From: Parabacteroides faecis
GTDB lineage: Bacteria > Bacteroidota > Bacteroidia > Bacteroidales > Tannerellaceae
Length of the DNA: 64,000 nt
Direction of reading: 5' to 3'
Assembly: GCF_014647375.1 (NCBI RefSeq)
Contig: NZ_BMPB01000013.1
Location: forward strand, 124,001-188,000
The notes beneath the pieces are model-generated. The model was not told the origin of the DNA. It saw only the letters and a program-made list of their open reading frames with translations, and did no database searches. The position numbers and the translations under genes are program-made. Positions 1-64,000 of this stretch are shown here, piece by piece. How positions within the stretch are numbered: position 1 is the stretch's first letter; each line of letters begins with the position of its first letter.

Positions 1-1313
1 GGGTTACGTAACATATTTACTGTAGAAGCAGGTTTTCCTCCTTCATAACTACCCCATTCTCCGTTGCTTTGTTTGGCAACATACGTGGATGGGACGGTTA
101 GTAATTCCACGTAACTGATTCCTCCTTTATCTGATTTGTTGTCGTCCTGGATATAATTGATGTTGGCGCGCATTGAAACCCATGACTTGATGTCGGAAGA
201 TATATTCGTTGTCAGGTTGTAACGGTTGCTGTTTGCTCCCGGTGTGAATTTGTCATCGAATGTATATCCTAAACCTGTGTAGTATTTTACTTTGTTGCCA
301 CCACTGAAACTCAGCGAATGCTTTGTGATTGTGGATACATCGTCCAATACCAGATCGTACCAATTGGTATTCGGGTACATGTCCGGATCGGATCCGTCGC
401 GGAATTTCTGGATCATTTCATCTGTATAAGGAACTTGTGCATTAGGATTGTCATTTAATGCGGCTTCATTTGCCAATCGGGCATACCATTCGGAGCTAAG
501 AACTTTCGGTGTATAGGTTGCCATCTTTACACCGAAGTATCCGTTGTAGTTTATCTTCAGGTCACCTTCCTTACCTCCTTTGGTTTTAACCATGACAACA
601 CCATAAGCGGCACGTGAGCCGTAGATAGCGGAAGAGGCGGCATCTTTCAGGAAGGATACACTTTCGATAGTGTTCGGATCAAGAGCAGAAAATACGGTAG
701 CATCGGCAGTTGCTCCGTCAATCACGAAGAGCGGTGATGAGGTACCCAGGTTACCACGGCCGCGGAAGTTAATGGATGGTGCTGCACCCGGGCGGCTGAT
801 GATTGTTACGCCCGGAACTTGTCCTTGTACGGATGCCAAGACATTCGTATTTACGCGCTCCTTCAATTCTTCAGAACTTACAGAAGCGACGGCCCCAGTC
901 AGGTTTACTTTCTTTTGTGTACCATAACCGACAATGACAACTTCATCCAGAGCCTGTGAATCTTCACTCAGGAGGATTTTCCCTTTGGTAGTTTCCGAGG
1001 CTCTGACCTCAATAGTTTTAAAACCGATGCTGCTGATGACCAGGATGTCATTGGGATTTGCTTCCAGAGTGAATTTACCATCCAAATCTGTAACAGTTCC
1101 ATTGGTGGTACCTTTGACAATGACGTTGGCACCAATCAGCGGTTCATTCATTGTTCCGTCAAAAATGACTCCACTTATGGCTTTTTTCTGTTGGGTAATA
1201 GATACATCTGTTGTAGCTGCGTACAAGGATGATGTGGTTACAGAAACAGGAAAAGCAAGTGCGATTAAAAGCAAAGAAATTTGTTTTTGCTTTAACATAG
1301 ACCTGTAATTCAT
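1..1313 (-). CDS. SusC/RagA-family TonB-linked outer-membrane receptor, N-terminal part (gene runs off the left edge)
   Basis: An open frame of 437 codons starts at the ATG whose complement is CAT at 1311-1313 and has no stop before the edge. The product begins MNYRSMLKQ with a signal peptide ending near SSLYA. A carboxypeptidase-regulatory-like domain (about residues 45-120, with NEPLIGAN and GTVTDLDGKF) follows, then a TonB-box-like DEVVIVGYG and a plug domain containing SSAIYGSRAAYGV. SusC proteins form the outer-membrane barrel that imports glycans or peptides with a SusD lid. The first 145 residues closely match the SusC at 6390-9449 and the rest diverges. The partner SusD is presumably just outside the window. 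The upstream promoter segment appears invertible. The substrate cannot be told. Confidence 0.93.
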   Translation of the reverse strand, partial: MNYRSMLKQKQISLLLIALAFPVSVTTSSLYAATTDVSITQQKKAISGVIFDGTMNEPLIGANVIVKGTTNGTVTDLDGKFTLEANPNDILVISSIGFKTIEVRASETTKGKILLSEDSQALDEVVIVGYGTQKKVNLTGAVASVSSEELKERVNTNVLASVQGQVPGVTIISRPGAAPSINFRGRGNLGTSSPLFVIDGATADATVFSALDPNTIESVSFLKDAASSAIYGSRAAYGVVMVKTKGGKEGDLKINYNGYFGVKMATYTPKVLSSEWYARLANEAALNDNPNAQVPYTDEMIQKFRDGSDPDMYPNTNWYDLVLDDVSTITKHSLSFSGGNKVKYYTGLGYTFDDKFTPGANSNRYNLTTNISSDIKSWVSMRANINYIQDDNKSDKGGISYVELLTVPSTYVAKQSNGEWGSYEGGKPASTVNMLRN

Positions 1314-1354
1314 GTGTTTTTTGATTAATAATTAATACTAATTAAAGGTTATCA

Positions 1355-1372
1355 TAGTTCTAACAGAACTAT
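1355..1372 (+). repeat. Inverted recombination-type site, SusC-proximal copy (locus 1)
   Basis: The core is AGTTC-TAACA-GAACT, itself a near palindrome. Eighteen bases (1355-1372) are the exact reverse complement of 1570-1587. It lies 41 bp upstream of the SusC start codon. The 5-nt centre TAACA is asymmetric and gives the site a direction. Confidence 0.85.
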
Positions 1373-1546
1373 GTCTGGTGTATAATATGTAATCAAAAGC
1401 CTATCAGTGTATTAGTGGGGATTGGTAAAAAACGACAAGTATGGTATTAACTTAATTGAATAATTATTAATTAACATATTGGGCTTTATTCCTTATGAAT
1501 CGCGATTAATTTTAATATAATTAGTCATTGATAATAAAAAATATAC

Positions 1547-1554
1547 TATATTTG
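1547..1554 (+). promoter_or_regulatory. Promoter -7 box inside invertible segment 1, pointing away from SusC
   Basis: TATATTTG matches the Bacteroidetes -7 consensus TAnnTTTG on the plus strand, 15 bases before the distal inverted site. A convincing -33 box is not clear. The minus strand of the segment shows no such consensus facing the SusC gene, so the present orientation is read as OFF. Confidence 0.7.
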
Positions 1555-1569
1555 TGACGACGTTATAAA

Positions 1570-1587
1570 ATAGTTCTGTTAGAACTA
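1570..1587 (-). repeat. Inverted recombination-type site, SusC-distal copy (locus 1)
   Basis: AGTTC-TGTTA-GAACT core, exact reverse complement of 1355-1372. Together they bound a segment of about 200 bp holding the promoter box at 1547-1554. The layout matches invertible promoters known from Bacteroides fragilis. Confidence 0.85.
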
Positions 1588-1645
1588 AGTGATTTATATT
1601 TTTCTTCTCTTGGATAATTTCTTTTGATATTACTAATTGTATTTT

Positions 1646-3124
1646 CTACCGAAAAAGTACCTCTCTGTTCACTGTCTCTTTATTATTCCGGGTTTTACGG
1701 ATTAGTTGATCTCTGTTTTTTACGGGTGCAGTGATCAGTTCCGGCAAGTTGAATGTTTTAGTGAATTTGAGATAAAAATCCGGGTCTTCCTGAGGTAAAA
1801 CGAAAGGTTTGCATGCCATCCCCGTTTGAGTATCAAATTTGGCGATATAGGGATGAGCCCATAGACCATCCTGTCGTTTGCTGCTGAAAACGAACCATTC
1901 GCCGGTAGACGACCAGGTATGAAAACTATCTACATCCGTACTGTTCACCTCTTCCATATTACGTATTTCGTTTGTTTCCAGATTTAATAAGTACAGTTCA
2001 CTTTCCGGATGCCAGATTGAAAAGTTTCCGTAATCAGAACAAGTAAACATCAGATATTTTCCATCCGGTGAAATACGGGGGAAAGAGACGCTTTTCCCCT
2101 TTTCTGAGGCTTTATAGACACATTCAGGAGAGCCGAAGTCTCTTTTTTCTGCATTAAAAGAGATTCTGTACAGGTCATATCGTATATTACTTAGAGGTGT
2201 TTTTTTATCGATAGCCTTACTTCGGCAGAAATAAAGCATAGTCCCGTCAGGATTCCATGCAGGGAATGTTTCCATCCACTCATTGCCATAAATTGCCGGT
2301 GAGGTAATTAAGTGGTTTGTTTTTGTATCTAAAATGATCAGATCTGATTCGGAATCGGCTACTTCGATTGCTTTGGGGCCTGTAGAATGGAAATATTGCT
2401 GAATTTCATTGACTGAAAATGCCAGATACCGTCCTGCCGGATGCCAGGCGGCATAAGTCCCTCCGTTGTTCATTTCAGGCGTTTTTATATCCAGCCTGCT
2501 GAAATTTTCCTGTTGCTTTATAAGCGTTCCTCCCATTTTACCACGTATGTGGATCATCATGGTTTCGGACGAATTTTTACAGAATGTGTGACAGTTTATA
2601 CATCCTTTTTCTACGGATTTATTTTCGATAATCGGACTCTCTTCGTATGTGCTTAAATTGCGTTGGTAAATTCCCATTTGATTCCATAATTCATATCCCG
2701 GATAGATGAGACGGTAAGCCAGATACGGGTCGATTGGCGATTTTGAAATATTATTTATAATATCCGGATATTGTATCCATTTATTGTCCTGTTGTATACA
2801 AATACGGATATAAAACATATTTCCTGTAGTATCGTTTAAAAGCTCTTTCCACTTTTTTTGCGGGATAACGACAGATGGTTGTTTACTTCTCAATCGGGTA
2901 TAGATTTGATTTTGATTACCTATCTCCGTATAATATTCTTCTCCTTTTTCCATGATGCGGAAATTGGGCGGGGCAATATTAGAGGGAAAGGTGACTCCCG
3001 TGTAGTCCGGAAAGATATTTATTGATTTACTTGTTTGTATGTCGGGTGTTACGCCTGTTTGTTTACAAGCGGATACTATCCATAATAAGGAATATATGAG
3101 TACTATGTATTGTGTATGTTTCAT
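1646..3124 (-). CDS. Lipoprotein with cytochrome c-type CxxCH motif and PD40/TolB-like beta-propeller repeats
   Basis: 492 aa. A signal peptide ends in a lipobox with C20 (VSAC), predicting a lipid-anchored periplasmic or outer-membrane protein. A haem-type motif CINCH lies at residues 175-179. At least four PD40-like blades follow (AAWHPAGRYLAF, PAWNPDGTMLYF, PRISPDGKYLMF, HTWSSTGEWFVF). The gene is the last of the SusC-SusD-DUF6057 operon and starts 3 bp after the DUF6057 stop. Proteins of this kind recur beside SusC/D and DUF6057 in Bacteroidales, but I know of no assigned function. One CxxCH would suit a monohaem electron-transfer or sensory role, which is inference. The invertible promoter at 1547 currently points into its 3' end as antisense. 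Confidence 0.85.
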   Translation of the reverse strand: MKHTQYIVLIYSLLWIVSACKQTGVTPDIQTSKSINIFPDYTGVTFPSNIAPPNFRIMEKGEEYYTEIGNQNQIYTRLRSKQPSVVIPQKKWKELLNDTTGNMFYIRICIQQDNKWIQYPDIINNISKSPIDPYLAYRLIYPGYELWNQMGIYQRNLSTYEESPIIENKSVEKGCINCHTFCKNSSETMMIHIRGKMGGTLIKQQENFSRLDIKTPEMNNGGTYAAWHPAGRYLAFSVNEIQQYFHSTGPKAIEVADSESDLIILDTKTNHLITSPAIYGNEWMETFPAWNPDGTMLYFCRSKAIDKKTPLSNIRYDLYRISFNAEKRDFGSPECVYKASEKGKSVSFPRISPDGKYLMFTCSDYGNFSIWHPESELYLLNLETNEIRNMEEVNSTDVDSFHTWSSTGEWFVFSSKRQDGLWAHPYIAKFDTQTGMACKPFVLPQEDPDFYLKFTKTFNLPELITAPVKNRDQLIRKTRNNKETVNREVLFR

Positions 3125-3127
3125 GAC

Positions 3128-4684
3128 CTATTGTTTATCGATGATCTTATTACCGTAAGGACTTAGGAAATGGAGATAATACCAGAAGGTATCTCCGAAT
3201 TGTTCTTTTAATTTTTTTATTTCTTTCTTCCGGTAAAGAGTATAGTAAGTTCTGAATCGGTATTCCGTTTCTTCGCTGATCGTAAAACCAAGTTTATCAT
3301 ATGTTTCTTTGTCCACTCCCAATTTATAAGTATAGAGTGCTTCTTCGTATAGACGGGGCAAAGAAGCGTATGGAAAAGTTCGTATTCTCCCCAGGTTTTC
3401 AGCAAAGCGGGTAATCTGGTTACTAAGTAACAAGTCGCTCATTAAATACTCAAACGCCATTTGATTGGAGGAATCCCGGTCGCATAAATAGCTTAACTCC
3501 GGGCCTATATTCAATATATTGGCAAAACGGACTTTTTCCTCCGGATTATATGAGAGTGCATTTGGAAATGGACTTTGTTTTTCCCGAATCATTCTTTCGT
3601 ATATTTCCGTGTCTCGTTTATAGAATAAAGATTGTTTTAGTACGTTGATGAAACGGTGTGCAACGCCATATCGTTGAATTGCTATATTATACCGGATCAG
3701 ATTGGTTATTATCGGAGCTGTTTCTCCATATACCACCATCGCTTCGAAAGCCCAACGGTGGGCTTCATTTATATAACCTAATTGTTCATAAATATAATGA
3801 CCGTATCTACTTCTTTCGGGTTCTCCTGTCCAGGGAAGGTATAAGGAGGCGACTCCTTTGGTTTGCGGATATTTCAATAAGTCGTAGGGCATACGTCCGA
3901 TATGGAAAAGTGCCATGTTACGGAAATATTCCATTAGCTGATTATTGCCACGGAATTTGTCGGCACAATGTAATACTTTCTCCCATTCTTTCTTTTTTAA
4001 ATGATCTTCTGCTTCAAGCAACAACCATTCTTTCATGTTGTAGTTGATGATAAACAGATACGATGTGCTGCCGGCATACAGACAAATGCATATAGAAAGA
4101 CAATAGTAATATTTTTTGTCAGTAAAGAAACGGGATAAATATTTAGCAGATAACCCACTGATGATAATCACTGAAACGGATATTAATAGAGGTATCCAAC
4201 CCAGGTAGAACACGGTTATCAATGAGATGGGGATTAAGGAATAATAGAAATATCTTTTTCTGAGAAAAGAAAGACAATAGAATATCAGCAGGTAACAAAT
4301 GATATTTGACGCATGATAAAATTTAAAATCAATAGATTCGAATTGGATCAGTAAGTATAACGGTATCAATACTGCTAAATGTAATGGATCATTTTGTCTT
4401 TCGATCCGCTGACAGATCAGGCAGGGAAGAAGATAAATAAAAGATAATAATAGCGTGAAAATGACTTTTCCGACATAAGGATAGTAAAAAAACTGGGTAA
4501 TGAAATTTGCCATATAACGACCGAGCCCACCGCTTTCATATAGATAGCTTTCCTGGTAAGAACGGCTGAATAAAAATAGTTCCTGCTGTTCATGGTAAGG
4601 TATGATATAAGCCAGGCTGTCCATGAATAGAAACATGAATGAAGCGATAAGGCAGATGAACAGAAACCAATGGCTGTTTTTCAT
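3128..4684 (-). CDS. DUF6057-type integral membrane protein
   Basis: 518 aa. The N-terminal half (about residues 7-215) holds seven or eight hydrophobic segments. The C-terminal half is soluble and helix-rich with a repeat-like look (HADKFRGNNQLMEYFRN, YNIAIQRYGVAHRFINVL), which suggests a tetratricopeptide-like domain. I assign it to DUF6057 from overall appearance and from its recurrent place between SusD and a PD40 lipoprotein. Function is unknown. It begins 53 bp after the SusD stop, behind a strong hairpin (4703-4730), and is followed directly by the haem/PD40 gene, so the two may work together in the envelope. Confidence 0.75.
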   Translation of the reverse strand: MKNSHWFLFICLIASFMFLFMDSLAYIIPYHEQQELFLFSRSYQESYLYESGGLGRYMANFITQFFYYPYVGKVIFTLLLSFIYLLPCLICQRIERQNDPLHLAVLIPLYLLIQFESIDFKFYHASNIICYLLIFYCLSFLRKRYFYYSLIPISLITVFYLGWIPLLISVSVIIISGLSAKYLSRFFTDKKYYYCLSICICLYAGSTSYLFIINYNMKEWLLLEAEDHLKKKEWEKVLHCADKFRGNNQLMEYFRNMALFHIGRMPYDLLKYPQTKGVASLYLPWTGEPERSRYGHYIYEQLGYINEAHRWAFEAMVVYGETAPIITNLIRYNIAIQRYGVAHRFINVLKQSLFYKRDTEIYERMIREKQSPFPNALSYNPEEKVRFANILNIGPELSYLCDRDSSNQMAFEYLMSDLLLSNQITRFAENLGRIRTFPYASLPRLYEEALYTYKLGVDKETYDKLGFTISEETEYRFRTYYTLYRKKEIKKLKEQFGDTFWYYLHFLSPYGNKIIDKQ

Positions 4685-4702
4685 AAGGTGTCGTTTTGGG
4701 AG

Positions 4703-4730
4703 AAGGGACCTGGATTCAACCAGGTCCCTT
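4703..4730 (-). terminator. Intra-operon hairpin between SusD and DUF6057 genes
   Basis: Perfect 11-bp stem (4703-4713 with 4720-4730) and 6-nt loop. No T-run follows on the minus strand, so it is more likely an RNA-stabilising or partly terminating hairpin that keeps SusC/SusD mRNA above the downstream genes. Confidence 0.6.
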
Positions 4731-4737
4731 TGAGTTT

Positions 4738-6369
4738 TTAATAACCGGAATTCTGTGTTAATGCAGGATTCAGGTCAATTTCCGATTGAGGAACCGGATA
4801 TACATAGTTGTGATCTGAATATCGGCTACCAGTTAATTTTATATTCTCACCCTCATACAATATACATCTTTGTCCGTCGGGAGAGCTGGGGTCGTCTACG
4901 AGTTTGTATTTTAAACCGAGGAAAGGAGCATTCAATACTTCGCTGGCAATACCCCATCGGCGAATATCCCACTGGCGTTTGCCTCCTTCCAGGGCAAACT
5001 CTACACGCCATTCATTACGGATGCGTTGACGCAACTCGTCCTGTGTCCCGCAGTATGTCGGTTTGCTTGCATCTGTCTTTTGCAGTTCGGGAATACCGGC
5101 ACGGCGGCGTACACGATTTACAGCCTCGAAAGCAGAATCATCCAAAGGAGTCGTTTCATTTTTAGCCTCTGCATACGTCAGCAATACTTCTGCGAAGCGA
5201 ATTACATGCCAATCCTTTCCCATATCCCAACCTGTCGATTGCGGATCGATACTCGGATCCAACCATTTCTGCTGATAATAACCGGTTGCCGTAGCATCAC
5301 CGTGCTGGGCGATACCGGTGTTACCACTAGACTTCAATGGAGCAACTTTGATGACTGTACCATACATCTCTTCACCATCATGTAATACGCAAACTTCCAA
5401 ACGTGGGTCGCGGTTTGTAAACGGATCGTTTTCTTTGTATAGCGACGATTTGCTGATCGGTGCGCCGTCAATACATTCGAAAGCATCTACCAGGCTCTGT
5501 GTCGGGTTGATACCTCCCCAGCCTTTTGTCGGGAAACATTCCCATCCGATGATATAGTTGGTGTTATCCGGTGCGTTAAACTGGCGGACCAGAATAGCTT
5601 CGCTACACGCTTCCTGGCTTTCCCAGAATAATTCGGCATACCTTCCGGTGCCTTCTGCATCGAACAATTCATACTGGTTGGAGTCGATAACAGCCTTTGA
5701 AGCCGCTGCTGCGACTTCCCAATCAGCGTAATACAAAGCTGCACGTGCTTTCATTGCATAAGCGGCTCCTTTTGTTATACGACCGTATTTGTCGGACGAC
5801 CATTCTTTCGGTAGCTTTTCAATAGCATAGTCGAAATCTTCCATTACCTTTTTGTAAACTTCTTCGCGGGGAGTACGGGTGATTCCTTCCAGCTGATCCA
5901 ATGCCAGGCTGCTTTCCACATAAGGGACATCGCCAAACTGCTGGATTAGTTCGAAATAAAGATAACCACGCAGAAAACGGGCTTCTCCGATGGTAGCTTC
6001 TTTATCTGCTGTCGGGTAATCTTCTATCATATCTATTTTTTCCAGCAAGATATTGCAGGCACGAATGGAAGAATAACTTCCGCTCCAACTGAAACCTGCC
6101 GGATCATAAATACCTTTTGACACATCTCCGGCAGCCCATTTGATGCCATGTACTGCATTATCGGAGTTAATATCTCCATCTATATCTCCATTTGCGCTAC
6201 CGGGTAATATCCCGTAAATATCTGCAACAAACATCTCTGCATCGACTGGTTTTGTCCAGAAACTGCCGTCAGACAATTCTTCCTGCGGATAACGATCCAG
6301 AAAATCGCTACATGAGCAGAGACTTAATAATAATGCCGATATGGTAACTGATAATATATTTTTTTTCAT
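4738..6369 (-). CDS. SusD/RagB-family nutrient-binding outer-membrane lipoprotein
   Basis: 543 aa. The lipoprotein signal has C20 followed by SDFLDRYP, the typical SusD start. SusD landmarks include the N-terminal helical TPR scaffold with RACNILLEKI, EARFLRGYLYFELIQQFGDVPY and RTPREEVYKKVMEDFDYAIEKLP, and a C-terminal segment with RNEWRVEFALEGGKRQWDIRRW. SusD proteins cap the SusC barrel and bind the substrate at the cell surface. The gene starts 20 bp after the SusC stop, so the pair is translated from one message. No carbohydrate-active enzyme accompanies it, so the ligand is unknown. Confidence 0.96.
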   Translation of the reverse strand: MKKNILSVTISALLLSLCSCSDFLDRYPQEELSDGSFWTKPVDAEMFVADIYGILPGSANGDIDGDINSDNAVHGIKWAAGDVSKGIYDPAGFSWSGSYSSIRACNILLEKIDMIEDYPTADKEATIGEARFLRGYLYFELIQQFGDVPYVESSLALDQLEGITRTPREEVYKKVMEDFDYAIEKLPKEWSSDKYGRITKGAAYAMKARAALYYADWEVAAAASKAVIDSNQYELFDAEGTGRYAELFWESQEACSEAILVRQFNAPDNTNYIIGWECFPTKGWGGINPTQSLVDAFECIDGAPISKSSLYKENDPFTNRDPRLEVCVLHDGEEMYGTVIKVAPLKSSGNTGIAQHGDATATGYYQQKWLDPSIDPQSTGWDMGKDWHVIRFAEVLLTYAEAKNETTPLDDSAFEAVNRVRRRAGIPELQKTDASKPTYCGTQDELRQRIRNEWRVEFALEGGKRQWDIRRWGIASEVLNAPFLGLKYKLVDDPSSPDGQRCILYEGENIKLTGSRYSDHNYVYPVPQSEIDLNPALTQNSGY

Positions 6370-6389
6370 ATCTGTTTAAGCGTAAGAAA

Positions 6390-9300
6390 TTAGAATGAAA
6401 CTTTTAAACCTAAAGACACCTTTTTAACATTACCGTAATAGGCTCCGCGATTGGAAGCCGGAGCTTCGGGATCGATACCTTCCAAACCACTGAATGTTAA
6501 TAGATTTTCACCGGATAGGTATACTTTAACCTTGTCGACTCCTATCTTTTGAGTAAGAGCAGACGGAATATTATATCCTAATGAAATATTTTTCAGACGA
6601 ACATAAGATGCATCCTGTAACCAGAAAGAAGAGGTTGAAAAGTTTACCTGTGAATCTTTGGTGATACGAGGATAAGAGGCATTGTGATTATCAGGAGTCC
6701 AGCGATCCAGGTGACGTTCCAGTACTTTTCCGCTATTGTAGAATGCATAAGCGGATTCTCCTGTATAATAACCATCTACATCGAAGGCTCCCTGGAAAAA
6801 TGCAGAAAAGTCGAAATCTTTGTAGAAGAGACTTATATTCAGACCTCCTGTCCATGACGGCTTATCTTTACCGATCACTTTGCGGTCGTTCGCTGCATCG
6901 ATTTTACCGTCACCGTTCAAATCGCGATATTTAATATCTCCCAGTTGTTCTGTTCCGGTACGTTTCGCATCGTTCGCTAATTCTTCTTCCGTATTGAAAT
7001 AGCCGATAGCTTCGTAGCCGTAGAATGAGCCTAAAGCATATCCTTCAAGGTACCAGTATTTGCTATCATCCGGATTTTCACCTTCCGTTCCACACATATC
7101 TGTAATTTTATTTTTTACATAGGCGACATTCAGGTTAATAGCATAGCTGAAATCTTTATTGATCCGGTTATTATGGAAAACGCTTAAGTCAAAACCTGTA
7201 TTTTGCATGCTACCTGCATTTTGTGCCGGAGCATCCATGCCGAGGACACCCTGCACCGGCAAATAGAGTAACATATCTTTGGTTTTCTTTTTGTAGACTG
7301 ACAATTCAAATCCTAAACGGTTATTCAGGAAACCTGCTTCCAGGGCTGCTTCGTAATTGGTTACTGTCGCCCATTTTAGCTCGGAGTTTACATAACGTGA
7401 TTCATAGGCTGTAGAGTAAAGAGAATTGCCAAACATATAGCTGCCGTATGCATAGGTAGGGATAGCCGGATAGATATCGTCGTCTGCAAGTTCCTCATTA
7501 CCGGTTTGTCCCCAGCCCAGGCGCAGCTTCAAGTTGCTCAGCCAATTGATATCGGCATCTTTTACAAAACTTTCTTCCGTAATACGCCATCCGGCAGAAA
7601 CAGAAGGGAAGTATCCCCAGCGTGAGTCTTTCGGGAAACGGGAAGATGCATCGGCACGTAGATTAGCTTCAAACAGATATTTGTCGCTGAAATCATATTG
7701 GATACGTCCGAAATAGGAGCGTCGTGCAATTTCGTGGCCTCCGTTTGTATTTGTCTGGGAAGACTTGTCCAATGTGTTCAATGACTCGGTAAGTTCATCG
7801 TTTCCACCACCTTTACGGGTAGCCTCCGTATATTTGTATTTATAGTAGATTTGTTCAAAACCGGCTAATACGGCAAGCGAATGTTTTCCGAAAGTTTTGT
7901 TATAATTAGCCAATACCTGCGTTGTATACCAGTTCCAGTCATAATATTTTTGATATCCTTCGCGCAGACCGGAGTTATAAGTATTGTTACCGGTACCATA
8001 TTCCAGTAGTTTTTTGAACCCCTCATTATTACGGGTATCGTTGCGTACAGAGAATAAGGCTTTGACATTCAGTTCCGGTAAAATATTGACTTTGGCGTAG
8101 GCTGTTGCGTTGAGCTGCTGGTCTGTTTGTCGTGTAAATCCTGTATTGTTCAGATGGGCAACCGGGTTATTGAGGCCACTATAATAATATGTACCGTCTT
8201 CATTATAGACCGGAACGGTAGGAGACAAGCGGTTTGCATATTGGCGAAGCGAAGCATATCCTTCCCATCCGTCATTTTTAGTACCTCTATAGCCTGAAAC
8301 ATTCAATCCGGCATTCAGCCATTTATTGATGTCGCTGTCCACACTGATACGTCCGTTGAAACGATCGTATTTGTTTACATCGATCAGGCCATCCTGGCGT
8401 GTATATCCGATAGAAGCATTGTAACTTGTTTTTTCAGAACCTCCGTTGATGGAGAGGTTGTGATAAGTTTCCATTGCATTCTTTTTGAATGTTTCTTTAT
8501 ACCAGTCTGTGTCAGGCAGAGTTCCGTTTCGATAGTTTTCAATATCTTCGTCTGTGTAGGGGAGAATGGCATTGGGATTTTCATTTTTGACTGCTTCGTT
8601 ATATAACATAGCATAATCTCCCGATCCCAGGAATTTTAACAATGCAACAGGAGATGTCCATGCGACGGAACCGGAGTAGTTGATACGAGCTTTATCTCCT
8701 TTCTTACCTTGTTTAGTTGTGATCAGTATGACACCGTTTGCAGCCTGTACTCCATAAATAGCGGAAGATGCGGCGTCTTTCAATACAGTGAGGCTTTCGA
8801 TATCCTGCGGGTCGATCGTGTTCATACTACCGGGTACTCCGTCTACTATAACCAAGGGGCTACCACCGTTGATGGAGTTTGTACCACGGATGGTAATACT
8901 GGCCGTCTGTGATCCCGGAGCACCAGAGCTTTGTATGGCAGTTACACCTGGTATCTGGCCGGCTAAAGCGGCAGATACACTCGCTACACTTCGTGATTCA
9001 ATAGCTTCGGCAGAAATGTGTGCGACAGAACCTGTCAGGTTTGCTTTTTTCTGTACTCCATAACCGACAACGATCACTTCATCCAGCGCCTGGGAATCTT
9101 CTTTCAGGACAATTTTCCCTTTTGAAGCTTCGGATGCTTTGATCTCTAATGTTTTGAATCCAATACTACTGATTACCAGCATGTCCGTAGGATTTGCCTC
9201 GATTGTAAATTTTCCATCTAAATCGGTTACAGTTCCGTTTGTCGTGCCTTTAACAACAACATTGGCACCGATGAGCGGCTCATTCATTCCACCATCAAAG

Positions 9301-9449
9301 ACTACTCCACTTATGGCTTTTTTCTGTTGGGTAATAGATACTTCTGTTGTAATGGCGTACAAGGAAGAAGTGGTTACTGAAACAGGAAAAGCAAGTGCAA
9401 TTAAAAGCAAAGGGAGTTTGTTTTGCTTTAAAATAGACCTGTAATTCAT
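6390..9449 (-). CDS. SusC/RagA-family TonB-linked outer-membrane receptor
   Basis: 1019 aa, the usual SusC length. In order: signal peptide (to about SSLYA), carboxypeptidase-regulatory-like domain (about 45-120), TonB-box-like DEVIVVGYG, plug (SSAIYGVQAANGVILITT) and a large beta-barrel ending in KKVSLGLKVSF with the terminal aromatic residue. Start ATG at 9447-9449. The N-terminal 145 residues closely match the SusC cut by the left edge. It forms an operon with SusD, DUF6057 and the haem/PD40 protein. Its only obvious promoter-like box lies in the invertible segment 9496-9725 and currently points away, so expression is probably phase variable and OFF in this DNA. Confidence 0.96.
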   Translation of the reverse strand: MNYRSILKQNKLPLLLIALAFPVSVTTSSLYAITTEVSITQQKKAISGVVFDGGMNEPLIGANVVVKGTTNGTVTDLDGKFTIEANPTDMLVISSIGFKTLEIKASEASKGKIVLKEDSQALDEVIVVGYGVQKKANLTGSVAHISAEAIESRSVASVSAALAGQIPGVTAIQSSGAPGSQTASITIRGTNSINGGSPLVIVDGVPGSMNTIDPQDIESLTVLKDAASSAIYGVQAANGVILITTKQGKKGDKARINYSGSVAWTSPVALLKFLGSGDYAMLYNEAVKNENPNAILPYTDEDIENYRNGTLPDTDWYKETFKKNAMETYHNLSINGGSEKTSYNASIGYTRQDGLIDVNKYDRFNGRISVDSDINKWLNAGLNVSGYRGTKNDGWEGYASLRQYANRLSPTVPVYNEDGTYYYSGLNNPVAHLNNTGFTRQTDQQLNATAYAKVNILPELNVKALFSVRNDTRNNEGFKKLLEYGTGNNTYNSGLREGYQKYYDWNWYTTQVLANYNKTFGKHSLAVLAGFEQIYYKYKYTEATRKGGGNDELTESLNTLDKSSQTNTNGGHEIARRSYFGRIQYDFSDKYLFEANLRADASSRFPKDSRWGYFPSVSAGWRITEESFVKDADINWLSNLKLRLGWGQTGNEELADDDIYPAIPTYAYGSYMFGNSLYSTAYESRYVNSELKWATVTNYEAALEAGFLNNRLGFELSVYKKKTKDMLLYLPVQGVLGMDAPAQNAGSMQNTGFDLSVFHNNRINKDFSYAINLNVAYVKNKITDMCGTEGENPDDSKYWYLEGYALGSFYGYEAIGYFNTEEELANDAKRTGTEQLGDIKYRDLNGDGKIDAANDRKVIGKDKPSWTGGLNISLFYKDFDFSAFFQGAFDVDGYYTGESAYAFYNSGKVLERHLDRWTPDNHNASYPRITKDSQVNFSTSSFWLQDASYVRLKNISLGYNIPSALTQKIGVDKVKVYLSGENLLTFSGLEGIDPEAPASNRGAYYGNVKKVSLGLKVSF

Positions 9450-9495
9450 GTGTTTTTTAATTATGATTAATATTAATACTGTGTAATTAGTATGG

Positions 9496-9512
9496 AGTTC
9501 CTGTAGAACTAT
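9496..9512 (+). repeat. Inverted recombination-type site, SusC-proximal copy (locus 2)
   Basis: AGTTC-CTGTA-GAACT plus AT, 17 bases, is the exact reverse complement of 9709-9725. It lies 46 bp upstream of the SusC start codon. The AGTTC/GAACT arms are the same as at locus 1, but the 5-nt centre differs. Confidence 0.85.
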
Positions 9513-9685
9513 ATACTTTATTTCTTTGGTAATCGGTTGTATTGTAGTTGTTTGTGGTTTTACGTATGTCTTTTTATTAAAACAGGTTAAGATAAATGCA
9601 ATGAACGTATTTAACGTTTGGGTGTATTTTTATTAAGAAGAGGTCTAAATTTTAAATATTTATAGTATACATATTAAAAAAATAC

Positions 9686-9693
9686 TATATTTG
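9686..9693 (+). promoter_or_regulatory. Promoter -7 box inside invertible segment 2, pointing away from SusC
   Basis: TATATTTG (TAnnTTTG consensus) on the plus strand, 15 bases before the distal inverted site, exactly the spacing at locus 1. In this orientation it faces the ABC-F gene at 10002 rather than the SusC gene. No clear -33 box. Confidence 0.7.
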
Positions 9694-9708
9694 CAGTGTA
9701 ATTATTAA

Positions 9709-9725
9709 ATAGTTCTACAGGAACT
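9709..9725 (-). repeat. Inverted recombination-type site, SusC-distal copy (locus 2)
   Basis: AGTTC-TACAG-GAACT core preceded by AT, exact reverse complement of 9496-9512. The bounded segment is about 200 bp and AT-rich. The 276 bp from here to the ABC-F gene hold no gene that I can see. Confidence 0.85.
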
Positions 9726-9972
9726 ATGTCATTTACAGACTTTCCGCTTTCTATTCCCCTTTATTTAAGTATAAGAGTCTTTTTACCGGAATATTGATTA
9801 TCAAACAGTCATTAGTTTATCTGGTATTTGGGGGTATCATGTGTGATAATTAAATGCTTCTTCTCTATTTTAGATGAATTAACTTTCCTTTAAACCTTCA
9901 GGAAGCTCTGTATATTTAATAAATTCCGGACCTCTTACTATATCCATTAGTATATTGTCAAAATAGAAATTG

Positions 9973-9980
9973 TATCTTTG
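9973..9980 (+). promoter_or_regulatory. Promoter -7 box of the ABC-F gene
   Basis: TATCTTTG, exact TAnnTTTG, 21 bp before the ATG at 10002. The upstream -33 match is weak. Confidence 0.55.
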
Positions 9981-10001
9981 TGCCCGTAATACAGAATAAA
10001 T

Positions 10002-11948
10002 ATGATTTCGGTTGAAGGACTAACAGTTGAATTTGGCGGATTTACGCTTTTTGATGACGTTTCGTTTGTGGTAAATAAGAAAGACCGTATCGCGCTGGTC
10101 GGAAAGAACGGGGCGGGAAAATCTACGATGTTGAAGATCTTTGCAGGCTTGCAGACTCCGACATCCGGGACAGTGAGTGTTCCTAAAGAAACAACGATCG
10201 GTTATCTGCCGCAGCAAATGCAGTTAACCGATAGCCGTACGGTTCGTGAGGAAGCGGAGCAAGCTTTCGGACATATCCGGGAAATGGAAAAAGAGATCGA
10301 ACGGTTGAACCTGGAACTGGCAGAGCGGACTGATTATGAGACTGAATCATATCAAAAACTGATAGACAAGGTAACGCATCTTTCTGAACATTTTCAGTTG
10401 CTGGGGGGAAGCAACTACCATGCGGAACTGGAACGGACTTTGATCGGATTGGGATTCAAACGTACTGATTTCGATCGTCCGACCTCTGAATTCAGCGGTG
10501 GATGGCGTATGCGTATCGAGTTGGCAAAGTTATTGCTTCGCCGGCCGGATGTATTGTTGCTCGATGAGCCGACCAACCACCTGGATATTGAATCTATCCA
10601 ATGGCTGGAGAATTTTATAGCTACCCGCGCCAATGCGGTGATTTTGGTTTCCCACGACCGCGCCTTTATCGATAACACGACTTTCCGGACGATCGAGATC
10701 GAATTGGGAAGCATATACGATTATAAAGTCAAATATTCCGAATATGTGGAACTCCGTAAGGAACGCCGCGAGCAACAACTTCGTGCTTTTGAAAATCAGC
10801 AGAAGAAGTTGGCTGATACGGAAGCCTTTATTGAACGGTTCCGCTATAAGGCGACGAAATCCGTTCAGGTGCAGTCGCGTATCAAGCAGCTGGAAAAGGT
10901 AGAACGTATCGAAGTCGATGAGGTCGATACGGCGATGTTGAGCCTGAAGTTTCCGCCTGCTCCCCGGTCTGGTTCTTATCCGGTGATCATGGAGAATGTG
11001 GCCAAACGTTACGGTGATCATCTGATATTTAAAGATGTGACATTGACTATAAACCGGGGAGACAAAGTGGCTTTTGTCGGTAAGAACGGAGAAGGTAAGT
11101 CTACGCTTGTAAAATGTATCATGGATCAGATCGACTATGAGGGCAAATTGCAGTTGGGACATAATGTGAAGATCGGTTACTTTGCACAGAACCAGGCACA
11201 GTTGCTGGATGATAACCTGACGGTATTCGATACGATAGACTATGTGGCAGAGGGAGATATACGTACCAAGATACGCGATATACTCGGAGCTTTTATGTTC
11301 GGTGGCGAAGCGTCTGATAAGAAGGTGAAAGTATTGTCCGGTGGAGAACGGAGCCGTCTGGCTATGATCCGCCTTTTGCTGGAGCCCGTCAATCTCCTGA
11401 TTCTCGATGAGCCTACCAACCATTTGGATATGCGTTCGAAGGATGTTTTGAAGGATGCGTTGCGTGAGTTCGACGGGACTGTGATCGTTGTTTCACATGA
11501 CCGCGAATTTCTGGATGGCCTGGTCGATAAGGTCTATGAATTCGGAAACCAGCGCGTCGTGGAACATTTGGGTGGTATCTACGAGTTTCTGGAAAGAAAG
11601 AAAATGGACAGCCTGCGCGAATTGGAACGTACTGCACAGGTCGCTTCTTCTACAACGGATACGGAAGTGCAGCCTACGCAAAATAAGTTATCGTATGAAG
11701 CACGCAAGGAGCAGAGTAAAGCGATCAAGAAAGTAGAAAAAGCTGTCGCTGAAGCCGAAAATAAAATAACTGAACTGGAAAACTCCATAGCTGCTATCGA
11801 AGCCAGGCTGGCTACTCCGGAAGGTGCATCCGATACCTCTTTATATAATGATTATTCATCATTGAAAAAAGAATTATCTGACACGATGGATACATGGACA
11901 GAGTTGACCATAGAGTTGGAAGAATTGAATGAAAAAGCGTCCCGGTGA
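10002..11948 (+). CDS. ABC-F family ATPase (Uup/EttA-like translation factor)
   Basis: 648 aa soluble protein with two ABC domains. The first has Walker A GKNGAGKST, signature FSGGWRMRIELAKLL and Walker B VLLLDEPTNHLD. The second has GKNGEGKST, LSGGERSRLAMIRLL and LLILDEPTNHLD. A linker rich in charged helices separates them, and a C-terminal coiled coil (about residues 565-645) resembles Uup. No membrane segments are present, so it is not a transporter. Members act on ribosomes, in translation quality control or antibiotic protection, and which role applies here cannot be read from sequence. It stands alone with its own promoter box, although the invertible promoter at 9686 also faces it. 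Confidence 0.93.
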   Translation: MISVEGLTVEFGGFTLFDDVSFVVNKKDRIALVGKNGAGKSTMLKIFAGLQTPTSGTVSVPKETTIGYLPQQMQLTDSRTVREEAEQAFGHIREMEKEIERLNLELAERTDYETESYQKLIDKVTHLSEHFQLLGGSNYHAELERTLIGLGFKRTDFDRPTSEFSGGWRMRIELAKLLLRRPDVLLLDEPTNHLDIESIQWLENFIATRANAVILVSHDRAFIDNTTFRTIEIELGSIYDYKVKYSEYVELRKERREQQLRAFENQQKKLADTEAFIERFRYKATKSVQVQSRIKQLEKVERIEVDEVDTAMLSLKFPPAPRSGSYPVIMENVAKRYGDHLIFKDVTLTINRGDKVAFVGKNGEGKSTLVKCIMDQIDYEGKLQLGHNVKIGYFAQNQAQLLDDNLTVFDTIDYVAEGDIRTKIRDILGAFMFGGEASDKKVKVLSGGERSRLAMIRLLLEPVNLLILDEPTNHLDMRSKDVLKDALREFDGTVIVVSHDREFLDGLVDKVYEFGNQRVVEHLGGIYEFLERKKMDSLRELERTAQVASSTTDTEVQPTQNKLSYEARKEQSKAIKKVEKAVAEAENKITELENSIAAIEARLATPEGASDTSLYNDYSSLKKELSDTMDTWTELTIELEELNEKASR

Positions 11949-11966
11949 TCCGGCGGCGCTTTTTTT
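11932..11966 (+). terminator. Rho-independent terminator of the ABC-F gene
   Basis: AAAAAGCG pairs with CGCTTTTT, with inner CCGG pairing and a T7 tail. It overlaps the stop codon at 11946-11948. Confidence 0.75.
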
Positions 11967-12010
11967 GAAATATATTGATTGAAGAGGGATAGCATTAAAT
12001 AAAAAGTATT

Positions 12011-12018
12011 TACATTTG
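12011..12018 (+). promoter_or_regulatory. Promoter -7 box of the nagA pair
   Basis: TACATTTG, exact TAnnTTTG, 84 bp before the first nagA ATG. The leader contains a small AAGC-TTCG-GCTT hairpin near 12027-12038. Confidence 0.5.
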
Positions 12019-12102
12019 TCAGTGGTAAGCTTCGGCTTATTATACCATGAGTTTGAACTGATTGATAAATAACAAACGCCTAATTTATATAGACAAAATA
12101 TT

Positions 12103-13269
12103 ATGTTGACTCAAATTATTAACGGTCGTATCCTGACACCACAGGGCTGGATGAAAGATGGTTCTGTTCTGATTAGTGATAACAAGATTCTGGAAGTGAC
12201 CAACTGTGACCTGGCCATAGTTGGTGCGAACCTGATTGACGCCAAAGGAATGTATATCGTTCCGGGCGGAGTGGAAATCCATGTTCACGGTGGGGGTGGA
12301 CGTGACTTTATGGAAGGAACGGAAGATGCGTTTCGTGGTGCGGTGGCAGCCCATATGCAACATGGTACGACCAGTATTTTCCCGACTTTGTCTTCTTCAA
12401 CGATCCCGATGATACGTGCGGCAGCGGCTACTACTGAAAAGTTAATGGCTGAAAAGGATAGTCCTATCCTGGGTTTGCATCTGGAAGGTCATTATTTTAA
12501 TATGAAGATGGCAGGCGGTCAGATCCCTGAAAATATCAAGAATCCGGATCCCGAAGAATATATTCCTTTACTGGAAGAAACAAATTGCATCAAACGTTGG
12601 GATGCAGCCCCGGAACTGCCGGGAGCTATGCAGTTCGGTAAATATATTACTTCTAAAGGTGTGCTGGCTGCTGTCGGTCATACACAGGCTGAGTATGAGG
12701 ATATCCAGACTGCTTACGAAGCCGGCTATACACATGCTACGCACTTCTATAACGCGATGCCTGGTTTCCATAAACGTCGGGAGTATAAATATGAAGGTAC
12801 GGTGGAAAGTATCTATCTGATCGATGATATGACAGTGGAAGTGGTGGCTGACGGTATTCATGTACCTCCGACGATCCTCCGTCTGGTATATAAAGTAAAA
12901 GGGGTGGAACGTACTTGTTTGATCACGGATGCATTGGCTTGTGCTGCAAGTGACAGCCAGGTGGCTTTCGATCCTCGTGTGATCATCGAAGACGGGGTTT
13001 GTAAATTAGCCGACCGTTCGGCTTTGGCCGGTAGTGTGGCTACTATGGACCGTTTGATCCGTACTGTGGTACAGAAAGCAGAAATTCCTTTGGAAGATGC
13101 TGTTCGTATGGCTTCTGAAACACCTGCCCGTATCATGGGAGTTTACGATCGGAAAGGTTCTTTGCAACGTGGTAAGGATGCCGACCTGATGGTCTTGGAC
13201 AAAGATTTGAATGTACGTGCTGTCTGGGCTATGGGAAAATTGGTGGAAGGTACCAATAAGCTGTTTTGA
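12103..13269 (+). CDS. nagA: N-acetylglucosamine-6-phosphate deacetylase, copy 1
   Basis: 388 aa amidohydrolase. It removes the acetyl group of GlcNAc-6-phosphate in the cytoplasm, giving glucosamine-6-phosphate. Metal and active-site positions are present: HVH at 60-62, E128 in the LEG motif, H193 in VGHT, H214 in HFYNAM and D276 in TDAL. One oddity is LEGHYFN, where the family normally has LEGP: proline 130 is histidine. It is followed 33 bp later by a close paralogue of equal length. A NagB-like fusion protein lies 5.6 kb downstream, so the region looks devoted to amino sugars. Confidence 0.93.
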   Translation: MLTQIINGRILTPQGWMKDGSVLISDNKILEVTNCDLAIVGANLIDAKGMYIVPGGVEIHVHGGGGRDFMEGTEDAFRGAVAAHMQHGTTSIFPTLSSSTIPMIRAAAATTEKLMAEKDSPILGLHLEGHYFNMKMAGGQIPENIKNPDPEEYIPLLEETNCIKRWDAAPELPGAMQFGKYITSKGVLAAVGHTQAEYEDIQTAYEAGYTHATHFYNAMPGFHKRREYKYEGTVESIYLIDDMTVEVVADGIHVPPTILRLVYKVKGVERTCLITDALACAASDSQVAFDPRVIIEDGVCKLADRSALAGSVATMDRLIRTVVQKAEIPLEDAVRMASETPARIMGVYDRKGSLQRGKDADLMVLDKDLNVRAVWAMGKLVEGTNKLF

Positions 13270-13302
13270 GAATTGAAAGTTGAAAATTGAGAATTGAAAG
13301 TT
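13270..13302 (+). repeat. Seven-base-periodic AT-rich tract between the two nagA copies
   Basis: Successive 7-mers read AATTGAA, AGTTGAA, AATTGAG, AATTGAA, AGTT. They fill the whole gap between the stop of copy 1 and the ATG of copy 2. This may be related to the heptad tracts near 23.9, 31.0 and 46.0 kb. Confidence 0.6.
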
Positions 13303-14469
13303 ATGTTAACACAAATAATAAACGGACAGATCCTGACTCCACAAGGTTGGTTAAAAGACGGTTCTGTTCTGATCAGTGATGGTAAAATACTGGAAGTAAC
13401 AAATAGTGACCTGGCAGTGATAGGGGCTACGGTGGTAGATGCCAAAGGAATGTATATTATTCCGGGTTTCGTTGCTATGAATATACACGGTGGCGGCGGT
13501 TATGATTTTAAAGAATGTACGGAAGAAGCTTTCCACGGAGCAGTGAACGCGCACATGAAATATGGTGCAACTTGTATTTTCCCGACATTGGCCCCGCTTC
13601 CCATGACTGAAGTCAGGAAAGGGGTTGCCTTATGTGAAAGTGTGATGGCAGAGAAAAATAGTCCTGTGTTGGGATTACAGTTGGAAGGCCCCTATCTGAA
13701 TCCGAAGATGGCAGGCAGTTTGCTGACGGATGCTTTGAAAGATCCTGATCCGGATGAATATAAATCGTTACTGGAAAGTACGAATTGTATTAAACGTTGG
13801 GATGCAAGTCCAGAATTACCAGGAGCTTTGGATTTTGCCCGTTATGTCCGTTCAAAAGGCCTCTTGGCAGCCGTTTCTCATACAGAGGCTGAATTTGAAG
13901 ATATTAAAGCTGCTTATGAAGCCGGTTTTACGCATGCGGCTCATTTTTATAATGCTATGCCCGGGTTCCACAAGCGGCGTGAATATAAATATGAAGGAAC
14001 GGTAGAAAGTGTGTTCCTGGAAGATGATATGACAGTGGAAGTGATTGCCGATGGCCGCCACTTGCCTTCAACAATCCTGCGTCTGGTTTACAAACTGAAA
14101 GGTGTGGAACGTACTTGTTTGTCTACAGATGCTTTGGCTTATGCCGCTAATGAAGGAAAGCCGATAGATGATCCCCGTATCATTATCGAGGATGGCGTTT
14201 GTAAACTGGCAGACCATTCTTCGTTGGTTGGAAGTATAGCTACGATGGATGTGCTGGTTCGCACCATGGCACAGAATGCGGGTGTACCTTTGGCTGATGC
14301 GGTTCGTATGGCTTCCGAGACACCTGCCCGCCTGATGGGGGTTAGTGATCGTAAAGGTTCTTTACAACGTGGCAAAGATGCTGATATCGTTATTCTGGAC
14401 CGTAAATTGAATGTCCGTTCTGTTTGGTCGATGGGACATTTGGTGGAAGGAACGAATACATTGGCTTAA
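13303..14469 (+). CDS. nagA: N-acetylglucosamine-6-phosphate deacetylase, copy 2 (diverged paralogue)
   Basis: The ATG at 13303 is chosen because it gives MLTQIINGQ and 388 aa, matching copy 1. A TTG three codons upstream is unlikely. Over most of the length it is closely similar to copy 1. It keeps E128 (LEGPYLN, the family-normal form), H193, H214 and D276, but the first histidine of the HxH metal motif is asparagine (N60-I-H62). NagA enzymes of the E. coli type also lack a full HxH, so activity is likely kept, perhaps with one metal. The pair arose by tandem duplication and may have split substrate preference. Confidence 0.9.
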   Translation: MLTQIINGQILTPQGWLKDGSVLISDGKILEVTNSDLAVIGATVVDAKGMYIIPGFVAMNIHGGGGYDFKECTEEAFHGAVNAHMKYGATCIFPTLAPLPMTEVRKGVALCESVMAEKNSPVLGLQLEGPYLNPKMAGSLLTDALKDPDPDEYKSLLESTNCIKRWDASPELPGALDFARYVRSKGLLAAVSHTEAEFEDIKAAYEAGFTHAAHFYNAMPGFHKRREYKYEGTVESVFLEDDMTVEVIADGRHLPSTILRLVYKLKGVERTCLSTDALAYAANEGKPIDDPRIIIEDGVCKLADHSSLVGSIATMDVLVRTMAQNAGVPLADAVRMASETPARLMGVSDRKGSLQRGKDADIVILDRKLNVRSVWSMGHLVEGTNTLA

Positions 14470-14491
14470 TCAAAGCGTTATGATTCTATAT

Positions 14492-14527
14492 AATGAGCTC
14501 GGTATTGTACCGGGCTCATTTCATTTT
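14492..14527 (+). terminator. Terminator after the nagA pair
   Basis: Stem AATGAGCTCGGTA / TACCGGGCTCATT with a TTG loop and one wobble pair, followed by a T-rich stretch. Confidence 0.7.
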
Positions 14528-14605
14528 ATCTGTACCTATCAATATAGATAAAATTATATCTGTTTCTGTTTTGCTTTTGTGGTTTACTTTGCAATCTCTA
14601 CCTAT
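14528..14605 (+). promoter_or_regulatory. Direct repeats upstream of the aminotransferase, possible MocR operator
   Basis: ATCTGTACCTAT (14528-14539) and ATCTCTACCTAT (14594-14605) agree at 11 of 12 positions and lie 66 bp apart, six helical turns. MocR-type regulators commonly bind direct repeats, and one is encoded just beyond the aminotransferase. A near-consensus -7 box (TTACTTTG) ends at 14591. The link to the regulator is inferred. Confidence 0.35.
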
Positions 14606-14640
14606 ATAATAAGGTTTTAATCAATAAACAGATAAATAGT

Positions 14641-15837
14641 ATGCAGTTACAGTTTGCAAGAAGGATGTCCGATATAAAGGCTTCGGAAATAAGAGAAATA
14701 CTTAAAGTGACAGAGAAGGAAGATGTTATTTCTTTTGCGGGGGGACTTCCGGCTCCTGAACTTTTTCCAATAAAAGAAATTGATGAAGTTAGCCGGGGCG
14801 TTTTGAAAGAGTCGGGAACGAAGGCACTTCAATATACTACGACAGAAGGGTATGCCCCTTTAAGAAAGTGGATTGCCGACCGGATGAATACCCGGTTAAG
14901 TACTTCTTTCGATGAGGATAATATCCTTATTACACATGGTTCGCAACAGGGATTGGATTTATCCGGTAAAGTCTTTCTGGACGAAGAGGATATTGTTCTG
15001 TGTGAAAGTCCGACATATCTGGCTGCTATTAGCGCATTTAAAGCATACGGATGCCATTTTATCGAAATACCTACAGATGGGGATGGCATGGTCATGGATT
15101 TTCTGGAAGATGTTTTAAAGAAAACCAACGGCATTAAACTGATATATGTAATACCGACTTTCCAGAACCCGACGGGAAAAACCTGGAGTCTGGAAAGACG
15201 GAAACGATTGGCGGAATTGTCAGCTAAATATAGTATTCCTGTAGTAGAAGATAATCCGTACGGCGAGTTGAGGTTTGAAGGGGAATCATTACCTTCTGTC
15301 AAGTCGTTCGATGCAAAAGGGAATGTCTTGTGTACAGGGAGTTTTTCCAAAATATTCTGTCCCGGTTTCCGTATCGGCTGGATTGCCGGAGATAAAGAGA
15401 TTATCCGGAAATATGTTTTAGTTAAGCAAGGAGCAGATTTACAATGTAATACAATTGCTCAAATGATCATTGCCGAATATCTGAATCGGTATGATATAGA
15501 CGAACATATTAGGAAAATCATAGCGATCTATCGGAAACGCAGAGATGTGGCAATAGAATGTATAGGGAAATATTTTCCTGACAATATAAAATATACCCGG
15601 CCGGAAGGAGGTTTGTTTACGTGGGTAGAACTACCTGAAAATATTTCGTCACGCACGATTTTGGATACATGTATAGAGAAGAAAATTGCTTTTGTGCCCG
15701 GAGGTTCCTTTTTCCCCAATGGAGGTAAAGATAATTCCTTCAGGATCAATTTCTCTAATATGCCGGAGGAGAAAATAGATGCCGGTCTTCGAATGATCGG
15801 AGAGGTTATCAGAGAATATATCGATGGGTTACATTGA
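14641..15837 (+). CDS. PLP-dependent class I/II aminotransferase (LysN / 2-aminoadipate transaminase-like)
   Basis: 398 aa fold-type I enzyme. The N-terminus has ISFAGGLPAPELFP, a substrate-clamp region typical of LysN-like enzymes. Further motifs are YVIPTFQNPTGKTWS, the PLP-contacting DNPYGELRF, the Schiff-base lysine in SFSKIFCPGFRIGWIAG, and RINFSN near the C-terminus. It transfers amino groups between amino acids and 2-oxo acids, but the exact substrate is unclear. It is convergent with a MocR regulator whose effector domain has the same fold, and the reading frames overlap by 9 bp at their 3' ends. Control by that regulator is plausible. Confidence 0.9.
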   Translation: MQLQFARRMSDIKASEIREILKVTEKEDVISFAGGLPAPELFPIKEIDEVSRGVLKESGTKALQYTTTEGYAPLRKWIADRMNTRLSTSFDEDNILITHGSQQGLDLSGKVFLDEEDIVLCESPTYLAAISAFKAYGCHFIEIPTDGDGMVMDFLEDVLKKTNGIKLIYVIPTFQNPTGKTWSLERRKRLAELSAKYSIPVVEDNPYGELRFEGESLPSVKSFDAKGNVLCTGSFSKIFCPGFRIGWIAGDKEIIRKYVLVKQGADLQCNTIAQMIIAEYLNRYDIDEHIRKIIAIYRKRRDVAIECIGKYFPDNIKYTRPEGGLFTWVELPENISSRTILDTCIEKKIAFVPGGSFFPNGGKDNSFRINFSNMPEEKIDAGLRMIGEVIREYIDGLH

Positions 15838-17241
15838 TTTTTTGATGATCTCTCCCAAGGTCTTTAAACGTTCTTCGAGGATAGGAGTCCATTGATGTCC
15901 GTAACTCAGGCGCATGCAGTTATTGAATTGATCCTGTAAGGTAAACATTCTTCCGGGAGCAATACTGATCTTTTGCTGCATCGCCTGATAATATAGTTTG
16001 GTTGTATCGACTTTTTTATCCAGTTCTACCCACATCATAAATCCACCTTGTGGATGAATGATTCTGGTTTCTTCCGGAAAATAATCTATAATGGACTGTA
16101 CAAAATGGAGACTATTGGCGTGTAACTCTTGTCTCAATTTGCGCAGGTGGTTTTCGTATCTGTCATTTTCCATAAAGTTGGCGATGGTTTCCTGATTCAA
16201 AGGCGGTGTGGATATTAATGTAATGTTCTTTTGTCGAAGAACTTCCTTTTTGAATTTGCCCGGAGCGATCCAACCGACACGATACCCGGGCGCCAATGTC
16301 TTTGAGACGGAACAACACCATAACACTAGCCCTTCTTCATCGAAAGCTTTACAGGGGCTGGGACGGGAATTTCCGAAAAAGACGTCACCATACAGATCGT
16401 CTTCGATCAGCGGTATATGATGGTCTGCCAGCATTTTCACCACAGCCTTTTTATGCTCTTCGGGCATACAACTTCCTATCGGATTACTGAAATTGCTGAT
16501 CAGTATGCATGCCTTAATTTGTGGCAGGACTTTCTTTAGAGCATCCGGTTCGACTCCGGTAACGGGATTTGTCGGTAACTCTATAACACGGAGTCCCATG
16601 CTGTTTGCCAGTTGAAGTAAACCGAAATATACAGGACTTTCGACAGCAATTGTATCTCCTTTTTGTGTGGTGGCCGACAAGGCTAATGAGACAGCATGGC
16701 TGGCTCCTGACGTAGTTACGATGTCGTCTTCGCTCAAAAGTCCGTTCCAGTTATATGTGAACCGGGCAATGTACTTTCTTAATTTAGGACTGCCTTGTGT
16801 ATCCTCGTATCTTGTTCCGGAGCCAGGAAGTGAACGCATCGCTCTGACCAGCTCCTTATTAAGTTTGGCTATCGGCAATAATATATCTTCCGGTACGCCC
16901 AGAGAGAGACGGGTGATCGACAAATCTTCTATGGTTCGATACACTTCCGATATCAAATCGTTGTTTTCTTCGGCAGCATATTTGATCCTGGGCTGGGTCG
17001 TAGTTGGGGCAGATAGATGTAAAGGCTTGTAATTAACGAAATATCCGGATTTGGGGGAGGCGAGGATAAAACCTTCTTTTTCCAATTCATAATAGGCTTG
17101 TATGGCCGTATTCAGGCTTGTACCGTATTCTCTGCTTATCGTGCGTAGAGAAGGAAGTTTGTCTCCAGGTTTCCATATTCCTGTTTTTATTTGCCAGGCG
17201 ATCGTCTTTGCGATCTTCTGATATAAAATTTCACCTTTCAT
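15829..17241 (-). CDS. MocR-type transcriptional regulator (GntR winged helix plus aminotransferase-like domain)
   Basis: 470 aa. Residues about 1-75 form a GntR winged helix (KIAKTIAWQIKTGIWKPGDKLPSLRTI, GTSLNTAIQAYYELEKEGFI). Residues about 110-470 are an aminotransferase-like domain with VESPVYFGLLQLA, ISNFSNPIGSCMPEE, EDDLYGDVFFG and the PLP lysine in CSVSKTLAPGYRVGWIAPG. MocR proteins bind PLP or its amino-acid adducts to control vitamin B6 or amino-acid genes. The convergent aminotransferase is the natural target candidate. A consensus -7 box lies 18 bp upstream. Confidence 0.93.
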   Translation of the reverse strand: MKGEILYQKIAKTIAWQIKTGIWKPGDKLPSLRTISREYGTSLNTAIQAYYELEKEGFILASPKSGYFVNYKPLHLSAPTTTQPRIKYAAEENNDLISEVYRTIEDLSITRLSLGVPEDILLPIAKLNKELVRAMRSLPGSGTRYEDTQGSPKLRKYIARFTYNWNGLLSEDDIVTTSGASHAVSLALSATTQKGDTIAVESPVYFGLLQLANSMGLRVIELPTNPVTGVEPDALKKVLPQIKACILISNFSNPIGSCMPEEHKKAVVKMLADHHIPLIEDDLYGDVFFGNSRPSPCKAFDEEGLVLWCCSVSKTLAPGYRVGWIAPGKFKKEVLRQKNITLISTPPLNQETIANFMENDRYENHLRKLRQELHANSLHFVQSIIDYFPEETRIIHPQGGFMMWVELDKKVDTTKLYYQAMQQKISIAPGRMFTLQDQFNNCMRLSYGHQWTPILEERLKTLGEIIKKSM

Positions 17242-17258
17242 ATTCTGTATGTGTCCTG

Positions 17259-17266
17259 CAAAGATA
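17259..17266 (-). promoter_or_regulatory. Promoter -7 box of the MocR gene
   Basis: Minus-strand TATCTTTG, exact TAnnTTTG, 17 bp before the start codon. Confidence 0.55.
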
Positions 17267-17396
17267 TGAAAGACTTTCGAAGAACGATAAAACGCGGAGT
17301 TAATTTGGTTATAATGGAAGACTTACGAGAGGAACGTTTTTTATGTAGCTAAACAAAAAAATTAAAGAAGATAACCCTATTTCTGGTTTAATCTGA

Positions 17397-17404
17397 TATA
17401 TTTG
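17397..17404 (+). promoter_or_regulatory. Promoter -7 box of the NTF2-like gene
   Basis: Plus-strand TATATTTG, exact TAnnTTTG, 88 bp before the ATG at 17493. Confidence 0.5.
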
Positions 17405-17492
17405 TAAAATATCCGTTTACTATTGACCTGAGTAACTTGCGGATACAGATAAAGATATTCTGATATTATTACTAAAGAATAAAACGAAAAGT

Positions 17493-17960
17493 ATGAGAAC
17501 TTTATTTTGCTTATTTTCTATCTTGATTATGTCTTGTTGTGTCGGTTTAAATGCATATTCACAGGAACTGACGATTGAACAAAAAGAAAAGATCACTTCT
17601 GAGATTGTAACGGCTTTTGAAAATAGTATTAATGCTGCAGAAAACCTCGATGCAAAATTACTGGCAGATTGTGTAGACGATAGCTTTCAATCCGGCTTCA
17701 TTATCAGTGGACGTTTCTTCCCGCTTTTTAAAGGAGTAATGGACGATTTTAATGGAAAGGCGATAGGTTGTAAGTCCCAAGAATTGACCGTCATTAATAA
17801 AAAGATTACCGTTTTAGGAGAGAATACCGCATTGCTCACCGCATCCGGAGATTATTCTTTATACCTCGAAGACGGGCGTACCCTAACCGGCAAATTTGCA
17901 TGGACTATTGTTTATTCGAAAATAAACGGACAATGGAAAATCGTCCATAGCCATATGTAA
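17493..17960 (+). CDS. Secreted NTF2-like / DUF4440 (SnoaL fold) protein
   Basis: 155 aa. A signal peptide (about residues 1-24, ending NAYSQ) is followed by one compact domain that ends in FAWTIVYSKINGQWKIVHSHM, the hallmark of nuclear transport factor 2-like DUF4440 proteins. Such domains form a cone-shaped pocket and often bind small ligands. No catalytic residues can be assigned. The protein is probably periplasmic. An FtsX-type permease remnant follows 59 bp later and may once have shared the transcript. Confidence 0.8.
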   Translation: MRTLFCLFSILIMSCCVGLNAYSQELTIEQKEKITSEIVTAFENSINAAENLDAKLLADCVDDSFQSGFIISGRFFPLFKGVMDDFNGKAIGCKSQELTVINKKITVLGENTALLTASGDYSLYLEDGRTLTGKFAWTIVYSKINGQWKIVHSHM

Positions 17961-18019
17961 AATACCCATTGGCGGAATGTGTTGGATTGATTTGGAAACA
18001 AAGAGAAAGGTGTAAAAAA

Positions 18020-18737
18020 ATGAATAGGTTAGATGCAGTGCTTGTCTTCAGGAATTTTAAGAAGAATAAATTGTCGACAGTGACAATGATATTCTCAATA
18101 ATAGTTGGGATATTTACATTTATTGTACTATCAAGTTATATTGGTTATGAAAGAAGTTACGATAAGTATGTAAATAACCATGAAAACATTTATGCTCTGG
18201 GGATATTATGTGATCAAGGTAAATGAGAATTACAACAAAGCGGATGTGATTTCGTATGTAAAAGAAAGATATAACGCAACCTTCGATAATTTCCCTTTTC
18301 AATATTACTATGTTGACGATTATTTCAATCAACAGTTCAAGGATGAAATTCATCTTAATTTGATTCTGAAGCATTTTGTCATATTGGCTTGTATCATTGC
18401 TTTTATCAATTTGTTGTCGGTAACCTGGTTTTCCACGAGTAGCCGCTCAAAAGAAATTGGGATCCGGAAAGTTTTTGGAGCTACAATAAGTGAAGTTGTC
18501 GTTTTGTTGAATGTTTCAATTGTTAAATGGATTGCGCTGTCTTTCTTGATCGCGATACCCATCATCTGGGTTGCACTCGGAGAATGGTTGAAGTCTTTTG
18601 CTTATCGAATCAATATGGATCCTGTGATACTTTTATTGCCGGGAGTCGCTGCATTGGTTATTAGTTTTATAACTATTTCATTCATAACGTATTCTTTAGC
18701 TAAAAAAGATCCTGTCGAATCCATTCATATTAAGTAG
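18020..18737 (+). pseudogene. Remnant of a MacB/FtsX-family ABC permease, internally deleted and frameshifted
   Basis: The first 68 codons (18020-18226) encode a typical N-terminus, DAVLVFRNFKKNKL with one membrane helix and SYDKYVNNHENIY, preceded by a good GAGAAAGG site. In another frame (18180-18737) the last part of such a protein follows: YVKERYNATF, then an FtsX domain with SRSKEIGIRKVFGA and three membrane segments ending KKDPVESIHIK. Intact members are near 750-800 aa. Here most of the periplasmic domain and central helices are missing, with the junction near 18190-18220. No ATPase gene is adjacent. It is best read as a decaying gene. Confidence 0.8.
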
Positions 18738-18818
18738 TGGGCAGGGGAGTTATACCGACTTATAGGTAAATAGATATTTTTGATAGGGTTCTTTAATCAT
18801 TATTTGCCGGAGAATTGT

Positions 18819-18826
18819 TATATTTG
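18819..18826 (+). promoter_or_regulatory. Promoter -7 box of the NagB-like/PIG-L gene
   Basis: TATATTTG, exact TAnnTTTG, 39 bp before the ATG at 18866. Confidence 0.55.
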
Positions 18827-18865
18827 TAATTCAAGTAAAAAAGTTGTACTAAATCGTAATTAAAC

Positions 18866-20860
18866 ATGAAGACGAACCTTAGTTCTCAAATTACCCTGAC
18901 GCGTATACCTACCCGGTATTATCGTCCGGAAAACGCTTATGAGCAATCTGTTTTAACCCGTTTGGAAAAGATTCCGACAAACATCTACGAATCGGCAAAT
19001 GAAGGATCCTTTGCGATCGCAAAGGAACTGGCATCACAAATACGTAAGAAACAGGAAGCCGGAGAGCCTTTTGTTCTTGCATTATCCGGAGGCCGTTCTC
19101 CTCAGAGTGTTTTTAAAGAATTGATCCGTATGCACAAGGAAGAACAATTGAGCTTCCGTAACGTGATTGTATTTAATGTATATGAATTTTATCCGTTGAG
19201 CGCTTCAACAAACAGTAACCTCGCTTATCTGAAAGAGTCGTTGTTGGATCATGTGGATATCGATCCGAAGAATGTTTATTCGCCTGACGGTTCTATGCCG
19301 AAGGATGATATATTCGAATTCTGCAGACAATATGAACAGCATATCCAGAGCTTCGGAGGTATAGACTATATTCTGTTGGGTGTAGGTCATGCAAGCAATA
19401 TCGGCTTTAACGGTCCAGGTTCTTCTATAAATGTGGGTACTCGCCTGGTATTGCTGGATAACGATGCCCGTAAAGAAGCTGCCCGCACATTCAAATCGAT
19501 CGAAAATGTTCCGGCAAGTGTGATCACAATGGGTATTTCAACGATCCTGAAAGCTAAAAATGTGATTTTGATGGCTTGGGGTGAAGATAAGGCGCATATT
19601 GTTGCTAATACGGTTGAAGGAAAAGTGAGCGAAACAGTTCCTTCTACTTATTTGCAGACTCATATGAATGCGAAAGCTGTTATCGATCTGTCTGCTGCTT
19701 ACGAACTGACAAGAATCAGTCATCCCTGGTTGGTTACCAACTGCGATTGGGATAACAAGCTGATCCGTCGTGCTATCGTATGGTTGTGCCAGTTAACGGG
19801 TAAACCGATCCTGAAGCTGACAAACAAAGATTATAGCGAACATGGTTTGGGCGAACTGTTGGCCCTGTACGGATCTGCTTATAATGTAAATATCAAGATT
19901 TTCAACGATATCCAGCATACTATTACCGGCTGGCCGGGTGGAAAGCCGAATGCAGACGATTCCAACCGTCCGGAACGTGCTACTCCGTATCCTAAGAAAG
20001 TGATCGTATTCAGTCCGCATCCGGATGATGACGTGATCTCTATGGGTGGTACATTACGCCGTTTATGCGACCAACACCATGATGTACATGTCGCTTATGA
20101 AACTTCCGGTAACATCGCTGTAGGTGATGACGAAGTAATCCGTTACTGCGAATACCTGCGTGATGTTTGTGACAAATATTCTCCGAATGATACGGGCGTT
20201 AAGGATAAGGCGGAAGAGATCATCAAATATCTGCGTTTCGAGAAAGTAGAAAACGGAGAACCGGAAAAGAGAGATGTTCTGTTCATGAAGGGTACTATCC
20301 GTCGTGAAGAAGCTCGTCATGGTTGCCGATATTCGGGTGTGAAAGATGAAAATGTTCACTTCCTGGATTTGCCGTTCTACGAAACAGGTCTTGTAAAGAA
20401 GAACGATCTGGGAGATGCCGATGTGGCTATCGTGAAGAAACTGTTGCAGGAAATCCAACCGGATCAGATGTTTGTTGCCGGTGACTTGGCTGACCCGCAC
20501 GGAACACATAAGGTTTGTCTGGATGCTGTATTGGCTGCTATCGACGAATTGAAAGACGAAGAATGGCTGAAACATTGCCGTGTTTGGATGTATCGCGGAG
20601 CATGGGCAGAATGGGAAATGGACCACATCGAAATGGCAGTTCCTATCAGTCCGGAAGAATTACGTTTCAAACGTAATGCGATTCTGAAACACCAGTCACA
20701 GGCAGAAAGCGCACCGTTCCTGGGCGATGACGAACGTTTGTTCTGGCAACGTGCTGAAGACCGTAACCGTGCTACAGCTGAACTGTACAAGGATTTGGGT
20801 CTGGCTTCTTATGAAGCGATCGAAGCATTTGTTCAGTATATGATCCCGTTTGATAAATAA
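18866..20860 (+). CDS. Fusion of a degenerate glucosamine-6-phosphate deaminase (NagB-like) domain with a PIG-L/LmbE deacetylase domain
   Basis: 664 aa. Residues about 40-290 follow the NagB fold (LALSGGRSPQSVF, VITMGISTILKAKNVILMAWG). The catalytic motif GIGxDGHIAFNEP instead reads GVGHASNIGFNGP at 172-184, so the canonical Asp, His and Glu are A176, N178 and G183. The Asp of the FNMDEY motif is Y106. Residues about 375-660 form a PIG-L zinc deacetylase with HPDDD at 385-389 and DPHGTH at 543-548, both intact. Annotation as a working NagB would therefore be wrong: a sugar-phosphate-binding domain tied to an N-deacetylase is more likely. It fits the amino-sugar theme of the nearby nagA pair. 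Confidence 0.88.
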   Translation: MKTNLSSQITLTRIPTRYYRPENAYEQSVLTRLEKIPTNIYESANEGSFAIAKELASQIRKKQEAGEPFVLALSGGRSPQSVFKELIRMHKEEQLSFRNVIVFNVYEFYPLSASTNSNLAYLKESLLDHVDIDPKNVYSPDGSMPKDDIFEFCRQYEQHIQSFGGIDYILLGVGHASNIGFNGPGSSINVGTRLVLLDNDARKEAARTFKSIENVPASVITMGISTILKAKNVILMAWGEDKAHIVANTVEGKVSETVPSTYLQTHMNAKAVIDLSAAYELTRISHPWLVTNCDWDNKLIRRAIVWLCQLTGKPILKLTNKDYSEHGLGELLALYGSAYNVNIKIFNDIQHTITGWPGGKPNADDSNRPERATPYPKKVIVFSPHPDDDVISMGGTLRRLCDQHHDVHVAYETSGNIAVGDDEVIRYCEYLRDVCDKYSPNDTGVKDKAEEIIKYLRFEKVENGEPEKRDVLFMKGTIRREEARHGCRYSGVKDENVHFLDLPFYETGLVKKNDLGDADVAIVKKLLQEIQPDQMFVAGDLADPHGTHKVCLDAVLAAIDELKDEEWLKHCRVWMYRGAWAEWEMDHIEMAVPISPEELRFKRNAILKHQSQAESAPFLGDDERLFWQRAEDRNRATAELYKDLGLASYEAIEAFVQYMIPFDK

Positions 20861-20879
20861 GAATCTTATTAAAAAATAC

Positions 20880-20912
20880 AGAAGGTATCCCCAAAAAGGA
20901 TACCTTCTTTTT
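20880..20912 (+). terminator. Terminator after the NagB-like/PIG-L gene
   Basis: Perfect 11-bp stem AGAAGGTATCC / GGATACCTTCT with a 7-nt loop and a T-tail. Confidence 0.85.
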
Positions 20913-20933
20913 ATGTCCTGACCGGAGCTGATA

Positions 20934-20966
20934 ACAAAAAAGAAGATGTCCTTTTGAGACATCTTC
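20934..20966 (-). terminator. Terminator of the DUF4251 gene
   Basis: On the minus strand a 9-bp stem GAAGATGTC / GACATCTTC with a 7-nt loop is followed by a T-run. It sits 28 bp beyond the DUF4251 stop. Confidence 0.8.
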
Positions 20967-20993
20967 CTCATTTAATTCTGAGTTGATACTAAA

Positions 20994-21584
20994 TTAATAG
21001 GTTGTTCCCTGGAAAATGTTTGATTGAGCGTATGGGATCAATGTACCTACCATAGTCAAGTCTCTTCCTGAGAAGTTCGGGTCTACTGTTACGGTTGCTT
21101 TGTTGCTGCCGTTCATCAGTGTCAGATTTACTGTGGCAGAGATGAAGATACCCTGAACACTCATGGACAGGTAGACATTTCCGTCTTTATCCTGCTTTGT
21201 CTGAATGTTTGATGCGCTACCCTGGACTGTTACACCACCTAATCCATTAGGACCTGGGTACGGTGAGTTGGATGCGATCTGTACCATTGCCTGGCCATTG
21301 TTCAATGAGACGAAGTTGGTGTTTGAGTTCACATAGTAAACCATTCCGTTCATTGGTTGTACGGAGTTGGCCTCCAAAACGAAAGACTGGTCGCTGATAG
21401 CTTGCATGGCGGTGTTGAATTCCTGTTCATCCATGATAGCGTCTTTAGCTTCTCTGGCTTCTTTTTTAGCTTCTCTTTCTAACTTTTTCTCTGCTTTTTC
21501 TGCGGCTTTGCTCTGAGCCTGTACATGTGTCATTCCCCCTATAACAAGAGTGAAAACGACGATAAAAGATACAATTCTTTTCAT
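20994..21584 (-). CDS. DUF4251 family secreted protein
   Basis: 196 aa. A signal peptide (to about HVQAQ) leads into a highly charged Lys/Glu/Ala stretch (residues 24-50). A beta-rich domain follows, with VLEANSVQPMNGMVYYVNSNTNF and ending LTMVGTLIPYAQSNIFQGTTY, as in DUF4251 of Bacteroidales. Function is unknown and the protein is probably periplasmic. It is a single gene with its own terminator. About 235 bp upstream (21585-21820) hold no gene. Confidence 0.82.
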   Translation of the reverse strand: MKRIVSFIVVFTLVIGGMTHVQAQSKAAEKAEKKLEREAKKEAREAKDAIMDEQEFNTAMQAISDQSFVLEANSVQPMNGMVYYVNSNTNFVSLNNGQAMVQIASNSPYPGPNGLGGVTVQGSASNIQTKQDKDGNVYLSMSVQGIFISATVNLTLMNGSNKATVTVDPNFSGRDLTMVGTLIPYAQSNIFQGTTY

Positions 21585-21780
21585 ACGATTTAGTTTAAAA
21601 CGTTTTCAAAATGTAGTAAAAAAACAAGCGGATGATAAAAAGGTTTCTAATAAATAGACGATTGCAGATACTATAACATTTTATCAGGGTAATTTGGTTA
21701 ATCCTCATTTTTATTATAGAATCTTTTATATAATAGGTAGTTGCGAAGTCTCCGAATTAGGTATTCAGCGAATTATCCAG

Positions 21781-21788
21781 TATTTTTG
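21781..21788 (+). promoter_or_regulatory. Promoter -7 box of the comB-oxidoreductase pair
   Basis: TATTTTTG, exact TAnnTTTG, 32 bp before the ATG at 21821. Confidence 0.5.
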
Positions 21789-21820
21789 TGGATGATATAA
21801 GATGATAAAAATGAAAAGAT

Positions 21821-22540
21821 ATGAAGATTGATGTTTGTTTTTCGCCGGTTCTGTATCCGGTATATCATGATCCGGAGGCGATCGTTGTTGTGGTGGATGT
21901 ATTCCGTGCAACGACAACGATGGCGGCGGCTTTTCAGAATGGAGTAAGTAGTATCCGCCCGGTTGCATCTGTGGAGGAAGCGATGGAATATAAGAGAAAA
22001 GGCTGGTTGGTCGGGGCCGAACGCAATGTGAAACGATGTGATTTTGCTGATTTCGGAAATTCACCATTCGACTATACACCGGAGAAGGTGACCGGTCGGG
22101 ATGTGATTTTTACGACAACCAACGGAACGAAGGCGATAACGATCGCTAAATCGGCTTATCACGTTATCACCGGGGCATTTATCAATTTACAGGCAGTGGC
22201 GGACTTTTGCCGGAAACATGGGCGGGATGTTGTCGTATTGTGTTCCGGCTGGCAGGATAAGGTGAATATAGAAGATACTTTGTTCGGAGGCGCTTTGGTC
22301 GATGTCCTTGTCTCTACCGGTGAATATGAACCGGCTACCGATGCAGCAATCATAGCCCGTGATATGTGGAGGAATAATCGGAATAACTTACTGACATATA
22401 TCGATCCGACGGATCATATGGCTCGTTTGAAAGCAAATCATTTAGCAGATTCGGTTCCTTATTGCCTGACATTGAACAGTGCGGCGGTTGTGCCGGAATT
22501 GACGATAGAGGAGGGAATCCTGGTTTTGAGAACCAGATAA
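21821..22540 (+). CDS. comB: ComB-like 2-phosphosulfolactate phosphatase
   Basis: 239 aa, the family's usual length. ComB motifs are visible: VVVDVFRATTTMAAAFQNG, GAERN, DFGNSPFDYT, TTTNGTKAI, VVLCSGWQDKVNIEDTLFGGAL. In coenzyme M synthesis the enzyme dephosphorylates 2-phosphosulfolactate to sulfolactate. These bacteria make no coenzyme M, so here it could feed another sulfonate, such as a sulfonolipid precursor, or act on a different phosphate. That is speculation. It starts an apparent two-gene unit with the oxidoreductase 35 bp downstream. Confidence 0.88.
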   Translation: MKIDVCFSPVLYPVYHDPEAIVVVVDVFRATTTMAAAFQNGVSSIRPVASVEEAMEYKRKGWLVGAERNVKRCDFADFGNSPFDYTPEKVTGRDVIFTTTNGTKAITIAKSAYHVITGAFINLQAVADFCRKHGRDVVVLCSGWQDKVNIEDTLFGGALVDVLVSTGEYEPATDAAIIARDMWRNNRNNLLTYIDPTDHMARLKANHLADSVPYCLTLNSAAVVPELTIEEGILVLRTR

Positions 22541-22575
22541 TACCGACATTGGTAAACAATTGAAAGATAAGAACA

Positions 22576-23601
22576 ATGACAAAAAATAACAAGATACGTT
22601 TCGGAGTAGTCGGGACGAACTTTATAACAGACTGGGTGATTGCCGGGGCACGGCAGGATGAACGTTTTGAGTTGGTGGCTGTTTATTCGCGGACACAGGA
22701 GCGGGCGGATGAATTTGCAGTCAAACATCAGATTCCCCACACTTTTACCTCTCTGGAGGAAATGGCGCAGAGTCCGCTGATCGATGCAGTTTATATCGCA
22801 TCCCCTAATTTCCTGCATGCGGCACAGAGTATTCTTTGCATGAAACATGGCAAACATGTTTTGTGTGAGAAGCCTTTTGCATCGAATGCGTTGGAAGCGA
22901 AAAAGATGATCGAAGCTTCCCATACATATAATGTAACGTTGATGGAGGCGATGAAGCCGACATTGACTCCGAATTTCCGTGCTGTTCGTGATAATCTGAT
23001 CCGCTTGGGGACGATACGCCGTTATTTCTCTTGCTATTGTCAGTATTCATCGCGTTATGATAAGTATAAGGAAGGGATCGTGTTGAATGCCTTTAAGCCG
23101 GAATTGTCGAATGGGGCGATGATGGATATAGGTATCTATACGCTTTATCCGATGGTAGTCCTGTTCGGACGGCCAAAAAAGGTGGAAGCTTCCGGTATCG
23201 TGCTTTCCTCAGGAGCGGACGGACAAGGGGCAGTGAATTTTCTGTATGACGATATGAATGCGACTATCCTTTATTCGAAGATTGCGAACTCTTATCTTCC
23301 TACGGAGATACAGGGTGAAGAGGGGAATATCAATCTGGATCGTATAAATATAATTGGAAAGGTTACTTATACACCTCGTATCCCGACAGGTGCCGGAAAG
23401 ACGGCAGTTTCGGAACCGATAGATATAAGCGCAGTGACAGATAAGAATGAATATTATTATGAGGTGGCAGAGTTTATGGATCTGATACAGGCGGGTAAAC
23501 GCGAGTCATCTGTTAATAGTCATGAGAATTCATTGATTACTCTGGAGGTTATCGACGAAATACGGAGGCAGTTGGGGATTATCTATCCGGCTGACAGGTA
23601 G
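22576..23601 (+). CDS. Gfo/Idh/MocA-family NAD(P)-dependent oxidoreductase
   Basis: 341 aa. The N-terminal Rossmann domain starts with RFGVVGTNFITDWVIAGA and contains AVYIASPNFLHAAQSILCMKHGKHVLCEKPF, with the EKP motif typical of the family. The C-terminal alpha/beta domain carries the substrate site (MDIGIYTLYPMVVLFG). Members oxidise or reduce sugars, inositols and similar polyols, and the substrate is not evident here. It probably shares a transcript with the ComB-like gene. Confidence 0.9.
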   Translation: MTKNNKIRFGVVGTNFITDWVIAGARQDERFELVAVYSRTQERADEFAVKHQIPHTFTSLEEMAQSPLIDAVYIASPNFLHAAQSILCMKHGKHVLCEKPFASNALEAKKMIEASHTYNVTLMEAMKPTLTPNFRAVRDNLIRLGTIRRYFSCYCQYSSRYDKYKEGIVLNAFKPELSNGAMMDIGIYTLYPMVVLFGRPKKVEASGIVLSSGADGQGAVNFLYDDMNATILYSKIANSYLPTEIQGEEGNINLDRINIIGKVTYTPRIPTGAGKTAVSEPIDISAVTDKNEYYYEVAEFMDLIQAGKRESSVNSHENSLITLEVIDEIRRQLGIIYPADR

Positions 23602-23620
23602 TGGAGGGAGATTCGCTATA

Positions 23621-23786
23621 ACAGGTTTATTTGCCGTCTGCTTCAGCTGACGGTTTACAAGTTATTTCTCCTTTTCGGCTTTAGCCACATTTTTTCACAT
23701 AGAGATTGTGTTTAAAATGTGACTAAAGTCCAAAGAAATAGTTATTAACTAATCCGTCAGCTGAAGCAGACGGCAAATAAACCTGT
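23621..23786. repeat. 166-bp near-palindromic element with perfect 33-bp terminal inverted repeats
   Basis: Positions 23621-23653 and 23754-23786 are exact reverse complements over 33 bp. The interior continues the symmetry: 23680-23693 pairs with 23714-23727 at 13 of 14 positions. The outer arms contain a REP-like GCCGTC...GACGG palindrome. The element sits between two convergent genes, where it could end transcription both ways. It may also be a non-coding mobile (MITE-like) element, although I see no target duplication. Confidence 0.75.
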
Positions 23787-23865
23787 AACAAGCAAGTCCT
23801 CCTGTTTATTGGAATTTCTAAATCCATGTCATCTGCGTACAAAACATATTCGACCGCAAAGTATA

Positions 23866-23899
23866 ACTGTCAACTGTCACTTGTCAACTATCAACTGAA
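23866..23899 (+). repeat. Heptad repeat tract
   Basis: Reads AACTGTC, AACTGTC, ACTTGTC, AACTATC, AACTGAA in register. An 18-mer here (23873-23890) recurs near 30974 and at both arms near 46.0 kb. The rest of the gap 23602-23929 holds only the palindromic element and unremarkable AT-rich DNA. Confidence 0.75.
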
Positions 23900-23929
23900 A
23901 AAGGTGAAACCTTTTTCTAATAATTCTTT

Positions 23930-25195
23930 TTAAATCTCTCTTATAAAATACTTCGCCAGGAACTCCCAATTCCTATGAATAATATCTTTCCCGCGTTCCG
24001 GGCTGTACAGGCTCTTTGTCTGCGCATCTGCCAGCATACCGCGTTCTTCGAGGGCTTTCAGTAAGTCCATGCTGCAATGTTTGACGATGAAGAATGCCAA
24101 TGCCTGTTCGGAAGCCTTTTTCTCATTGTAGAAAGGATTCTGTTCGTCTTTGATATATTCGATACCGTCCACCACTAATTGCAGCCCCTCTCTGGGAGAA
24201 GCATATACAGCAAACTTGTCGAATTCGATACAGTTCGCCAACGGGGTATATTCGTTTTCTTCCAGTTTCAACTGCTGCGAGGCGAAATCGATGAACTCTT
24301 GCTTGCTCTTCATATAGAATAACAGTTTACCATTGGCCACTTCGGTAAATTTATTGTAGGCATCTTTGTTGCTTTCTTCCCTTTCTTTGATAGCAGGGTC
24401 GATGAAGTTTTCCGATTGCTCTGCCTGTTCCGCGAAGAAAGTGTGATTCGGGTGTGTTTCCGGTAGGATGAGCGACAACCATTTGGGCGACGTATAGGCC
24501 AGGAATGCAGTACGGTCGATGTGAGCCAGCGAATTATGGATTGTCATAATCACCTCCGTATTCTCCTTATTACCCGGGTTCTGACGCCAGAACTCCTTGA
24601 TCGTTTCGCTCAGGTTGTATTTTGTGTCCGTGAATAAATACGAATCGTAATGGAACCAATGCAATAGTATTTCGTAGTCTTCCGGTGTCTCATAGGACGT
24701 TTCCGGGGCGAATAAAGCCTGCATCTTGCTGTTTTCCGGAGCGGTAGTCCACTCCTGGCAGAATAGCTGGTAGATCAGGCGGCCCGTCTCTTCGTTCGTC
24801 GGGTTATCCGGATTGACAAAAGTACCTTTCTTGGCACCGTGATACTGCTGGGTGTAGTGCCAGAGCAGGAAACGGACATCTTCCAGGTTGGCTTCATCAT
24901 CGTAATAATGGTCGCTGATAGTGTAGAAAGGGAGATAGTTGCCTGTCTGTTTCTTATATTCCGTGATGAAAGAGTGCCAGATGTTGAGGCCGGAGATTAC
25001 ATCCTCGAAATAAGCCGCCATACGCATACTGATCTGGATGACATCTTCTTTGTCGAATGAGTTTGCCAGGTCGGTATGTAACATTATATCATGTATCTGA
25101 TTGGCGATACGGGTATAATAAAGATCGGTTGGTCCGGATTGTTTATATGGATGCAGTTGCAGCCAGTCTTTTGGAAAAATCTTAGTATTTTTCAT
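23930..25195 (-). CDS. DUF3843 family protein
   Basis: The start at 25195 (MKNTKIFPKDWLQLHPY) is preferred over an upstream start at 25258, because a -7 box at 25234-25241 would place the latter ahead of transcription. It encodes 421 aa, soluble, acidic and rich in aromatic residues, with no signal peptide or catalytic motif that I recognise. DUF3843 proteins are confined to Bacteroidales and have no known function. It stands alone between the palindromic element and a divergent TonB-receptor operon. Confidence 0.8.
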   Translation of the reverse strand: MKNTKIFPKDWLQLHPYKQSGPTDLYYTRIANQIHDIMLHTDLANSFDKEDVIQISMRMAAYFEDVISGLNIWHSFITEYKKQTGNYLPFYTISDHYYDDEANLEDVRFLLWHYTQQYHGAKKGTFVNPDNPTNEETGRLIYQLFCQEWTTAPENSKMQALFAPETSYETPEDYEILLHWFHYDSYLFTDTKYNLSETIKEFWRQNPGNKENTEVIMTIHNSLAHIDRTAFLAYTSPKWLSLILPETHPNHTFFAEQAEQSENFIDPAIKEREESNKDAYNKFTEVANGKLLFYMKSKQEFIDFASQQLKLEENEYTPLANCIEFDKFAVYASPREGLQLVVDGIEYIKDEQNPFYNEKKASEQALAFFIVKHCSMDLLKALEERGMLADAQTKSLYSPERGKDIIHRNWEFLAKYFIREI

Positions 25196-25233
25196 CTTAT
25201 AATCGTCATTTACGCTTTTGATTAATAAAGGTA

Positions 25234-25241
25234 CAAATGTA
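25234..25241 (-). promoter_or_regulatory. Promoter -7 box of the DUF3843 gene
   Basis: Minus-strand TACATTTG, exact TAnnTTTG, 38 bp before the chosen start at 25195. It decides the start codon. Confidence 0.55.
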
Positions 25242-25299
25242 GTAAATTTATTTGTCAACGAATTGTAATAACCGTTACCGTATTGTCATCTCTTTTAAA

Positions 25300-25329
25300 T
25301 TTGGCTGAAACATCGCGCCTCTACTTTTG
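25300..25329 (+). promoter_or_regulatory. Promoter of the TonB receptor-lipoprotein-MORN operon
   Basis: TTTG at 25300-25303 and TACTTTTG at 25322-25329 with 18 bp between, close to the Bacteroidetes consensus. It implies transcription from about 25336, so the TTG at 25327 cannot be the start codon. Confidence 0.7.
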
Positions 25330-25359
25330 CGGCAAATAAATGTAACAACAAGTAAAGGA

Positions 25360-28155
25360 ATGAGAAATAAGCGTGAAAAGAGAGGGCTGTTGATGTTGGT
25401 TCTCCTGCTGTTTGGAAGTTTTCTTGCGCTGACGGCCCGGGCACAAACGGGTGTTATCTGCGGAACCGTGACAGATGCTAAATTCAAGGAACCACTGATC
25501 GGTGCCACTGTCTCTATCGAAGGAACGACAATCGGAGCTATAACGGATATAGATGGAAATTTCCGTATCGAAAAGGTACAACCTGGTAAATATACTCTGG
25601 TCGCTTCTTATGTATCTTATAAAACGCAAACCATAAAAGATGTGGCTGTGATAGCTTATCAGGAAGCAGTCGTGCGTATCGAACTATCGGACGCCGATCT
25701 CCAACTGCAAAACGTTGTGGTAGTGGCCCAACGAAAACTGGGGACAGAAACAGCCGTACTGAATACCGTCCGCAAAAGCCTTCCTGTAGTGAGTGGAATA
25801 TCTGCCCAGCAGATCAGCAAGACGCAGGATAGCGATGCCGCTGAGGTGCTTCGCCGTATACCCGGTATTACGATCGTGGACGACCGCTTCATTGTTGTCC
25901 GCGGCCTGGCACAGCGTTATAATAATGTGTGGCTGAACAATGCCACGACACCGTCGAGCGAGACAGATAGCCGTGCTTTTTCCTTTGACGTGCTGCCTTC
26001 TTCCCTGGTCGATAATATGATGGTCTACAAAAGTCCGTCGGCAGAGTTACCGGCTGATTTCTCGGGTGGTTTCGTCCGCTTGCTGACGAAGAATGTGCCG
26101 GAAGGGAATACCTTCAATCTCTCTTATCAACTGGGTTTTAATACAAATGCAACTTTCCGCGATTTCCAGTTGACGAAAGGGCATGCGGTCGATTATCTAG
26201 GCTTTGGTGTCGGTAAACGCACGCTACCTTCCAATACACCTGCTCACCTGAACGATGTAAGTACTTCCGACGCTGCTACATTTACCCGCCGGGTGAATAC
26301 GGGGTGGGATATCAGCCATTTCACGGCACTCCCGGAACAGAAGCTGACTTTCACCATGAATCGCCTTTTCGACCTGGGTGACTGGCGGATCGGTAATATA
26401 ACGAACGTGAATTACAGTACGGGCTACGATTATTACGAGATGAAGAACAATAACTATCTGTCGTATGATATGACGAACGACCAATCGTCTTACCGTTATA
26501 AATACGATGATGTGCAATATAAGAATACAACCAAGCTCGGTGCCTTGTTCAACTGGTCTTTCCTGAACGGGAACAACAAGTTCGAGTTCCGTAACTTCTT
26601 CAACCAGCGGGGAACTTCTTCGCTTTCCCAACGCCAGGGTACAGATTACTATTCTGAAGAGAATATCCGGAAATGGGAATCACTTTACACCGGACGTACC
26701 ACCTATGCCGGCCAGTTGAGCGGCGAACATAAATGGCATGACGAAGCCGACAAGCTGGACTGGACGGTGGGGTATGCTTATGCCGCCTACAAGGAGCCGG
26801 ACCGTAAAGTCGTCAAGTCGATGGAACGGAAGCTGGATGACGAACTTAAATATTATGTATCCGACCCGACCCGCTATTATCAGGATCTGACGGATAACAG
26901 TTTCTCCCTCGGAACGAATTACGAGCATATTTTCAGTGTATCGGAGCTTTTCAAACCCGTCTTGAATGCCGGTGTATATGGAGAATATAAAGACCGTACG
27001 TTTGAAGCGCGCCGTTTTCTCTACAATCTTTTGGGAAGTGGATATAACCGCTTTGCCGAGTGGGATTACAGTTCGATCTTTTCGGATGAGAATATTTCCG
27101 AAAACCGTATTTATATGAAGGAAAGCACCAATAAAAGCGACTCTTATACTTCTGAGAATCTGTTGGGGGCAGCTTATGTGGCAGCCCGGTTGAATTATGG
27201 AGAGAAACTGAATGCGAATATCGGTGTCCGCATGGAATATTACCAGCTGAAACTGGATGGCTACGAATCGGATGGTATCAAAGCGGTCCATCTGGACCAA
27301 AGTTCGACCGAGTTCTTTCCTTCCCTGAATGTCGCCTATAGCCTGACTGATAAACAACAGGTGCGGGTCGCTTATGGGCGTTCGGTCAACCGTCCCGAAT
27401 TTCGTGAAGTGGTGCCTTACGTGTATTATGACTTTGCACTAGATGCCAATATTACCGGGAATGTCAATTTAAAGAATGCCTATACCAATAATGTTGATGT
27501 GCGTTATGAGTTTTACCCGTCGACAGGCGAGACGGTGACGATAGGAGGATTCTATAAATATTTTGAAGACCCGATCGAGCAGACGTATAGTGAAGCAGGT
27601 TCCGGCTTGCAGTACACCTATCACAATGCCGATCATGCCAGGGCTTTTGGTGTGGAGGTGGATATTAAGAAGCAGTTGGATTTTATCGGGTTGAAAAACC
27701 TGAGCCTGGTTTTCAATGGCGCCTATATTCATAGTAAGGTCTATTTTGCCGAAGGCTCTTTTGAGCGCGACCGGGCGATGCAGGGACAGTCTCCTTATCT
27801 GATCAATACCGGGTTATTCTACCAACTGGAAGATAAAGGTTTTTCTGCTTCCGTGCTCTATAACCGCATCGGAAAGCGTATTGAAACAGTGGGTGTCCCT
27901 GCCCAGAACCCGAATGACGATATCCCTGATATCTATGAAATGCCACGTAACGCATTGGATTTGAGTTTCTCGAAGAAAGTGGGCAAGTATGTGGAGATTA
28001 AAGGGGGTATCAAAGATTTGTTGAACTCGAAGATTGAGTATAAACAGTTTCTGGAACTGACGGAAACTTCCGGTGCGAAACGGGAAGTGGAACAGTTGGT
28101 TCGCAGCTACCGTCCGGGCGTGACTGTTAATCTGGGCGTATCGGTTAAATTTTAA
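25360..28155 (+). CDS. TonB-dependent outer-membrane receptor with N-terminal carboxypeptidase-regulatory-like domain
   Basis: 931 aa from ATG 25360 (MRNKREKRG). A signal peptide ends near LTARAQ. A CarboxypepD_reg-like domain follows (DAKFKEPLIGATVSIEGTTIGAITDIDGNF), then a plug (AEVLRRIPGITIVDDRFIVVRGLAQRYNNVWLNN) and a 22-strand-type barrel ending VTVNLGVSVKF. It is not a SusC: no SusD follows and it is shorter. Instead a surface lipoprotein starts 39 bp later and a MORN-repeat protein after that. TonB receptors take up metal complexes, vitamins or glycans, and no ligand can be named here. Confidence 0.93.
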   Translation: MRNKREKRGLLMLVLLLFGSFLALTARAQTGVICGTVTDAKFKEPLIGATVSIEGTTIGAITDIDGNFRIEKVQPGKYTLVASYVSYKTQTIKDVAVIAYQEAVVRIELSDADLQLQNVVVVAQRKLGTETAVLNTVRKSLPVVSGISAQQISKTQDSDAAEVLRRIPGITIVDDRFIVVRGLAQRYNNVWLNNATTPSSETDSRAFSFDVLPSSLVDNMMVYKSPSAELPADFSGGFVRLLTKNVPEGNTFNLSYQLGFNTNATFRDFQLTKGHAVDYLGFGVGKRTLPSNTPAHLNDVSTSDAATFTRRVNTGWDISHFTALPEQKLTFTMNRLFDLGDWRIGNITNVNYSTGYDYYEMKNNNYLSYDMTNDQSSYRYKYDDVQYKNTTKLGALFNWSFLNGNNKFEFRNFFNQRGTSSLSQRQGTDYYSEENIRKWESLYTGRTTYAGQLSGEHKWHDEADKLDWTVGYAYAAYKEPDRKVVKSMERKLDDELKYYVSDPTRYYQDLTDNSFSLGTNYEHIFSVSELFKPVLNAGVYGEYKDRTFEARRFLYNLLGSGYNRFAEWDYSSIFSDENISENRIYMKESTNKSDSYTSENLLGAAYVAARLNYGEKLNANIGVRMEYYQLKLDGYESDGIKAVHLDQSSTEFFPSLNVAYSLTDKQQVRVAYGRSVNRPEFREVVPYVYYDFALDANITGNVNLKNAYTNNVDVRYEFYPSTGETVTIGGFYKYFEDPIEQTYSEAGSGLQYTYHNADHARAFGVEVDIKKQLDFIGLKNLSLVFNGAYIHSKVYFAEGSFERDRAMQGQSPYLINTGLFYQLEDKGFSASVLYNRIGKRIETVGVPAQNPNDDIPDIYEMPRNALDLSFSKKVGKYVEIKGGIKDLLNSKIEYKQFLELTETSGAKREVEQLVRSYRPGVTVNLGVSVKF

Positions 28156-28194
28156 ATAATGTCACTTATATACAAACTAAATTAGTTTATTATT

Positions 28195-29790
28195 ATGAAC
28201 AAGTTTTTATTGAAAGGTGTGGCTGCCTTAGTATGCATAGCCACAATGTTTGGAAACGTAGCTTGTAGCGACGATGACGACTCGGCGACAATCAGTGTTA
28301 CTGCGGTTGCATTGGATAAAACGACCTTGTCGTTGAAACCGGGATCGACAACTAAATTGGTTCCTACCATTACTCCCTCGGATGCTACTACGACAAGTGT
28401 GACCTGGACTTCTTCCGATGATAAAGTAGCTACCGTTAGCGATGGAACGGTTACGGCTGTAGCAGAAGGTACGGCTACTATCACTGTTAAGACTGACGAC
28501 GGTGGTAAAACGGCGACTTGTGTTGTAACGGTTGATGCCGATGCTCCGGAAAGCCAAGACGTAACGCTGGAAGGAGATATTCCTTCCGATATGACTCTAC
28601 GTGCTGTGGATAATAATTTGTTGAAAGGATATGTCTATGTGCCTTCCGGTGTAACATTGACTATCGAACCGGGTACGGTGATCAAAGGGGAAAAAGCCAC
28701 AAAAGGTTCTCTGATCGTTGAACCGGGGGGCAAGATCATTGCCGAAGGTACGGTTGATAAACCGATTGTCTTTACTTCGAACCAGCCTGCCGGTTCACGT
28801 GCTTATGGCGACTGGGGTGGTTTGATCTTATGTGGTAATGCTCCGGTTAATGCAAATGATCCGCAGATAGAAGGTGGTCCGCGTACTCATTATGGTGGAA
28901 ACAAGCCTGAAGATAATTCCGGTATAGTGAAGTATGTACGTATCGAGTTTGCCGGTTATCCGTTGGAACCGAATAAGGAGATCAATGGTCTGACTTGTGG
29001 GGGAGTCGGTAGCGGAACGACACTGGAATATATCCAGGTATCTTATTGTGGTGACGATTCTTTCGAATGGTTTGGCGGAACGGTGAATGCAAAACACCTG
29101 ATTGCTTATAAAGGTTGGGATGATGAATTCGATACGGATTACGGTTATACCGGAAAATTGCAGTTCTTGCTGGGTGTTCGTGATCCGAAGGTTGCCGATA
29201 CCTCTAAGTCCAACGGTTTTGAGTCGGACAACGATGCGAATGGCTCCGGAGACGAGCCTATTACGAAGCCTATTTTCTCTAACGTAACGCTGATCGGTCC
29301 GTTCTATGGCGAGTCAGCCGGTAAAGCGGAAAGTGAAATTCTTTATACAACGGATGATGCAGCTAATGGTGCGAAGGGTGGACAGTTCCAGGCTGCTATG
29401 CATATTCGCCGTAACTCTTCTTTGAATGTTTACAACTCTGTCTTCACTGGTTGGCCTTATGGTCTGTACCTGCAGAATGCAAATGCCGGTGCAACGGTAA
29501 AGAATGTGATCTTTGCCGGTATGTGGGAGAACTTCAAGGATGATGACAGCAAGAGCTATTTCGAAACAGAGAATTTGAAAAATCAGGTATATGCTTCCAG
29601 CAACGACCTGATTGTAACAAACGCTGATTATTCTTCAGTGGTAGTCGACAAGATCGGTGGTGCGGATTTCTCTGATTCTGTTTTGTCTGACAACTTCTTC
29701 GATAAGGTTACTTACAAAGGTGCCTTCGACGGAACCAACGACTGGACAGCCGGATGGGCAAACTGGGATCCACAGAATACAGCTTATTAA
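28195..29790 (+). CDS. Surface lipoprotein with Ig-like (BIG2) domain and beta-helix-like region
   Basis: 531 aa. The lipoprotein signal has C24 followed by SDDDD, fitting the acidic export signal that sends Bacteroidetes lipoproteins to the cell surface. Residues about 33-115 form a BIG2 Ig-like domain (VALDKTTLSLKPGSTTKL, WTSSDDKVATVSDGTVTAVAEGTATITV). The remaining 400 residues resemble a right-handed beta-helix (LTIEPGTVIKGEKATKGSLIVEPGGKIIAEGTVDKPIVFTS is split into rungs). It may be the receptor's substrate-capture partner, as SusD is for SusC, but this is inferred only from the operon position. Confidence 0.85.
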   Translation: MNKFLLKGVAALVCIATMFGNVACSDDDDSATISVTAVALDKTTLSLKPGSTTKLVPTITPSDATTTSVTWTSSDDKVATVSDGTVTAVAEGTATITVKTDDGGKTATCVVTVDADAPESQDVTLEGDIPSDMTLRAVDNNLLKGYVYVPSGVTLTIEPGTVIKGEKATKGSLIVEPGGKIIAEGTVDKPIVFTSNQPAGSRAYGDWGGLILCGNAPVNANDPQIEGGPRTHYGGNKPEDNSGIVKYVRIEFAGYPLEPNKEINGLTCGGVGSGTTLEYIQVSYCGDDSFEWFGGTVNAKHLIAYKGWDDEFDTDYGYTGKLQFLLGVRDPKVADTSKSNGFESDNDANGSGDEPITKPIFSNVTLIGPFYGESAGKAESEILYTTDDAANGAKGGQFQAAMHIRRNSSLNVYNSVFTGWPYGLYLQNANAGATVKNVIFAGMWENFKDDDSKSYFETENLKNQVYASSNDLIVTNADYSSVVVDKIGGADFSDSVLSDNFFDKVTYKGAFDGTNDWTAGWANWDPQNTAY

Positions 29791-29908
29791 TCAGATTGTT
29801 TCTTACTCGAATTTTTGAATAATGGTTCAGGGGCCCGGGATATGTTACATTTTCCTGTGCCCTTTTACCTTTCTTGCAGGAGGGTGGAAACTGTAAAAAC
29901 ATATACAA

Positions 29909-30382
29909 ATGATAAAGAAATTGCTATTAACATCTACATTGGTTGCCGGAAGTACCTTTGCTATCCAGGCACAGGACCTGGTACTTAATGAAGGTCAGTA
30001 TTATACGGACGAAACACAAACTACACCTTATACGGGTCGTTATACGGAGTTTTATGACGATGGTATGCTGAAGATGGAGTTGTATCTGAAAGATGGGCGT
30101 CCGGAGGGTACGTATGTAATCTATTACCCCGATGGGAAGATTGCGGAGGTCCGCTCGTATTATCATGGCGTTTTTCACGGGGAGTGGCGAACCTATAATG
30201 AGGCAGGACAACTGATCGGTCTGGCTTCTTATAAAGATGGTGAGAAAGATGGTCCCTGGCGTATCTGGAATGACAAAGGTGTCATGCGTTTTGAAATGTT
30301 CTACACCCGCGGAAAGAAAAGTGGAATTTGGCGGACATGGAGTGATGAGGGGAAATTGTTGACAGAAGAGAAACAGTTATAG
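29909..30382 (+). CDS. Secreted MORN-repeat (YwqK-like) protein
   Basis: 157 aa. A signal peptide ends near AIQAQ. At least four MORN_2-type repeats follow (TGRYTEFYDDGMLKMEL, EGTYVIYYPDGKIAEV, HGEWRTYNEAGQLIGL, SGIWRTWSDEGKLLTE). MORN_2 repeats form beta-hairpin stacks. Automatic labels as 'antitoxin YwqK' are not supported here: there is no toxin gene and the protein is exported. It is the third gene of the TonB-receptor operon, 118 bp after the lipoprotein stop. Confidence 0.8.
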   Translation: MIKKLLLTSTLVAGSTFAIQAQDLVLNEGQYYTDETQTTPYTGRYTEFYDDGMLKMELYLKDGRPEGTYVIYYPDGKIAEVRSYYHGVFHGEWRTYNEAGQLIGLASYKDGEKDGPWRIWNDKGVMRFEMFYTRGKKSGIWRTWSDEGKLLTEEKQL

Positions 30383-30410
30383 AAATAATTGAACCCAAAT
30401 AACAGGTTCT

Positions 30411-30488
30411 GTAGGGGCGGGGTTTGCCCGCCCTTTGCGACGATAATATAACAACCGGTGAAGATGGGCGGGCAGACCCCGCCCCTAC
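30411..30488. repeat. GC-rich inverted repeat
   Basis: Arms 30411-30433 and 30466-30488 (23 bp) are reverse complements at 22 positions, beginning GTAGGGGCGGGG. They lie in otherwise AT-rich intergenic DNA between convergent genes. The pattern resembles a widespread extragenic palindrome, and it can act as a two-way terminator. Confidence 0.7.
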
Positions 30489-30529
30489 GTTCACATCTGA
30501 CAATAATTGAACTTTGTCCTTTATTTTTA

Positions 30530-30958
30530 TTATTCATCATTCGAATCAAAATCGAAATCAAAGTCGAAACCATCATCCATCAATCCCGGATCAGTGAATT
30601 GCTCCATTTCACGGCGATCTTTCTTGGTCGGACGGCCTAAGCCACGGGCGCGATCTACGAAACCGGATATCTTATTCATCTCCAGTATTTCGTATTGATC
30701 CGGAGTCGTGACATTTTCCAGATATTCCGGCACCAGTTTAGCACCCATTCTGCGTTCTGTCAATGCTAATACTTTGAAGGAAAAAGTCACAGGCGGTTTA
30801 CGAACCTGAATTACTTCTCCCACCTTGATCATACGGGATGGTTTTACGGTGACACCGTTTATCATGATCCGGCTTTTCTTGCAAGCTTCTGCTGCGATCG
30901 TCCGGGTTTTGAAGATGCGGGTAGCCCACATCCATTTATCTATTCTTACTTCATTCAT
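30530..30958 (-). CDS. S4-domain RNA-binding protein (Hsp15-like)
   Basis: 142 aa. The N-terminal S4 domain (residues about 4-65, RIDKWMWATRIFKTRTIAAEACKKSR.. in shorter pieces, INGVTVKPSRMIKVGE) matches Hsp15, which binds stalled 50S subunits carrying nascent chains. The middle has LGRPTKKDRREMEQF, as in the family. The last residues form an acidic FDFDFDFD run coded by imperfect ATCAAA/GTCGAA units. The neighbours pth and rplY are also translation-related, which supports the role. Confidence 0.9.
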   Translation of the reverse strand: MNEVRIDKWMWATRIFKTRTIAAEACKKSRIMINGVTVKPSRMIKVGEVIQVRKPPVTFSFKVLALTERRMGAKLVPEYLENVTTPDQYEILEMNKISGFVDRARGLGRPTKKDRREMEQFTDPGLMDDGFDFDFDFDSNDE

Positions 30959-30966
30959 AACAATTT

Positions 30967-31050
30967 CAGTTGGCAGTTGACAAGTGACAGTTGACAGTTA
31001 CTTGATGATAGGAGTGCGAAGCCTATCTGTCAACCGTCATCTGTCAACTA
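30967..31050. repeat. Heptad repeat element, inverted pair around a GCGAAGC core
   Basis: The left arm repeats CAGTTGA-like 7-mers (30967-31000). The right arm repeats CTGTCAA-like 7-mers (31026-31050). Between them lies GTGCGAAGCC. The 19-mer at 30974-30992 is identical to 46022-46040. It fills the whole gap between the S4 protein gene and pth. Confidence 0.75.
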
Positions 31051-31611
31051 TTTATTATTGTATTGGTTCATCGTAATCTGTACCCCTGCCAGGCAGAAGC
31101 TCTTGACGATCTCGATGGCCCGTTTCAATTTTTCCGGCATCAGTTCCAGTTCTTCAGAAGGGAACTTGCCTAATACATAATCTATTTGTCCGCCGCGAGG
31201 AAAGTCACTGCCTATCCCGAAACGCAGACGGTTATACTCCTGTGTTCCCAGGAGTTGTTGTATGTTTTTCAATCCGTTGTGTCCTGCATCACTGCCTTTG
31301 GGTTTCAGACGTAAAGTGCCGAAGGGAAGAGCCAGGTCATCTACTACCACCAATAGATTCTCCACTGGAATATTCTCTTTTTGTAACCAGTAACGGACGG
31401 CATTTCCGCTCAGGTTCATAAATGTATTCGGTTTGAGCAGGATCAACTCGCAGTTCTTCACCCGCATCCGGGCAACTGCCCCGTAACGCTCTTCCGTGAA
31501 AGGCACTCCGGCTTCTTCAGCCAAAGCATTCACGACACGGAAACCGATGTTATGCCGTGTGCCCCAGTATTCAGAGCCTATATTACCAAGTCCGGTTATC
31601 AGATATTTCAT
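31048..31611 (-). CDS. pth: Peptidyl-tRNA hydrolase
   Basis: The start at 31611 gives [24 protein letters not shown], the standard Pth N-terminus, and 187 aa. An upstream in-frame start would add 14 unlikely residues. Catalytic His is in TRHNIGF and the substrate-binding loops are in [26 protein letters not shown] and [12 protein letters not shown]. It recycles tRNA from dropped-off peptidyl-tRNA in the cytoplasm. The gene lies directly downstream of rplY on the same strand, a common arrangement. Confidence 0.97.
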
Positions 31612-31701
31612 GATTCTTGCATTATTTATATAATATAAGAAAGGGAAGAACATTCTCCTGAATATTCCTCCCTCACGTTATTTGGTATTATCTTTTTCAG
31701 A

Positions 31702-32292
31702 TTACTTACCAGCAGTAGCCTGAGCACCACGAGCGGCACGAGTCAACTGAACGGCGCAAACAACAGCGTTCTTTGCATTTGTCAGTTCCAGACCTTCGAA
31801 GTGTAAAGCACCCACCTGCATAGACTTACCTAAGCCCAGGTGATCAACGTTGATAGTCAGTTTTTCAGGGATCTGAGTATAGATAGCTTTAACTTTCAGC
31901 TTTCTCATACGCAATGTCAGCTTACCACCGGCTTTAACACCTTCGGCGTGACCTTCCAGAACAACAGGAACTTCCATTGTTACCGGTTTGCTGTCAGAAA
32001 CTTCCATGAAGTCGATGTGCATGATAGCATCGGTTACTGCCTGGAACTGGATATCTTTAACGATAGCCATAGTCTTTGTTCCGTCGATGTTCAGTTCAAC
32101 AGCGAAGATTTCCGGAGTATAAACCAGTTTACGTACACTGTCGACAGTTACTGTAAAGTGAGTTACTTTTTCGCCACCGTATAATACAGCAGGGATTTCC
32201 TGATTTTTACGCATAGCTTTTAAAGCTCTTTTCTGATCAGCAGAAGTAGCAGCTACTTCTCTTCCTTTTCCTTCTAATTGGAATGTCTTCAT
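31702..32292 (-). CDS. rplY: 50S ribosomal protein L25 (long Ctc/TL5 form)
   Basis: 196 aa. The N-terminal 5S rRNA-binding domain (KGREVAATSADQKRALKAMRKNQEIPAVLYGG) and a C-terminal beta domain with VDHLGLGKSMQVGALHFEGLE mark the two-domain Ctc/TL5 form rather than the short E. coli type. The end is Ala/Arg-rich. It is part of the large ribosomal subunit. A strong promoter lies upstream and pth follows. Confidence 0.96.
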   Translation of the reverse strand: MKTFQLEGKGREVAATSADQKRALKAMRKNQEIPAVLYGGEKVTHFTVTVDSVRKLVYTPEIFAVELNIDGTKTMAIVKDIQFQAVTDAIMHIDFMEVSDSKPVTMEVPVVLEGHAEGVKAGGKLTLRMRKLKVKAIYTQIPEKLTINVDHLGLGKSMQVGALHFEGLELTNAKNAVVCAVQLTRAARGAQATAGK

Positions 32293-32374
32293 TTCTTTAA
32301 TTTTTTGTGTTACTCAAAATTAGTATTTATGCTTCCTAATTTTCCCATCACACGTACGGGGGTTAAAAGCGGTG

Positions 32375-32405
32375 CAAAGGTATGTTTTTTATTAATACGT
32401 TCCAA
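32375..32405 (-). promoter_or_regulatory. Promoter of rplY-pth
   Basis: On the minus strand TTG (32403-32405) and TACCTTTG (32375-32382) are 20 bp apart, a good Bacteroidetes promoter, giving a leader of about 75 nt. A second -7-like box, TAATTTTG, lies at 32315-32322. Confidence 0.65.
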
Positions 32406-32424
32406 CTGTCCCGTGTATATTTTT

Positions 32425-33276
32425 TTAATCCAGTAGATTACGGGAACGAAGCAATCCCTCCGTATCGTCCCAGAGCTTGACTTGGGCCGGATGGTTCCGG
32501 ATATGTTCCGACAGCTTTTTCTCTTTGCAGTTGGCGTAGCATGTACCACTTTTATCGTTTACATCTTCCGACAGGGCAAGGTGTATGGCTGTCGCTGCTC
32601 CTTGCAGCGGTGTTTTGATGAAAGGACGGAACAGGATATCTGTCAGCGGGTCGAACCAGGCATTCATCGTGATCATATTCGTACTGACGATACCTGGGTC
32701 GGAGGCGTTGACGGTAATTCCTCTTTCTTTTACCCTTTCCGCCAATTCGCGTGTAAAGAGCAATAAGGCCAGTTTGGTATTTCCGTACACCGATATCCGG
32801 TTGAAACGTCCGTTCTTCCCTTTGGTGAAGAAGTCGGATTCTATTTTACCGATGGCATACGTGCAGGATACTGTATTGACGATACGGGTTCCCTTATGCA
32901 TCAGAGGAAGCAGTAACCGGGTGAGCAGATACGGACCGACGTAATTAACGCTGACAATCGTTTCCAATCCGTCTACCGTAGGACGGATATGGGTGGTCAG
33001 AACTCCGGCATTGTTCATTAACCGGCTGACCGGGCGTCCTTCCGCCAGTATCTTTTGTGCGAAAGCATGGACGGATGATAAAGAGGAGAGGTCTATTCCC
33101 CGGACCTCTATTTGCTTATTCCCGCTTTCTTTTTTTATACGTTCGCAGACCGGATATGCTTTCTCCGGTTCTTTACACGCCATGATGATCTGAAAACCGT
33201 CTTTGGCCAGTGCCAGGGTGATCTCTTGTCCCATGCCCCCGTCGGCACCGGTTATAATGGCTATTCCTTTTTCCAT
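32425..33276 (-). CDS. Short-chain dehydrogenase/reductase, candidate 3-hydroxysteroid (bile acid) dehydrogenase
   Basis: 283 aa SDR. Cofactor motif TGADGGMG near residue 9, NNAG near 88, and catalytic YGNTK (YxxxK) near 163 with an upstream serine in VNTVSCTYA. SDRs interconvert hydroxyl and keto groups with NAD(P). It starts 2 bp after the stop of the flavin reductase and belongs to the same unit as the steroid 5-alpha-reductase. In published gut strains that make isoallolithocholic acid, a 3-beta-hydroxysteroid dehydrogenase works with the 5-alpha-reductase, so this is the obvious candidate. Stereochemistry cannot be read from sequence. Confidence 0.85.
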   Translation of the reverse strand: MEKGIAIITGADGGMGQEITLALAKDGFQIIMACKEPEKAYPVCERIKKESGNKQIEVRGIDLSSLSSVHAFAQKILAEGRPVSRLMNNAGVLTTHIRPTVDGLETIVSVNYVGPYLLTRLLLPLMHKGTRIVNTVSCTYAIGKIESDFFTKGKNGRFNRISVYGNTKLALLLFTRELAERVKERGITVNASDPGIVSTNMITMNAWFDPLTDILFRPFIKTPLQGAATAIHLALSEDVNDKSGTCYANCKEKKLSEHIRNHPAQVKLWDDTEGLLRSRNLLD

Positions 33277-33278
33277 TA

Positions 33279-34505
33279 TTATTTATACTCCAGTTTTTCT
33301 ATTTCTTTGACAATACTTTTAGGTAGATTCTGCATATGTTTATGGCAAGCCATTTCCAACGAATACATACGGGCAATGCAATAGTTGCTGTGACCGCAGT
33401 CGCAACGGGCCTGTTCGTCTTCTTTCATATGGTTGACGAAAGCCGGGTCGTTGAGCAGTGCACGTGCCATGCTGACAAACTCGAATCCGTGGCCGAGTAC
33501 TTCTTCTATCTTTTCACGGGAGATAAGGCCGCCGACATATACGAGAGGCATTTTCAGGGCTGCCCGGAATTTCAGCGCGTCTTCAAGAAAATATGCTTCC
33601 TTGAACGGTTCGGTAGGAATCATCAGGTGCCCTGCCATTCGTACACCGATTGGTAACCATCCGTTCGGCATGTAATGAGTCATTGTGCGGATAGGCATTG
33701 CACCACGCATAACATACATCGGAGCACGGCTTACAAATCCCCCGCTCAGTATCAGGGCATGTACGCCGCATTGGTTTTGCAGGGTACGGGCGACTTCCAA
33801 CGTCTCGTCGAGTTCCATGCCGCCTTTAAAACCGTCGCGCATATTCATTTTTACCAGGACTGCCATATCCGAACCGGCAGCTTTCATTACCTCTTCCATA
33901 CACATCTTCATGAAACGCATCCGGTTTTCCAGGCTTCCTCCATATTCATCTTTCCGGCGGTTGGTATAAGGAGAGAGGAACTGGCTGATCAGATAGCCGT
34001 GTCCGGCATGTATTTCGACGGCATCCATTCCGGCTTCGCGGGCGAGGTGGACTGCCTGGCCGAAGGCTTTTGCCATAGCGGCTATTTCAGACTGCCGCAT
34101 TCCCCGGACGAAAGTCGGCGAATATAAATTGAATCCGGTGGAAGCAGAGATAGGAGTACATCCGCAGATATTTTTGTGAGACATGTTCCCGCAATGTCCG
34201 ATTTGTATGGAAGCGGCAGCACCTTCGGCATGGATGGCATCTGTGATCTTCTTCAGACCGGGTATGATTTCAGGGCGTAACCACAACTGACGTTCGAATG
34301 AAAGTCCGCTTTGCGTTACGGCGGCATAGGCTAAAGTAGTCATGCCGATTCCGCCGGCTGCCACAGAGGTATGATAGTTATATAGCATTTCCGACGGAGC
34401 GTTCCCCGGGCACATACTTTCGAAAGCGGCCGCCCTGATCGTACGATTCCTGAGTGTGAGCGGACCGATAGAGGCCGGGGTGAATAGCATAGATTCTTTA
34501 TTCAT
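33279..34505 (-). CDS. Old Yellow Enzyme-family NADH:flavin oxidoreductase, candidate steroid/bile acid delta4 (5-beta) reductase
   Basis: 408 aa. TIM-barrel OYE with NRTIRAAAFE at the start, HAGHGYLISQFLSPYTNRR (flavin and substrate contacts), YGGSLENRMRF and VSMARALLNDP. A C-terminal cysteine cluster (CDCGHSNYC) recalls the iron-sulfur-associated group related to 2,4-dienoyl-CoA reductase and bile-acid BaiCD. There is no second pyridine-nucleotide domain, so it is the short form. It lies between a 5-alpha-reductase gene and an SDR gene on one transcript. Related enzymes reduce the delta4 bond of 3-oxo steroids to the 5-beta form, and this use is inferred. Confidence 0.87.
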   Translation of the reverse strand: MNKESMLFTPASIGPLTLRNRTIRAAAFESMCPGNAPSEMLYNYHTSVAAGGIGMTTLAYAAVTQSGLSFERQLWLRPEIIPGLKKITDAIHAEGAAASIQIGHCGNMSHKNICGCTPISASTGFNLYSPTFVRGMRQSEIAAMAKAFGQAVHLAREAGMDAVEIHAGHGYLISQFLSPYTNRRKDEYGGSLENRMRFMKMCMEEVMKAAGSDMAVLVKMNMRDGFKGGMELDETLEVARTLQNQCGVHALILSGGFVSRAPMYVMRGAMPIRTMTHYMPNGWLPIGVRMAGHLMIPTEPFKEAYFLEDALKFRAALKMPLVYVGGLISREKIEEVLGHGFEFVSMARALLNDPAFVNHMKEDEQARCDCGHSNYCIARMYSLEMACHKHMQNLPKSIVKEIEKLEYK

Positions 34506-34542
34506 ATTAATAACCAGTTATTTATAGTTGTATTTTATATAA

Positions 34543-35304
34543 TCAGTAAATAAATGGAATGATTCGTTTCCGGTTTCCGACCTCTTTACCGAACATGGTT
34601 TTGTACTTGTGCCAGATCGTATTGGCACGTGGTACCAGGTTGGCGAATGTCCACCAGGCGAACAAGGCTCCGCTGGCACTCCAGGTCAGGATGGCAAAGC
34701 CGCACCATTCCACCAGTTCGCCGAAATAGTTGGCCGAGGTTACGTAGTTGAACATACCTCCTTTAGGTAGATAATGATTGGTGTCGCCCGGTTTGCGGAG
34801 GTGGCGGACGATATAGTCTGACCGCCAGTTGATCCACATGCCGCTAAAGAACATCAGCGTTCCGATAATGAATTGCGGAGTGGTCAGCCACTGGGTTGAA
34901 TACATATTTTCCGGGGCGAGGTAGAATATCCACATACCTTGTATATAACCGTTCAGCAGGTTGAAGACAATCCCCATTGTCATAATACCCACAGGCATTT
35001 TGCTCTTGCCTTTGATCAGTAAGGGGAATATGAATGCCCGTTGCAAATAATGCAGTTCGAAGAAGAGGAAGAAGAGTAGAGGAACGGTTTCAAGTTGCCG
35101 TTCGGACTGGCTCCAGAGGAAGAGCATCACCCCGAAAACAGGTGCTTCCATACAGATCCAGGCTATTTTGTTTGGAATAGGGATACCCCATTTTTTGTCG
35201 AATAACATACCGTATCCGGCTTCTACGAAGTAAAGGGTAACAAAAACAATGGCGGCAATGACCGCCATTATAATCAGCAATATATTAAACTCATCAAGGG
35301 TCAT
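34543..35304 (-). CDS. Steroid 5-alpha-reductase family membrane enzyme (3-oxo-5-alpha-steroid 4-dehydrogenase)
   Basis: The start at 35304 (MTLDEFNILL) gives 253 aa; the longer frame would overlap the upstream gene. Six or seven membrane segments. The C-terminal half carries the SRD5A signatures NWRSDYIVRHLRKPG, ANYFGELVEWCGFAILTWS and the end RKRIIPFIY, all strikingly close to human SRD5A1. The family reduces the delta4 double bond of 3-oxo steroids with NADPH to give planar 5-alpha (allo) products. In gut Parabacteroides and Odoribacteraceae such an enzyme makes 3-oxo-allolithocholic acid. It starts 19 bp after the STM3941-like gene and precedes the OYE and SDR genes. Confidence 0.92.
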   Translation of the reverse strand: MTLDEFNILLIIMAVIAAIVFVTLYFVEAGYGMLFDKKWGIPIPNKIAWICMEAPVFGVMLFLWSQSERQLETVPLLFFLFFELHYLQRAFIFPLLIKGKSKMPVGIMTMGIVFNLLNGYIQGMWIFYLAPENMYSTQWLTTPQFIIGTLMFFSGMWINWRSDYIVRHLRKPGDTNHYLPKGGMFNYVTSANYFGELVEWCGFAILTWSASGALFAWWTFANLVPRANTIWHKYKTMFGKEVGNRKRIIPFIY

Positions 35305-35323
35305 TTCAAATCGAGTAATAAGA

Positions 35324-35881
35324 TTATGCTTCTTTATGTAACGTTTTATAGTGGTTGTATTTCTCGAATACAGCCTTTTCGAGTTCCTTAAATGTACAAT
35401 CCAACGCACGGTCGGAAATACAAATAGGCGATCCGTAGTATTGAAGCTTCAGTTCCAGGGAACGCTTCTTGCTACGTGTGGGCTCCCGGTCAATATATTC
35501 GTTCGGATTTTTTACCTTCAGCACGATATATTTACGTTTCAGATTGCTAAGGTCGTCCATTATTTTGATATTGTCAACATCTTTCCACAAAATTGTGCCT
35601 ATCCGGTTGCCTGTCGATATATCATTGATTCCTTCGTCGGAGATATAGATCGCCTTGAAACTTTCGCGAGTCAGGAATGAATAGCTGATTAAGCAGAAAA
35701 ATGTCGTGAGTAAAGCAAAGACACCGATGAAGATAAAGACAAAACGTCCTTCCCCATATTTGAGGTCATGAGCAGCATACAAAGCTCCGGCACCGATCAG
35801 GGCAGAGAGGACCGTTGTTAGGAACAACCCTCTCTTTTTATGCCTGCTCAATTTGAATGTGGTTGTAGAAGGTGCTTCCAT
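35324..35881 (-). CDS. STM3941-type membrane-anchored protein
   Basis: ATG at 35881 (MEAPSTTTFKLS), giving 185 aa. A TTG three codons earlier is unlikely. Two membrane helices (about residues 17-37 and 46-70) are followed by a soluble domain (FKAIYISDEGINDISTGNRIGTILWKDVDNI) that looks PH-like, as in STM3941 family proteins. Function is unknown. The start overlaps nothing but lies 5 bp after the PG0541-type stop, and the 5-alpha-reductase follows 19 bp later, so it bridges the pump-associated and the steroid genes on one transcript. Confidence 0.75.
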   Translation of the reverse strand: MEAPSTTTFKLSRHKKRGLFLTTVLSALIGAGALYAAHDLKYGEGRFVFIFIGVFALLTTFFCLISYSFLTRESFKAIYISDEGINDISTGNRIGTILWKDVDNIKIMDDLSNLKRKYIVLKVKNPNEYIDREPTRSKKRSLELKLQYYGSPICISDRALDCTFKELEKAVFEKYNHYKTLHKEA

Positions 35882-35886
35882 AACCG

Positions 35887-36180
35887 TCAAATTGATTTTT
35901 CAATGTTCCATACGAATGCACGTAGTCCCTGAGCTTCTGTCTGCATATCCATTTTGTGGAGCAGATCGAGGAAAGGATCGACTTTTTCGTCGTCTACCAT
36001 TGCCAGTATGGCTGAGTTGAGGGTTGGCCAGGCATGGCTACCGTAATGAGGTTCGCCTTTTTGGCTGCCGCGTCCCTGCACTGTTTCCCAGAAAGTAAAT
36101 CCGCGAATGTTGCTGCGATCCATAATGCTGAGGATCATTTCGTAGTAAGCCTGATTGAATGATATGAATATAGCTTTCAT
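35887..36180 (-). CDS. PG0541-type transporter-associated small protein
   Basis: The start at 36180 (MKAIFISFNQAYYEMIL) gives 97 aa; an upstream TTG start is less likely. The protein is a compact soluble alpha/beta domain of ferredoxin-like or PII-like appearance with GFTFWETVQGRGSQKGEPHYGSHAWPTLNSAI. Homologues named after PG0541 regularly sit next to RND efflux pumps in Bacteroidales, as here, and are thought to be accessory or regulatory. It follows the RND permease after a 114-bp gap containing a nested hairpin. Confidence 0.78.
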   Translation of the reverse strand: MKAIFISFNQAYYEMILSIMDRSNIRGFTFWETVQGRGSQKGEPHYGSHAWPTLNSAILAMVDDEKVDPFLDLLHKMDMQTEAQGLRAFVWNIEKSI

Positions 36181-36211
36181 GTTCGTTCTATTTTTGTTAA
36201 TTAGAGACTGT

Positions 36212-36276
36212 GTCAAAAAGTTTGTATTAAGGACCGCAGACTCTGCATTGTCTGCGGTCAGTAATAGCTTTTTGAC
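36212..36276. terminator. Nested hairpin between the RND permease and the PG0541-type gene
   Basis: Outer stem GTCAAAAAG / CTTTTTGAC (36212-36220, 36268-36276) encloses a 10-bp perfect stem GACCGCAGAC / GTCTGCGGTC (36232-36241, 36250-36259). There is no downstream T-run on the minus strand. It could attenuate or process the pump-to-steroid-enzyme transcript, or mark an operon boundary. Confidence 0.6.
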
Positions 36277-36294
36277 TTATCTTTCTTTTCTCGT

Positions 36295-39200
36295 TTATAA
36301 TTGTTCCAGATGATTCAACCTTGCGATCTTACGGCGGCGGCGTTTTACACCGTTTCCGGCAAATACGCAATACACCGTCGGTACGATAACCAGTGTGATC
36401 AAAGTGGATACTGAAAGTCCCCATGCAACCGTCATACCCATCGAGCGCCACATTTCAGCACCTTCGCCTGTACCGATAGCCATCGGGATCATACCGAGTA
36501 CGGTAGTCAGGGTGGTCATCAATACCGGACGGAGACGGGATTTACCGGCAGCAACTGCAGCAGTAAGAATACTCATTCCGCGTTCGCGGCACAGGATCGT
36601 GTAGTCGATCAGCACGATACCGTTCTTTACAACGATACCCATCAACATGATTACACCGATCAAAGCCATCACCCCGAGTGGCGTCTGTGTGATTGCCAAT
36701 CCCAGAATTACACCGGTAAAAGCAAACGGGATGGAAAACATGATCACGAACGGGTCGGTCAACGACTCGAACTGGGCTGCCATCACAATAAATACCAGGA
36801 TGATGATCAATACCATCAATATACCCAGGTCGGTAAATGTATCCTGCTGGTCTTCAAATGTACCTCCCAGCTGCCAGCTTACATCAGATGGGATATCCAT
36901 CTTCTTCAGCTCGGATTGAACGGCAGACACCAGGTCGCTTAATGCAGCACCCTGACCGACAACGGCAGATACAGTGATAAGACGTTCACGGTTTTTACGC
37001 TCGATAGTCGGCGGTGTCATACGTTCTACAACTTTACCTACATCGCGGATACGAACCCCTTGTCCGGCATTGTTATAGATCATAATATTTTCGATATCTT
37101 CGATAGACTGGCGGAATTCGGGAGCATAACGTACTTTGATATCATACTCGTCACCGTCTTCACGATACTTGGAAGCGGTGGAACCGTTGATACGGTTACG
37201 CAGGTATAAAGAGGCTGTCGTAACGTTCAGGCCGTTCATAGCCAGTTTTTCGCGGTCGAAGTCTACCTGGTATTCCGGAATATAATCTTTACGGCTGATG
37301 TTAACCTGTGAACATCCCTTCAATCCTTCCAGACGTCTTGACAGATCTGCAGCAACAGCATCGGTCTTGGCAAAGTCGAAACCGTAGATTTCTATATCTA
37401 CTGCATTCTCACCACCCATAGAACCGGACTGACCGCCAGCCAAAACCTTGTACTCTTTAATCTCGGAGTATTCAGCCAGGTCCTGACGCATCATATCACA
37501 AATCTCGATCAAACCTCTTTCACGGTCGCCGACACTGCTCAGGTTGACATTCATTTCAATAATGTGCGAACCGTTGTCGCTCAACTGGGCAAATGTGTTA
37601 TCCGTATCAGCCTGTCCTTCGGTGAAGTTCAGTACCAGAATTTCCGGGTATTTCTCACGGAACTGTTTGTCGATACGCAAAGCCAGATCGCGTGTGATCT
37701 CCTGGCGGGTACCGATGGGCATTTCGATCGTGATACCGATACGGGCATTATCCTGGGTCGGGAAGAACTCAGTCTTAATCATAGGGATCATCATCATGCT
37801 GCCTGCAAAGATCAGGAAGGCACCGGCAATAACTGTTTTACGATGACGTACTGCCCAGTCCAGGAAACGTGCATAAGCAACGTCCAGTGCATTCAGTGCC
37901 TTTTCAATAGGAGTGAAGAACAAAACGTACAAACGTCCTTTCTTCGGATCGAGACGTAACAACTGAGAACAAAGCATCGGTGTCAAAGTCAAAGCTCCGA
38001 CTGTCGATACGATCATGATGATACTAACGATCCAGCCTAACTGTTTGAAAAGGATACCGGCCATACCGGTCACCATTGTCAATGGCAGGAATACTGCCAA
38101 CATAGTCAATGTAGAAGCAATTACGGATATAGCCACCTCGTTGGTTGCGTGTACGGCTGCCTGCTTCGGTTTACTACCTCTTTCAATATGCGTCGTGACA
38201 TTCTCCAATACCACAATGGCGTCATCCACCACCATACCGATTGCAATAGACAATGAACTTAACGAGATAATGTTCAGTGTATTGCCGGATGCCAGCAAAT
38301 AGGCGAATGCGGCGATCAGTGAGATCGGGATCGTCAGGATAATGATAAATGTCGCTCTCCAGCGTCCCAGGAAGATGAATACCACCAACATAACGACAAT
38401 GAAAGTGATCATGATCGTTTCCTGCAAACTGTCGATCGTATTCAGAATGTTGGTCGAGGTATCGACGATCACACCCAGTTGTACGTCGGATGGCAAACTG
38501 GCCTGTATTTCCGGCAGTTTTTCGTGAACTTTCTTAGCGATATTCACAGAGTTTGCTCCGGACTGCTTCTGGATAACGATCATACCCCCCTTACCTCCGT
38601 TATTGAAGGTTTCCTGGGCACGTTCTTCGATATAGTCTTTTACCTGTGCAACGTCGCGCAGATACACATTCTTACCGTTATTGCTTCCTACCACCAGGTC
38701 CAGCATTTGGTTGGCATTGGTAAATTCACCTTGTACACGGAGCGTATAGGTGTTTGAACCGATATCTATGCTACCACCCGGTGTATTGCGGTTCTCCTGT
38801 GCAATGATAGAGGAGATTCCCTCGATGGTCAGCCCGTAAGCTTCCAATTTGTAAGGGTCGCAATATACCTGTACTTCACGGATCGGAGCACCGGAAATAG
38901 ATACGGCACCTACTCCGCTGATACGTGCCAGCGGGTTGGATACTTTATCGTCCAGGATTTTGTAAAGGGCGTTGGTACTTTCCTCTGCTGTTACCGAAAG
39001 CAACAGGATTGGAATATCGTCGGTACCGAACTTAAAGATGATCGGGTTTTCCACGTCATCCGGCAGAGACGATTCTACGATGTCCAGTTTATCCCGGACG
39101 TCGTTGGTCGCGACATCGATATCGGTACCGTATTCAAATTCCAGTGTAACGATAGAGATGTTTTCGCGAGACTGTGAGGTGATGTGTTTCAGGTCACTCA

Positions 39201-39420
39201 CACTGTTCAATACGTTCTCCAATGGTTTGGATACGTTCATTTCAATATCGGTGGCGCTGGCTCCGGGGTAGGCCGTCATGACCATGATCATGTTGGTCTC
39301 GATCTCCGGGAGCAAGTCGACTGATAATCGGGTTAAGGAAAAAAGTCCCATAATCACCACAGCCACGAATACGAGGGCGGTGGTTACCGGCTTTTTTACC
39401 GCTGTTGCATATAAACTCAT
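36295..39420 (-). CDS. RND-family efflux pump inner-membrane permease (AcrB/HAE1 type)
   Basis: 1041 aa, full length. Twelve membrane helices flank two large periplasmic loops. Recognisable stretches are KPVTTALVFVAVVIMGLFSL at the N-terminus, SDLKHITSQSRENISIV, GMVVDDAIVVLENV with the proton-relay acidic residues in helix 4, and IVVKNGIVLIDY. It drives proton-coupled export from periplasm to outside. The adaptor gene ends 13 bp upstream, preceded by TolC and TetR, so this is a complete tripartite pump. The permease is followed by the PG0541-type gene and the steroid/bile-acid reductases. Confidence 0.96.
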   Translation of the reverse strand: MSLYATAVKKPVTTALVFVAVVIMGLFSLTRLSVDLLPEIETNMIMVMTAYPGASATDIEMNVSKPLENVLNSVSDLKHITSQSRENISIVTLEFEYGTDIDVATNDVRDKLDIVESSLPDDVENPIIFKFGTDDIPILLLSVTAEESTNALYKILDDKVSNPLARISGVGAVSISGAPIREVQVYCDPYKLEAYGLTIEGISSIIAQENRNTPGGSIDIGSNTYTLRVQGEFTNANQMLDLVVGSNNGKNVYLRDVAQVKDYIEERAQETFNNGGKGGMIVIQKQSGANSVNIAKKVHEKLPEIQASLPSDVQLGVIVDTSTNILNTIDSLQETIMITFIVVMLVVFIFLGRWRATFIIILTIPISLIAAFAYLLASGNTLNIISLSSLSIAIGMVVDDAIVVLENVTTHIERGSKPKQAAVHATNEVAISVIASTLTMLAVFLPLTMVTGMAGILFKQLGWIVSIIMIVSTVGALTLTPMLCSQLLRLDPKKGRLYVLFFTPIEKALNALDVAYARFLDWAVRHRKTVIAGAFLIFAGSMMMIPMIKTEFFPTQDNARIGITIEMPIGTRQEITRDLALRIDKQFREKYPEILVLNFTEGQADTDNTFAQLSDNGSHIIEMNVNLSSVGDRERGLIEICDMMRQDLAEYSEIKEYKVLAGGQSGSMGGENAVDIEIYGFDFAKTDAVAADLSRRLEGLKGCSQVNISRKDYIPEYQVDFDREKLAMNGLNVTTASLYLRNRINGSTASKYREDGDEYDIKVRYAPEFRQSIEDIENIMIYNNAGQGVRIRDVGKVVERMTPPTIERKNRERLITVSAVVGQGAALSDLVSAVQSELKKMDIPSDVSWQLGGTFEDQQDTFTDLGILMVLIIILVFIVMAAQFESLTDPFVIMFSIPFAFTGVILGLAITQTPLGVMALIGVIMLMGIVVKNGIVLIDYTILCRERGMSILTAAVAAGKSRLRPVLMTTLTTVLGMIPMAIGTGEGAEMWRSMGMTVAWGLSVSTLITLVIVPTVYCVFAGNGVKRRRRKIARLNHLEQL

Positions 39421-39433
39421 ATAGTATTATTTC

Positions 39434-40456
39434 TTACTTGTCAATTTCTACTTCCATTCCATTAGTCAAACGGTTCTGACCGGTTATTACCACCTGGTCG
39501 CCATTTTCTACGCCGGATACGATCTCATATTTGTTTCCCATGCGGCGTCCCAGTTCTACCTTCTGGTAGGATACTTTTCCATCTTTGTAAACATAGATGT
39601 AGCGGTCACCCGATCCGGATTGTTTTACAATGGACTGGTCCGGTGCAACTACGTGGTTGCGTGCTCCGAAGTTCATGGTGGTACGGGCAAACATTCCCGG
39701 ACGTACACGTTCGTCGGCGTTGGCAATCTTAATCTCTACCGGGAAAGTACGGGTGGAGGAGTCGATGGTCGGGTAGACCAGGCTTACTTTGCCTTTGAAT
39801 ACTTCGTCGCCATATACATCCAGCTTGATATCTACCTCATTGCCTTTCTTCACTTGTGTGAAATAACTTTCGGAAACATTCACGAACAGTTTGACCGGGC
39901 GGATCTGTTCTACTGTATATATAGGATTGCCACCGCTGTACATATCGCCGCTGTCGTAATTGCGGGCAGTGATGATACCGCTGATCGGACTTAGCAACTG
40001 AGTGTTATCCTGCAGGTTCTTATAACTTGCGCGGCTTACGTCCAACTGTGTTTTCTGGGCATCCCAGGCTGATTTGGAAGCTCCGCCGACTTTATACAGT
40101 TCGTCGATGCGCTTAAATTCAATTTCCTGATTGTCCAATTGTATTTTGGCCTGTTTCAGGTTTGTTTCGTCCATCTTGACAAGTACCTGGCCTTCTTTTA
40201 CATGGTCACCCACTTCTGCGAACAGCTTCTCAATACGAACCGGAGACTGAGGCGCAATGTTGTTTTTTATATTTGCCTCTACGGTTGCAGTAAATTCCGC
40301 CAGCTGGTCTACATCCTGAGCCGATACCTGCTCAATCTTCACTTTTACTTTTTCATCATGGGTATCTGCCTCAGAGTCTTTCTTTTCACCTGTACATGAC
40401 ATCAGCAAGGCTAATGTTACGAGCGGTACAACTTTCAGCATTTCACGTGTTTTCAT
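39434..40456 (-). CDS. RND efflux periplasmic adaptor (membrane fusion) lipoprotein
   Basis: ATG at 40456 (MKTREMLKVVPLVTLALLMSC) gives a normal lipoprotein signal and 340 aa. An ATG 10 codons upstream at 40486 is possible. The order is typical: lipoyl/barrel-sandwich halves (NNIAPQSPVRIEKLFAEVGDHVKEGQVLVKMD and LLSPISGIITARNYDSGDMY), a helical hairpin between them, then beta-barrel and membrane-proximal domains (VRPGMFARTTM). It links the permease to TolC. Confidence 0.94.
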   Translation of the reverse strand: MKTREMLKVVPLVTLALLMSCTGEKKDSEADTHDEKVKVKIEQVSAQDVDQLAEFTATVEANIKNNIAPQSPVRIEKLFAEVGDHVKEGQVLVKMDETNLKQAKIQLDNQEIEFKRIDELYKVGGASKSAWDAQKTQLDVSRASYKNLQDNTQLLSPISGIITARNYDSGDMYSGGNPIYTVEQIRPVKLFVNVSESYFTQVKKGNEVDIKLDVYGDEVFKGKVSLVYPTIDSSTRTFPVEIKIANADERVRPGMFARTTMNFGARNHVVAPDQSIVKQSGSGDRYIYVYKDGKVSYQKVELGRRMGNKYEIVSGVENGDQVVITGQNRLTNGMEVEIDK

Positions 40457-40495
40457 ATTGTAAACTGTTTTTATTTTTGTTCTCATTCTTATTTC

Positions 40496-41887
40496 TTAAT
40501 TCGTTTGTTCCTGACCTAAGACTTTTTCCATATCCGATTTAGCTACCATATAATTGTAGATGGACTGGTTCAGATTCAGTTTCGCTTGTGTCAGTGCCAG
40601 TTCCGCATCGTTCATTTCAAGCAATGTACCGGCCCCTGTATCATAGCGTTTCTGGGCGATCTTATATCCTTTGTTTGCCTGTTCGACACCTTTCTGGGCG
40701 GCATCGAATTGTTTCACGCAGGTTTTCATATTATCCAGATATTGTTTGATAGCCAACTGCAAGTTGCGTTTCGTATCGTCGCGCTGCAAATCCATCTGAT
40801 GCATGGATACCTGCGTCTGCTTGATCTTATGATATTTGCTGCCTCCGGAAAAGATAGGGACCGTAAGCGATACACCGACAATCGAGTAAGGAGTCCAGTT
40901 GTAGTTCTTGAACTTGAAATCATTGTTCATGGCATTCCACTGGTACATACCTGTGAGCGATAATGTAGGCAGATAGTCGAACTTCTGCATGGTCAAAGTC
41001 TTTTTCAACTGTTGCATCTGCAGATCGATCTGCTTCAAATCGGTGTTGCCAGCCAATGTCGTATCGGTTGCCATATAATCCGCAAACAGGACCGATTCGA
41101 AATCGGCCAGTTCTCCTTCGCAGTCGATAGCCATTTCCAGATCCATTCCCAGGAGTGCCTTTAATTGCCATTTAGCCAATGTGAGCGAGTTTTCTGCCTG
41201 GAGCATATTCGGTTCACTGTTCTTTACGGTCACGTCTGCACGGATCAGATCGTATTCGGCTACCGTTCCCTGGTCATATTTCTTTTTGATATCCAGATAG
41301 TTTTCCATCGCGTTATCATAGCTTTCCTTGAAAACACGATAAGAATCGTTTGCCAGTAAAACGGCATAGAAGCTTTTCTTAACCTGATTTACCATCGATA
41401 TTTTGGATGACCGTGCCTGTTCTATAGACAGTTCCACGTCGAGGGCGGATATGCTGAGGCTTTTCCATAATGTAGCGTTGACAAGGGGCATCGATAGATT
41501 GAAGCCGGTAGTCCAGTTGTTATCACGGCCAACCTCAATACCTTTGCTCATATCGATACCTTCCATACCAGGCGTCGGTTCGTCACTGCCGCCACCCATA
41601 TCGAAACCATCCATATACATCACCTGCTTTTTCAATGTGCGGGTATAATCGGCTGTAAAATTAATCTGAGGGAACAGAGCGGCATATGTACCTTTCTGTG
41701 CATACTTTTTCTTTTCGATCTCTTTGTCAGCGACTTTCACGGTCGGGTTTTCACTTAACGCTATCTCCAATGCTTTTTCCAGGTCGAGCTTCAGGACATC
41801 CTGTGCTTTCACCGTAGAAAAGACCAGAGAAGGCAGCAACATCATGACTACCCACATCATCTTCTTAGTAATTAATACTCGTTTCAT
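40496..41887 (-). CDS. TolC-family outer-membrane efflux channel
   Basis: 463 aa. A signal peptide ends near STVKAQ. Two repeated helical-hairpin modules start with LEKALEIALSENPTVKVADKEIEKKK and with a second LIRADVTVKNSEPNMLQAENSLTLAKWQLKALLG-type block. The end has GYKIAQKRYDTGAGTLLEMNDAELALTQAKLNLNQSIYNYMVAKSDMEKVLG-like helices, written here only as landmarks. It forms the outer-membrane exit duct of the pump. Gene order TetR-TolC-adaptor-permease is common in Bacteroidales. Confidence 0.94.
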   Translation of the reverse strand: MKRVLITKKMMWVVMMLLPSLVFSTVKAQDVLKLDLEKALEIALSENPTVKVADKEIEKKKYAQKGTYAALFPQINFTADYTRTLKKQVMYMDGFDMGGGSDEPTPGMEGIDMSKGIEVGRDNNWTTGFNLSMPLVNATLWKSLSISALDVELSIEQARSSKISMVNQVKKSFYAVLLANDSYRVFKESYDNAMENYLDIKKKYDQGTVAEYDLIRADVTVKNSEPNMLQAENSLTLAKWQLKALLGMDLEMAIDCEGELADFESVLFADYMATDTTLAGNTDLKQIDLQMQQLKKTLTMQKFDYLPTLSLTGMYQWNAMNNDFKFKNYNWTPYSIVGVSLTVPIFSGGSKYHKIKQTQVSMHQMDLQRDDTKRNLQLAIKQYLDNMKTCVKQFDAAQKGVEQANKGYKIAQKRYDTGAGTLLEMNDAELALTQAKLNLNQSIYNYMVAKSDMEKVLGQEQTN

Positions 41888-41920
41888 TTAAACTAGATTT
41901 GATTTTGAATAAAATTCCTA

Positions 41921-42538
41921 TTACTCTTCACTTAATAATATGTCCTGCGAGTGTTTCAAAGCATAACGCTCCAAAATCGTCAGGCCTTTCTCTGTGCATA
42001 TACCCCGGAGGAAGGTAAACAATACCGTCTGGAATACTTCTGCCACCGAATGGTTCAGAAATGTTTTCGACGGGCGGATCATTTTCAATTGTTCTTTTGC
42101 CAGCAAAGCTAATATTTCGATATTTACATCTTTTTGGAAAACACCTTCTTTAGCTCCCCGATTAAGTAATTTGATACATCTTTTAGTGAAATCCGCTTTG
42201 TCTTTCTCTACCTGTTCCAATGCTTTCGGATAACGTTTCAGATCATCATAATATTTTTTATTGTACCAACGGGGGCGTTTCATAAAATCTTCGTAGAACA
42301 GGACGAAAACATCGAGAGCCGTGTATGGACCTTTTTCCAGTTCGGCAAGTGTGCTTCGCATGCTATTATTATAGGATTTGATAGCTTCCTGTAATAATGT
42401 TTCCTTGTCTTCGAAGAATTCATAGATCGTACGTTTTGAAATACCCATATTCCGGGCAATATCGTCCATGCTCACACTCTTGATACCGTATTGTGAGAAC
42501 AGATCCAATGCCGTCGTCATAACTTGTTCTTTTGTCAT
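41921..42538 (-). CDS. TetR/AcrR-family transcriptional regulator
   Basis: 205 aa. The N-terminal helix-turn-helix lies at residues about 8-50 (TALDLFSQYGIKSVSMDDIA, RNMGISKRTIYEFFEDKETL). The C-terminal helical domain binds an unknown ligand. It is the first gene of the efflux unit, 33 bp ahead of TolC, so it most likely represses its own operon and is released by a pump substrate. Given the downstream bile-acid enzymes, a bile acid or steroid is a reasonable ligand guess. Confidence 0.93.
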   Translation of the reverse strand: MTKEQVMTTALDLFSQYGIKSVSMDDIARNMGISKRTIYEFFEDKETLLQEAIKSYNNSMRSTLAELEKGPYTALDVFVLFYEDFMKRPRWYNKKYYDDLKRYPKALEQVEKDKADFTKRCIKLLNRGAKEGVFQKDVNIEILALLAKEQLKMIRPSKTFLNHSVAEVFQTVLFTFLRGICTEKGLTILERYALKHSQDILLSEE

Positions 42539-42712
42539 ATTTATTTTTTTGAATCATCAGCCATTATGCTCGGTGACAAAGTTCTGTCTAATTTAGAAAA
42601 CTCAAAAGGTTTATTCTGTTACAGGATTGGTTTGAAACGAAAGATGTTTTTGATAAATAAAGGTTTATAGGTGAAAAAAACATCTGAATTGGTGAAAAAT
42701 GAAACAAATTCC

Positions 42713-42742
42713 TTGCGGGATTGTAAACAATACCTATCTTTG
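42713..42742 (+). promoter_or_regulatory. Promoter of the AraC-type regulator gene
   Basis: TTG (42713-42715), 19-bp spacer, TATCTTTG (42735-42742), 33 bp before the ATG at 42776. A textbook Bacteroidetes promoter. Confidence 0.7.
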
Positions 42743-42775
42743 TGCAGACTATAATGATGAGTAAAATATAAAATT

Positions 42776-43678
42776 ATGGAAAATCTCCCTTTAATAAAGT
42801 TCGCAGAGTTAAATAGGGGTATAATAATTCGCGACAGTTTCCAGGATATATTTCTGATAGCCGATATTGATGGTAATCAGGGAGTTGATGATCAGGAAGT
42901 GTATGAACATACTATGCCGATGCGATTGGATGCACTGTTGATGGTCCTGGTGTTGGAAGGCTCTTCGGAAATAGCATTGGATTATGTCCCTTATACTATA
43001 GGAACTAATAGCTTTACTATTATTATGCCGACGCATACGATACAACTCAATAAGATCAGTAAAGATTTTAAAGGGAAGCTTTTGGTTATCTCCCGTGAAT
43101 TTCTTGATGAATGTAATACGGCGAAGCGTAGCCCTTCAATGGCTAATTATATGCAATTGAGAAAAAACCCCTGTACGACTTTCGAACCGGAGGAAACGGA
43201 GTTGGTAGACAATTACATCGAGTTGCTGAGGACTAAAATAAAGAACCGGACTCATTTTTTCCAGAAAGAAGTGATGCAGAATTCTTTTGTCGGGTTCCTT
43301 CTGGAGATTGCCAATATATTTATGGGAAAAAAAGATGGTCTGTTGATGCCGGCTCTTTCCCGCAAAGAAGAACTTTTCGAACAGTTCCTTCAATTGCTGT
43401 TTGAACATTGTAAGGAGCAGCATGTGGTTACTTTCTATGCAGAGAAGCTTTTTATCACTCCGCAATATCTGTCTTTGATCTTAAAGGAACTGACCGGAAA
43501 ATCTGCTAATAAATGGATTGACGATGCGTTGATCGTTGAGGCGAAGATCTTGTTGAAGGCTCCGCAGGCAACTGTGCAACAGGTCGCAGACATTCTGCAT
43601 TTTTCCGATCAGTCTACATTTGGAAAATTCTTTAAAAAGCACATGGGTATTTCCCCGATGGAATACCGCAAGTCCTAA
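42776..43678 (+). CDS. AraC-family transcriptional regulator
   Basis: 300 aa. The N-terminal cupin-like sensing region (about 1-180; LMVLVLEGSSEIALDY, SFTIIMPTHTIQL) is followed by a C-terminal AraC double helix-turn-helix (about 205-300; FYAEKLFITPQYLSLILKEL, ADILHFSDQSTFGKFFKKHMG, ISPMEYRKS). It is transcribed away from the TetR-efflux operon. Whether it controls that operon is unknown. It ends 9 bp from the convergent HdeD-like gene. Confidence 0.92.
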   Translation: MENLPLIKFAELNRGIIIRDSFQDIFLIADIDGNQGVDDQEVYEHTMPMRLDALLMVLVLEGSSEIALDYVPYTIGTNSFTIIMPTHTIQLNKISKDFKGKLLVISREFLDECNTAKRSPSMANYMQLRKNPCTTFEPEETELVDNYIELLRTKIKNRTHFFQKEVMQNSFVGFLLEIANIFMGKKDGLLMPALSRKEELFEQFLQLLFEHCKEQHVVTFYAEKLFITPQYLSLILKELTGKSANKWIDDALIVEAKILLKAPQATVQQVADILHFSDQSTFGKFFKKHMGISPMEYRKS

Positions 43679-43687
43679 TCTACTCTT

Positions 43688-44206
43688 TTATCTTTGGCGG
43701 AATTTGTACCAGTTGATTAATTCTATGACTCCATAGAAGATACTGGCTACGCCAAAGATAACGAATGTGTTAGCCGCAGCTCCGAACGGATAGGCGATGA
43801 TCATGATACCTGTCAATAAGATCAATGCCGGCATGATATAGAAGCCTAACGGTACTATACTCCATTTGCGGGCGGATACCAGCATGGCTATTTGCTGAAT
43901 TCCGGCAATGACCAGTAATGCTCCCAGAATATACATTAATATATTGACAAAAAATTCCGGCATGACCACAAGCCATGCCCCGAATAAAATACTTCCGGCT
44001 CCGTCAATGGGGAACATGGGAGAGGGTTCACCCTCCACTTTTTCCCTTGTGAAGTAGTTCAGTAGAGAAAATATTCCCGGTATAATAAAACAGATACCGA
44101 TCGCAATTACCAGATAGGTAATAGCAGCTTCCGGCCATAAAACCAATACAAACCCCAGAATCATAGCAAATGCGCTTCGCAGGACTGAGTTGTTAATTCT
44201 TTTCAT
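43688..44206 (-). CDS. HdeD/DUF308-family membrane protein
   Basis: 172 aa with six hydrophobic segments in three pairs, the DUF308 pattern (LRSAFAMILGFVLVLWPEAA, IGICFIIPGIFSLLNYF, GSILFGAWLVVMPEFFVNIL, LVIAGIQQIAMLV, IMPALILLTGIMIIAYPFGA, GVASIFYGVIELINWYKF). HdeD of E. coli helps survival in acid at high cell density. A stress role here is only presumed. Confidence 0.88.
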   Translation of the reverse strand: MKRINNSVLRSAFAMILGFVLVLWPEAAITYLVIAIGICFIIPGIFSLLNYFTREKVEGEPSPMFPIDGAGSILFGAWLVVMPEFFVNILMYILGALLVIAGIQQIAMLVSARKWSIVPLGFYIMPALILLTGIMIIAYPFGAAANTFVIFGVASIFYGVIELINWYKFRQR

Positions 44207-45010
44207 ATGAGTATATTTTAATAGTTCTTTATATATAACAACGAAGATACACTAATTTCTTTTATACTTGTGGAAAATTTGGATGGTTTTTATAGCCGGT
44301 GGTTTGTTATGTATTGTTTCATACATCAAGAATGATGTTTGGGCTAGTGTTTACGAATGGATATATAATATCGCTTATTTGTGTCAAATGGATTTTATAT
44401 TCTCAAAATTGCTTACGTGTATATTGTCCGGAATAACAGTTTTAGAGAAGTCTTTAATACATTATTTAACATATGCCTTTCTGATTCCCGATTTTTTCGT
44501 CCAATTGAATTTAGTTTAAATAAAAATCCATCTCGTTTTAAACGAATTTTTTTTCATTTTAAATGAAATGGGGGCTCGATTAAGCAGAAAAAAGTGTTAA
44601 ATATGCTTTATTCCTGATGGGTTTGTTCATTTTGTTGTCTCTTATTTTATGTTTTTGGGCATGTTTCTTCTACGGATGATGTCCTGGAGTTGACTGAAAT
44701 TATCTTTAGTGTATCTTGTGAAAAGTGATATTTAAGAATAAATAGCTGTCATATATTGAATGTATCTATTAAAAAGAAGTCTTTATTCTTCTAGGCTGAT
44801 TCAATTTGATAAAATCCAATATCTGGAGAATCGTATAAAATTTCCTGTGTATGTTCCCGGGTCTTATATTCAAGTAATGAAATACTTAAATTGTCATTTT
44901 GATATTTTGTTATGATAACCTTAACAACTCCGGCAAATAATTTGTTTTATATAAAATGACCGGAAGTTATGAATTTAAATAGGATGTCGAATATTATATT
45001 GTAAACAAAT
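44207..45010. other. 804-bp intergenic region without a convincing gene
   Basis: AT-rich. Short open frames, for example 44268-44519, begin with poor starts and resemble no family known to me. The notable content is the pair of adjacent palindromes at 44533-44568. The 5' leader of the AI-2E transporter lies at the right end without an exact -7 box. Confidence 0.5.
44533..44568. promoter_or_regulatory. Two adjacent perfect palindromes, possible operator
   Basis: TCGTTT-T-AAACGA at 44533-44545 and TTTCATTT-T-AAATGAAA at 44552-44568, both symmetric around a single T and about 21 bp centre to centre (two helical turns). This spacing suits binding of two dimers. No regulator is known. Confidence 0.4.
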
Positions 45011-46021
45011 ATGAGCTTGAAAGAATCGTACTGGAAATATTCCCTGATTACTATTATCGTGGTGATGGGAATCATACTTTTTATTGAATTTACTCCGTTC
45101 CTGGGAGGTATATTAGGAGCATTCACCATCTATATTTTATTGAGAAAACAATTGCAATACCTGACGGAAAAGAAACGTCTGAATCGTAGCCTGGTAGCTA
45201 TCCTGTTATTGCTGGAGACTATTTTATGCTTTCTTATTCCGTTATCCCTGGCTGTCTGGCTATTTGTCAATAAGTTACAGAATATAAACCTGAATCCTTC
45301 CGAACTGGTCAGTTCTTTTGAACATATCGCAGATCTGATCCGGCAGAAAACAGGTTATGACTTGCTGGAAAAGGATAATATAGCATCCATCGTATCGGTG
45401 TTGCCTAAAATCGGCCAGGCTTTGATGGGAGGGATCAGCGGCTTTGCCGTGAACATTGCTGTTCTTGTCCTTATTCTTTACTTTATGCTGATCGGAGGAA
45501 GTAAGATGGAGACATATATTTATGATATCCTTCCTTTCAGTAAAGAAAATAAACGCGAAGTATTGAAAGAGATCAACATGATCGTAACTTCCAATGCGAT
45601 CGGTATTCCTTTGCTGGCTATTATTCAAGGTGCTATTGCGATGGTCGGGTATTGGATATTTAATGCGCCGAGTCCGTTCCTGTTCGGTTTTCTAACCTGT
45701 TTTGCGACTATTATACCGGTGGTTGGAACGGCTTTGGTCTGGTTGCCGCTTGTCGTTTATATGGCTTTGACCGGAGACTGGGTGAATAGTCTGGGATTGG
45801 TAGCCTATGCGTTGATCGTTATAACGAATGTAGACAATCTGATACGTTTCGTCCTTCAGAAGAAAATGGCGGATACTCATCCGTTGATTACCATTTTCGG
45901 CGTAATCATCGGACTGTCTTTGTTTGGTTTTATGGGGATTATATTCGGACCGCTCCTGATCTCTGTCTTTATACTTTGCTTCAGCATGTTTAAGAAAGAA
46001 TACTTGGACAAAGATAGTTGA
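45011..46021 (+). CDS. AI-2E/PerM-family transporter
   Basis: 336 aa with about seven membrane segments and the family's conserved C-terminal part (IPLLAIIQGAIAMVGYWIFN, FLTCFATIIPVVGTALVWLP, VDNLIRFVLQKKMADTHPLI, FGPLLISVFILC). Members were named for possible autoinducer-2 export, but several act as ion antiporters, so the substrate is open. The stop codon touches the start of a heptad repeat element. Confidence 0.9.
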   Translation: MSLKESYWKYSLITIIVVMGIILFIEFTPFLGGILGAFTIYILLRKQLQYLTEKKRLNRSLVAILLLLETILCFLIPLSLAVWLFVNKLQNINLNPSELVSSFEHIADLIRQKTGYDLLEKDNIASIVSVLPKIGQALMGGISGFAVNIAVLVLILYFMLIGGSKMETYIYDILPFSKENKREVLKEINMIVTSNAIGIPLLAIIQGAIAMVGYWIFNAPSPFLFGFLTCFATIIPVVGTALVWLPLVVYMALTGDWVNSLGLVAYALIVITNVDNLIRFVLQKKMADTHPLITIFGVIIGLSLFGFMGIIFGPLLISVFILCFSMFKKEYLDKDS

Positions 46022-46118
46022 CAGTTGACAAGTGACAGTTGACAGTTATTTCGGCTTTCAGCCGATTTATAGAGCGCGAAGCTAAACTGTCACTTGTCAA
46101 CTGTCATCTGTCAACTGA
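46018..46118. repeat. Heptad repeat element, inverted pair with inner hairpin
   Basis: The left arm of TGACAGT/TGACAAG 7-mers (46018-46048) and the right arm of ACTGTCA-type 7-mers (46084-46118) contain an exact 19-bp inverted repeat (46022-46040 with 46085-46103). Between them are a TCGGCT-TTC-AGCCGA hairpin (46051-46065) and GCGAAGC, the same core as the element at 30967-31050. It lies between convergent genes. Confidence 0.8.
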
Positions 46119-46134
46119 AAAACAACGAGCCGTT

Positions 46135-48474
46135 TTAATAACTGAACGGGGTCATTTTCGCGTACGCTTTATAATCTTTGATCATTCCGGGATAACCCTC
46201 TTCTGCACGGGGCAGGTAACGGAATCCGGATATTGTTACGTTTTCACGCAGATCAATAACCACTTGGTGAGGATATTTTGCTCCTCTGGCTGTGCTCCAG
46301 TAAGTTGACTCTTGTAAATCGAATATCTTATCGGCAGTGAAATTTCCGCCGGATGTCTCTTCGCTATCCGCATAAGCAATTTTCCAATGCTGGCGGGAGA
46401 GCGGTTTACCGTTTTCATCCAGCAAATAAAATTCGGCAAGAGCGGCATTATCTTTTCCGTCTTGTGCGTTCATTGCTTCCAGGCAGAAGTGACGTGCCTG
46501 AACAGGTGCATCGAATTTTACTTCCTGCCAGCCGTTACCGGCTTTTAAAGATCCTTGTCCGACAGGTTTTTCGTTTTTCAGGTTCAGAACTTCTCCTTCT
46601 TTACGGTTGGTAAGTGGCGATTCCGGGCGTAACATGTCGAGGATCGGAGTCTTCAAACCTTTAATAGTCGCTTTTTCAGGTCCTTTCAGGTCGAGGACGA
46701 TAATTTCATTTTCCCCCTTTTTAAGCCAGCATCCCGGCATGAATAAAGTTTGCTGGGGACCTATTTCCCAAAAACGTCCCATGGCCTTTCCGTTAACCCA
46801 TACCATTCCTTTTCCCCATGTCTGCATGTCCAGGAATACGTCGCCGGGAGATTCGATATTGAAAGTGGCACGGTAGTAAGCAGGACCGTCTACCTTTGTT
46901 CCGGGTACATATTTTTTATTTTCTGCAAATGAATAATCCACAGGCAAGTTGTAAATCTGCCAATCTTTTAATTCATCCGTAGAAGACTCGGTGATAAGTG
47001 CCACTTTATTTGTGATACCTTTCCGGTCATGGATCGCTTTGTCGAAATTAACACGTCCCATTGCTTCGATAAGGATGTCCAATTGAGCTCCTGCAGTGGT
47101 AGCCGGTAATTTGATCGTGAATTCTCCGCGACGGCGGTCCAGACGACCGATTAATTTGCCGTTTATGAAAACCTGTGCCCAGTCGTGTACCTCGTCTATC
47201 AATAAGGTCGTGCCTGCTTTGACGGCCGGTAAGGTCGTACGGTACAGGATGCTGCCCCAACCCTGGTCGAATTGTTCCATCGGTTTGATGTCGTGGCTGG
47301 TTTTGGGTTCCGGTAAATTATCAAAAACTAAAGCCGTTTCTTTTAGTTCGAATTCCGGGATTTCAATAACCGGGAATGCTTCCGGAATATCGGACTGTAC
47401 TTCTCCCGGTTTCATATAATTTGCCATAAATTCACGTAACTTGTAATATTTGGGAGTGGCCCAGCCGGCCTCACTGATCGGAGCATCGTAATCATACGAG
47501 CTGCACATGGCCGAGTAGGCAGGGCTGTTTGCACCTCCCCAATGTCCGAATGTCGTACCTCCGTGCGTCATATATAAGGAAAAAGAGATATTGCGGTCCA
47601 GCATATCTTTCAGACCGGCGATCATTGTTTCCGCATCGCGTGTCTCATGTTTTCTTCCCCAGTGGTCGAACCAGCCGCTCCAGAATTCACTGCACATTAA
47701 CGGTGTGTTCGGGCGGACTTCCTTCAGTTTTTTGAATTGTTCCTCGATATTGGCTCCTGTGCCGAAGTTGACGGTCCAGACCAGATCGTCGAGTGCATTG
47801 TTCAGGAAGTTGGAACTCCAGTCACATTGGAATAGTGGCACATCTGTGAACCCGGCCTCACGTAGAATATCGCGGTTCTTGGCTATATAAGACTTATCCG
47901 TTGCGTATGAGCCGTATTCGTTCTCGACCTGTACCATAATAATATTACCGCCTCGTGTGATCTGCATATCGGCCAGTTGTTTTCCGATCTCATTCATATA
48001 GATACGTGTACGTTCAATAAAATAGGGATCGTTGGTACGCAGTTGTATGTCTTCTTTTTTAAGTAACCACCAGGGCAGTCCCCCCATTTCCCATTCAGAA
48101 CAAACGTATGGGCCGGGACGGAGCATGATATACATACCCTGTTTCTGTGCCAGGCGGCAGAATGCCGCAATATCGTTTTGTCCGCTGAAATCAAACTCTC
48201 CGGGTTTCTGTTCATGGATATTCCAGAAAGCATAAATACAGATGGTGTTCATGCCCAGAGCTTTGCACATCTGTATGCGATGTTCCCAATATTCTACGGG
48301 GATTCGGGTGTAATGAATTTCGGCAGCCTTTATAACGAACGGCTTTCCATCCAGCAGGAATGTTTTGTCTCCGATTTCAAAGGAGCTGTTACCACCGGAT
48401 TGGTTTTTGCATCCGGACAGTACGCAAATTAACATGAACATTAGAAATGTTACGGTCTTCATAAGGTGATTCAT
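46135..48474 (-). CDS. Glycoside hydrolase family 35 beta-galactosidase (exported lipoprotein)
   Basis: ATG at 48474 or 48462; the second gives MKTVTFLMFMLICVLSGC, a clean lipoprotein signal. About 779 aa. The GH35 catalytic barrel starts at FLLDGKPFVIKAAEIHYTRI. The acid/base Glu is in VQVENEYGSY and the nucleophile Glu in MCSEFWSGWFDHWG. Beta-sandwich domains follow and the C-terminus has an F5/8 type (discoidin-like) module (STARGAKYPHQVVIDLRENVTISGFRYLP). It cleaves terminal beta-galactose from glycans in the periplasm or at the surface. No SusC/D pair adjoins it. Confidence 0.93.
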   Translation of the reverse strand: MNHLMKTVTFLMFMLICVLSGCKNQSGGNSSFEIGDKTFLLDGKPFVIKAAEIHYTRIPVEYWEHRIQMCKALGMNTICIYAFWNIHEQKPGEFDFSGQNDIAAFCRLAQKQGMYIMLRPGPYVCSEWEMGGLPWWLLKKEDIQLRTNDPYFIERTRIYMNEIGKQLADMQITRGGNIIMVQVENEYGSYATDKSYIAKNRDILREAGFTDVPLFQCDWSSNFLNNALDDLVWTVNFGTGANIEEQFKKLKEVRPNTPLMCSEFWSGWFDHWGRKHETRDAETMIAGLKDMLDRNISFSLYMTHGGTTFGHWGGANSPAYSAMCSSYDYDAPISEAGWATPKYYKLREFMANYMKPGEVQSDIPEAFPVIEIPEFELKETALVFDNLPEPKTSHDIKPMEQFDQGWGSILYRTTLPAVKAGTTLLIDEVHDWAQVFINGKLIGRLDRRRGEFTIKLPATTAGAQLDILIEAMGRVNFDKAIHDRKGITNKVALITESSTDELKDWQIYNLPVDYSFAENKKYVPGTKVDGPAYYRATFNIESPGDVFLDMQTWGKGMVWVNGKAMGRFWEIGPQQTLFMPGCWLKKGENEIIVLDLKGPEKATIKGLKTPILDMLRPESPLTNRKEGEVLNLKNEKPVGQGSLKAGNGWQEVKFDAPVQARHFCLEAMNAQDGKDNAALAEFYLLDENGKPLSRQHWKIAYADSEETSGGNFTADKIFDLQESTYWSTARGAKYPHQVVIDLRENVTISGFRYLPRAEEGYPGMIKDYKAYAKMTPFSY

Positions 48475-48592
48475 GATAAAAATTAAGTTTATAAATATTT
48501 TCCGATGGTAAAAGTAGGTAAAAAAAGAAAGATCAGAGGTATAATAATCGGTCATATTAGGCTAAAATCGGTTCTATTTATCTGAATTTATG

Positions 48593-48600
48593 TACCTTTG
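48593..48600 (+). promoter_or_regulatory. Promoter -7 box of the M13 peptidase gene
   Basis: TACCTTTG, exact TAnnTTTG, 30 bp before the ATG at 48631. Confidence 0.6.
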
Positions 48601-48630
48601 CGGCATAATTCAAGTAAACGTTGAACAAAA

Positions 48631-50676
48631 ATGAAGAAGTTAATAGTAATTCCGTTGGTTGCTGCCGGTATGATGGCAATGACGGGGTGCAGTAAATCAC
48701 CTGTGAAGGAAACTGCAAAAGTGGACGCTATCAATCTGGCAAATCTGGACACAACAGTAGCTCCCGGTACTGATTTTTATGAGTATGCCTGTGGAGGATG
48801 GATAAAGAACAATCCTCTTAAACCGGAGTATTCACGCTTTGGAACATTCGACCAGCTGAATGAAGATAATCAGGAACAATTACGTACTCTTATCAATGAA
48901 TTAGGAACAACTCCGCAGGAAGCCGGAAGTGTTGCCCAGAAAATCGGTATGTTGTATGAAATGGGTCTCGACAGTATCAAGTTGAATAAGGACGGAATGG
49001 CTCCTGTCAAAGAACAGCTGGAAGCTATCCAACGCCTGGGAACAAAAGCGGATGTTGCTAAAATGGTCGCCGTTCTGCATAAAGAGGGAATGGCTCCTTT
49101 CTTTGCTTTGTTTGTCGATGCCGATGAAAAGAACAGTTCGATGAATATCGTTCAAATGTATCAAGCCGGTTTAGGCATGGGCGACCGCGATTATTACCTG
49201 CTTGACGATGAGGCAACGGTGAAGGTCCGTGATGCTTATAAGCAATTCATCAAACAACTGTTTACTTTGACCGGAGCATCTCCGGAACAGGCAGATGCAG
49301 CAGTAAATGCTGTGATGAAAATAGAAACCGGCATTGCTGAAATTTCTTTTAGCCGTGAGGATCTCCGCGATACGCAGAAGAATTATAATAAGATCAAACT
49401 GGAAGAATTTAAGGCCAGGAATAATCCTTTGGACTGGGATGTCTATTTCGAGAGCATGGGTTTGATGGAAATAGAATATCTGGATGCCAAACAACTTCCG
49501 TTCTATGACGCATTGGGTGAATTTATGAAAAATGTATCCATCGACGAACAGAAATATTATCTGGCATTCAACTTGCTGAATGCGGGAGCACCCTACCTGA
49601 GCGATGATTTTGTATCTGCCGAATTTGATTTTTATGGAAAAATAATGTCTGGAAAACAGGAGCAGAAGCCTCGTTGGAAACGCTCTTTGTCAACAGTGAA
49701 TGATGCTTTGGGTGAGGCTGTAGGCCAAATGTATGTTACTAAATACTTCCCGGCTTCTTCCAAGGAGAAGATGTTGGAATTGGTAGGTAATTTACAGAAA
49801 GCTTTGTCGGAACGTATTGCCGGTCTTGAATGGATGAGCGATGAGACGAAGGTGAAAGCACAGGAAAAACTGTCTGCTTTTGTCGTAAAGATCGGTTATC
49901 CGGATAAATGGCGCGATTATACGGCTCTGGAGATCAAAGACGATTCTTACTGGGCAAATGTATGCCGTTCAAATATCTTTGAAATGGATTATATGTTGCA
50001 ACAGGCTGGAAAGCCGGTCGACAAAGCTCGCTGGGGAATGACTCCGCAGACAGTGAATGCTTATTATAATCCGACAACAAATGAAATCTGTTTCCCTGCC
50101 GCTATCCTGCAACCTCCTTTCTTCAATCCGGAAGCCGACGATGCTGTCAATTATGGAGCTATCGGTGTGGTGATCGGTCATGAAATGACACATGGATTTG
50201 ACGACCAGGGACGTAACTACGATAAAGACGGTAACCTGACCGACTGGTGGACTCCGGAAGATGCTGTACGGTTTACAGAACGTGCCGACCGTTTGGTACA
50301 ACAATACGACAATATCATCGTCGTAGACAGTGTTCATGCCAATGGACGTTATACTTTAGGTGAAAACATCGCCGACCAGGGTGGTCTGCTAGTTTCGCAT
50401 CTGGCTTATCTGAATTCATTGAAAGGAAAAGAAACTCCGGCTCCGATCGACGGGTTTACAAACGAACAACGTTTCTATCTGGGATATGCAACCCTCTGGG
50501 GGCAGAATATCCGTCCGGAAGAGATCCTGCGCCTGACTAAGATCGACCCGCATTCTTTGGGTAAATGGCGTGTAAATGCAGCTTTACGTAATATCGATAC
50601 TTTCTATTCTGCATTCGATATTAAAGAAGGCGATCCGATGTATATGATGCCGGCTGAACGGGTAGTGATCTGGTAA
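48631..50676 (+). CDS. M13-family (neprilysin/PepO-like) zinc endopeptidase, lipoprotein
   Basis: 681 aa. The lipoprotein signal has C20 (MTGC). The large N-terminal domain starts PGTDFYEYACGGWIKNNPL. The catalytic zinc motif HEMTH lies in VIGHEMTHGFDDQGRNYD, the third ligand Glu in GENIADQGGL, and the substrate-binding NAYYNP before it. The C-terminus lacks the CxxW of eukaryotic members, as in bacterial PepO. It cleaves peptides in the periplasm or at the surface. It is a single gene with its own promoter and terminator. Confidence 0.95.
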   Translation: MKKLIVIPLVAAGMMAMTGCSKSPVKETAKVDAINLANLDTTVAPGTDFYEYACGGWIKNNPLKPEYSRFGTFDQLNEDNQEQLRTLINELGTTPQEAGSVAQKIGMLYEMGLDSIKLNKDGMAPVKEQLEAIQRLGTKADVAKMVAVLHKEGMAPFFALFVDADEKNSSMNIVQMYQAGLGMGDRDYYLLDDEATVKVRDAYKQFIKQLFTLTGASPEQADAAVNAVMKIETGIAEISFSREDLRDTQKNYNKIKLEEFKARNNPLDWDVYFESMGLMEIEYLDAKQLPFYDALGEFMKNVSIDEQKYYLAFNLLNAGAPYLSDDFVSAEFDFYGKIMSGKQEQKPRWKRSLSTVNDALGEAVGQMYVTKYFPASSKEKMLELVGNLQKALSERIAGLEWMSDETKVKAQEKLSAFVVKIGYPDKWRDYTALEIKDDSYWANVCRSNIFEMDYMLQQAGKPVDKARWGMTPQTVNAYYNPTTNEICFPAAILQPPFFNPEADDAVNYGAIGVVIGHEMTHGFDDQGRNYDKDGNLTDWWTPEDAVRFTERADRLVQQYDNIIVVDSVHANGRYTLGENIADQGGLLVSHLAYLNSLKGKETPAPIDGFTNEQRFYLGYATLWGQNIRPEEILRLTKIDPHSLGKWRVNAALRNIDTFYSAFDIKEGDPMYMMPAERVVIW

Positions 50677-50695
50677 CACTGATATATAAAAGTAG

Positions 50696-50732
50696 AAAAG
50701 GGGATGATCTTATGCAGATTATCCCCTTTTTT
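50696..50732 (+). terminator. Terminator of the M13 peptidase gene
   Basis: Stem AAAAGGGGATGATC / GATTATCCCCTTTT with one mismatch and a T-tail. It probably also serves the convergent permease. Confidence 0.8.
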
Positions 50733-50751
50733 ATATCTGGAAAATATTCTT

Positions 50752-52047
50752 TTATGCAAATATGAATTTCAATAAGAACAGGACAGCCAGTATATACATC
50801 GTAATACTGATATCCTTGTGCTTACCGCAGAATAATTTTATCAGCACGTAGCAAAGCAACCCTAACACCATTCCGTCGGCGATGGAGTAAGTAAGAACCA
50901 TCATTATAATGGTAATGAAAGCCGGAAGCGCTTCCGACATATCTTCCATATCTATCTTGGAGATCGAATCCATCATGAAGACGCCGACAAGGACTAAAGC
51001 CCCGCTTGTTGCCGCACTGGGAATAAGCAGGAACAACGGTGCAAAAAACAACGCCAGGATAAACAGTAAACCTGTTACCAGGGATGTGAAACCGGACCGG
51101 CCGCCTTCTGCGATACCTGAGGCACTTTCCACATACGTTGTAATGGTAGAGCTACCCATCATCGCCCCGATAGTAGTACCTATCGCATCAGACATCATCG
51201 CCTCTTTCACATGCGGGATATGTCCGTCTTCTCCCATAATCCCGGTCTTGGAAGCCAAACCGACCAATGTTCCTACCGTATCGAATATATTCATGAACAA
51301 TAGAGTAAAGATCACGACTGCCATATCCAACGTGAAGAACTCGGAAAAATCGAATTTGCAGAAGGTAGGCTCCATCGAATGAGGCATGGAAACAGGAAGG
51401 AACCCTTCCGGTATTTCCGTCACCCCGAGTGGTATGCCGATCAGGGTACAGATCAGGATACTGTAGAACAAGGCCCCTTTTACCTTCTTGACAATCAGTA
51501 CGCCACTTAATAATATACCGACCATCGCCAGGACAGAAGAAGGTGTAAAAGCCCCGAACATCACGAAGGTTGCCGGGTTTGACTCGATGATCCCTGCATT
51601 TTTCAATCCTATGAAAGCGATGAATATACCGATCCCCGATGATATAGCATAACGCAGATTCATGGGGATGCTATTGAGTATAAGCTCCCGGATATTAAGA
51701 AAGGTAATAAGGATAAATATCACGCCCTCTACAAACATGGCTGTCATGGCTGTCTGCCAGGTATACCCCATCCCCTGAACCAAGGTGAATGCAAAAAAAG
51801 CGTTCAATGCCATGCTCGGAGCTTGTGCGAACGGTAGTTTTGCCATGAAAGCAAGGAGAAGTGTCGCTATGGCGGAGGCTAATGCCGTAGCTGTGAAAAC
51901 CGCACCTTTATCCATACCGGTTGTACCGAGGATAGACGGATTGACAGCCAGGATATAACTCATTGTTAGGAATGTAGTAATGCCGGCAATGACTTCCGTA
52001 CGGATTGTCATGGTCTGTTTATCAAACCCTAATAGTTTTTGTATCAT
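50752..52047 (-). CDS. NCS2-family nucleobase permease (AdeP/GhxP-like guanine/hypoxanthine type)
   Basis: 431 aa with 12-14 hydrophobic segments. Landmarks are RTEVIAGITTFLTMSYILAV at the N-terminus, QAPSMALNAFFAFTLV, FMNIFDTVGTLVGLA and GTTIGAMMGSSTITTYVESA, all typical of the azaguanine-like (AzgA) branch of NCS2. It imports purine bases across the inner membrane with protons. The DUF5020 outer-membrane protein ends 10 bp upstream, so the two probably form an uptake pair. Confidence 0.92.
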   Translation of the reverse strand: MIQKLLGFDKQTMTIRTEVIAGITTFLTMSYILAVNPSILGTTGMDKGAVFTATALASAIATLLLAFMAKLPFAQAPSMALNAFFAFTLVQGMGYTWQTAMTAMFVEGVIFILITFLNIRELILNSIPMNLRYAISSGIGIFIAFIGLKNAGIIESNPATFVMFGAFTPSSVLAMVGILLSGVLIVKKVKGALFYSILICTLIGIPLGVTEIPEGFLPVSMPHSMEPTFCKFDFSEFFTLDMAVVIFTLLFMNIFDTVGTLVGLASKTGIMGEDGHIPHVKEAMMSDAIGTTIGAMMGSSTITTYVESASGIAEGGRSGFTSLVTGLLFILALFFAPLFLLIPSAATSGALVLVGVFMMDSISKIDMEDMSEALPAFITIIMMVLTYSIADGMVLGLLCYVLIKLFCGKHKDISITMYILAVLFLLKFIFA

Positions 52048-52057
52048 ACAACTTTAT

Positions 52058-52759
52058 TTAATCGAATGTCCATTTTACAGCGAGTGTGGGAATGGTATAA
52101 AAGCCGTCCCGTCCTCCGAAATTATGGCTTAACTCGACTTCGCTACCAACACTCAACTTAAATTTATCATCTATCCCTTTTATCTTGTTGAGGTTTACCC
52201 ATATCTGAGGCTCAGACAGGAAGATGAAGTTTCCGTGATCGTTCTTTTCCCGCCACCAATCGGCAAAGCCGCTGAAAGTGCACAATCCGTTCTTCGCAAA
52301 ATGAAGATACCAGGTTGTTGTCAACTGGAAGTTGTTGGGTGTTTTATGTTTCTGGATATATTTGTACATAGCAGTGAAGGTGATCCCCCTGCTGAAATCC
52401 TTGCTGTTATAAGTATAAGTCGCACCACCCAGATAGGCGTTATTATAGGAGGCTCCCTTCATCAAACCGCCATTATACTCTAAATGGACAGAGAAAGGCG
52501 GTTTCCAGAAACTCAGTTCGCGGGCAATCTCCCAGTAAGCTGAAGCTACTCCGCTGCTTTTATAATCCATATCCACGAAGAAGTAAGTACTTCCCCATTT
52601 ATCCGGTTTGAACATTTCCACCGTGGAGGTCAATGCCGGACGTCCGTCCAGATCCTTGTCATAGAGGGCTCCTCCAAAATCATAATGTAACTGAATGTTT
52701 TGTGCTTTCCCACAGAAAACAGCAAGCAATAAAATCGTCAGGGTAAAAAACTTTCTCAT
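52058..52759 (-). CDS. DUF5020 (Tsx-like) outer-membrane protein
   Basis: 233 aa. A signal peptide (to about FCGKAQ) leads into alternating beta strands (IQLHYDFGGALYD, GSTYFFVDMDYK, FSVHLEYNGGLMKG) and an aromatic-ended C-terminus (LAVKWTFD). The pattern resembles Tsx nucleoside channels. The operon partner is a nucleobase permease, so passage of nucleosides or bases through the outer membrane is a good inference. Confidence 0.85.
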   Translation of the reverse strand: MRKFFTLTILLLAVFCGKAQNIQLHYDFGGALYDKDLDGRPALTSTVEMFKPDKWGSTYFFVDMDYKSSGVASAYWEIARELSFWKPPFSVHLEYNGGLMKGASYNNAYLGGATYTYNSKDFSRGITFTAMYKYIQKHKTPNNFQLTTTWYLHFAKNGLCTFSGFADWWREKNDHGNFIFLSEPQIWVNLNKIKGIDDKFKLSVGSEVELSHNFGGRDGFYTIPTLAVKWTFD

Positions 52760-52792
52760 GCTGATCGTTTAAAATAATATGTATGGAAGCCA

Positions 52793-52800
52793 CAAAGGTA
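52793..52800 (-). promoter_or_regulatory. Promoter -7 box of the DUF5020-permease operon
   Basis: Minus-strand TACCTTTG, exact TAnnTTTG, 33 bp before the DUF5020 start. It abuts the terminator of the preceding antiporter gene. Confidence 0.6.
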
Positions 52801-52801
52801 T

Positions 52802-52835
52802 AAAAAAAGCAAGACCTTCAAAGAGTCCTGCTTTT
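52802..52835 (-). terminator. Terminator of the Ca/Na antiporter gene
   Basis: On the minus strand a 10-bp stem AAAGCAGGAC / GTCTTGCTTT with one wobble is followed by a T-run. Confidence 0.75.
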
Positions 52836-52841
52836 ACATTA

Positions 52842-53789
52842 TCAGATCAGATCCCTGAGCAACCAGGCCAGGTAACATAAATACATTACTATCAGTGCCC
52901 ATCCTTCGGTTCGGGATATTTTTTGTCCGCTTTTTGCCAGTGGGAGCAGGAGTAGGGACAGTCCCAGCATGACCAGCAAATCGATGTAATTCACGTTTTT
53001 CGCTACAATGGGATTGACCACCGAACTGGTACCTGCGATCGCCAGGATATTGAATAAGTTGGAACCTACGATATTTCCGATCGCAATATCCGGGTTCTTC
53101 TTGAGTGCTGAGACAACCGATGTGGCCAGTTCCGGCAAGCTTGTGCCCGCAGCGACGATTGTCAGTCCGATCACAGCTTCGCTGACACCTAACTCCTGAG
53201 CGATTGAAACGGCATTATCGACGAGCAGGTTGGAGGCAAATATCAGTATGACCAGTCCACCTGCGATATACAGGAGATCTTTATGCCAGGGTTCAGGTTG
53301 TTTTTCCAGTTCCCCGGCTTGTTCTTCTATTTTCTTTTCATGTTTTCGTGAGTAATACAGGCTGAATACAGTATAGAGGATGATACCTACCAGGAACAGG
53401 CAACCTTCCAGTCTGTTGAGAGTCCCGTTCCAAAAGAGGAGGGTGAAAACAACAGTTGCGGCGATCAGGATAGGAATGTCCAGACGGGTGAGTTGGCGTT
53501 TGGCTTGTAAGGGATGGATGGCGGCAGAAATACCGAGAATGACGGCAATGTTGAAAATGTTGGAACCGATAATATTACCGACTGCTATATCTCCCTGTCC
53601 GGACAAGGAGGCATTCAGACTGACTACCAATTCCGGAGCACTGGTACCGAATGCAACGATCGTAAGTCCGATCACCAGATTGGATATTCTGGCTTTCAGC
53701 GCTAATTCCGTACTCCCTTTTACCAACCAGCCTGCTCCGATATAAAGAGCAAACAATGAAAGAATTAATAATGTAACGCTTGTTATCAT
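52842..53789 (-). CDS. Calcium/sodium antiporter (CaCA family, YrbG-like)
   Basis: The start at 53789 (MITSVTLLILSLFALYIGAGW) gives 315 aa and places the first membrane helix at the N-terminus; the frame extends 20 codons upstream without support. The two inverted alpha repeats are clear: GLTIVAFGTSAPELVVSLNAS with GNIIGSNIFNIAVILG, and GLTIVAAGTSLPELATSVVSA with GNIVGSNLFNILAIAG. The acidic residues of these motifs coordinate Ca2+. It exports calcium across the inner membrane in exchange for sodium or protons. Confidence 0.93.
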   Translation of the reverse strand: MITSVTLLILSLFALYIGAGWLVKGSTELALKARISNLVIGLTIVAFGTSAPELVVSLNASLSGQGDIAVGNIIGSNIFNIAVILGISAAIHPLQAKRQLTRLDIPILIAATVVFTLLFWNGTLNRLEGCLFLVGIILYTVFSLYYSRKHEKKIEEQAGELEKQPEPWHKDLLYIAGGLVILIFASNLLVDNAVSIAQELGVSEAVIGLTIVAAGTSLPELATSVVSALKKNPDIAIGNIVGSNLFNILAIAGTSSVVNPIVAKNVNYIDLLVMLGLSLLLLPLAKSGQKISRTEGWALIVMYLCYLAWLLRDLI

Positions 53790-53991
53790 GGCTGCAAATT
53801 TACTAATCTTTTTATTACAATGTCCGGCTTCCTGTTGTCCGATAATCAAAGATTACCGTAACCAAGTAAACAGCAAGTTATTTTTTAGGCAGAAAAACGT
53901 ACCTTGGATAACCCCGGAATCGCTTCGGAGTAACAGCAGGAAGCAACTAGACATTTTAGTTAGGGTTGTTAGGAATATTCGTATTAGTGAT

Positions 53992-54198
53992 TTAATATTC
54001 GTATTCTTCCTTCGGCTCTTTGGCAGCTTGTCTTAATTGTATGGCACGAAGTACGACCATACTGACTGTCAATAACCCTAGTGCTCCCATTGTTACATCT
54101 TTAACAATTGCATTTTCAAAATCGGTTGTACCGATCAAAACCAATATGATAAACGATACCATCATGACGGCGTCTACCAAATCTTTATTTATCTTCAT
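53992..54198 (-). CDS. Small two-helix membrane protein of unknown function
   Basis: 68 aa. Two hydrophobic segments (about 9-23 and 35-50) flank an acidic loop, and the tail is charged (AKEPKEEYEY). I do not recognise the family. A similar small membrane protein follows upstream at 54238-54450 on the same strand, and both are likely cotranscribed. Confidence 0.55.
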   Translation of the reverse strand: MKINKDLVDAVMMVSFIILVLIGTTDFENAIVKDVTMGALGLLTVSMVVLRAIQLRQAAKEPKEEYEY

Positions 54199-54237
54199 TT
54201 TATAAACTTTTTAAAGGTTACTTTTGTTCAATCGAAC

Positions 54238-54450
54238 TTATTCTTTTTCTTCAATAGCTGTTTCTTCTGTAGAACCGGAGTTGCTCAATCCTTTCATGAT
54301 ACCGAACAATCCGTATCCCAGAGCGCACATTACAACCAATAACTTCAGATAGTCATTAGGAATGATGGAACTACAAGCTAATACGCAACCGATAATTGTG
54401 ATAATAACTGACAGATAAATACGTGTTTTATTTGATTTTTTTGTAGACAT
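54238..54450 (-). CDS. Small two-helix membrane protein of unknown function
   Basis: The start at 54450 (MSTKKSNKTRIYLSV) gives 70 aa; the longer frame to 54582 has no signal or homologous look. Two hydrophobic segments (about 11-27 and 33-52) precede an acidic Glu-rich tail. The pattern parallels the neighbour at 53992-54198, 39 bp downstream: basic or neutral N-terminus, two helices, acidic C-terminus. They may be distant paralogues or partners. Function is unknown. Confidence 0.6.
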   Translation of the reverse strand: MSTKKSNKTRIYLSVIITIIGCVLACSSIIPNDYLKLLVVMCALGYGLFGIMKGLSNSGSTEETAIEEKE

Positions 54451-54598
54451 AATATTATAATTTTTAAATGAATAAATAATGCTTGTTTTACTGCAGCAAG
54501 TAATAAACCGGCATACAGCAAGAGAACGGACCATGGATCCGCCAGATAGCATGTATAGCGAAACCACCATACATGAAGACATAGTTATCCTTTAAAAA

Positions 54599-54997
54599 TT
54601 AAATAATGAGTTTCCGCAGGGCAAACACATGTTGCGCCGTACGGCAGAGAAGGGTGGACAGATTTATAGTTTGACATTCCGATACATTCTCCAACACTTT
54701 TCGTTGTGCATTCATTTCTTTCAGGCGAATGTCCTGAAGTACTTTTTCCGCTATTTTCAGCGTGCGTAAATGAAATGTATTATTTGTCAGTTGAACGGTT
54801 CTGCGTGCAGTCAGGCCTTTGCTTTCTTTGAGGTCTGTGCTCAAGACAGTGAGGTAATATTGTACATCGGCAGAACTTTTTTCTTTCATGACTGCCTCTT
54901 TTTTAGACACGGCAATATCGTTGCTTCCAGTCTCCTCTTGTGGAGAGAAAAGCAAGATGCCGAAAAGCAGAGTCAGTATGAACAGAAAATTTTTCAT
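54599..54997 (-). CDS. Small exported protein of unknown function
   Basis: 132 aa. A hydrophobic N-terminus (MKNFLFILTLLFGILLFSP) acts as signal or anchor. A charged helical region follows (KKEAVMKEKSSADVQYYLTVL, LRTLKIAEKVLQDIRLKEMNAQRKVLE). The family is not recognised. A consensus -7 box lies 5 bp upstream of the start (55002-55009), so translation could begin almost at the transcript end. It is divergent from menA. Confidence 0.5.
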   Translation of the reverse strand: MKNFLFILTLLFGILLFSPQEETGSNDIAVSKKEAVMKEKSSADVQYYLTVLSTDLKESKGLTARRTVQLTNNTFHLRTLKIAEKVLQDIRLKEMNAQRKVLENVSECQTINLSTLLCRTAQHVFALRKLII

Positions 54998-55001
54998 GCT
55001 G

Positions 55002-55061
55002 CAAAGATATACGAATTCTTAATAAAATAACAAATCATTGTAGTTTTTGTTTATACTTTTG
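55002..55061. promoter_or_regulatory. Divergent promoter boxes between the small exported protein gene and menA
   Basis: Minus-strand TATCTTTG at 55002-55009 and plus-strand TACTTTTG at 55054-55061, both exact TAnnTTTG. -33 boxes are not clear. Confidence 0.5.
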
Positions 55062-55085
55062 CCTGTTAATTATGAATGAGAGAAG

Positions 55086-55982
55086 ATGAAAGAGAAGAAG
55101 AGCCTTTTGAAATCATGGGTGGAAGCGGCCCGGCCGAAAACACTGCCTGCATCGTTAAGTCCGGTGTTATTAGCTTGTGTTTTAGCCTGGTGTGAAGGAG
55201 TATTCCGGTTAGTACCGGCTTTTTTATGTTTTGGTGTGGCTTTGTTGGCACAGATAGCCAGTAATTTTGCAAACGATTACTTCGATTTTAAAAAGGGAGC
55301 GGATAAGGAAGATCGTCTGGGACCTGAACGTGCGGTAGCCCAGGGATGGATCACTCCGAAGGCGATGCTGAAGGCTACCTTTATAACATTGGGGTTGTCT
55401 TGCCTATGCGGCTGCATGCTTTTATTTTATGCCGGTTGGGAACTGATCCCTGTCGGGATTGCTATCGCTATTTGCGTGTTAGCCTATTCTGCCGGACCTT
55501 TTCCTTTGGCGTATAACGGGCTGGGAGATGTTTGTGTGGTCTTATTTTACGGGGTTATTCCGGTGTGCTTCACTTATTACGTGCAGGCATTATCGTTCTC
55601 TTTGTTATCGTTCCTTTTATCATTATCGGTCGGATTACTATCCACAAATATTCTGATTGTGAATAATTACCGTGACTATGCCCAGGATAAGGCAGCCCGG
55701 AAACGGACTACGATCGTCTTGTTTGGGCGTGGCTTCGGTCGGATATTCTATCTGTTGAATGGGGTGGTCGCTCTTATGCTCGCAATGCCGCTCCTGTTTG
55801 ATGCCCCGTGGTGGATCTTATTTCTGTTCGCTGCCTTTTTCGCCCTTTTCTATGCGACCTGGCGTGAACTCTACCGTTTTGAAGGGCGTGAGCTCAACAA
55901 AACATTGGGACATACGGCGCGGAATGTTTTCATCTTTACTCTTCTGCTATCAGTATTGTTGATCCGGACCTGTTTGGTATAA
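55086..55982 (+). CDS. menA: 1,4-dihydroxy-2-naphthoate polyprenyltransferase
   Basis: 298 aa UbiA-family enzyme with eight or nine membrane segments. The first Asp-rich motif is in NFANDYFDFKKGADKEDRLGP and the second in NNYRDYAQDKAARKRT. The N-terminal WVEAARPKTLPASLSPV is typical of MenA. It joins a polyprenyl chain to dihydroxynaphthoate, making demethylmenaquinone in the inner membrane, as needed for anaerobic fumarate respiration. Other men genes are not in the window. It ends 3 bp from a convergent antiporter gene. Confidence 0.95.
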   Translation: MKEKKSLLKSWVEAARPKTLPASLSPVLLACVLAWCEGVFRLVPAFLCFGVALLAQIASNFANDYFDFKKGADKEDRLGPERAVAQGWITPKAMLKATFITLGLSCLCGCMLLFYAGWELIPVGIAIAICVLAYSAGPFPLAYNGLGDVCVVLFYGVIPVCFTYYVQALSFSLLSFLLSLSVGLLSTNILIVNNYRDYAQDKAARKRTTIVLFGRGFGRIFYLLNGVVALMLAMPLLFDAPWWILFLFAAFFALFYATWRELYRFEGRELNKTLGHTARNVFIFTLLLSVLLIRTCLV

Positions 55983-55985
55983 GCT

Positions 55986-57656
55986 TTACATAAATAGCAT
56001 AATGATCAATTGAGCCGATATCACCCGGATGAACATGGAAAGGGGATAGACAGTCGCATAGGCCACCGAAGGCTCATCGCCTTCGACCGTTGTGTTGGCA
56101 TAGGTTAGTGCCATCGGATTTGCCATGCTGCCGCAGAGCATTCCTACGTTATGGGCATAATCGAGTTTAAGGAACTGGGAAGCGATGAAACCGACTATCA
56201 GAACAGGTACGATTGTCAGCAGGAACCCCAGACCTACCCAAAGCAGCCCCTCTGCCCGGAATACCGTCTCAAAGAAGTGGGCACCCGAGTCTATACCCAG
56301 CCCTGCCAGATAGATTACGATACCTAGCTGGCGCAGCATCAGATTGGCACTCATCGTCGTATAGGTGGTCAGATGGAAACGCGGACCGAAGGCTCCCATC
56401 AGGATGCCGACAATGATCGGACCACCGGCAATACCCAGTTTGATCGGTGTATTCATGCCCGGCAGCATAATTGGCAAAGAACCTAACAGGACTCCCAGCG
56501 AGATACCGATAAATACGGCTAACAGATTCGGATTATCCAGGCGTTTGATCTCATCGCCGAGGATTTTACCGACATTGTTTATCGCATTTTTTTCTCCGAC
56601 GATCGTCAGGCGGTCGCCTATCTGTAAATGAAGGGCAGAGTCTGCAACCAGGTCGATACCGGCACGGTTTACGCGGGTAATATTGATTCCATACAGGTTA
56701 CGCAGGCGGAGTGATCCGAGTTTTACCCCGTTCACGCGGTTACGGGTGACGACGATACGGCGGGAAATCAGTTGCGAGTCGATTGCATTCCAGTCGATAT
56801 CTTCCTTGTTCCAGTCGACGTTCTCCTGTTCCCCGAAAAGAACTTTGATCGTTTCTACGTCCGATTTATGGGAGATGATAAGCAAATGGTCGTCTTCACG
56901 AAGTATGGTGTCGGAAGTGGGAATACTGACTTTCCCGTTATGCCATACACGGGAGATAACAAAATGTTTCTCTGTCAGTTTCATGATATCCTTGATACTT
57001 TTATCGTAGATAGCAGGGTTACTGATATGGAATTCTGTGATGTTGGGTTTCGTGTTGTGTTTCTCCTTATCGTCCGGCAGATTCTTGTTGGCGAACACTT
57101 TTCTTAACAGGATGATCGCCATTATAACGCCAACGACTCCTAACGGATAAGCCACGGCACAAGCCAGTGCCATGTCTGTCACTTCCTTGCTGTCCGCCGG
57201 GTTTACTTGTAACAGGGCTTGTTGTGCGGCTCCCAGTGCGGGTGTGTTGGTGACAGCTCCACAGAGTAATCCGACCATGTTGGGAAGCGAAACGCCTGTA
57301 GTCCAGTGCAGGACAAGTGTCAGTATCAATCCGAGCAGTACCACGCCTAGCCCCATCATGTTCATGGCGACACCACCTTTTTTCAGAGACGAGAAAAAAC
57401 CCGGACCGACCTGCAATCCGAGGGAATAGACAAACAGGATCAGACCGAAGCTCTGTGCAAAGTTCAGCATATCCTTATTGACTACAATCCCGAAATGTCC
57501 GGCCAAAATCCCGGCGAAGAAAACAAAAGTGATACCCAGTGAGATACCGAATATTTTCTGTCTTCCCAGAAATAACCCCACCGCCGAAACCAGTGAGATC
57601 ACTATAACAGCCTGCAACATCGTCGGCTCAAAAAAAGCTTCCTGCAACCAATCCAT
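55986..57656 (-). CDS. AspT/YidE-family antiporter with two TrkA-C (RCK) domains
   Basis: 556 aa. N-terminal membrane half (GLQVGPGFFSSLKKGGVAMNM), two cytosolic RCK_C domains in the middle (about 205-370; HFVISRVWHNGKVSIPTSDTILREDDHLLII and GLRNLYG-type VNGVKLGSLRLRNLYGINITR), then a C-terminal membrane half with LGIAGGPIIVGILMGAFG. Members exchange carboxylates or amino acids such as aspartate and alanine. The ligand is unknown. It is a single gene with a consensus promoter box upstream. Confidence 0.9.
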   Translation of the reverse strand: MDWLQEAFFEPTMLQAVIVISLVSAVGLFLGRQKIFGISLGITFVFFAGILAGHFGIVVNKDMLNFAQSFGLILFVYSLGLQVGPGFFSSLKKGGVAMNMMGLGVVLLGLILTLVLHWTTGVSLPNMVGLLCGAVTNTPALGAAQQALLQVNPADSKEVTDMALACAVAYPLGVVGVIMAIILLRKVFANKNLPDDKEKHNTKPNITEFHISNPAIYDKSIKDIMKLTEKHFVISRVWHNGKVSIPTSDTILREDDHLLIISHKSDVETIKVLFGEQENVDWNKEDIDWNAIDSQLISRRIVVTRNRVNGVKLGSLRLRNLYGINITRVNRAGIDLVADSALHLQIGDRLTIVGEKNAINNVGKILGDEIKRLDNPNLLAVFIGISLGVLLGSLPIMLPGMNTPIKLGIAGGPIIVGILMGAFGPRFHLTTYTTMSANLMLRQLGIVIYLAGLGIDSGAHFFETVFRAEGLLWVGLGFLLTIVPVLIVGFIASQFLKLDYAHNVGMLCGSMANPMALTYANTTVEGDEPSVAYATVYPLSMFIRVISAQLIIMLFM

Positions 57657-57679
57657 ACCAGTGTTATTTGTTGAAGGTA

Positions 57680-57687
57680 CAAAGATA
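57680..57687 (-). promoter_or_regulatory. Promoter -7 box of the AspT-type antiporter gene
   Basis: Minus-strand TATCTTTG, exact TAnnTTTG, 23 bp before the start codon. Confidence 0.55.
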
Positions 57688-57710
57688 GGGCTTTTTAAGT
57701 TAGCTTTCGC

Positions 57711-59018
57711 TTATAATGAATCTTTTAAAACCTCGAGGGCCTTTTCTATGACTACATCTTTGTTTTTCAGAAACATATCGGTATTCTCTTTTACTTCGAT
57801 ATCAGGGACGATACCGATTCCAATAAATTCGCGGCCATCCACATCCCATTCGTTTTTGGTACAGATGCTGCATCCTAAACCAAATCCGAGGTCTATAAAT
57901 ATCGGATTTCCGGTGCTTCCACCTGTCGGAGTTCCAATTATTTTACCCCGGTTAAGTCCTCGGTATGTGACACAAAAGTTTTCTGCCGAAGAAAATGTCG
58001 TGGCATTTACCAACAATGCGATCGGTTTTTTGTAAATGGGCTTGTCTTTAACAGGCTCCATCGGATCCGGACTTTCCGTAAACCACTCCTGAGGATAGTC
58101 CCATGAACCATGGGCTGCAATATACATCCGGCTACTCCAACGTCCCAACCGCACAGGTTTGTCATCGAAATGCCGGATTATATAGTCAGCATGGTCTGAA
58201 TTACCACCTCCATTGTCACGGATATCGATAATAAGGGCATTGGTCTTTAAAATTTCTTCGTATATCTTATCAAATTCATCCCTATGAAAGTCTTCTGTTA
58301 AAAAGCTTTTGACGGATAGTAATCCGATATTACCTTCAAGCACTTTATATTCGAATACGGACGAGTCGGCAGGGATATCCCAGGGTATATTGCGATCGCT
58401 TTCTATTGTGAATGTTCTGCCTTCAGGGGTACGCAGCAACATGCGTGAAACCTTGGTCCCTTTTGCGTTAGTCAGCTCGTATCCTCTGAACGGAGCGTGG
58501 TCAGACCATTGTGGAGTGGAGGAGGCAAGGTATGGAGTGATATGTTTATCTGCATATTCCAGTACGTTCTCGCCATCGATCTCCAATATTTCGCAACCAT
58601 AGGATACGCCTTGTTTTTTGAATTCTGAGTTATGGACGGAGGTGACAAAGACCTGGTTGCCGACACGTTTGGTTGTTATTGGAAAAGGACGGAGCCATTC
58701 TTTGGAATTTTTCGACCACTTTGTCTGGTAGATAAACGTATGCCCGTCATGGAGTTGTGCGCATAATTGTTTCAGCCCGTTTATAAAGTCCTCGTCTGAT
58801 TGAGTAGCGGTAAGTGAAGGTAAGCTGGTTATACACAGGCTGTCCCAGTTGTATGTGAGATTGTTGTAGTGGACGAAATTGTATTTTACTTCGGTACAGA
58901 AGCGGGAAACGATGAAAGCTTTTTGGGTGGCATCGAGTTCGTTCTTTTCACTCTGACCGCAGGCCGGGACGATGCAGAGTATTGTACCGAACAGTAATGA
59001 TGTGATTGTTTTTTTCAT
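57711..59018 (-). CDS. S41-family (tail-specific protease-like) peptidase, lipoprotein
   Basis: 435 aa. The lipoprotein signal has C20 (VPAC). A PDZ-like region is seen at about 120-180 (VFVTSVHNSEFKKQGVSYGCEILEIDGENV). The S41 core carries ALIIDIRDNGGGNSDHADYI and the catalytic serine in NATTFSSAENF, followed by GTPTGGSTGNPIFIDL. Members cleave proteins at C-terminal tails in the periplasm. It is divergent from sbcD. Confidence 0.9.
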   Translation of the reverse strand: MKKTITSLLFGTILCIVPACGQSEKNELDATQKAFIVSRFCTEVKYNFVHYNNLTYNWDSLCITSLPSLTATQSDEDFINGLKQLCAQLHDGHTFIYQTKWSKNSKEWLRPFPITTKRVGNQVFVTSVHNSEFKKQGVSYGCEILEIDGENVLEYADKHITPYLASSTPQWSDHAPFRGYELTNAKGTKVSRMLLRTPEGRTFTIESDRNIPWDIPADSSVFEYKVLEGNIGLLSVKSFLTEDFHRDEFDKIYEEILKTNALIIDIRDNGGGNSDHADYIIRHFDDKPVRLGRWSSRMYIAAHGSWDYPQEWFTESPDPMEPVKDKPIYKKPIALLVNATTFSSAENFCVTYRGLNRGKIIGTPTGGSTGNPIFIDLGFGLGCSICTKNEWDVDGREFIGIGIVPDIEVKENTDMFLKNKDVVIEKALEVLKDSL

Positions 59019-59057
59019 AAATATATCTTGTTATGCGTACTTTAAATTACTTAGTTA

Positions 59058-59094
59058 CAAATATAAGGTTTATTTAGAAAAAGTAATATCTTTG
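59058..59094. promoter_or_regulatory. Divergent promoter boxes between the S41 peptidase and sbcD
   Basis: Minus-strand TATATTTG at 59058-59065 and plus-strand TATCTTTG at 59087-59094, both exact TAnnTTTG, 34 to 40 bp from their respective start codons. Confidence 0.55.
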
Positions 59095-59127
59095 ATATTC
59101 ATTTGATGAAAATAAGATAAACAAACG

Positions 59128-60378
59128 ATGTCTTTAAAGATCATACATACTGCCGACTGGCATCTCGGGCAGACCTTTTTCGGTTACGACCGGGAGGAGG
59201 AACACGATGCTTTTCTGAACTGGCTGGTCGATACCTTGGCGCAGCATCAGACTGATGTACTGTTGATTGCCGGAGATGTATTCGATGTCGCTAATCCGTC
59301 TGCCGCGGCCCAGCGGCGTTTCTTTCATTTCCTGAAAGAGGCGAACCGGCGTAATCCGCACCTGCAAATTGTGGTTGTTGCCGGAAACCATGATTCGGCG
59401 GCCCGGTTAGAATCTCCTGTCCCTTTGCTGGAAGAGTTGAATACTTCTATCGTCGGAATTATCCGGCGCACGGAAACCGGAGAGATTGATTTTGACTCCC
59501 TGCTGATACCTTTGTATAATAAGGAAAAGAAGCGTGAAGCCTGGTGCCTGGCTGTCCCTTATCTCCGGCAGGGTGATTATCCGGCTTCGGAAGAGACACA
59601 CGATACCTATATCGCCGGTATAAACCGTATGTACCGGCAACTGTATGATTATGCCGATGGAAAGCGGCAACCGGGCGAAGCCTTGGTCGCTATGGGGCAC
59701 CTGCATGCAACCGGAGCCGAACTGTCGGAAGACGACCGGAGTGAACGTATCATTATGGGAGGGTTGGAGTCTGTATCTTCCGATACATTCGACGAGGGAT
59801 TGGTTTATACTGCTCTCGGACATATTCATAAGGCACAGCGTATAGGTGGCCGGGAGAACCTGCGTTATTCCGGTAGTCCGTTACCGATGTCTTTTTCGGA
59901 GACAAATTATCGTCATCAGGTTGTTGCCGTTACAATCGATAACGGATGTTTGTCGGCGGTCGAACCGGTGCCTGTGCCCTTGCTTGTCGACTTGCACCGG
60001 ATTCCGGAACATCCCGCATCCCCGGAAGAAGTAATTGCCCGGCTGGCAGAATTGCCTGTTGCCGAAGAGGAAGATTCCGATAATCCGAGTCGTTGGCCAT
60101 ACGTCGAAGTACGGGTGTTACTGACCGAACCCGACCCGGGATTTCGTCATAGGGTAGAGGAGACGCTTGCCGGTAAGGCGGTTCGTCTGACTTCTATCGT
60201 TCCTTCTTACCCGAAACGGGAGGGGGAAGATACGGTTCGTCCGTTGTCTTACGGCGACCTGCAACGGATTGCCCCGCTGGATATGCTGAGACATGCTTTT
60301 ACCAGTAAATATGGCGGGGAGTTGCCGGAGGATATCGAATCATTGTTCAACGATGTAATGCGGGAGGTCTCTCTATGA
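59128..60378 (+). CDS. sbcD: Exonuclease SbcCD nuclease subunit SbcD
   Basis: 416 aa, Mre11-like calcineurin-type phosphoesterase. Metal-binding motifs occur in order: TADWHLG near residue 8, GDVFD near 50, GNHDS near 90, MGHLH near 190 and GHIHKAQ near 230. With SbcC it cuts hairpins and processes blocked DNA ends. Its stop overlaps the sbcC start by 4 bp (ATGA), showing translational coupling. The many inverted repeats in this window are the type of structure that SbcCD cleaves when they extrude. Confidence 0.96.
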   Translation: MSLKIIHTADWHLGQTFFGYDREEEHDAFLNWLVDTLAQHQTDVLLIAGDVFDVANPSAAAQRRFFHFLKEANRRNPHLQIVVVAGNHDSAARLESPVPLLEELNTSIVGIIRRTETGEIDFDSLLIPLYNKEKKREAWCLAVPYLRQGDYPASEETHDTYIAGINRMYRQLYDYADGKRQPGEALVAMGHLHATGAELSEDDRSERIIMGGLESVSSDTFDEGLVYTALGHIHKAQRIGGRENLRYSGSPLPMSFSETNYRHQVVAVTIDNGCLSAVEPVPVPLLVDLHRIPEHPASPEEVIARLAELPVAEEEDSDNPSRWPYVEVRVLLTEPDPGFRHRVEETLAGKAVRLTSIVPSYPKREGEDTVRPLSYGDLQRIAPLDMLRHAFTSKYGGELPEDIESLFNDVMREVSL

Positions 60379-63347
60379 AAGTATTAGCGATAAGGGGCCG
60401 TAACCTGGCCTCGCTGGAAGGTGAATTTGAAGTCGATTTTACTGTCGAACCTTTGTTGTCTGCCGGGATCTTTGCTATCTCGGGACCGACGGGAGCTGGA
60501 AAATCTACCATATTGGATGCCATGTGTCTCGCTTTGTTTGCCCGTACGCCGCGTACGGATCAGGCAAAAGAGAACAATGTGAAATTACGGGATGTGAATG
60601 AGGAAGTACTTCCGCAAAGCGACCCCCGCTTTTTGTTGCGGAGAGGGACGGCTTCCGGTTATGCCGAAGTCGATTTCCTGGCGTTGAACGGACATCGTTA
60701 CCGTTCACGCTGGTCGGTTGGACGTGCCCGTGACAAAGAGAACGGACGTTTGCAAAGTCCCCGTGTTGCCTTATATAATATAGATCAGGAAAAGGAGGAG
60801 CAGGGGACCCGCTCGGAATTACAATCGCGTGTGGTTGAACTGATCGGCTTGACGTTTGAACAGTTTACCCGCTCTGTCCTGTTGGCACAGAATGATTTTT
60901 CTACTTTCCTGAAAGCGGAACAGGGGGAAAAGGCCTCATTGCTCGAAAAGTTGACTGGTACCGAACTTTATTCTTCGGTCTCCCGTCTGATCTTTGAAAA
61001 GAATGCTGTTGCCAAAGAGGCTTATGATAAGATACAAGCCCGTATCCAGGGCATCGAGCTGCTGACGGAAGAAGCGGAACAGGAACTGCAAACACGCCTG
61101 AAAGAATCAGAAGCAGCCTTGTCGGATTTGGAGAAGTCGAAAGTCGAACAACAGGCGCTACAGGAAGGGGTTAAGGCCACCGGGCAACAGATCGCTACCC
61201 GTCAGGTACAACAAAAGGAGGCTGCCGGTAAATTGCTTCGGGCAACGGAACTTCTGAATACTGCCCGTAAAGAATATGAACAAGGTATTCAGGATGAACA
61301 GCGTTCGGATGCTGACTTCAAAGCTTTGCAGCAGGAGTTGCAACAGGCTCGCAGGTTGGATGTCCGGTTAGATGAAGCTATCCGTTCCGTCAAAGATACG
61401 GAGATTCGTCTGCGGGATGCGCTTCAACGGAAAAAGGAAGGTGAGGATAAATTGAAAGCCGCCCGGACCAGACAGGAGCATGGCATGGCAGAGATCAACC
61501 GTTTGACCGACTGGCGGAAACGATATGAGCGTAAAGAGAGTATCGCGGAACAACTTTCTGCTTTATTACTGCATCTGGATACAGCTTCCGGCGCACGGCA
61601 AACCATTGAGAAATCGACAAAGACGATAGAGAGCATTAAACAAACGGCTTCTCGCCTGGTTGTCCAGTTGGAAACAGTTCAGAGGACAGCCGGAAATAAG
61701 CAGGTAGCTCTCCGGAAAACGGAGGAAGCTATCGGCAAACAGGAACAAGAACTGAAATCGCAGGATATGGAGACCCTCGATAAACAGATAGAGTCGGTTC
61801 GTGTGGAGCGCGAAAATCTGTTGATCGAACAGGCACGGCAAACGGCCAGCGGCGATATCATGGAGTTGCGGAAAAAACTGCAGGAAGGTAGTCCCTGTCC
61901 GGTATGCGGAAGTCTGCATCATCCTGCAGTGACACATGCTGCCGTATCTGAAATGCCGAAGTTGATCGCTGCCTTGACTTTGCAACTTCAGCAGTTGACG
62001 GCCCGTAAAGCGGCTTATGGAGCAGGTGAAAAGCAGCTGAATCAATTACGTCAGCAGCTTTTGCAACTCCATAAGGAACTGACCGAGGCTGAACAATCCC
62101 GTACGGATATTCTGGGACGACAGAAACTGGCTGAAACCCAGATCACCCGCGAAGAGTCCATCTGTGCGGAGAGCAAGGAAACACTCAATAAATCCCTCTC
62201 TGCCGCAAACCGGCTTTTCGGGAATGATGAATGGCAGAAAGCATGGTTACAGGACCCGGATTCTTTCCGGGAAACATTAACGACTTTTGCTCGTCAATGG
62301 CATGAAAATACGGAGAAGTTACAGCAACTGCAACGGGAGCAAAGCGCTCAGAAAGCCGAGTGCGAATCGTATGCTTCTTTTCTTCCTTCATTGATCAGGG
62401 AGACGGAGGAGGCTACCTTGCGCCATGAGAAAAACCGAACGGAGTTGTCCGCACTACAGGCGGAACGTTCAAAACTCTTGTCCGGTAAACCTGCCGATCA
62501 GGTTGAACAGGAGTATAACCTTCGTAAAGAAGAATTAAAAGAACGTTTGAAACGTCTGCAAACCGTCCAGACTGAACAATCGGGTATTGCCGATCAGTTG
62601 AAAGGTATTTCCGACCAGATCGCCCGTGATCTTGAAAAAGCATCGGAGGATTTGTTGCTTCGTCAGAAAGCGTTGTCCGACTGGTCCGAATCCTGGAATG
62701 AGAAACACGGAGGGGAGTCCCTGGATGCTTTATTGGCTCGTGTCACCCAAGAGAAAAATGAGTATGCTTTCCGTCTCCGCTCCAATGCAGAGAACAAACA
62801 AAAAATAGCCAGTCAGCAAAAAGAACTGGAGGCATGCCGTGTACAGAGTGAACGTTGGGCGAAACTGAATGACCTGGCGGGTTCTGCGGATGGAGCCAAG
62901 TTCCGCCGTATTGCGCAGGGTTATACACTGGATGTCTTGCTTAATTATGCCAATGTCCAGTTACGTGACCTGAGCCGTCGGTATCGTTTGGAGAGGGTAC
63001 CCGAAACGTTGGCCTTGCAGGTGATCGACCGTGATATGTGCGATGAAATACGTACGGTACATAGTCTGTCAGGTGGGGAGTCATTTCTGGTTTCGCTGGC
63101 GCTAGCATTGGGGTTATCTTCTTTATCTTCAAACCGGATGAAGGTAGAAAGTCTCTTTATCGATGAAGGTTTCGGATCTTTGGATGCCGATACGTTACGT
63201 ATTGCTATGGATGCATTGGAAAGCCTGCGTACCCAGGGGCGTAAAATCGGTGTGATTTCACATGTGCAGGAAATGACGGAGCGTATTCCGGTACAGATCC
63301 GCGTAAATCGGGCAGGGAATGGAAGGAGTTATCTGGAAGTGATATAA
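60375..63347 (+). CDS. sbcC: Exonuclease SbcCD ATPase subunit SbcC
   Basis: 990 aa Rad50-like protein. N-terminal Walker A GPTGAGKST near residue 38. Long coiled coils (about 190-480 and 530-830) are separated by the zinc-hook CPVCG near residue 505. The C-terminal half ATPase has signature SGGESFLVSLALALGLSSL and Walker B LFIDEGFGSLD. Two such chains join at the hook and power the SbcD nuclease. Length and order are complete. Confidence 0.97.
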   Translation: MKVLAIRGRNLASLEGEFEVDFTVEPLLSAGIFAISGPTGAGKSTILDAMCLALFARTPRTDQAKENNVKLRDVNEEVLPQSDPRFLLRRGTASGYAEVDFLALNGHRYRSRWSVGRARDKENGRLQSPRVALYNIDQEKEEQGTRSELQSRVVELIGLTFEQFTRSVLLAQNDFSTFLKAEQGEKASLLEKLTGTELYSSVSRLIFEKNAVAKEAYDKIQARIQGIELLTEEAEQELQTRLKESEAALSDLEKSKVEQQALQEGVKATGQQIATRQVQQKEAAGKLLRATELLNTARKEYEQGIQDEQRSDADFKALQQELQQARRLDVRLDEAIRSVKDTEIRLRDALQRKKEGEDKLKAARTRQEHGMAEINRLTDWRKRYERKESIAEQLSALLLHLDTASGARQTIEKSTKTIESIKQTASRLVVQLETVQRTAGNKQVALRKTEEAIGKQEQELKSQDMETLDKQIESVRVERENLLIEQARQTASGDIMELRKKLQEGSPCPVCGSLHHPAVTHAAVSEMPKLIAALTLQLQQLTARKAAYGAGEKQLNQLRQQLLQLHKELTEAEQSRTDILGRQKLAETQITREESICAESKETLNKSLSAANRLFGNDEWQKAWLQDPDSFRETLTTFARQWHENTEKLQQLQREQSAQKAECESYASFLPSLIRETEEATLRHEKNRTELSALQAERSKLLSGKPADQVEQEYNLRKEELKERLKRLQTVQTEQSGIADQLKGISDQIARDLEKASEDLLLRQKALSDWSESWNEKHGGESLDALLARVTQEKNEYAFRLRSNAENKQKIASQQKELEACRVQSERWAKLNDLAGSADGAKFRRIAQGYTLDVLLNYANVQLRDLSRRYRLERVPETLALQVIDRDMCDEIRTVHSLSGGESFLVSLALALGLSSLSSNRMKVESLFIDEGFGSLDADTLRIAMDALESLRTQGRKIGVISHVQEMTERIPVQIRVNRAGNGRSYLEVI

Positions 63348-63455
63348 ACTGTGATGGAATGATTTTTTGAAGGTTGGGGTCATATCTTCTTAGAGGCTTT
63401 TGTAGGTAATAATCTTAGAATTGGTTTATCATCTTTATCTACTACTTATTAAGTA

Positions 63456-63489
63456 AAAGAAGGTGTCTGAAAAGGATGCCTTCTTTTTT
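63456..63489 (+). terminator. Terminator after sbcC, next to the insertion-sequence end
   Basis: Stem AAGAAGGTGTC / GGATGCCTTCTT with wobble pairs and a T6 tail. It could also include the end of the insertion sequence, whose transposase stop is at 63491. The 143 bp from sbcC to the transposase hold nothing else. Confidence 0.6.
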
Positions 63490-63490
63490 G

Positions 63491-64000
63491 TTATGCCGCT
63501 CTTTTATTATCCATTTTTATTTTAAGACCATCTTTGTTTTTCTCAATTATCTCTTTTCGAGAAGTTATCCTACAGAAATAAGTAAAAAACAAAAGAGAAC
63601 TGACTTTTTTAGCCAGTTTCCTTAGATTATGTGCAATAGCAACTAGGGTAAACTCTGTTTTTACCTTCTCCAACCCTCTTAATCTAAATCGGTTCCATGC
63701 CGAGTTATGCTTTATCTGTGCAAAGACAGCTTCCGGTTCTATACATCGTCTGCCCCGATGATAAATACCTTCCTCACTCATGAGCTTTTCCCGTGCTTTT
63801 TGTTTATGCCTGTTAAGGTTATAGTTAACTTCTATGATCCGGTTAGTCTTTGATTTATGACATTGAGATTTCAGCGGGCAACCCTCACATTTCTGTGCCT
63901 GATAACGCTTCAGTACGGATACATATCCCTGCATCGGATTTATTTTTCCTTTGCCCTGTATATTCCATATGTTGTCCCATCGGGCATACGTAGTAATCCT
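63491..64000 (-). pseudogene. IS1182-type transposase, frameshifted, runs off the right edge
   Basis: The in-frame part 63491-63934 shows the IS1182 C-terminal region: CEGCPLKSQCH, EEGIYHRGRRCIEPEAVFAQIKHN, WNRFRLRGLEKVKTEFTLVAIAHNL. The preceding conserved block (DYYVCPMGQHMEYTGQ) lies in a different frame at about 63950-63998, so one base has been gained or two lost near the A-rich run at 63940-63955. The element is therefore probably inactive unless the shift is programmed, which I do not expect for this family. The left part of the gene and one end of the element are outside the window. Confidence 0.8.

Follow-up and report, generated by a model that had tools for sequence, protein, structure and literature searches.

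The window analysed here, a stretch of 64 000 nt from Parabacteroides faecis, carries near one end a SusC-SusD operon on the minus strand, a divergent ABC-F gene on the plus strand and, between the two, an inverted repeat that encloses a promoter-like box. The features are as follows.

9496–9512, plus strand: SusC-proximal arm of the repeat, AGTTCCTGTAGAACTAT, with core site AGTTC-CTGTA-GAACT (9496–9510); the SusC start lies 46 bp away
9709–9725, minus strand: distal arm, the exact complement of AGTTCCTGTAGAACTAT, with core site AGTTC-TACAG-GAACT (9711–9725)
9513–9708, no strand: putative invertible segment of 196 bp, bounded by the two arms, its inversion being argued from sister elements
9686–9693, plus strand: Bacteroidales −7-type box TATATTTG, directed away from SusC and hence OFF as assembled
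9449–6390, minus strand: SusC (SusC/RagA TonB-linked outer-membrane protein; TIGR04056, E 4e-303), first gene of the operon
6369–4738, minus strand: SusD-family protein
4702–4731, no strand: strong hairpin between SusD and DUF6057, a possible attenuator or RNA stabiliser
4684–3128, minus strand: DUF6057 protein
3124–1646, minus strand: PD40 beta-propeller protein carrying one CXXCH and, read by eye, a lipobox-like N-terminus
10002–11948, plus strand: divergent ABC-F gene with its own separate box TATCTTTG (9973–9980, plus strand) beyond the invertible segment
1355–1587, no strand: sister invertible element before the next SusC gene, with spacer TAACA/TGTTA and box 1547–1554, also OFF

The original prediction had described an exact 17-bp inverted repeat at 9496–9512 and 9709–9725, a consensus box at 9686–9693 that faces away from SusC, and a spacing from box to distal site equal to that at the sister element, and all three descriptions were borne out. 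The arms are exact complements (allowing one mismatch, the inverted repeat grows to 20 nt at 95 % identity), the box is the sole TAnnTTTG of the segment, and its end lies 15 nt from the distal arm at the target as at the sister element (box 1547–1554, arm at 1570), and 17 nt from the core site. The spacers of the two target sites, CTGTA in the proximal and TACAG in the distal arm, are also exactly complementary. The layout is that of an invertible promoter of the Bacteroidales, with an intergenic inverted repeat ahead of an operon and, inside the segment, a TAnnTTTG box that reads outward over one repeat. Between 9440 and 10010 the only other TAnnTTTG was the one at 9973, before the ABC-F gene; no left-facing box was found, nor could a −33 TTTG, a usual companion that was not treated as defining, be seen by eye upstream of 9686. 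A sigma-70 promoter scan returned 26 matches, compared with 28.0 in shuffled sequence.

Inverted repeats of 17 bp with arms 20–400 nt apart were absent from all first-order resamplings, 100 of the window and 5000 of the intergenic stretch. The real window held four, namely those of the two elements and two without the core, at 23621 and 46019.

The four-gene operon SusC-SusD-DUF6057-haem lipoprotein that had been proposed was recovered gene for gene, and the last label is a fair guess for the PD40 protein because of its one CXXCH and lipobox-like N-terminus. Given the hairpin at 4702–4731 between SusD and DUF6057, equal expression of the four genes should not be assumed. The sister element starts 58 bp past the last gene of the operon and no minus-strand terminator was found by scan between the two, and with the target promoter ON, transcription may, on this sequence layout, continue into the next SusC gene whatever the orientation of element 1355–1587. 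Over its whole length the target SusC protein was 72 % identical to its counterpart in P. gordonii and 70 % identical to that in P. goldsteinii, and it matched B. fragilis SusC loci at 71–75 % with the first 24–45 residues not covered.

The leaders of the SusC genes beside the two window elements (1201–1342 and 9300–9478) share approximately 87–90 % DNA identity over some 120 bp, despite which the two proteins are only 42.5 % identical. Gene conversion or exchange is a possible source of such likeness beside the switches.

Every core site is a palindrome of the form AGTTC-N5-GAACT, and the P. faecis assembly (6.66 Mb, 33 contigs) contained 66 exact copies, compared with one for the control pattern, which was the same motif read backwards. 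Forty-five of the 66 fell into 22 exact inverted pairs whose spacers are complementary (one pair has a third site), spanning 156–1667 bp. The spacer match was not imposed by the selection of pairs: when all pairs of exact sites less than 2 kb apart were counted, 23 had complementary spacers, one, which involves the third site, had identical spacers, and none was unmatched. Of the 21 unpaired sites, 12 had a near-exact partner within 2 kb (spacer matching, half-sites with one or two mismatches) and nine had none, so that the genome is likely, as judged by site pairing, to hold 22 exact and up to 34 switches of the AGTTC type. Elements L076, L078, L080 and L087, which have no SusC neighbour, precede ECF sigma-factor genes, and some switches may therefore act one level up. 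The motif was also enriched in B. fragilis Q1F2, with 33 cores compared with four for the control, some of them directly before SusC genes.

The 22 pairs carry 20 different spacers. Selection for private spacers was considered and set aside, as this diversity is what base composition gives (two coincidences compared with 3.8 expected from column composition, P(≤2) 0.35); insulation of one locus from another is a mechanistic idea that draws no support from excess diversity. Tyrosine recombinase sites with differing spacers should not recombine. The spacers of the target and the sister element differ (CTGTA and TAACA), and the tandem pair should therefore not delete the operon that lies between them.

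The position and direction of the box were compared over 70 elements, comprising those with exact cores in P. faecis (22), P. gordonii (19), P. goldsteinii (13) and G038 (13), a third close genome from the genus, together with the target's three imperfect orthologues; many of the 70 are mutually orthologous. An outward TAnnTTTG box lay 14–34 bp from the core, mostly at 16–17 bp, in 52 of the 70, compared with 3.9 on average and at most 12 in mononucleotide shuffles; the remaining 18 had no outward consensus box. In 41 sequences of the class, each centred on its box, no −33 consensus (TTTG) was conserved. For 35 elements no SusC neighbour was found, one had SusC on both sides and seven were next to SusC and boxless, which left 27 that could be scored. 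In 24 of these the box faced away from SusC and in three it faced towards it (binomial p 5e-5 against an even split, with related loci taken as independent); within the P. faecis genome itself nine were OFF and one ON. The OFF state of the target is therefore the rule in these assemblies.

Inversion was visible in comparisons between species. The 235-bp segment of P. faecis element L092 (C15:163477–163711) was 97.4 % identical to that of G038 element L184 only when inverted, with flanks that matched unflipped at 95.5 and 94.0 %, and the segment of P. goldsteinii L169 matched G038 L183 at 90.8 % when inverted, with unflipped flanks at 94.2 and 97.0 %. Thirty-seven distinct, partly overlapping cross-species comparisons had both flanks matched; 29 were unflipped, five flipped (three loci; P. 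faecis L086 is counted once, the six flipped rows containing one element twice) and three without a segment match. Flips backed by one flank (L076 compared with L160, L175 and L190, and L153 compared with L182) were excluded from this count. Judged by these alignments, elements of the AGTTC class invert. The box region of L092 is 85 % identical to that of the target over 59 bp. The segment of the element at 1355–1587 was nearer to the G038 element (score 143) than was that of the second, syntenic window element (score 72).

We consider it highly probable that 9496–9725 is a site-specific invertible promoter of the SusC-SusD operon, OFF as assembled and one of a known kind. The site family, the box distances, the flips of sister elements and the spacers of the target locus, which differ between species and yet match between arms, all support the initial reading of an invertible promoter standing OFF.

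At the target locus itself, the orthologous segment lies the same way round in P. goldsteinii and G038 as in P. faecis. In P. gordonii a perfect box points towards SusC at the same 17-nt distance, and the distal end of the segment also matches the distal end in the relatives, so that homology leaves the orientation ambiguous; both ends of the P. gordonii segment look promoter-like, and they align with each other (score 46, compared with a shuffle maximum of 30). A flip of the target in P. gordonii was accordingly discarded as a claim, and no clean flip at this locus was seen among P. goldsteinii, G038 and P. gordonii. The spacers are CTGTA/TACAG in P. faecis, TAGTA/TACTA in P. gordonii and TAGCA/TGCTA in both P. 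goldsteinii and G038. Spacer match was a search condition for the relatives' sites, but those found lie at positions shared by P. gordonii and P. goldsteinii. That the spacers changed between species while the match between arms was kept speaks for activity at the target. Among the related SusC loci, 21 of 22 were examined upstream, some over incomplete stretches, and a site pair was present only in P. gordonii and P. goldsteinii; three B. fragilis loci had sites with no matching partner and the rest had no exact site.

The same comparison bears on the alternative that the switch has been retired, i.e. that it was formerly invertible, is now fixed OFF, and leaves the operon to another promoter or to none. 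The orientation shared by P. faecis, P. goldsteinii and G038 would fit this, as would the half-site mismatches in the arms of P. goldsteinii, G038 and P. gordonii. We nevertheless regard it as improbable, since the P. faecis arms are exact over 17 bp, sister elements flip, and spacers that differ between species still match between arms, a match that ought to decay in a dead element. Compatible with an active invertible promoter, and in our view quite improbable, is a two-way switch in which the box as assembled also drives the divergent ABC-F gene and a flip trades one set of genes for the other. The box does aim at that gene, 276 bp off, with no terminator-like site between them by scan, but a separate box at 9973 precedes the ABC-F gene itself, and the distal neighbour varies, P. 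goldsteinii and G038 having a 346-aa ORF there and P. gordonii no outward ORF of at least 110 aa within approximately 600 bp. It is exceedingly improbable that the repeats are operators for a dimeric regulator or leader RNA hairpins rather than recombination sites, for although each site is itself palindromic, as dimer binding would have it, the inner 5 bp are complementary between copies and locus-specific, which operators do not need, and the segment between the sites has been found inverted in sister elements.

For the invertible promoter, the following mechanism is proposed. A tyrosine recombinase acting in trans would bind the AGTTC/GAACT half-sites of both arms, and strand exchange within the 5-bp spacer, for which the arms would have to match, would flip the 196-bp segment. 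In the ON state the TATATTTG box would adjoin the proximal arm and transcribe SusC-SusD and the genes behind them; in the assembled OFF state it adjoins the distal arm and points away, so that the operon has no recognisable promoter and would be silent. The enzyme is probably a core tyrosine recombinase encoded elsewhere in the genome, and no recombinase gene was seen next to the target element.

The P. faecis genome had 23 matches to PF00589. One of them, C3:454683–455873 (397 aa), has Arm, SAM-like and Phage_integrase (catalytic) domains and was the reciprocal best hit of a G038 gene at 92 % and of a B. fragilis gene at 57 %, within a pool that comprised 20 of 23 G038 and 19 of 23 B. fragilis Q1F2 matches, took the longest ORF per place and left out most Xer genes of both. 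Other recombinases behaved differently. L034 and L035 were 94–100 % identical to B. fragilis copies and are therefore probably mobile, L037, L039, L040 and L042 had a partner in G038 only (76–99 %), and L033 and L038 had weak partners in G038 and B. fragilis (33–47 %).

An exact core site lay within 7 kb of the C3 orthologue in seven of 17 genomes, these being the 15 best matches and B. fragilis together with G006, included because the linkage was already apparent (six of 16 without it); some of the stretches were shorter than 7 kb. In five Parabacteroides genomes (G002–G006) an inverted pair lay approximately 5 kb from the orthologue, between two SusC genes, and in G018 there was one core site within 7 kb. 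B. fragilis Q1F2 carries two copies of the recombinase (L241 and L242) near both ends of the chromosome record, each approximately 0.9 kb from a core site with the same spacer, and three further sites with that spacer lie at 508–514 kb. No exact site was found beside the C3 recombinase in four large genomes including that of P. faecis, where the contig ends 4.7 kb off. Recombinase gene and core sites alike are commonly close to SusC genes. The C3 recombinase itself adjoins a SusC gene, and contig C3 breaks within that gene (L232), perhaps due to mixed orientations.

Genomes that contain a full-length hit to the recombinase had more sites per Mb (Mann–Whitney p 0.0025, 19 compared with 20 genomes), a comparison in which 19 genomes were hand-picked, genome size and kinship confound, and the hits of G002 and G024 carry stop codons. 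Genome G022 contradicts this link, having 21 core sites yet no hit to the C3 recombinase at E 1e-60. By conservation and linkage, the two grounds for the assignment, the C3 gene is the likely enzyme for AGTTC sites, with other PF00589 candidates remaining.

A wider picture, offered tentatively as something possible, is that one chromosomal tyrosine recombinase serves approximately 22–34 promoters. Common half-sites combined with near-private spacers would let the loci flip independently and without cross-locus recombination, and the states of surface nutrient receptors, and of ECF sigma factors placed above other genes, might make up a many-bit code whose default is OFF.

Tsr enzymes are tyrosine recombinases, and Mpi is a serine recombinase. 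Among known systems, the excerpts available of two reports describe SusC/SusD phase variation in B. fragilis by the invertase Tsr0667, as a shufflon with several sites at three SusC/SusD clusters and not at nine other regions (PMC4747536, PMC11852207). The likeness to the target lies in the AGTTC-N5-GAACT cores before B. fragilis SusC genes, on which Tsr0667 may act, and the presence of core sites near both the recombinase copies and SusC in B. fragilis suggests a tie to the Tsr0667 inversions. The difference lies in the arrangement, as the clusters described for Tsr0667 are shufflons, whereas the target is a simple two-site promoter inversion, with two exact sites only, 215 bp apart, and a neighbouring element with another spacer.

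As described in part of the same literature, the B. fragilis promoters IVp-I and IVp-II are inverted by BF2766/Tsr19 (PMC4747536). They resemble the present system in having a single tyrosine recombinase, local and distant invertible promoters, a TAnnTTTG −7 box and control of surface genes, and differ from it in their targets, which in that account are EPS and vesicle genes. According to the same account, Mpi inverts the promoters of B. fragilis capsule genes (PMC4747536); these resemble the system proposed here in that a master invertase acts on many promoters between inverted repeats, and differ in their capsule targets and in the enzyme family noted above. Invertible promoters of antibiotic-resistance genes on conjugative elements of the same order, for which OFF is said in an excerpt to be advantageous in most samples, carry between their inverted repeats a promoter similar to TTTG / TAnnTTTGY (PMC8748976). 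There, as far as that excerpt goes, the invertase gene adjoins the promoter on mobile elements, unlike the target.

Invertons of gut Bacteroidota have been sorted by repeat motif, with a Bacteroidota promoter motif inside (PMC11892184), and the AGTTC-N5-GAACT core may already be among those groups. Further partial accounts list SusC/SusD loci among invertible regions of varying orientation in IBD (PMC10939037) and phase-variable regions in P. distasonis, of the same genus as the target (PMC10773633).

SusC/SusD phase variation, described for B. fragilis, is here extended to many loci in a Parabacteroides lineage, for which both the core of the recombination site and a candidate enzyme are put forward. 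Comparison between species also reveals, without recourse to reads, that sister elements invert in nature. What stands out is the scale, together with the private spacers and the bias towards OFF. An assembled genome may display most such receptors OFF, and growth or expression tests on a single culture can then miss them.

Some other repeats were seen alongside. At 23621–23786 the window has a 37-nt inverted repeat (97 %) with 92 nt between its arms and without the AGTTC core, and at 46013–46117 repeated AGTTGACAGT-like units give rise to inverted repeats of 23–32 nt. In Prevotella sp. DNF00663 (L142:5494–5620) an unrelated 18-bp inverted repeat lies upstream of a related SusC gene, with boxes at its arms.
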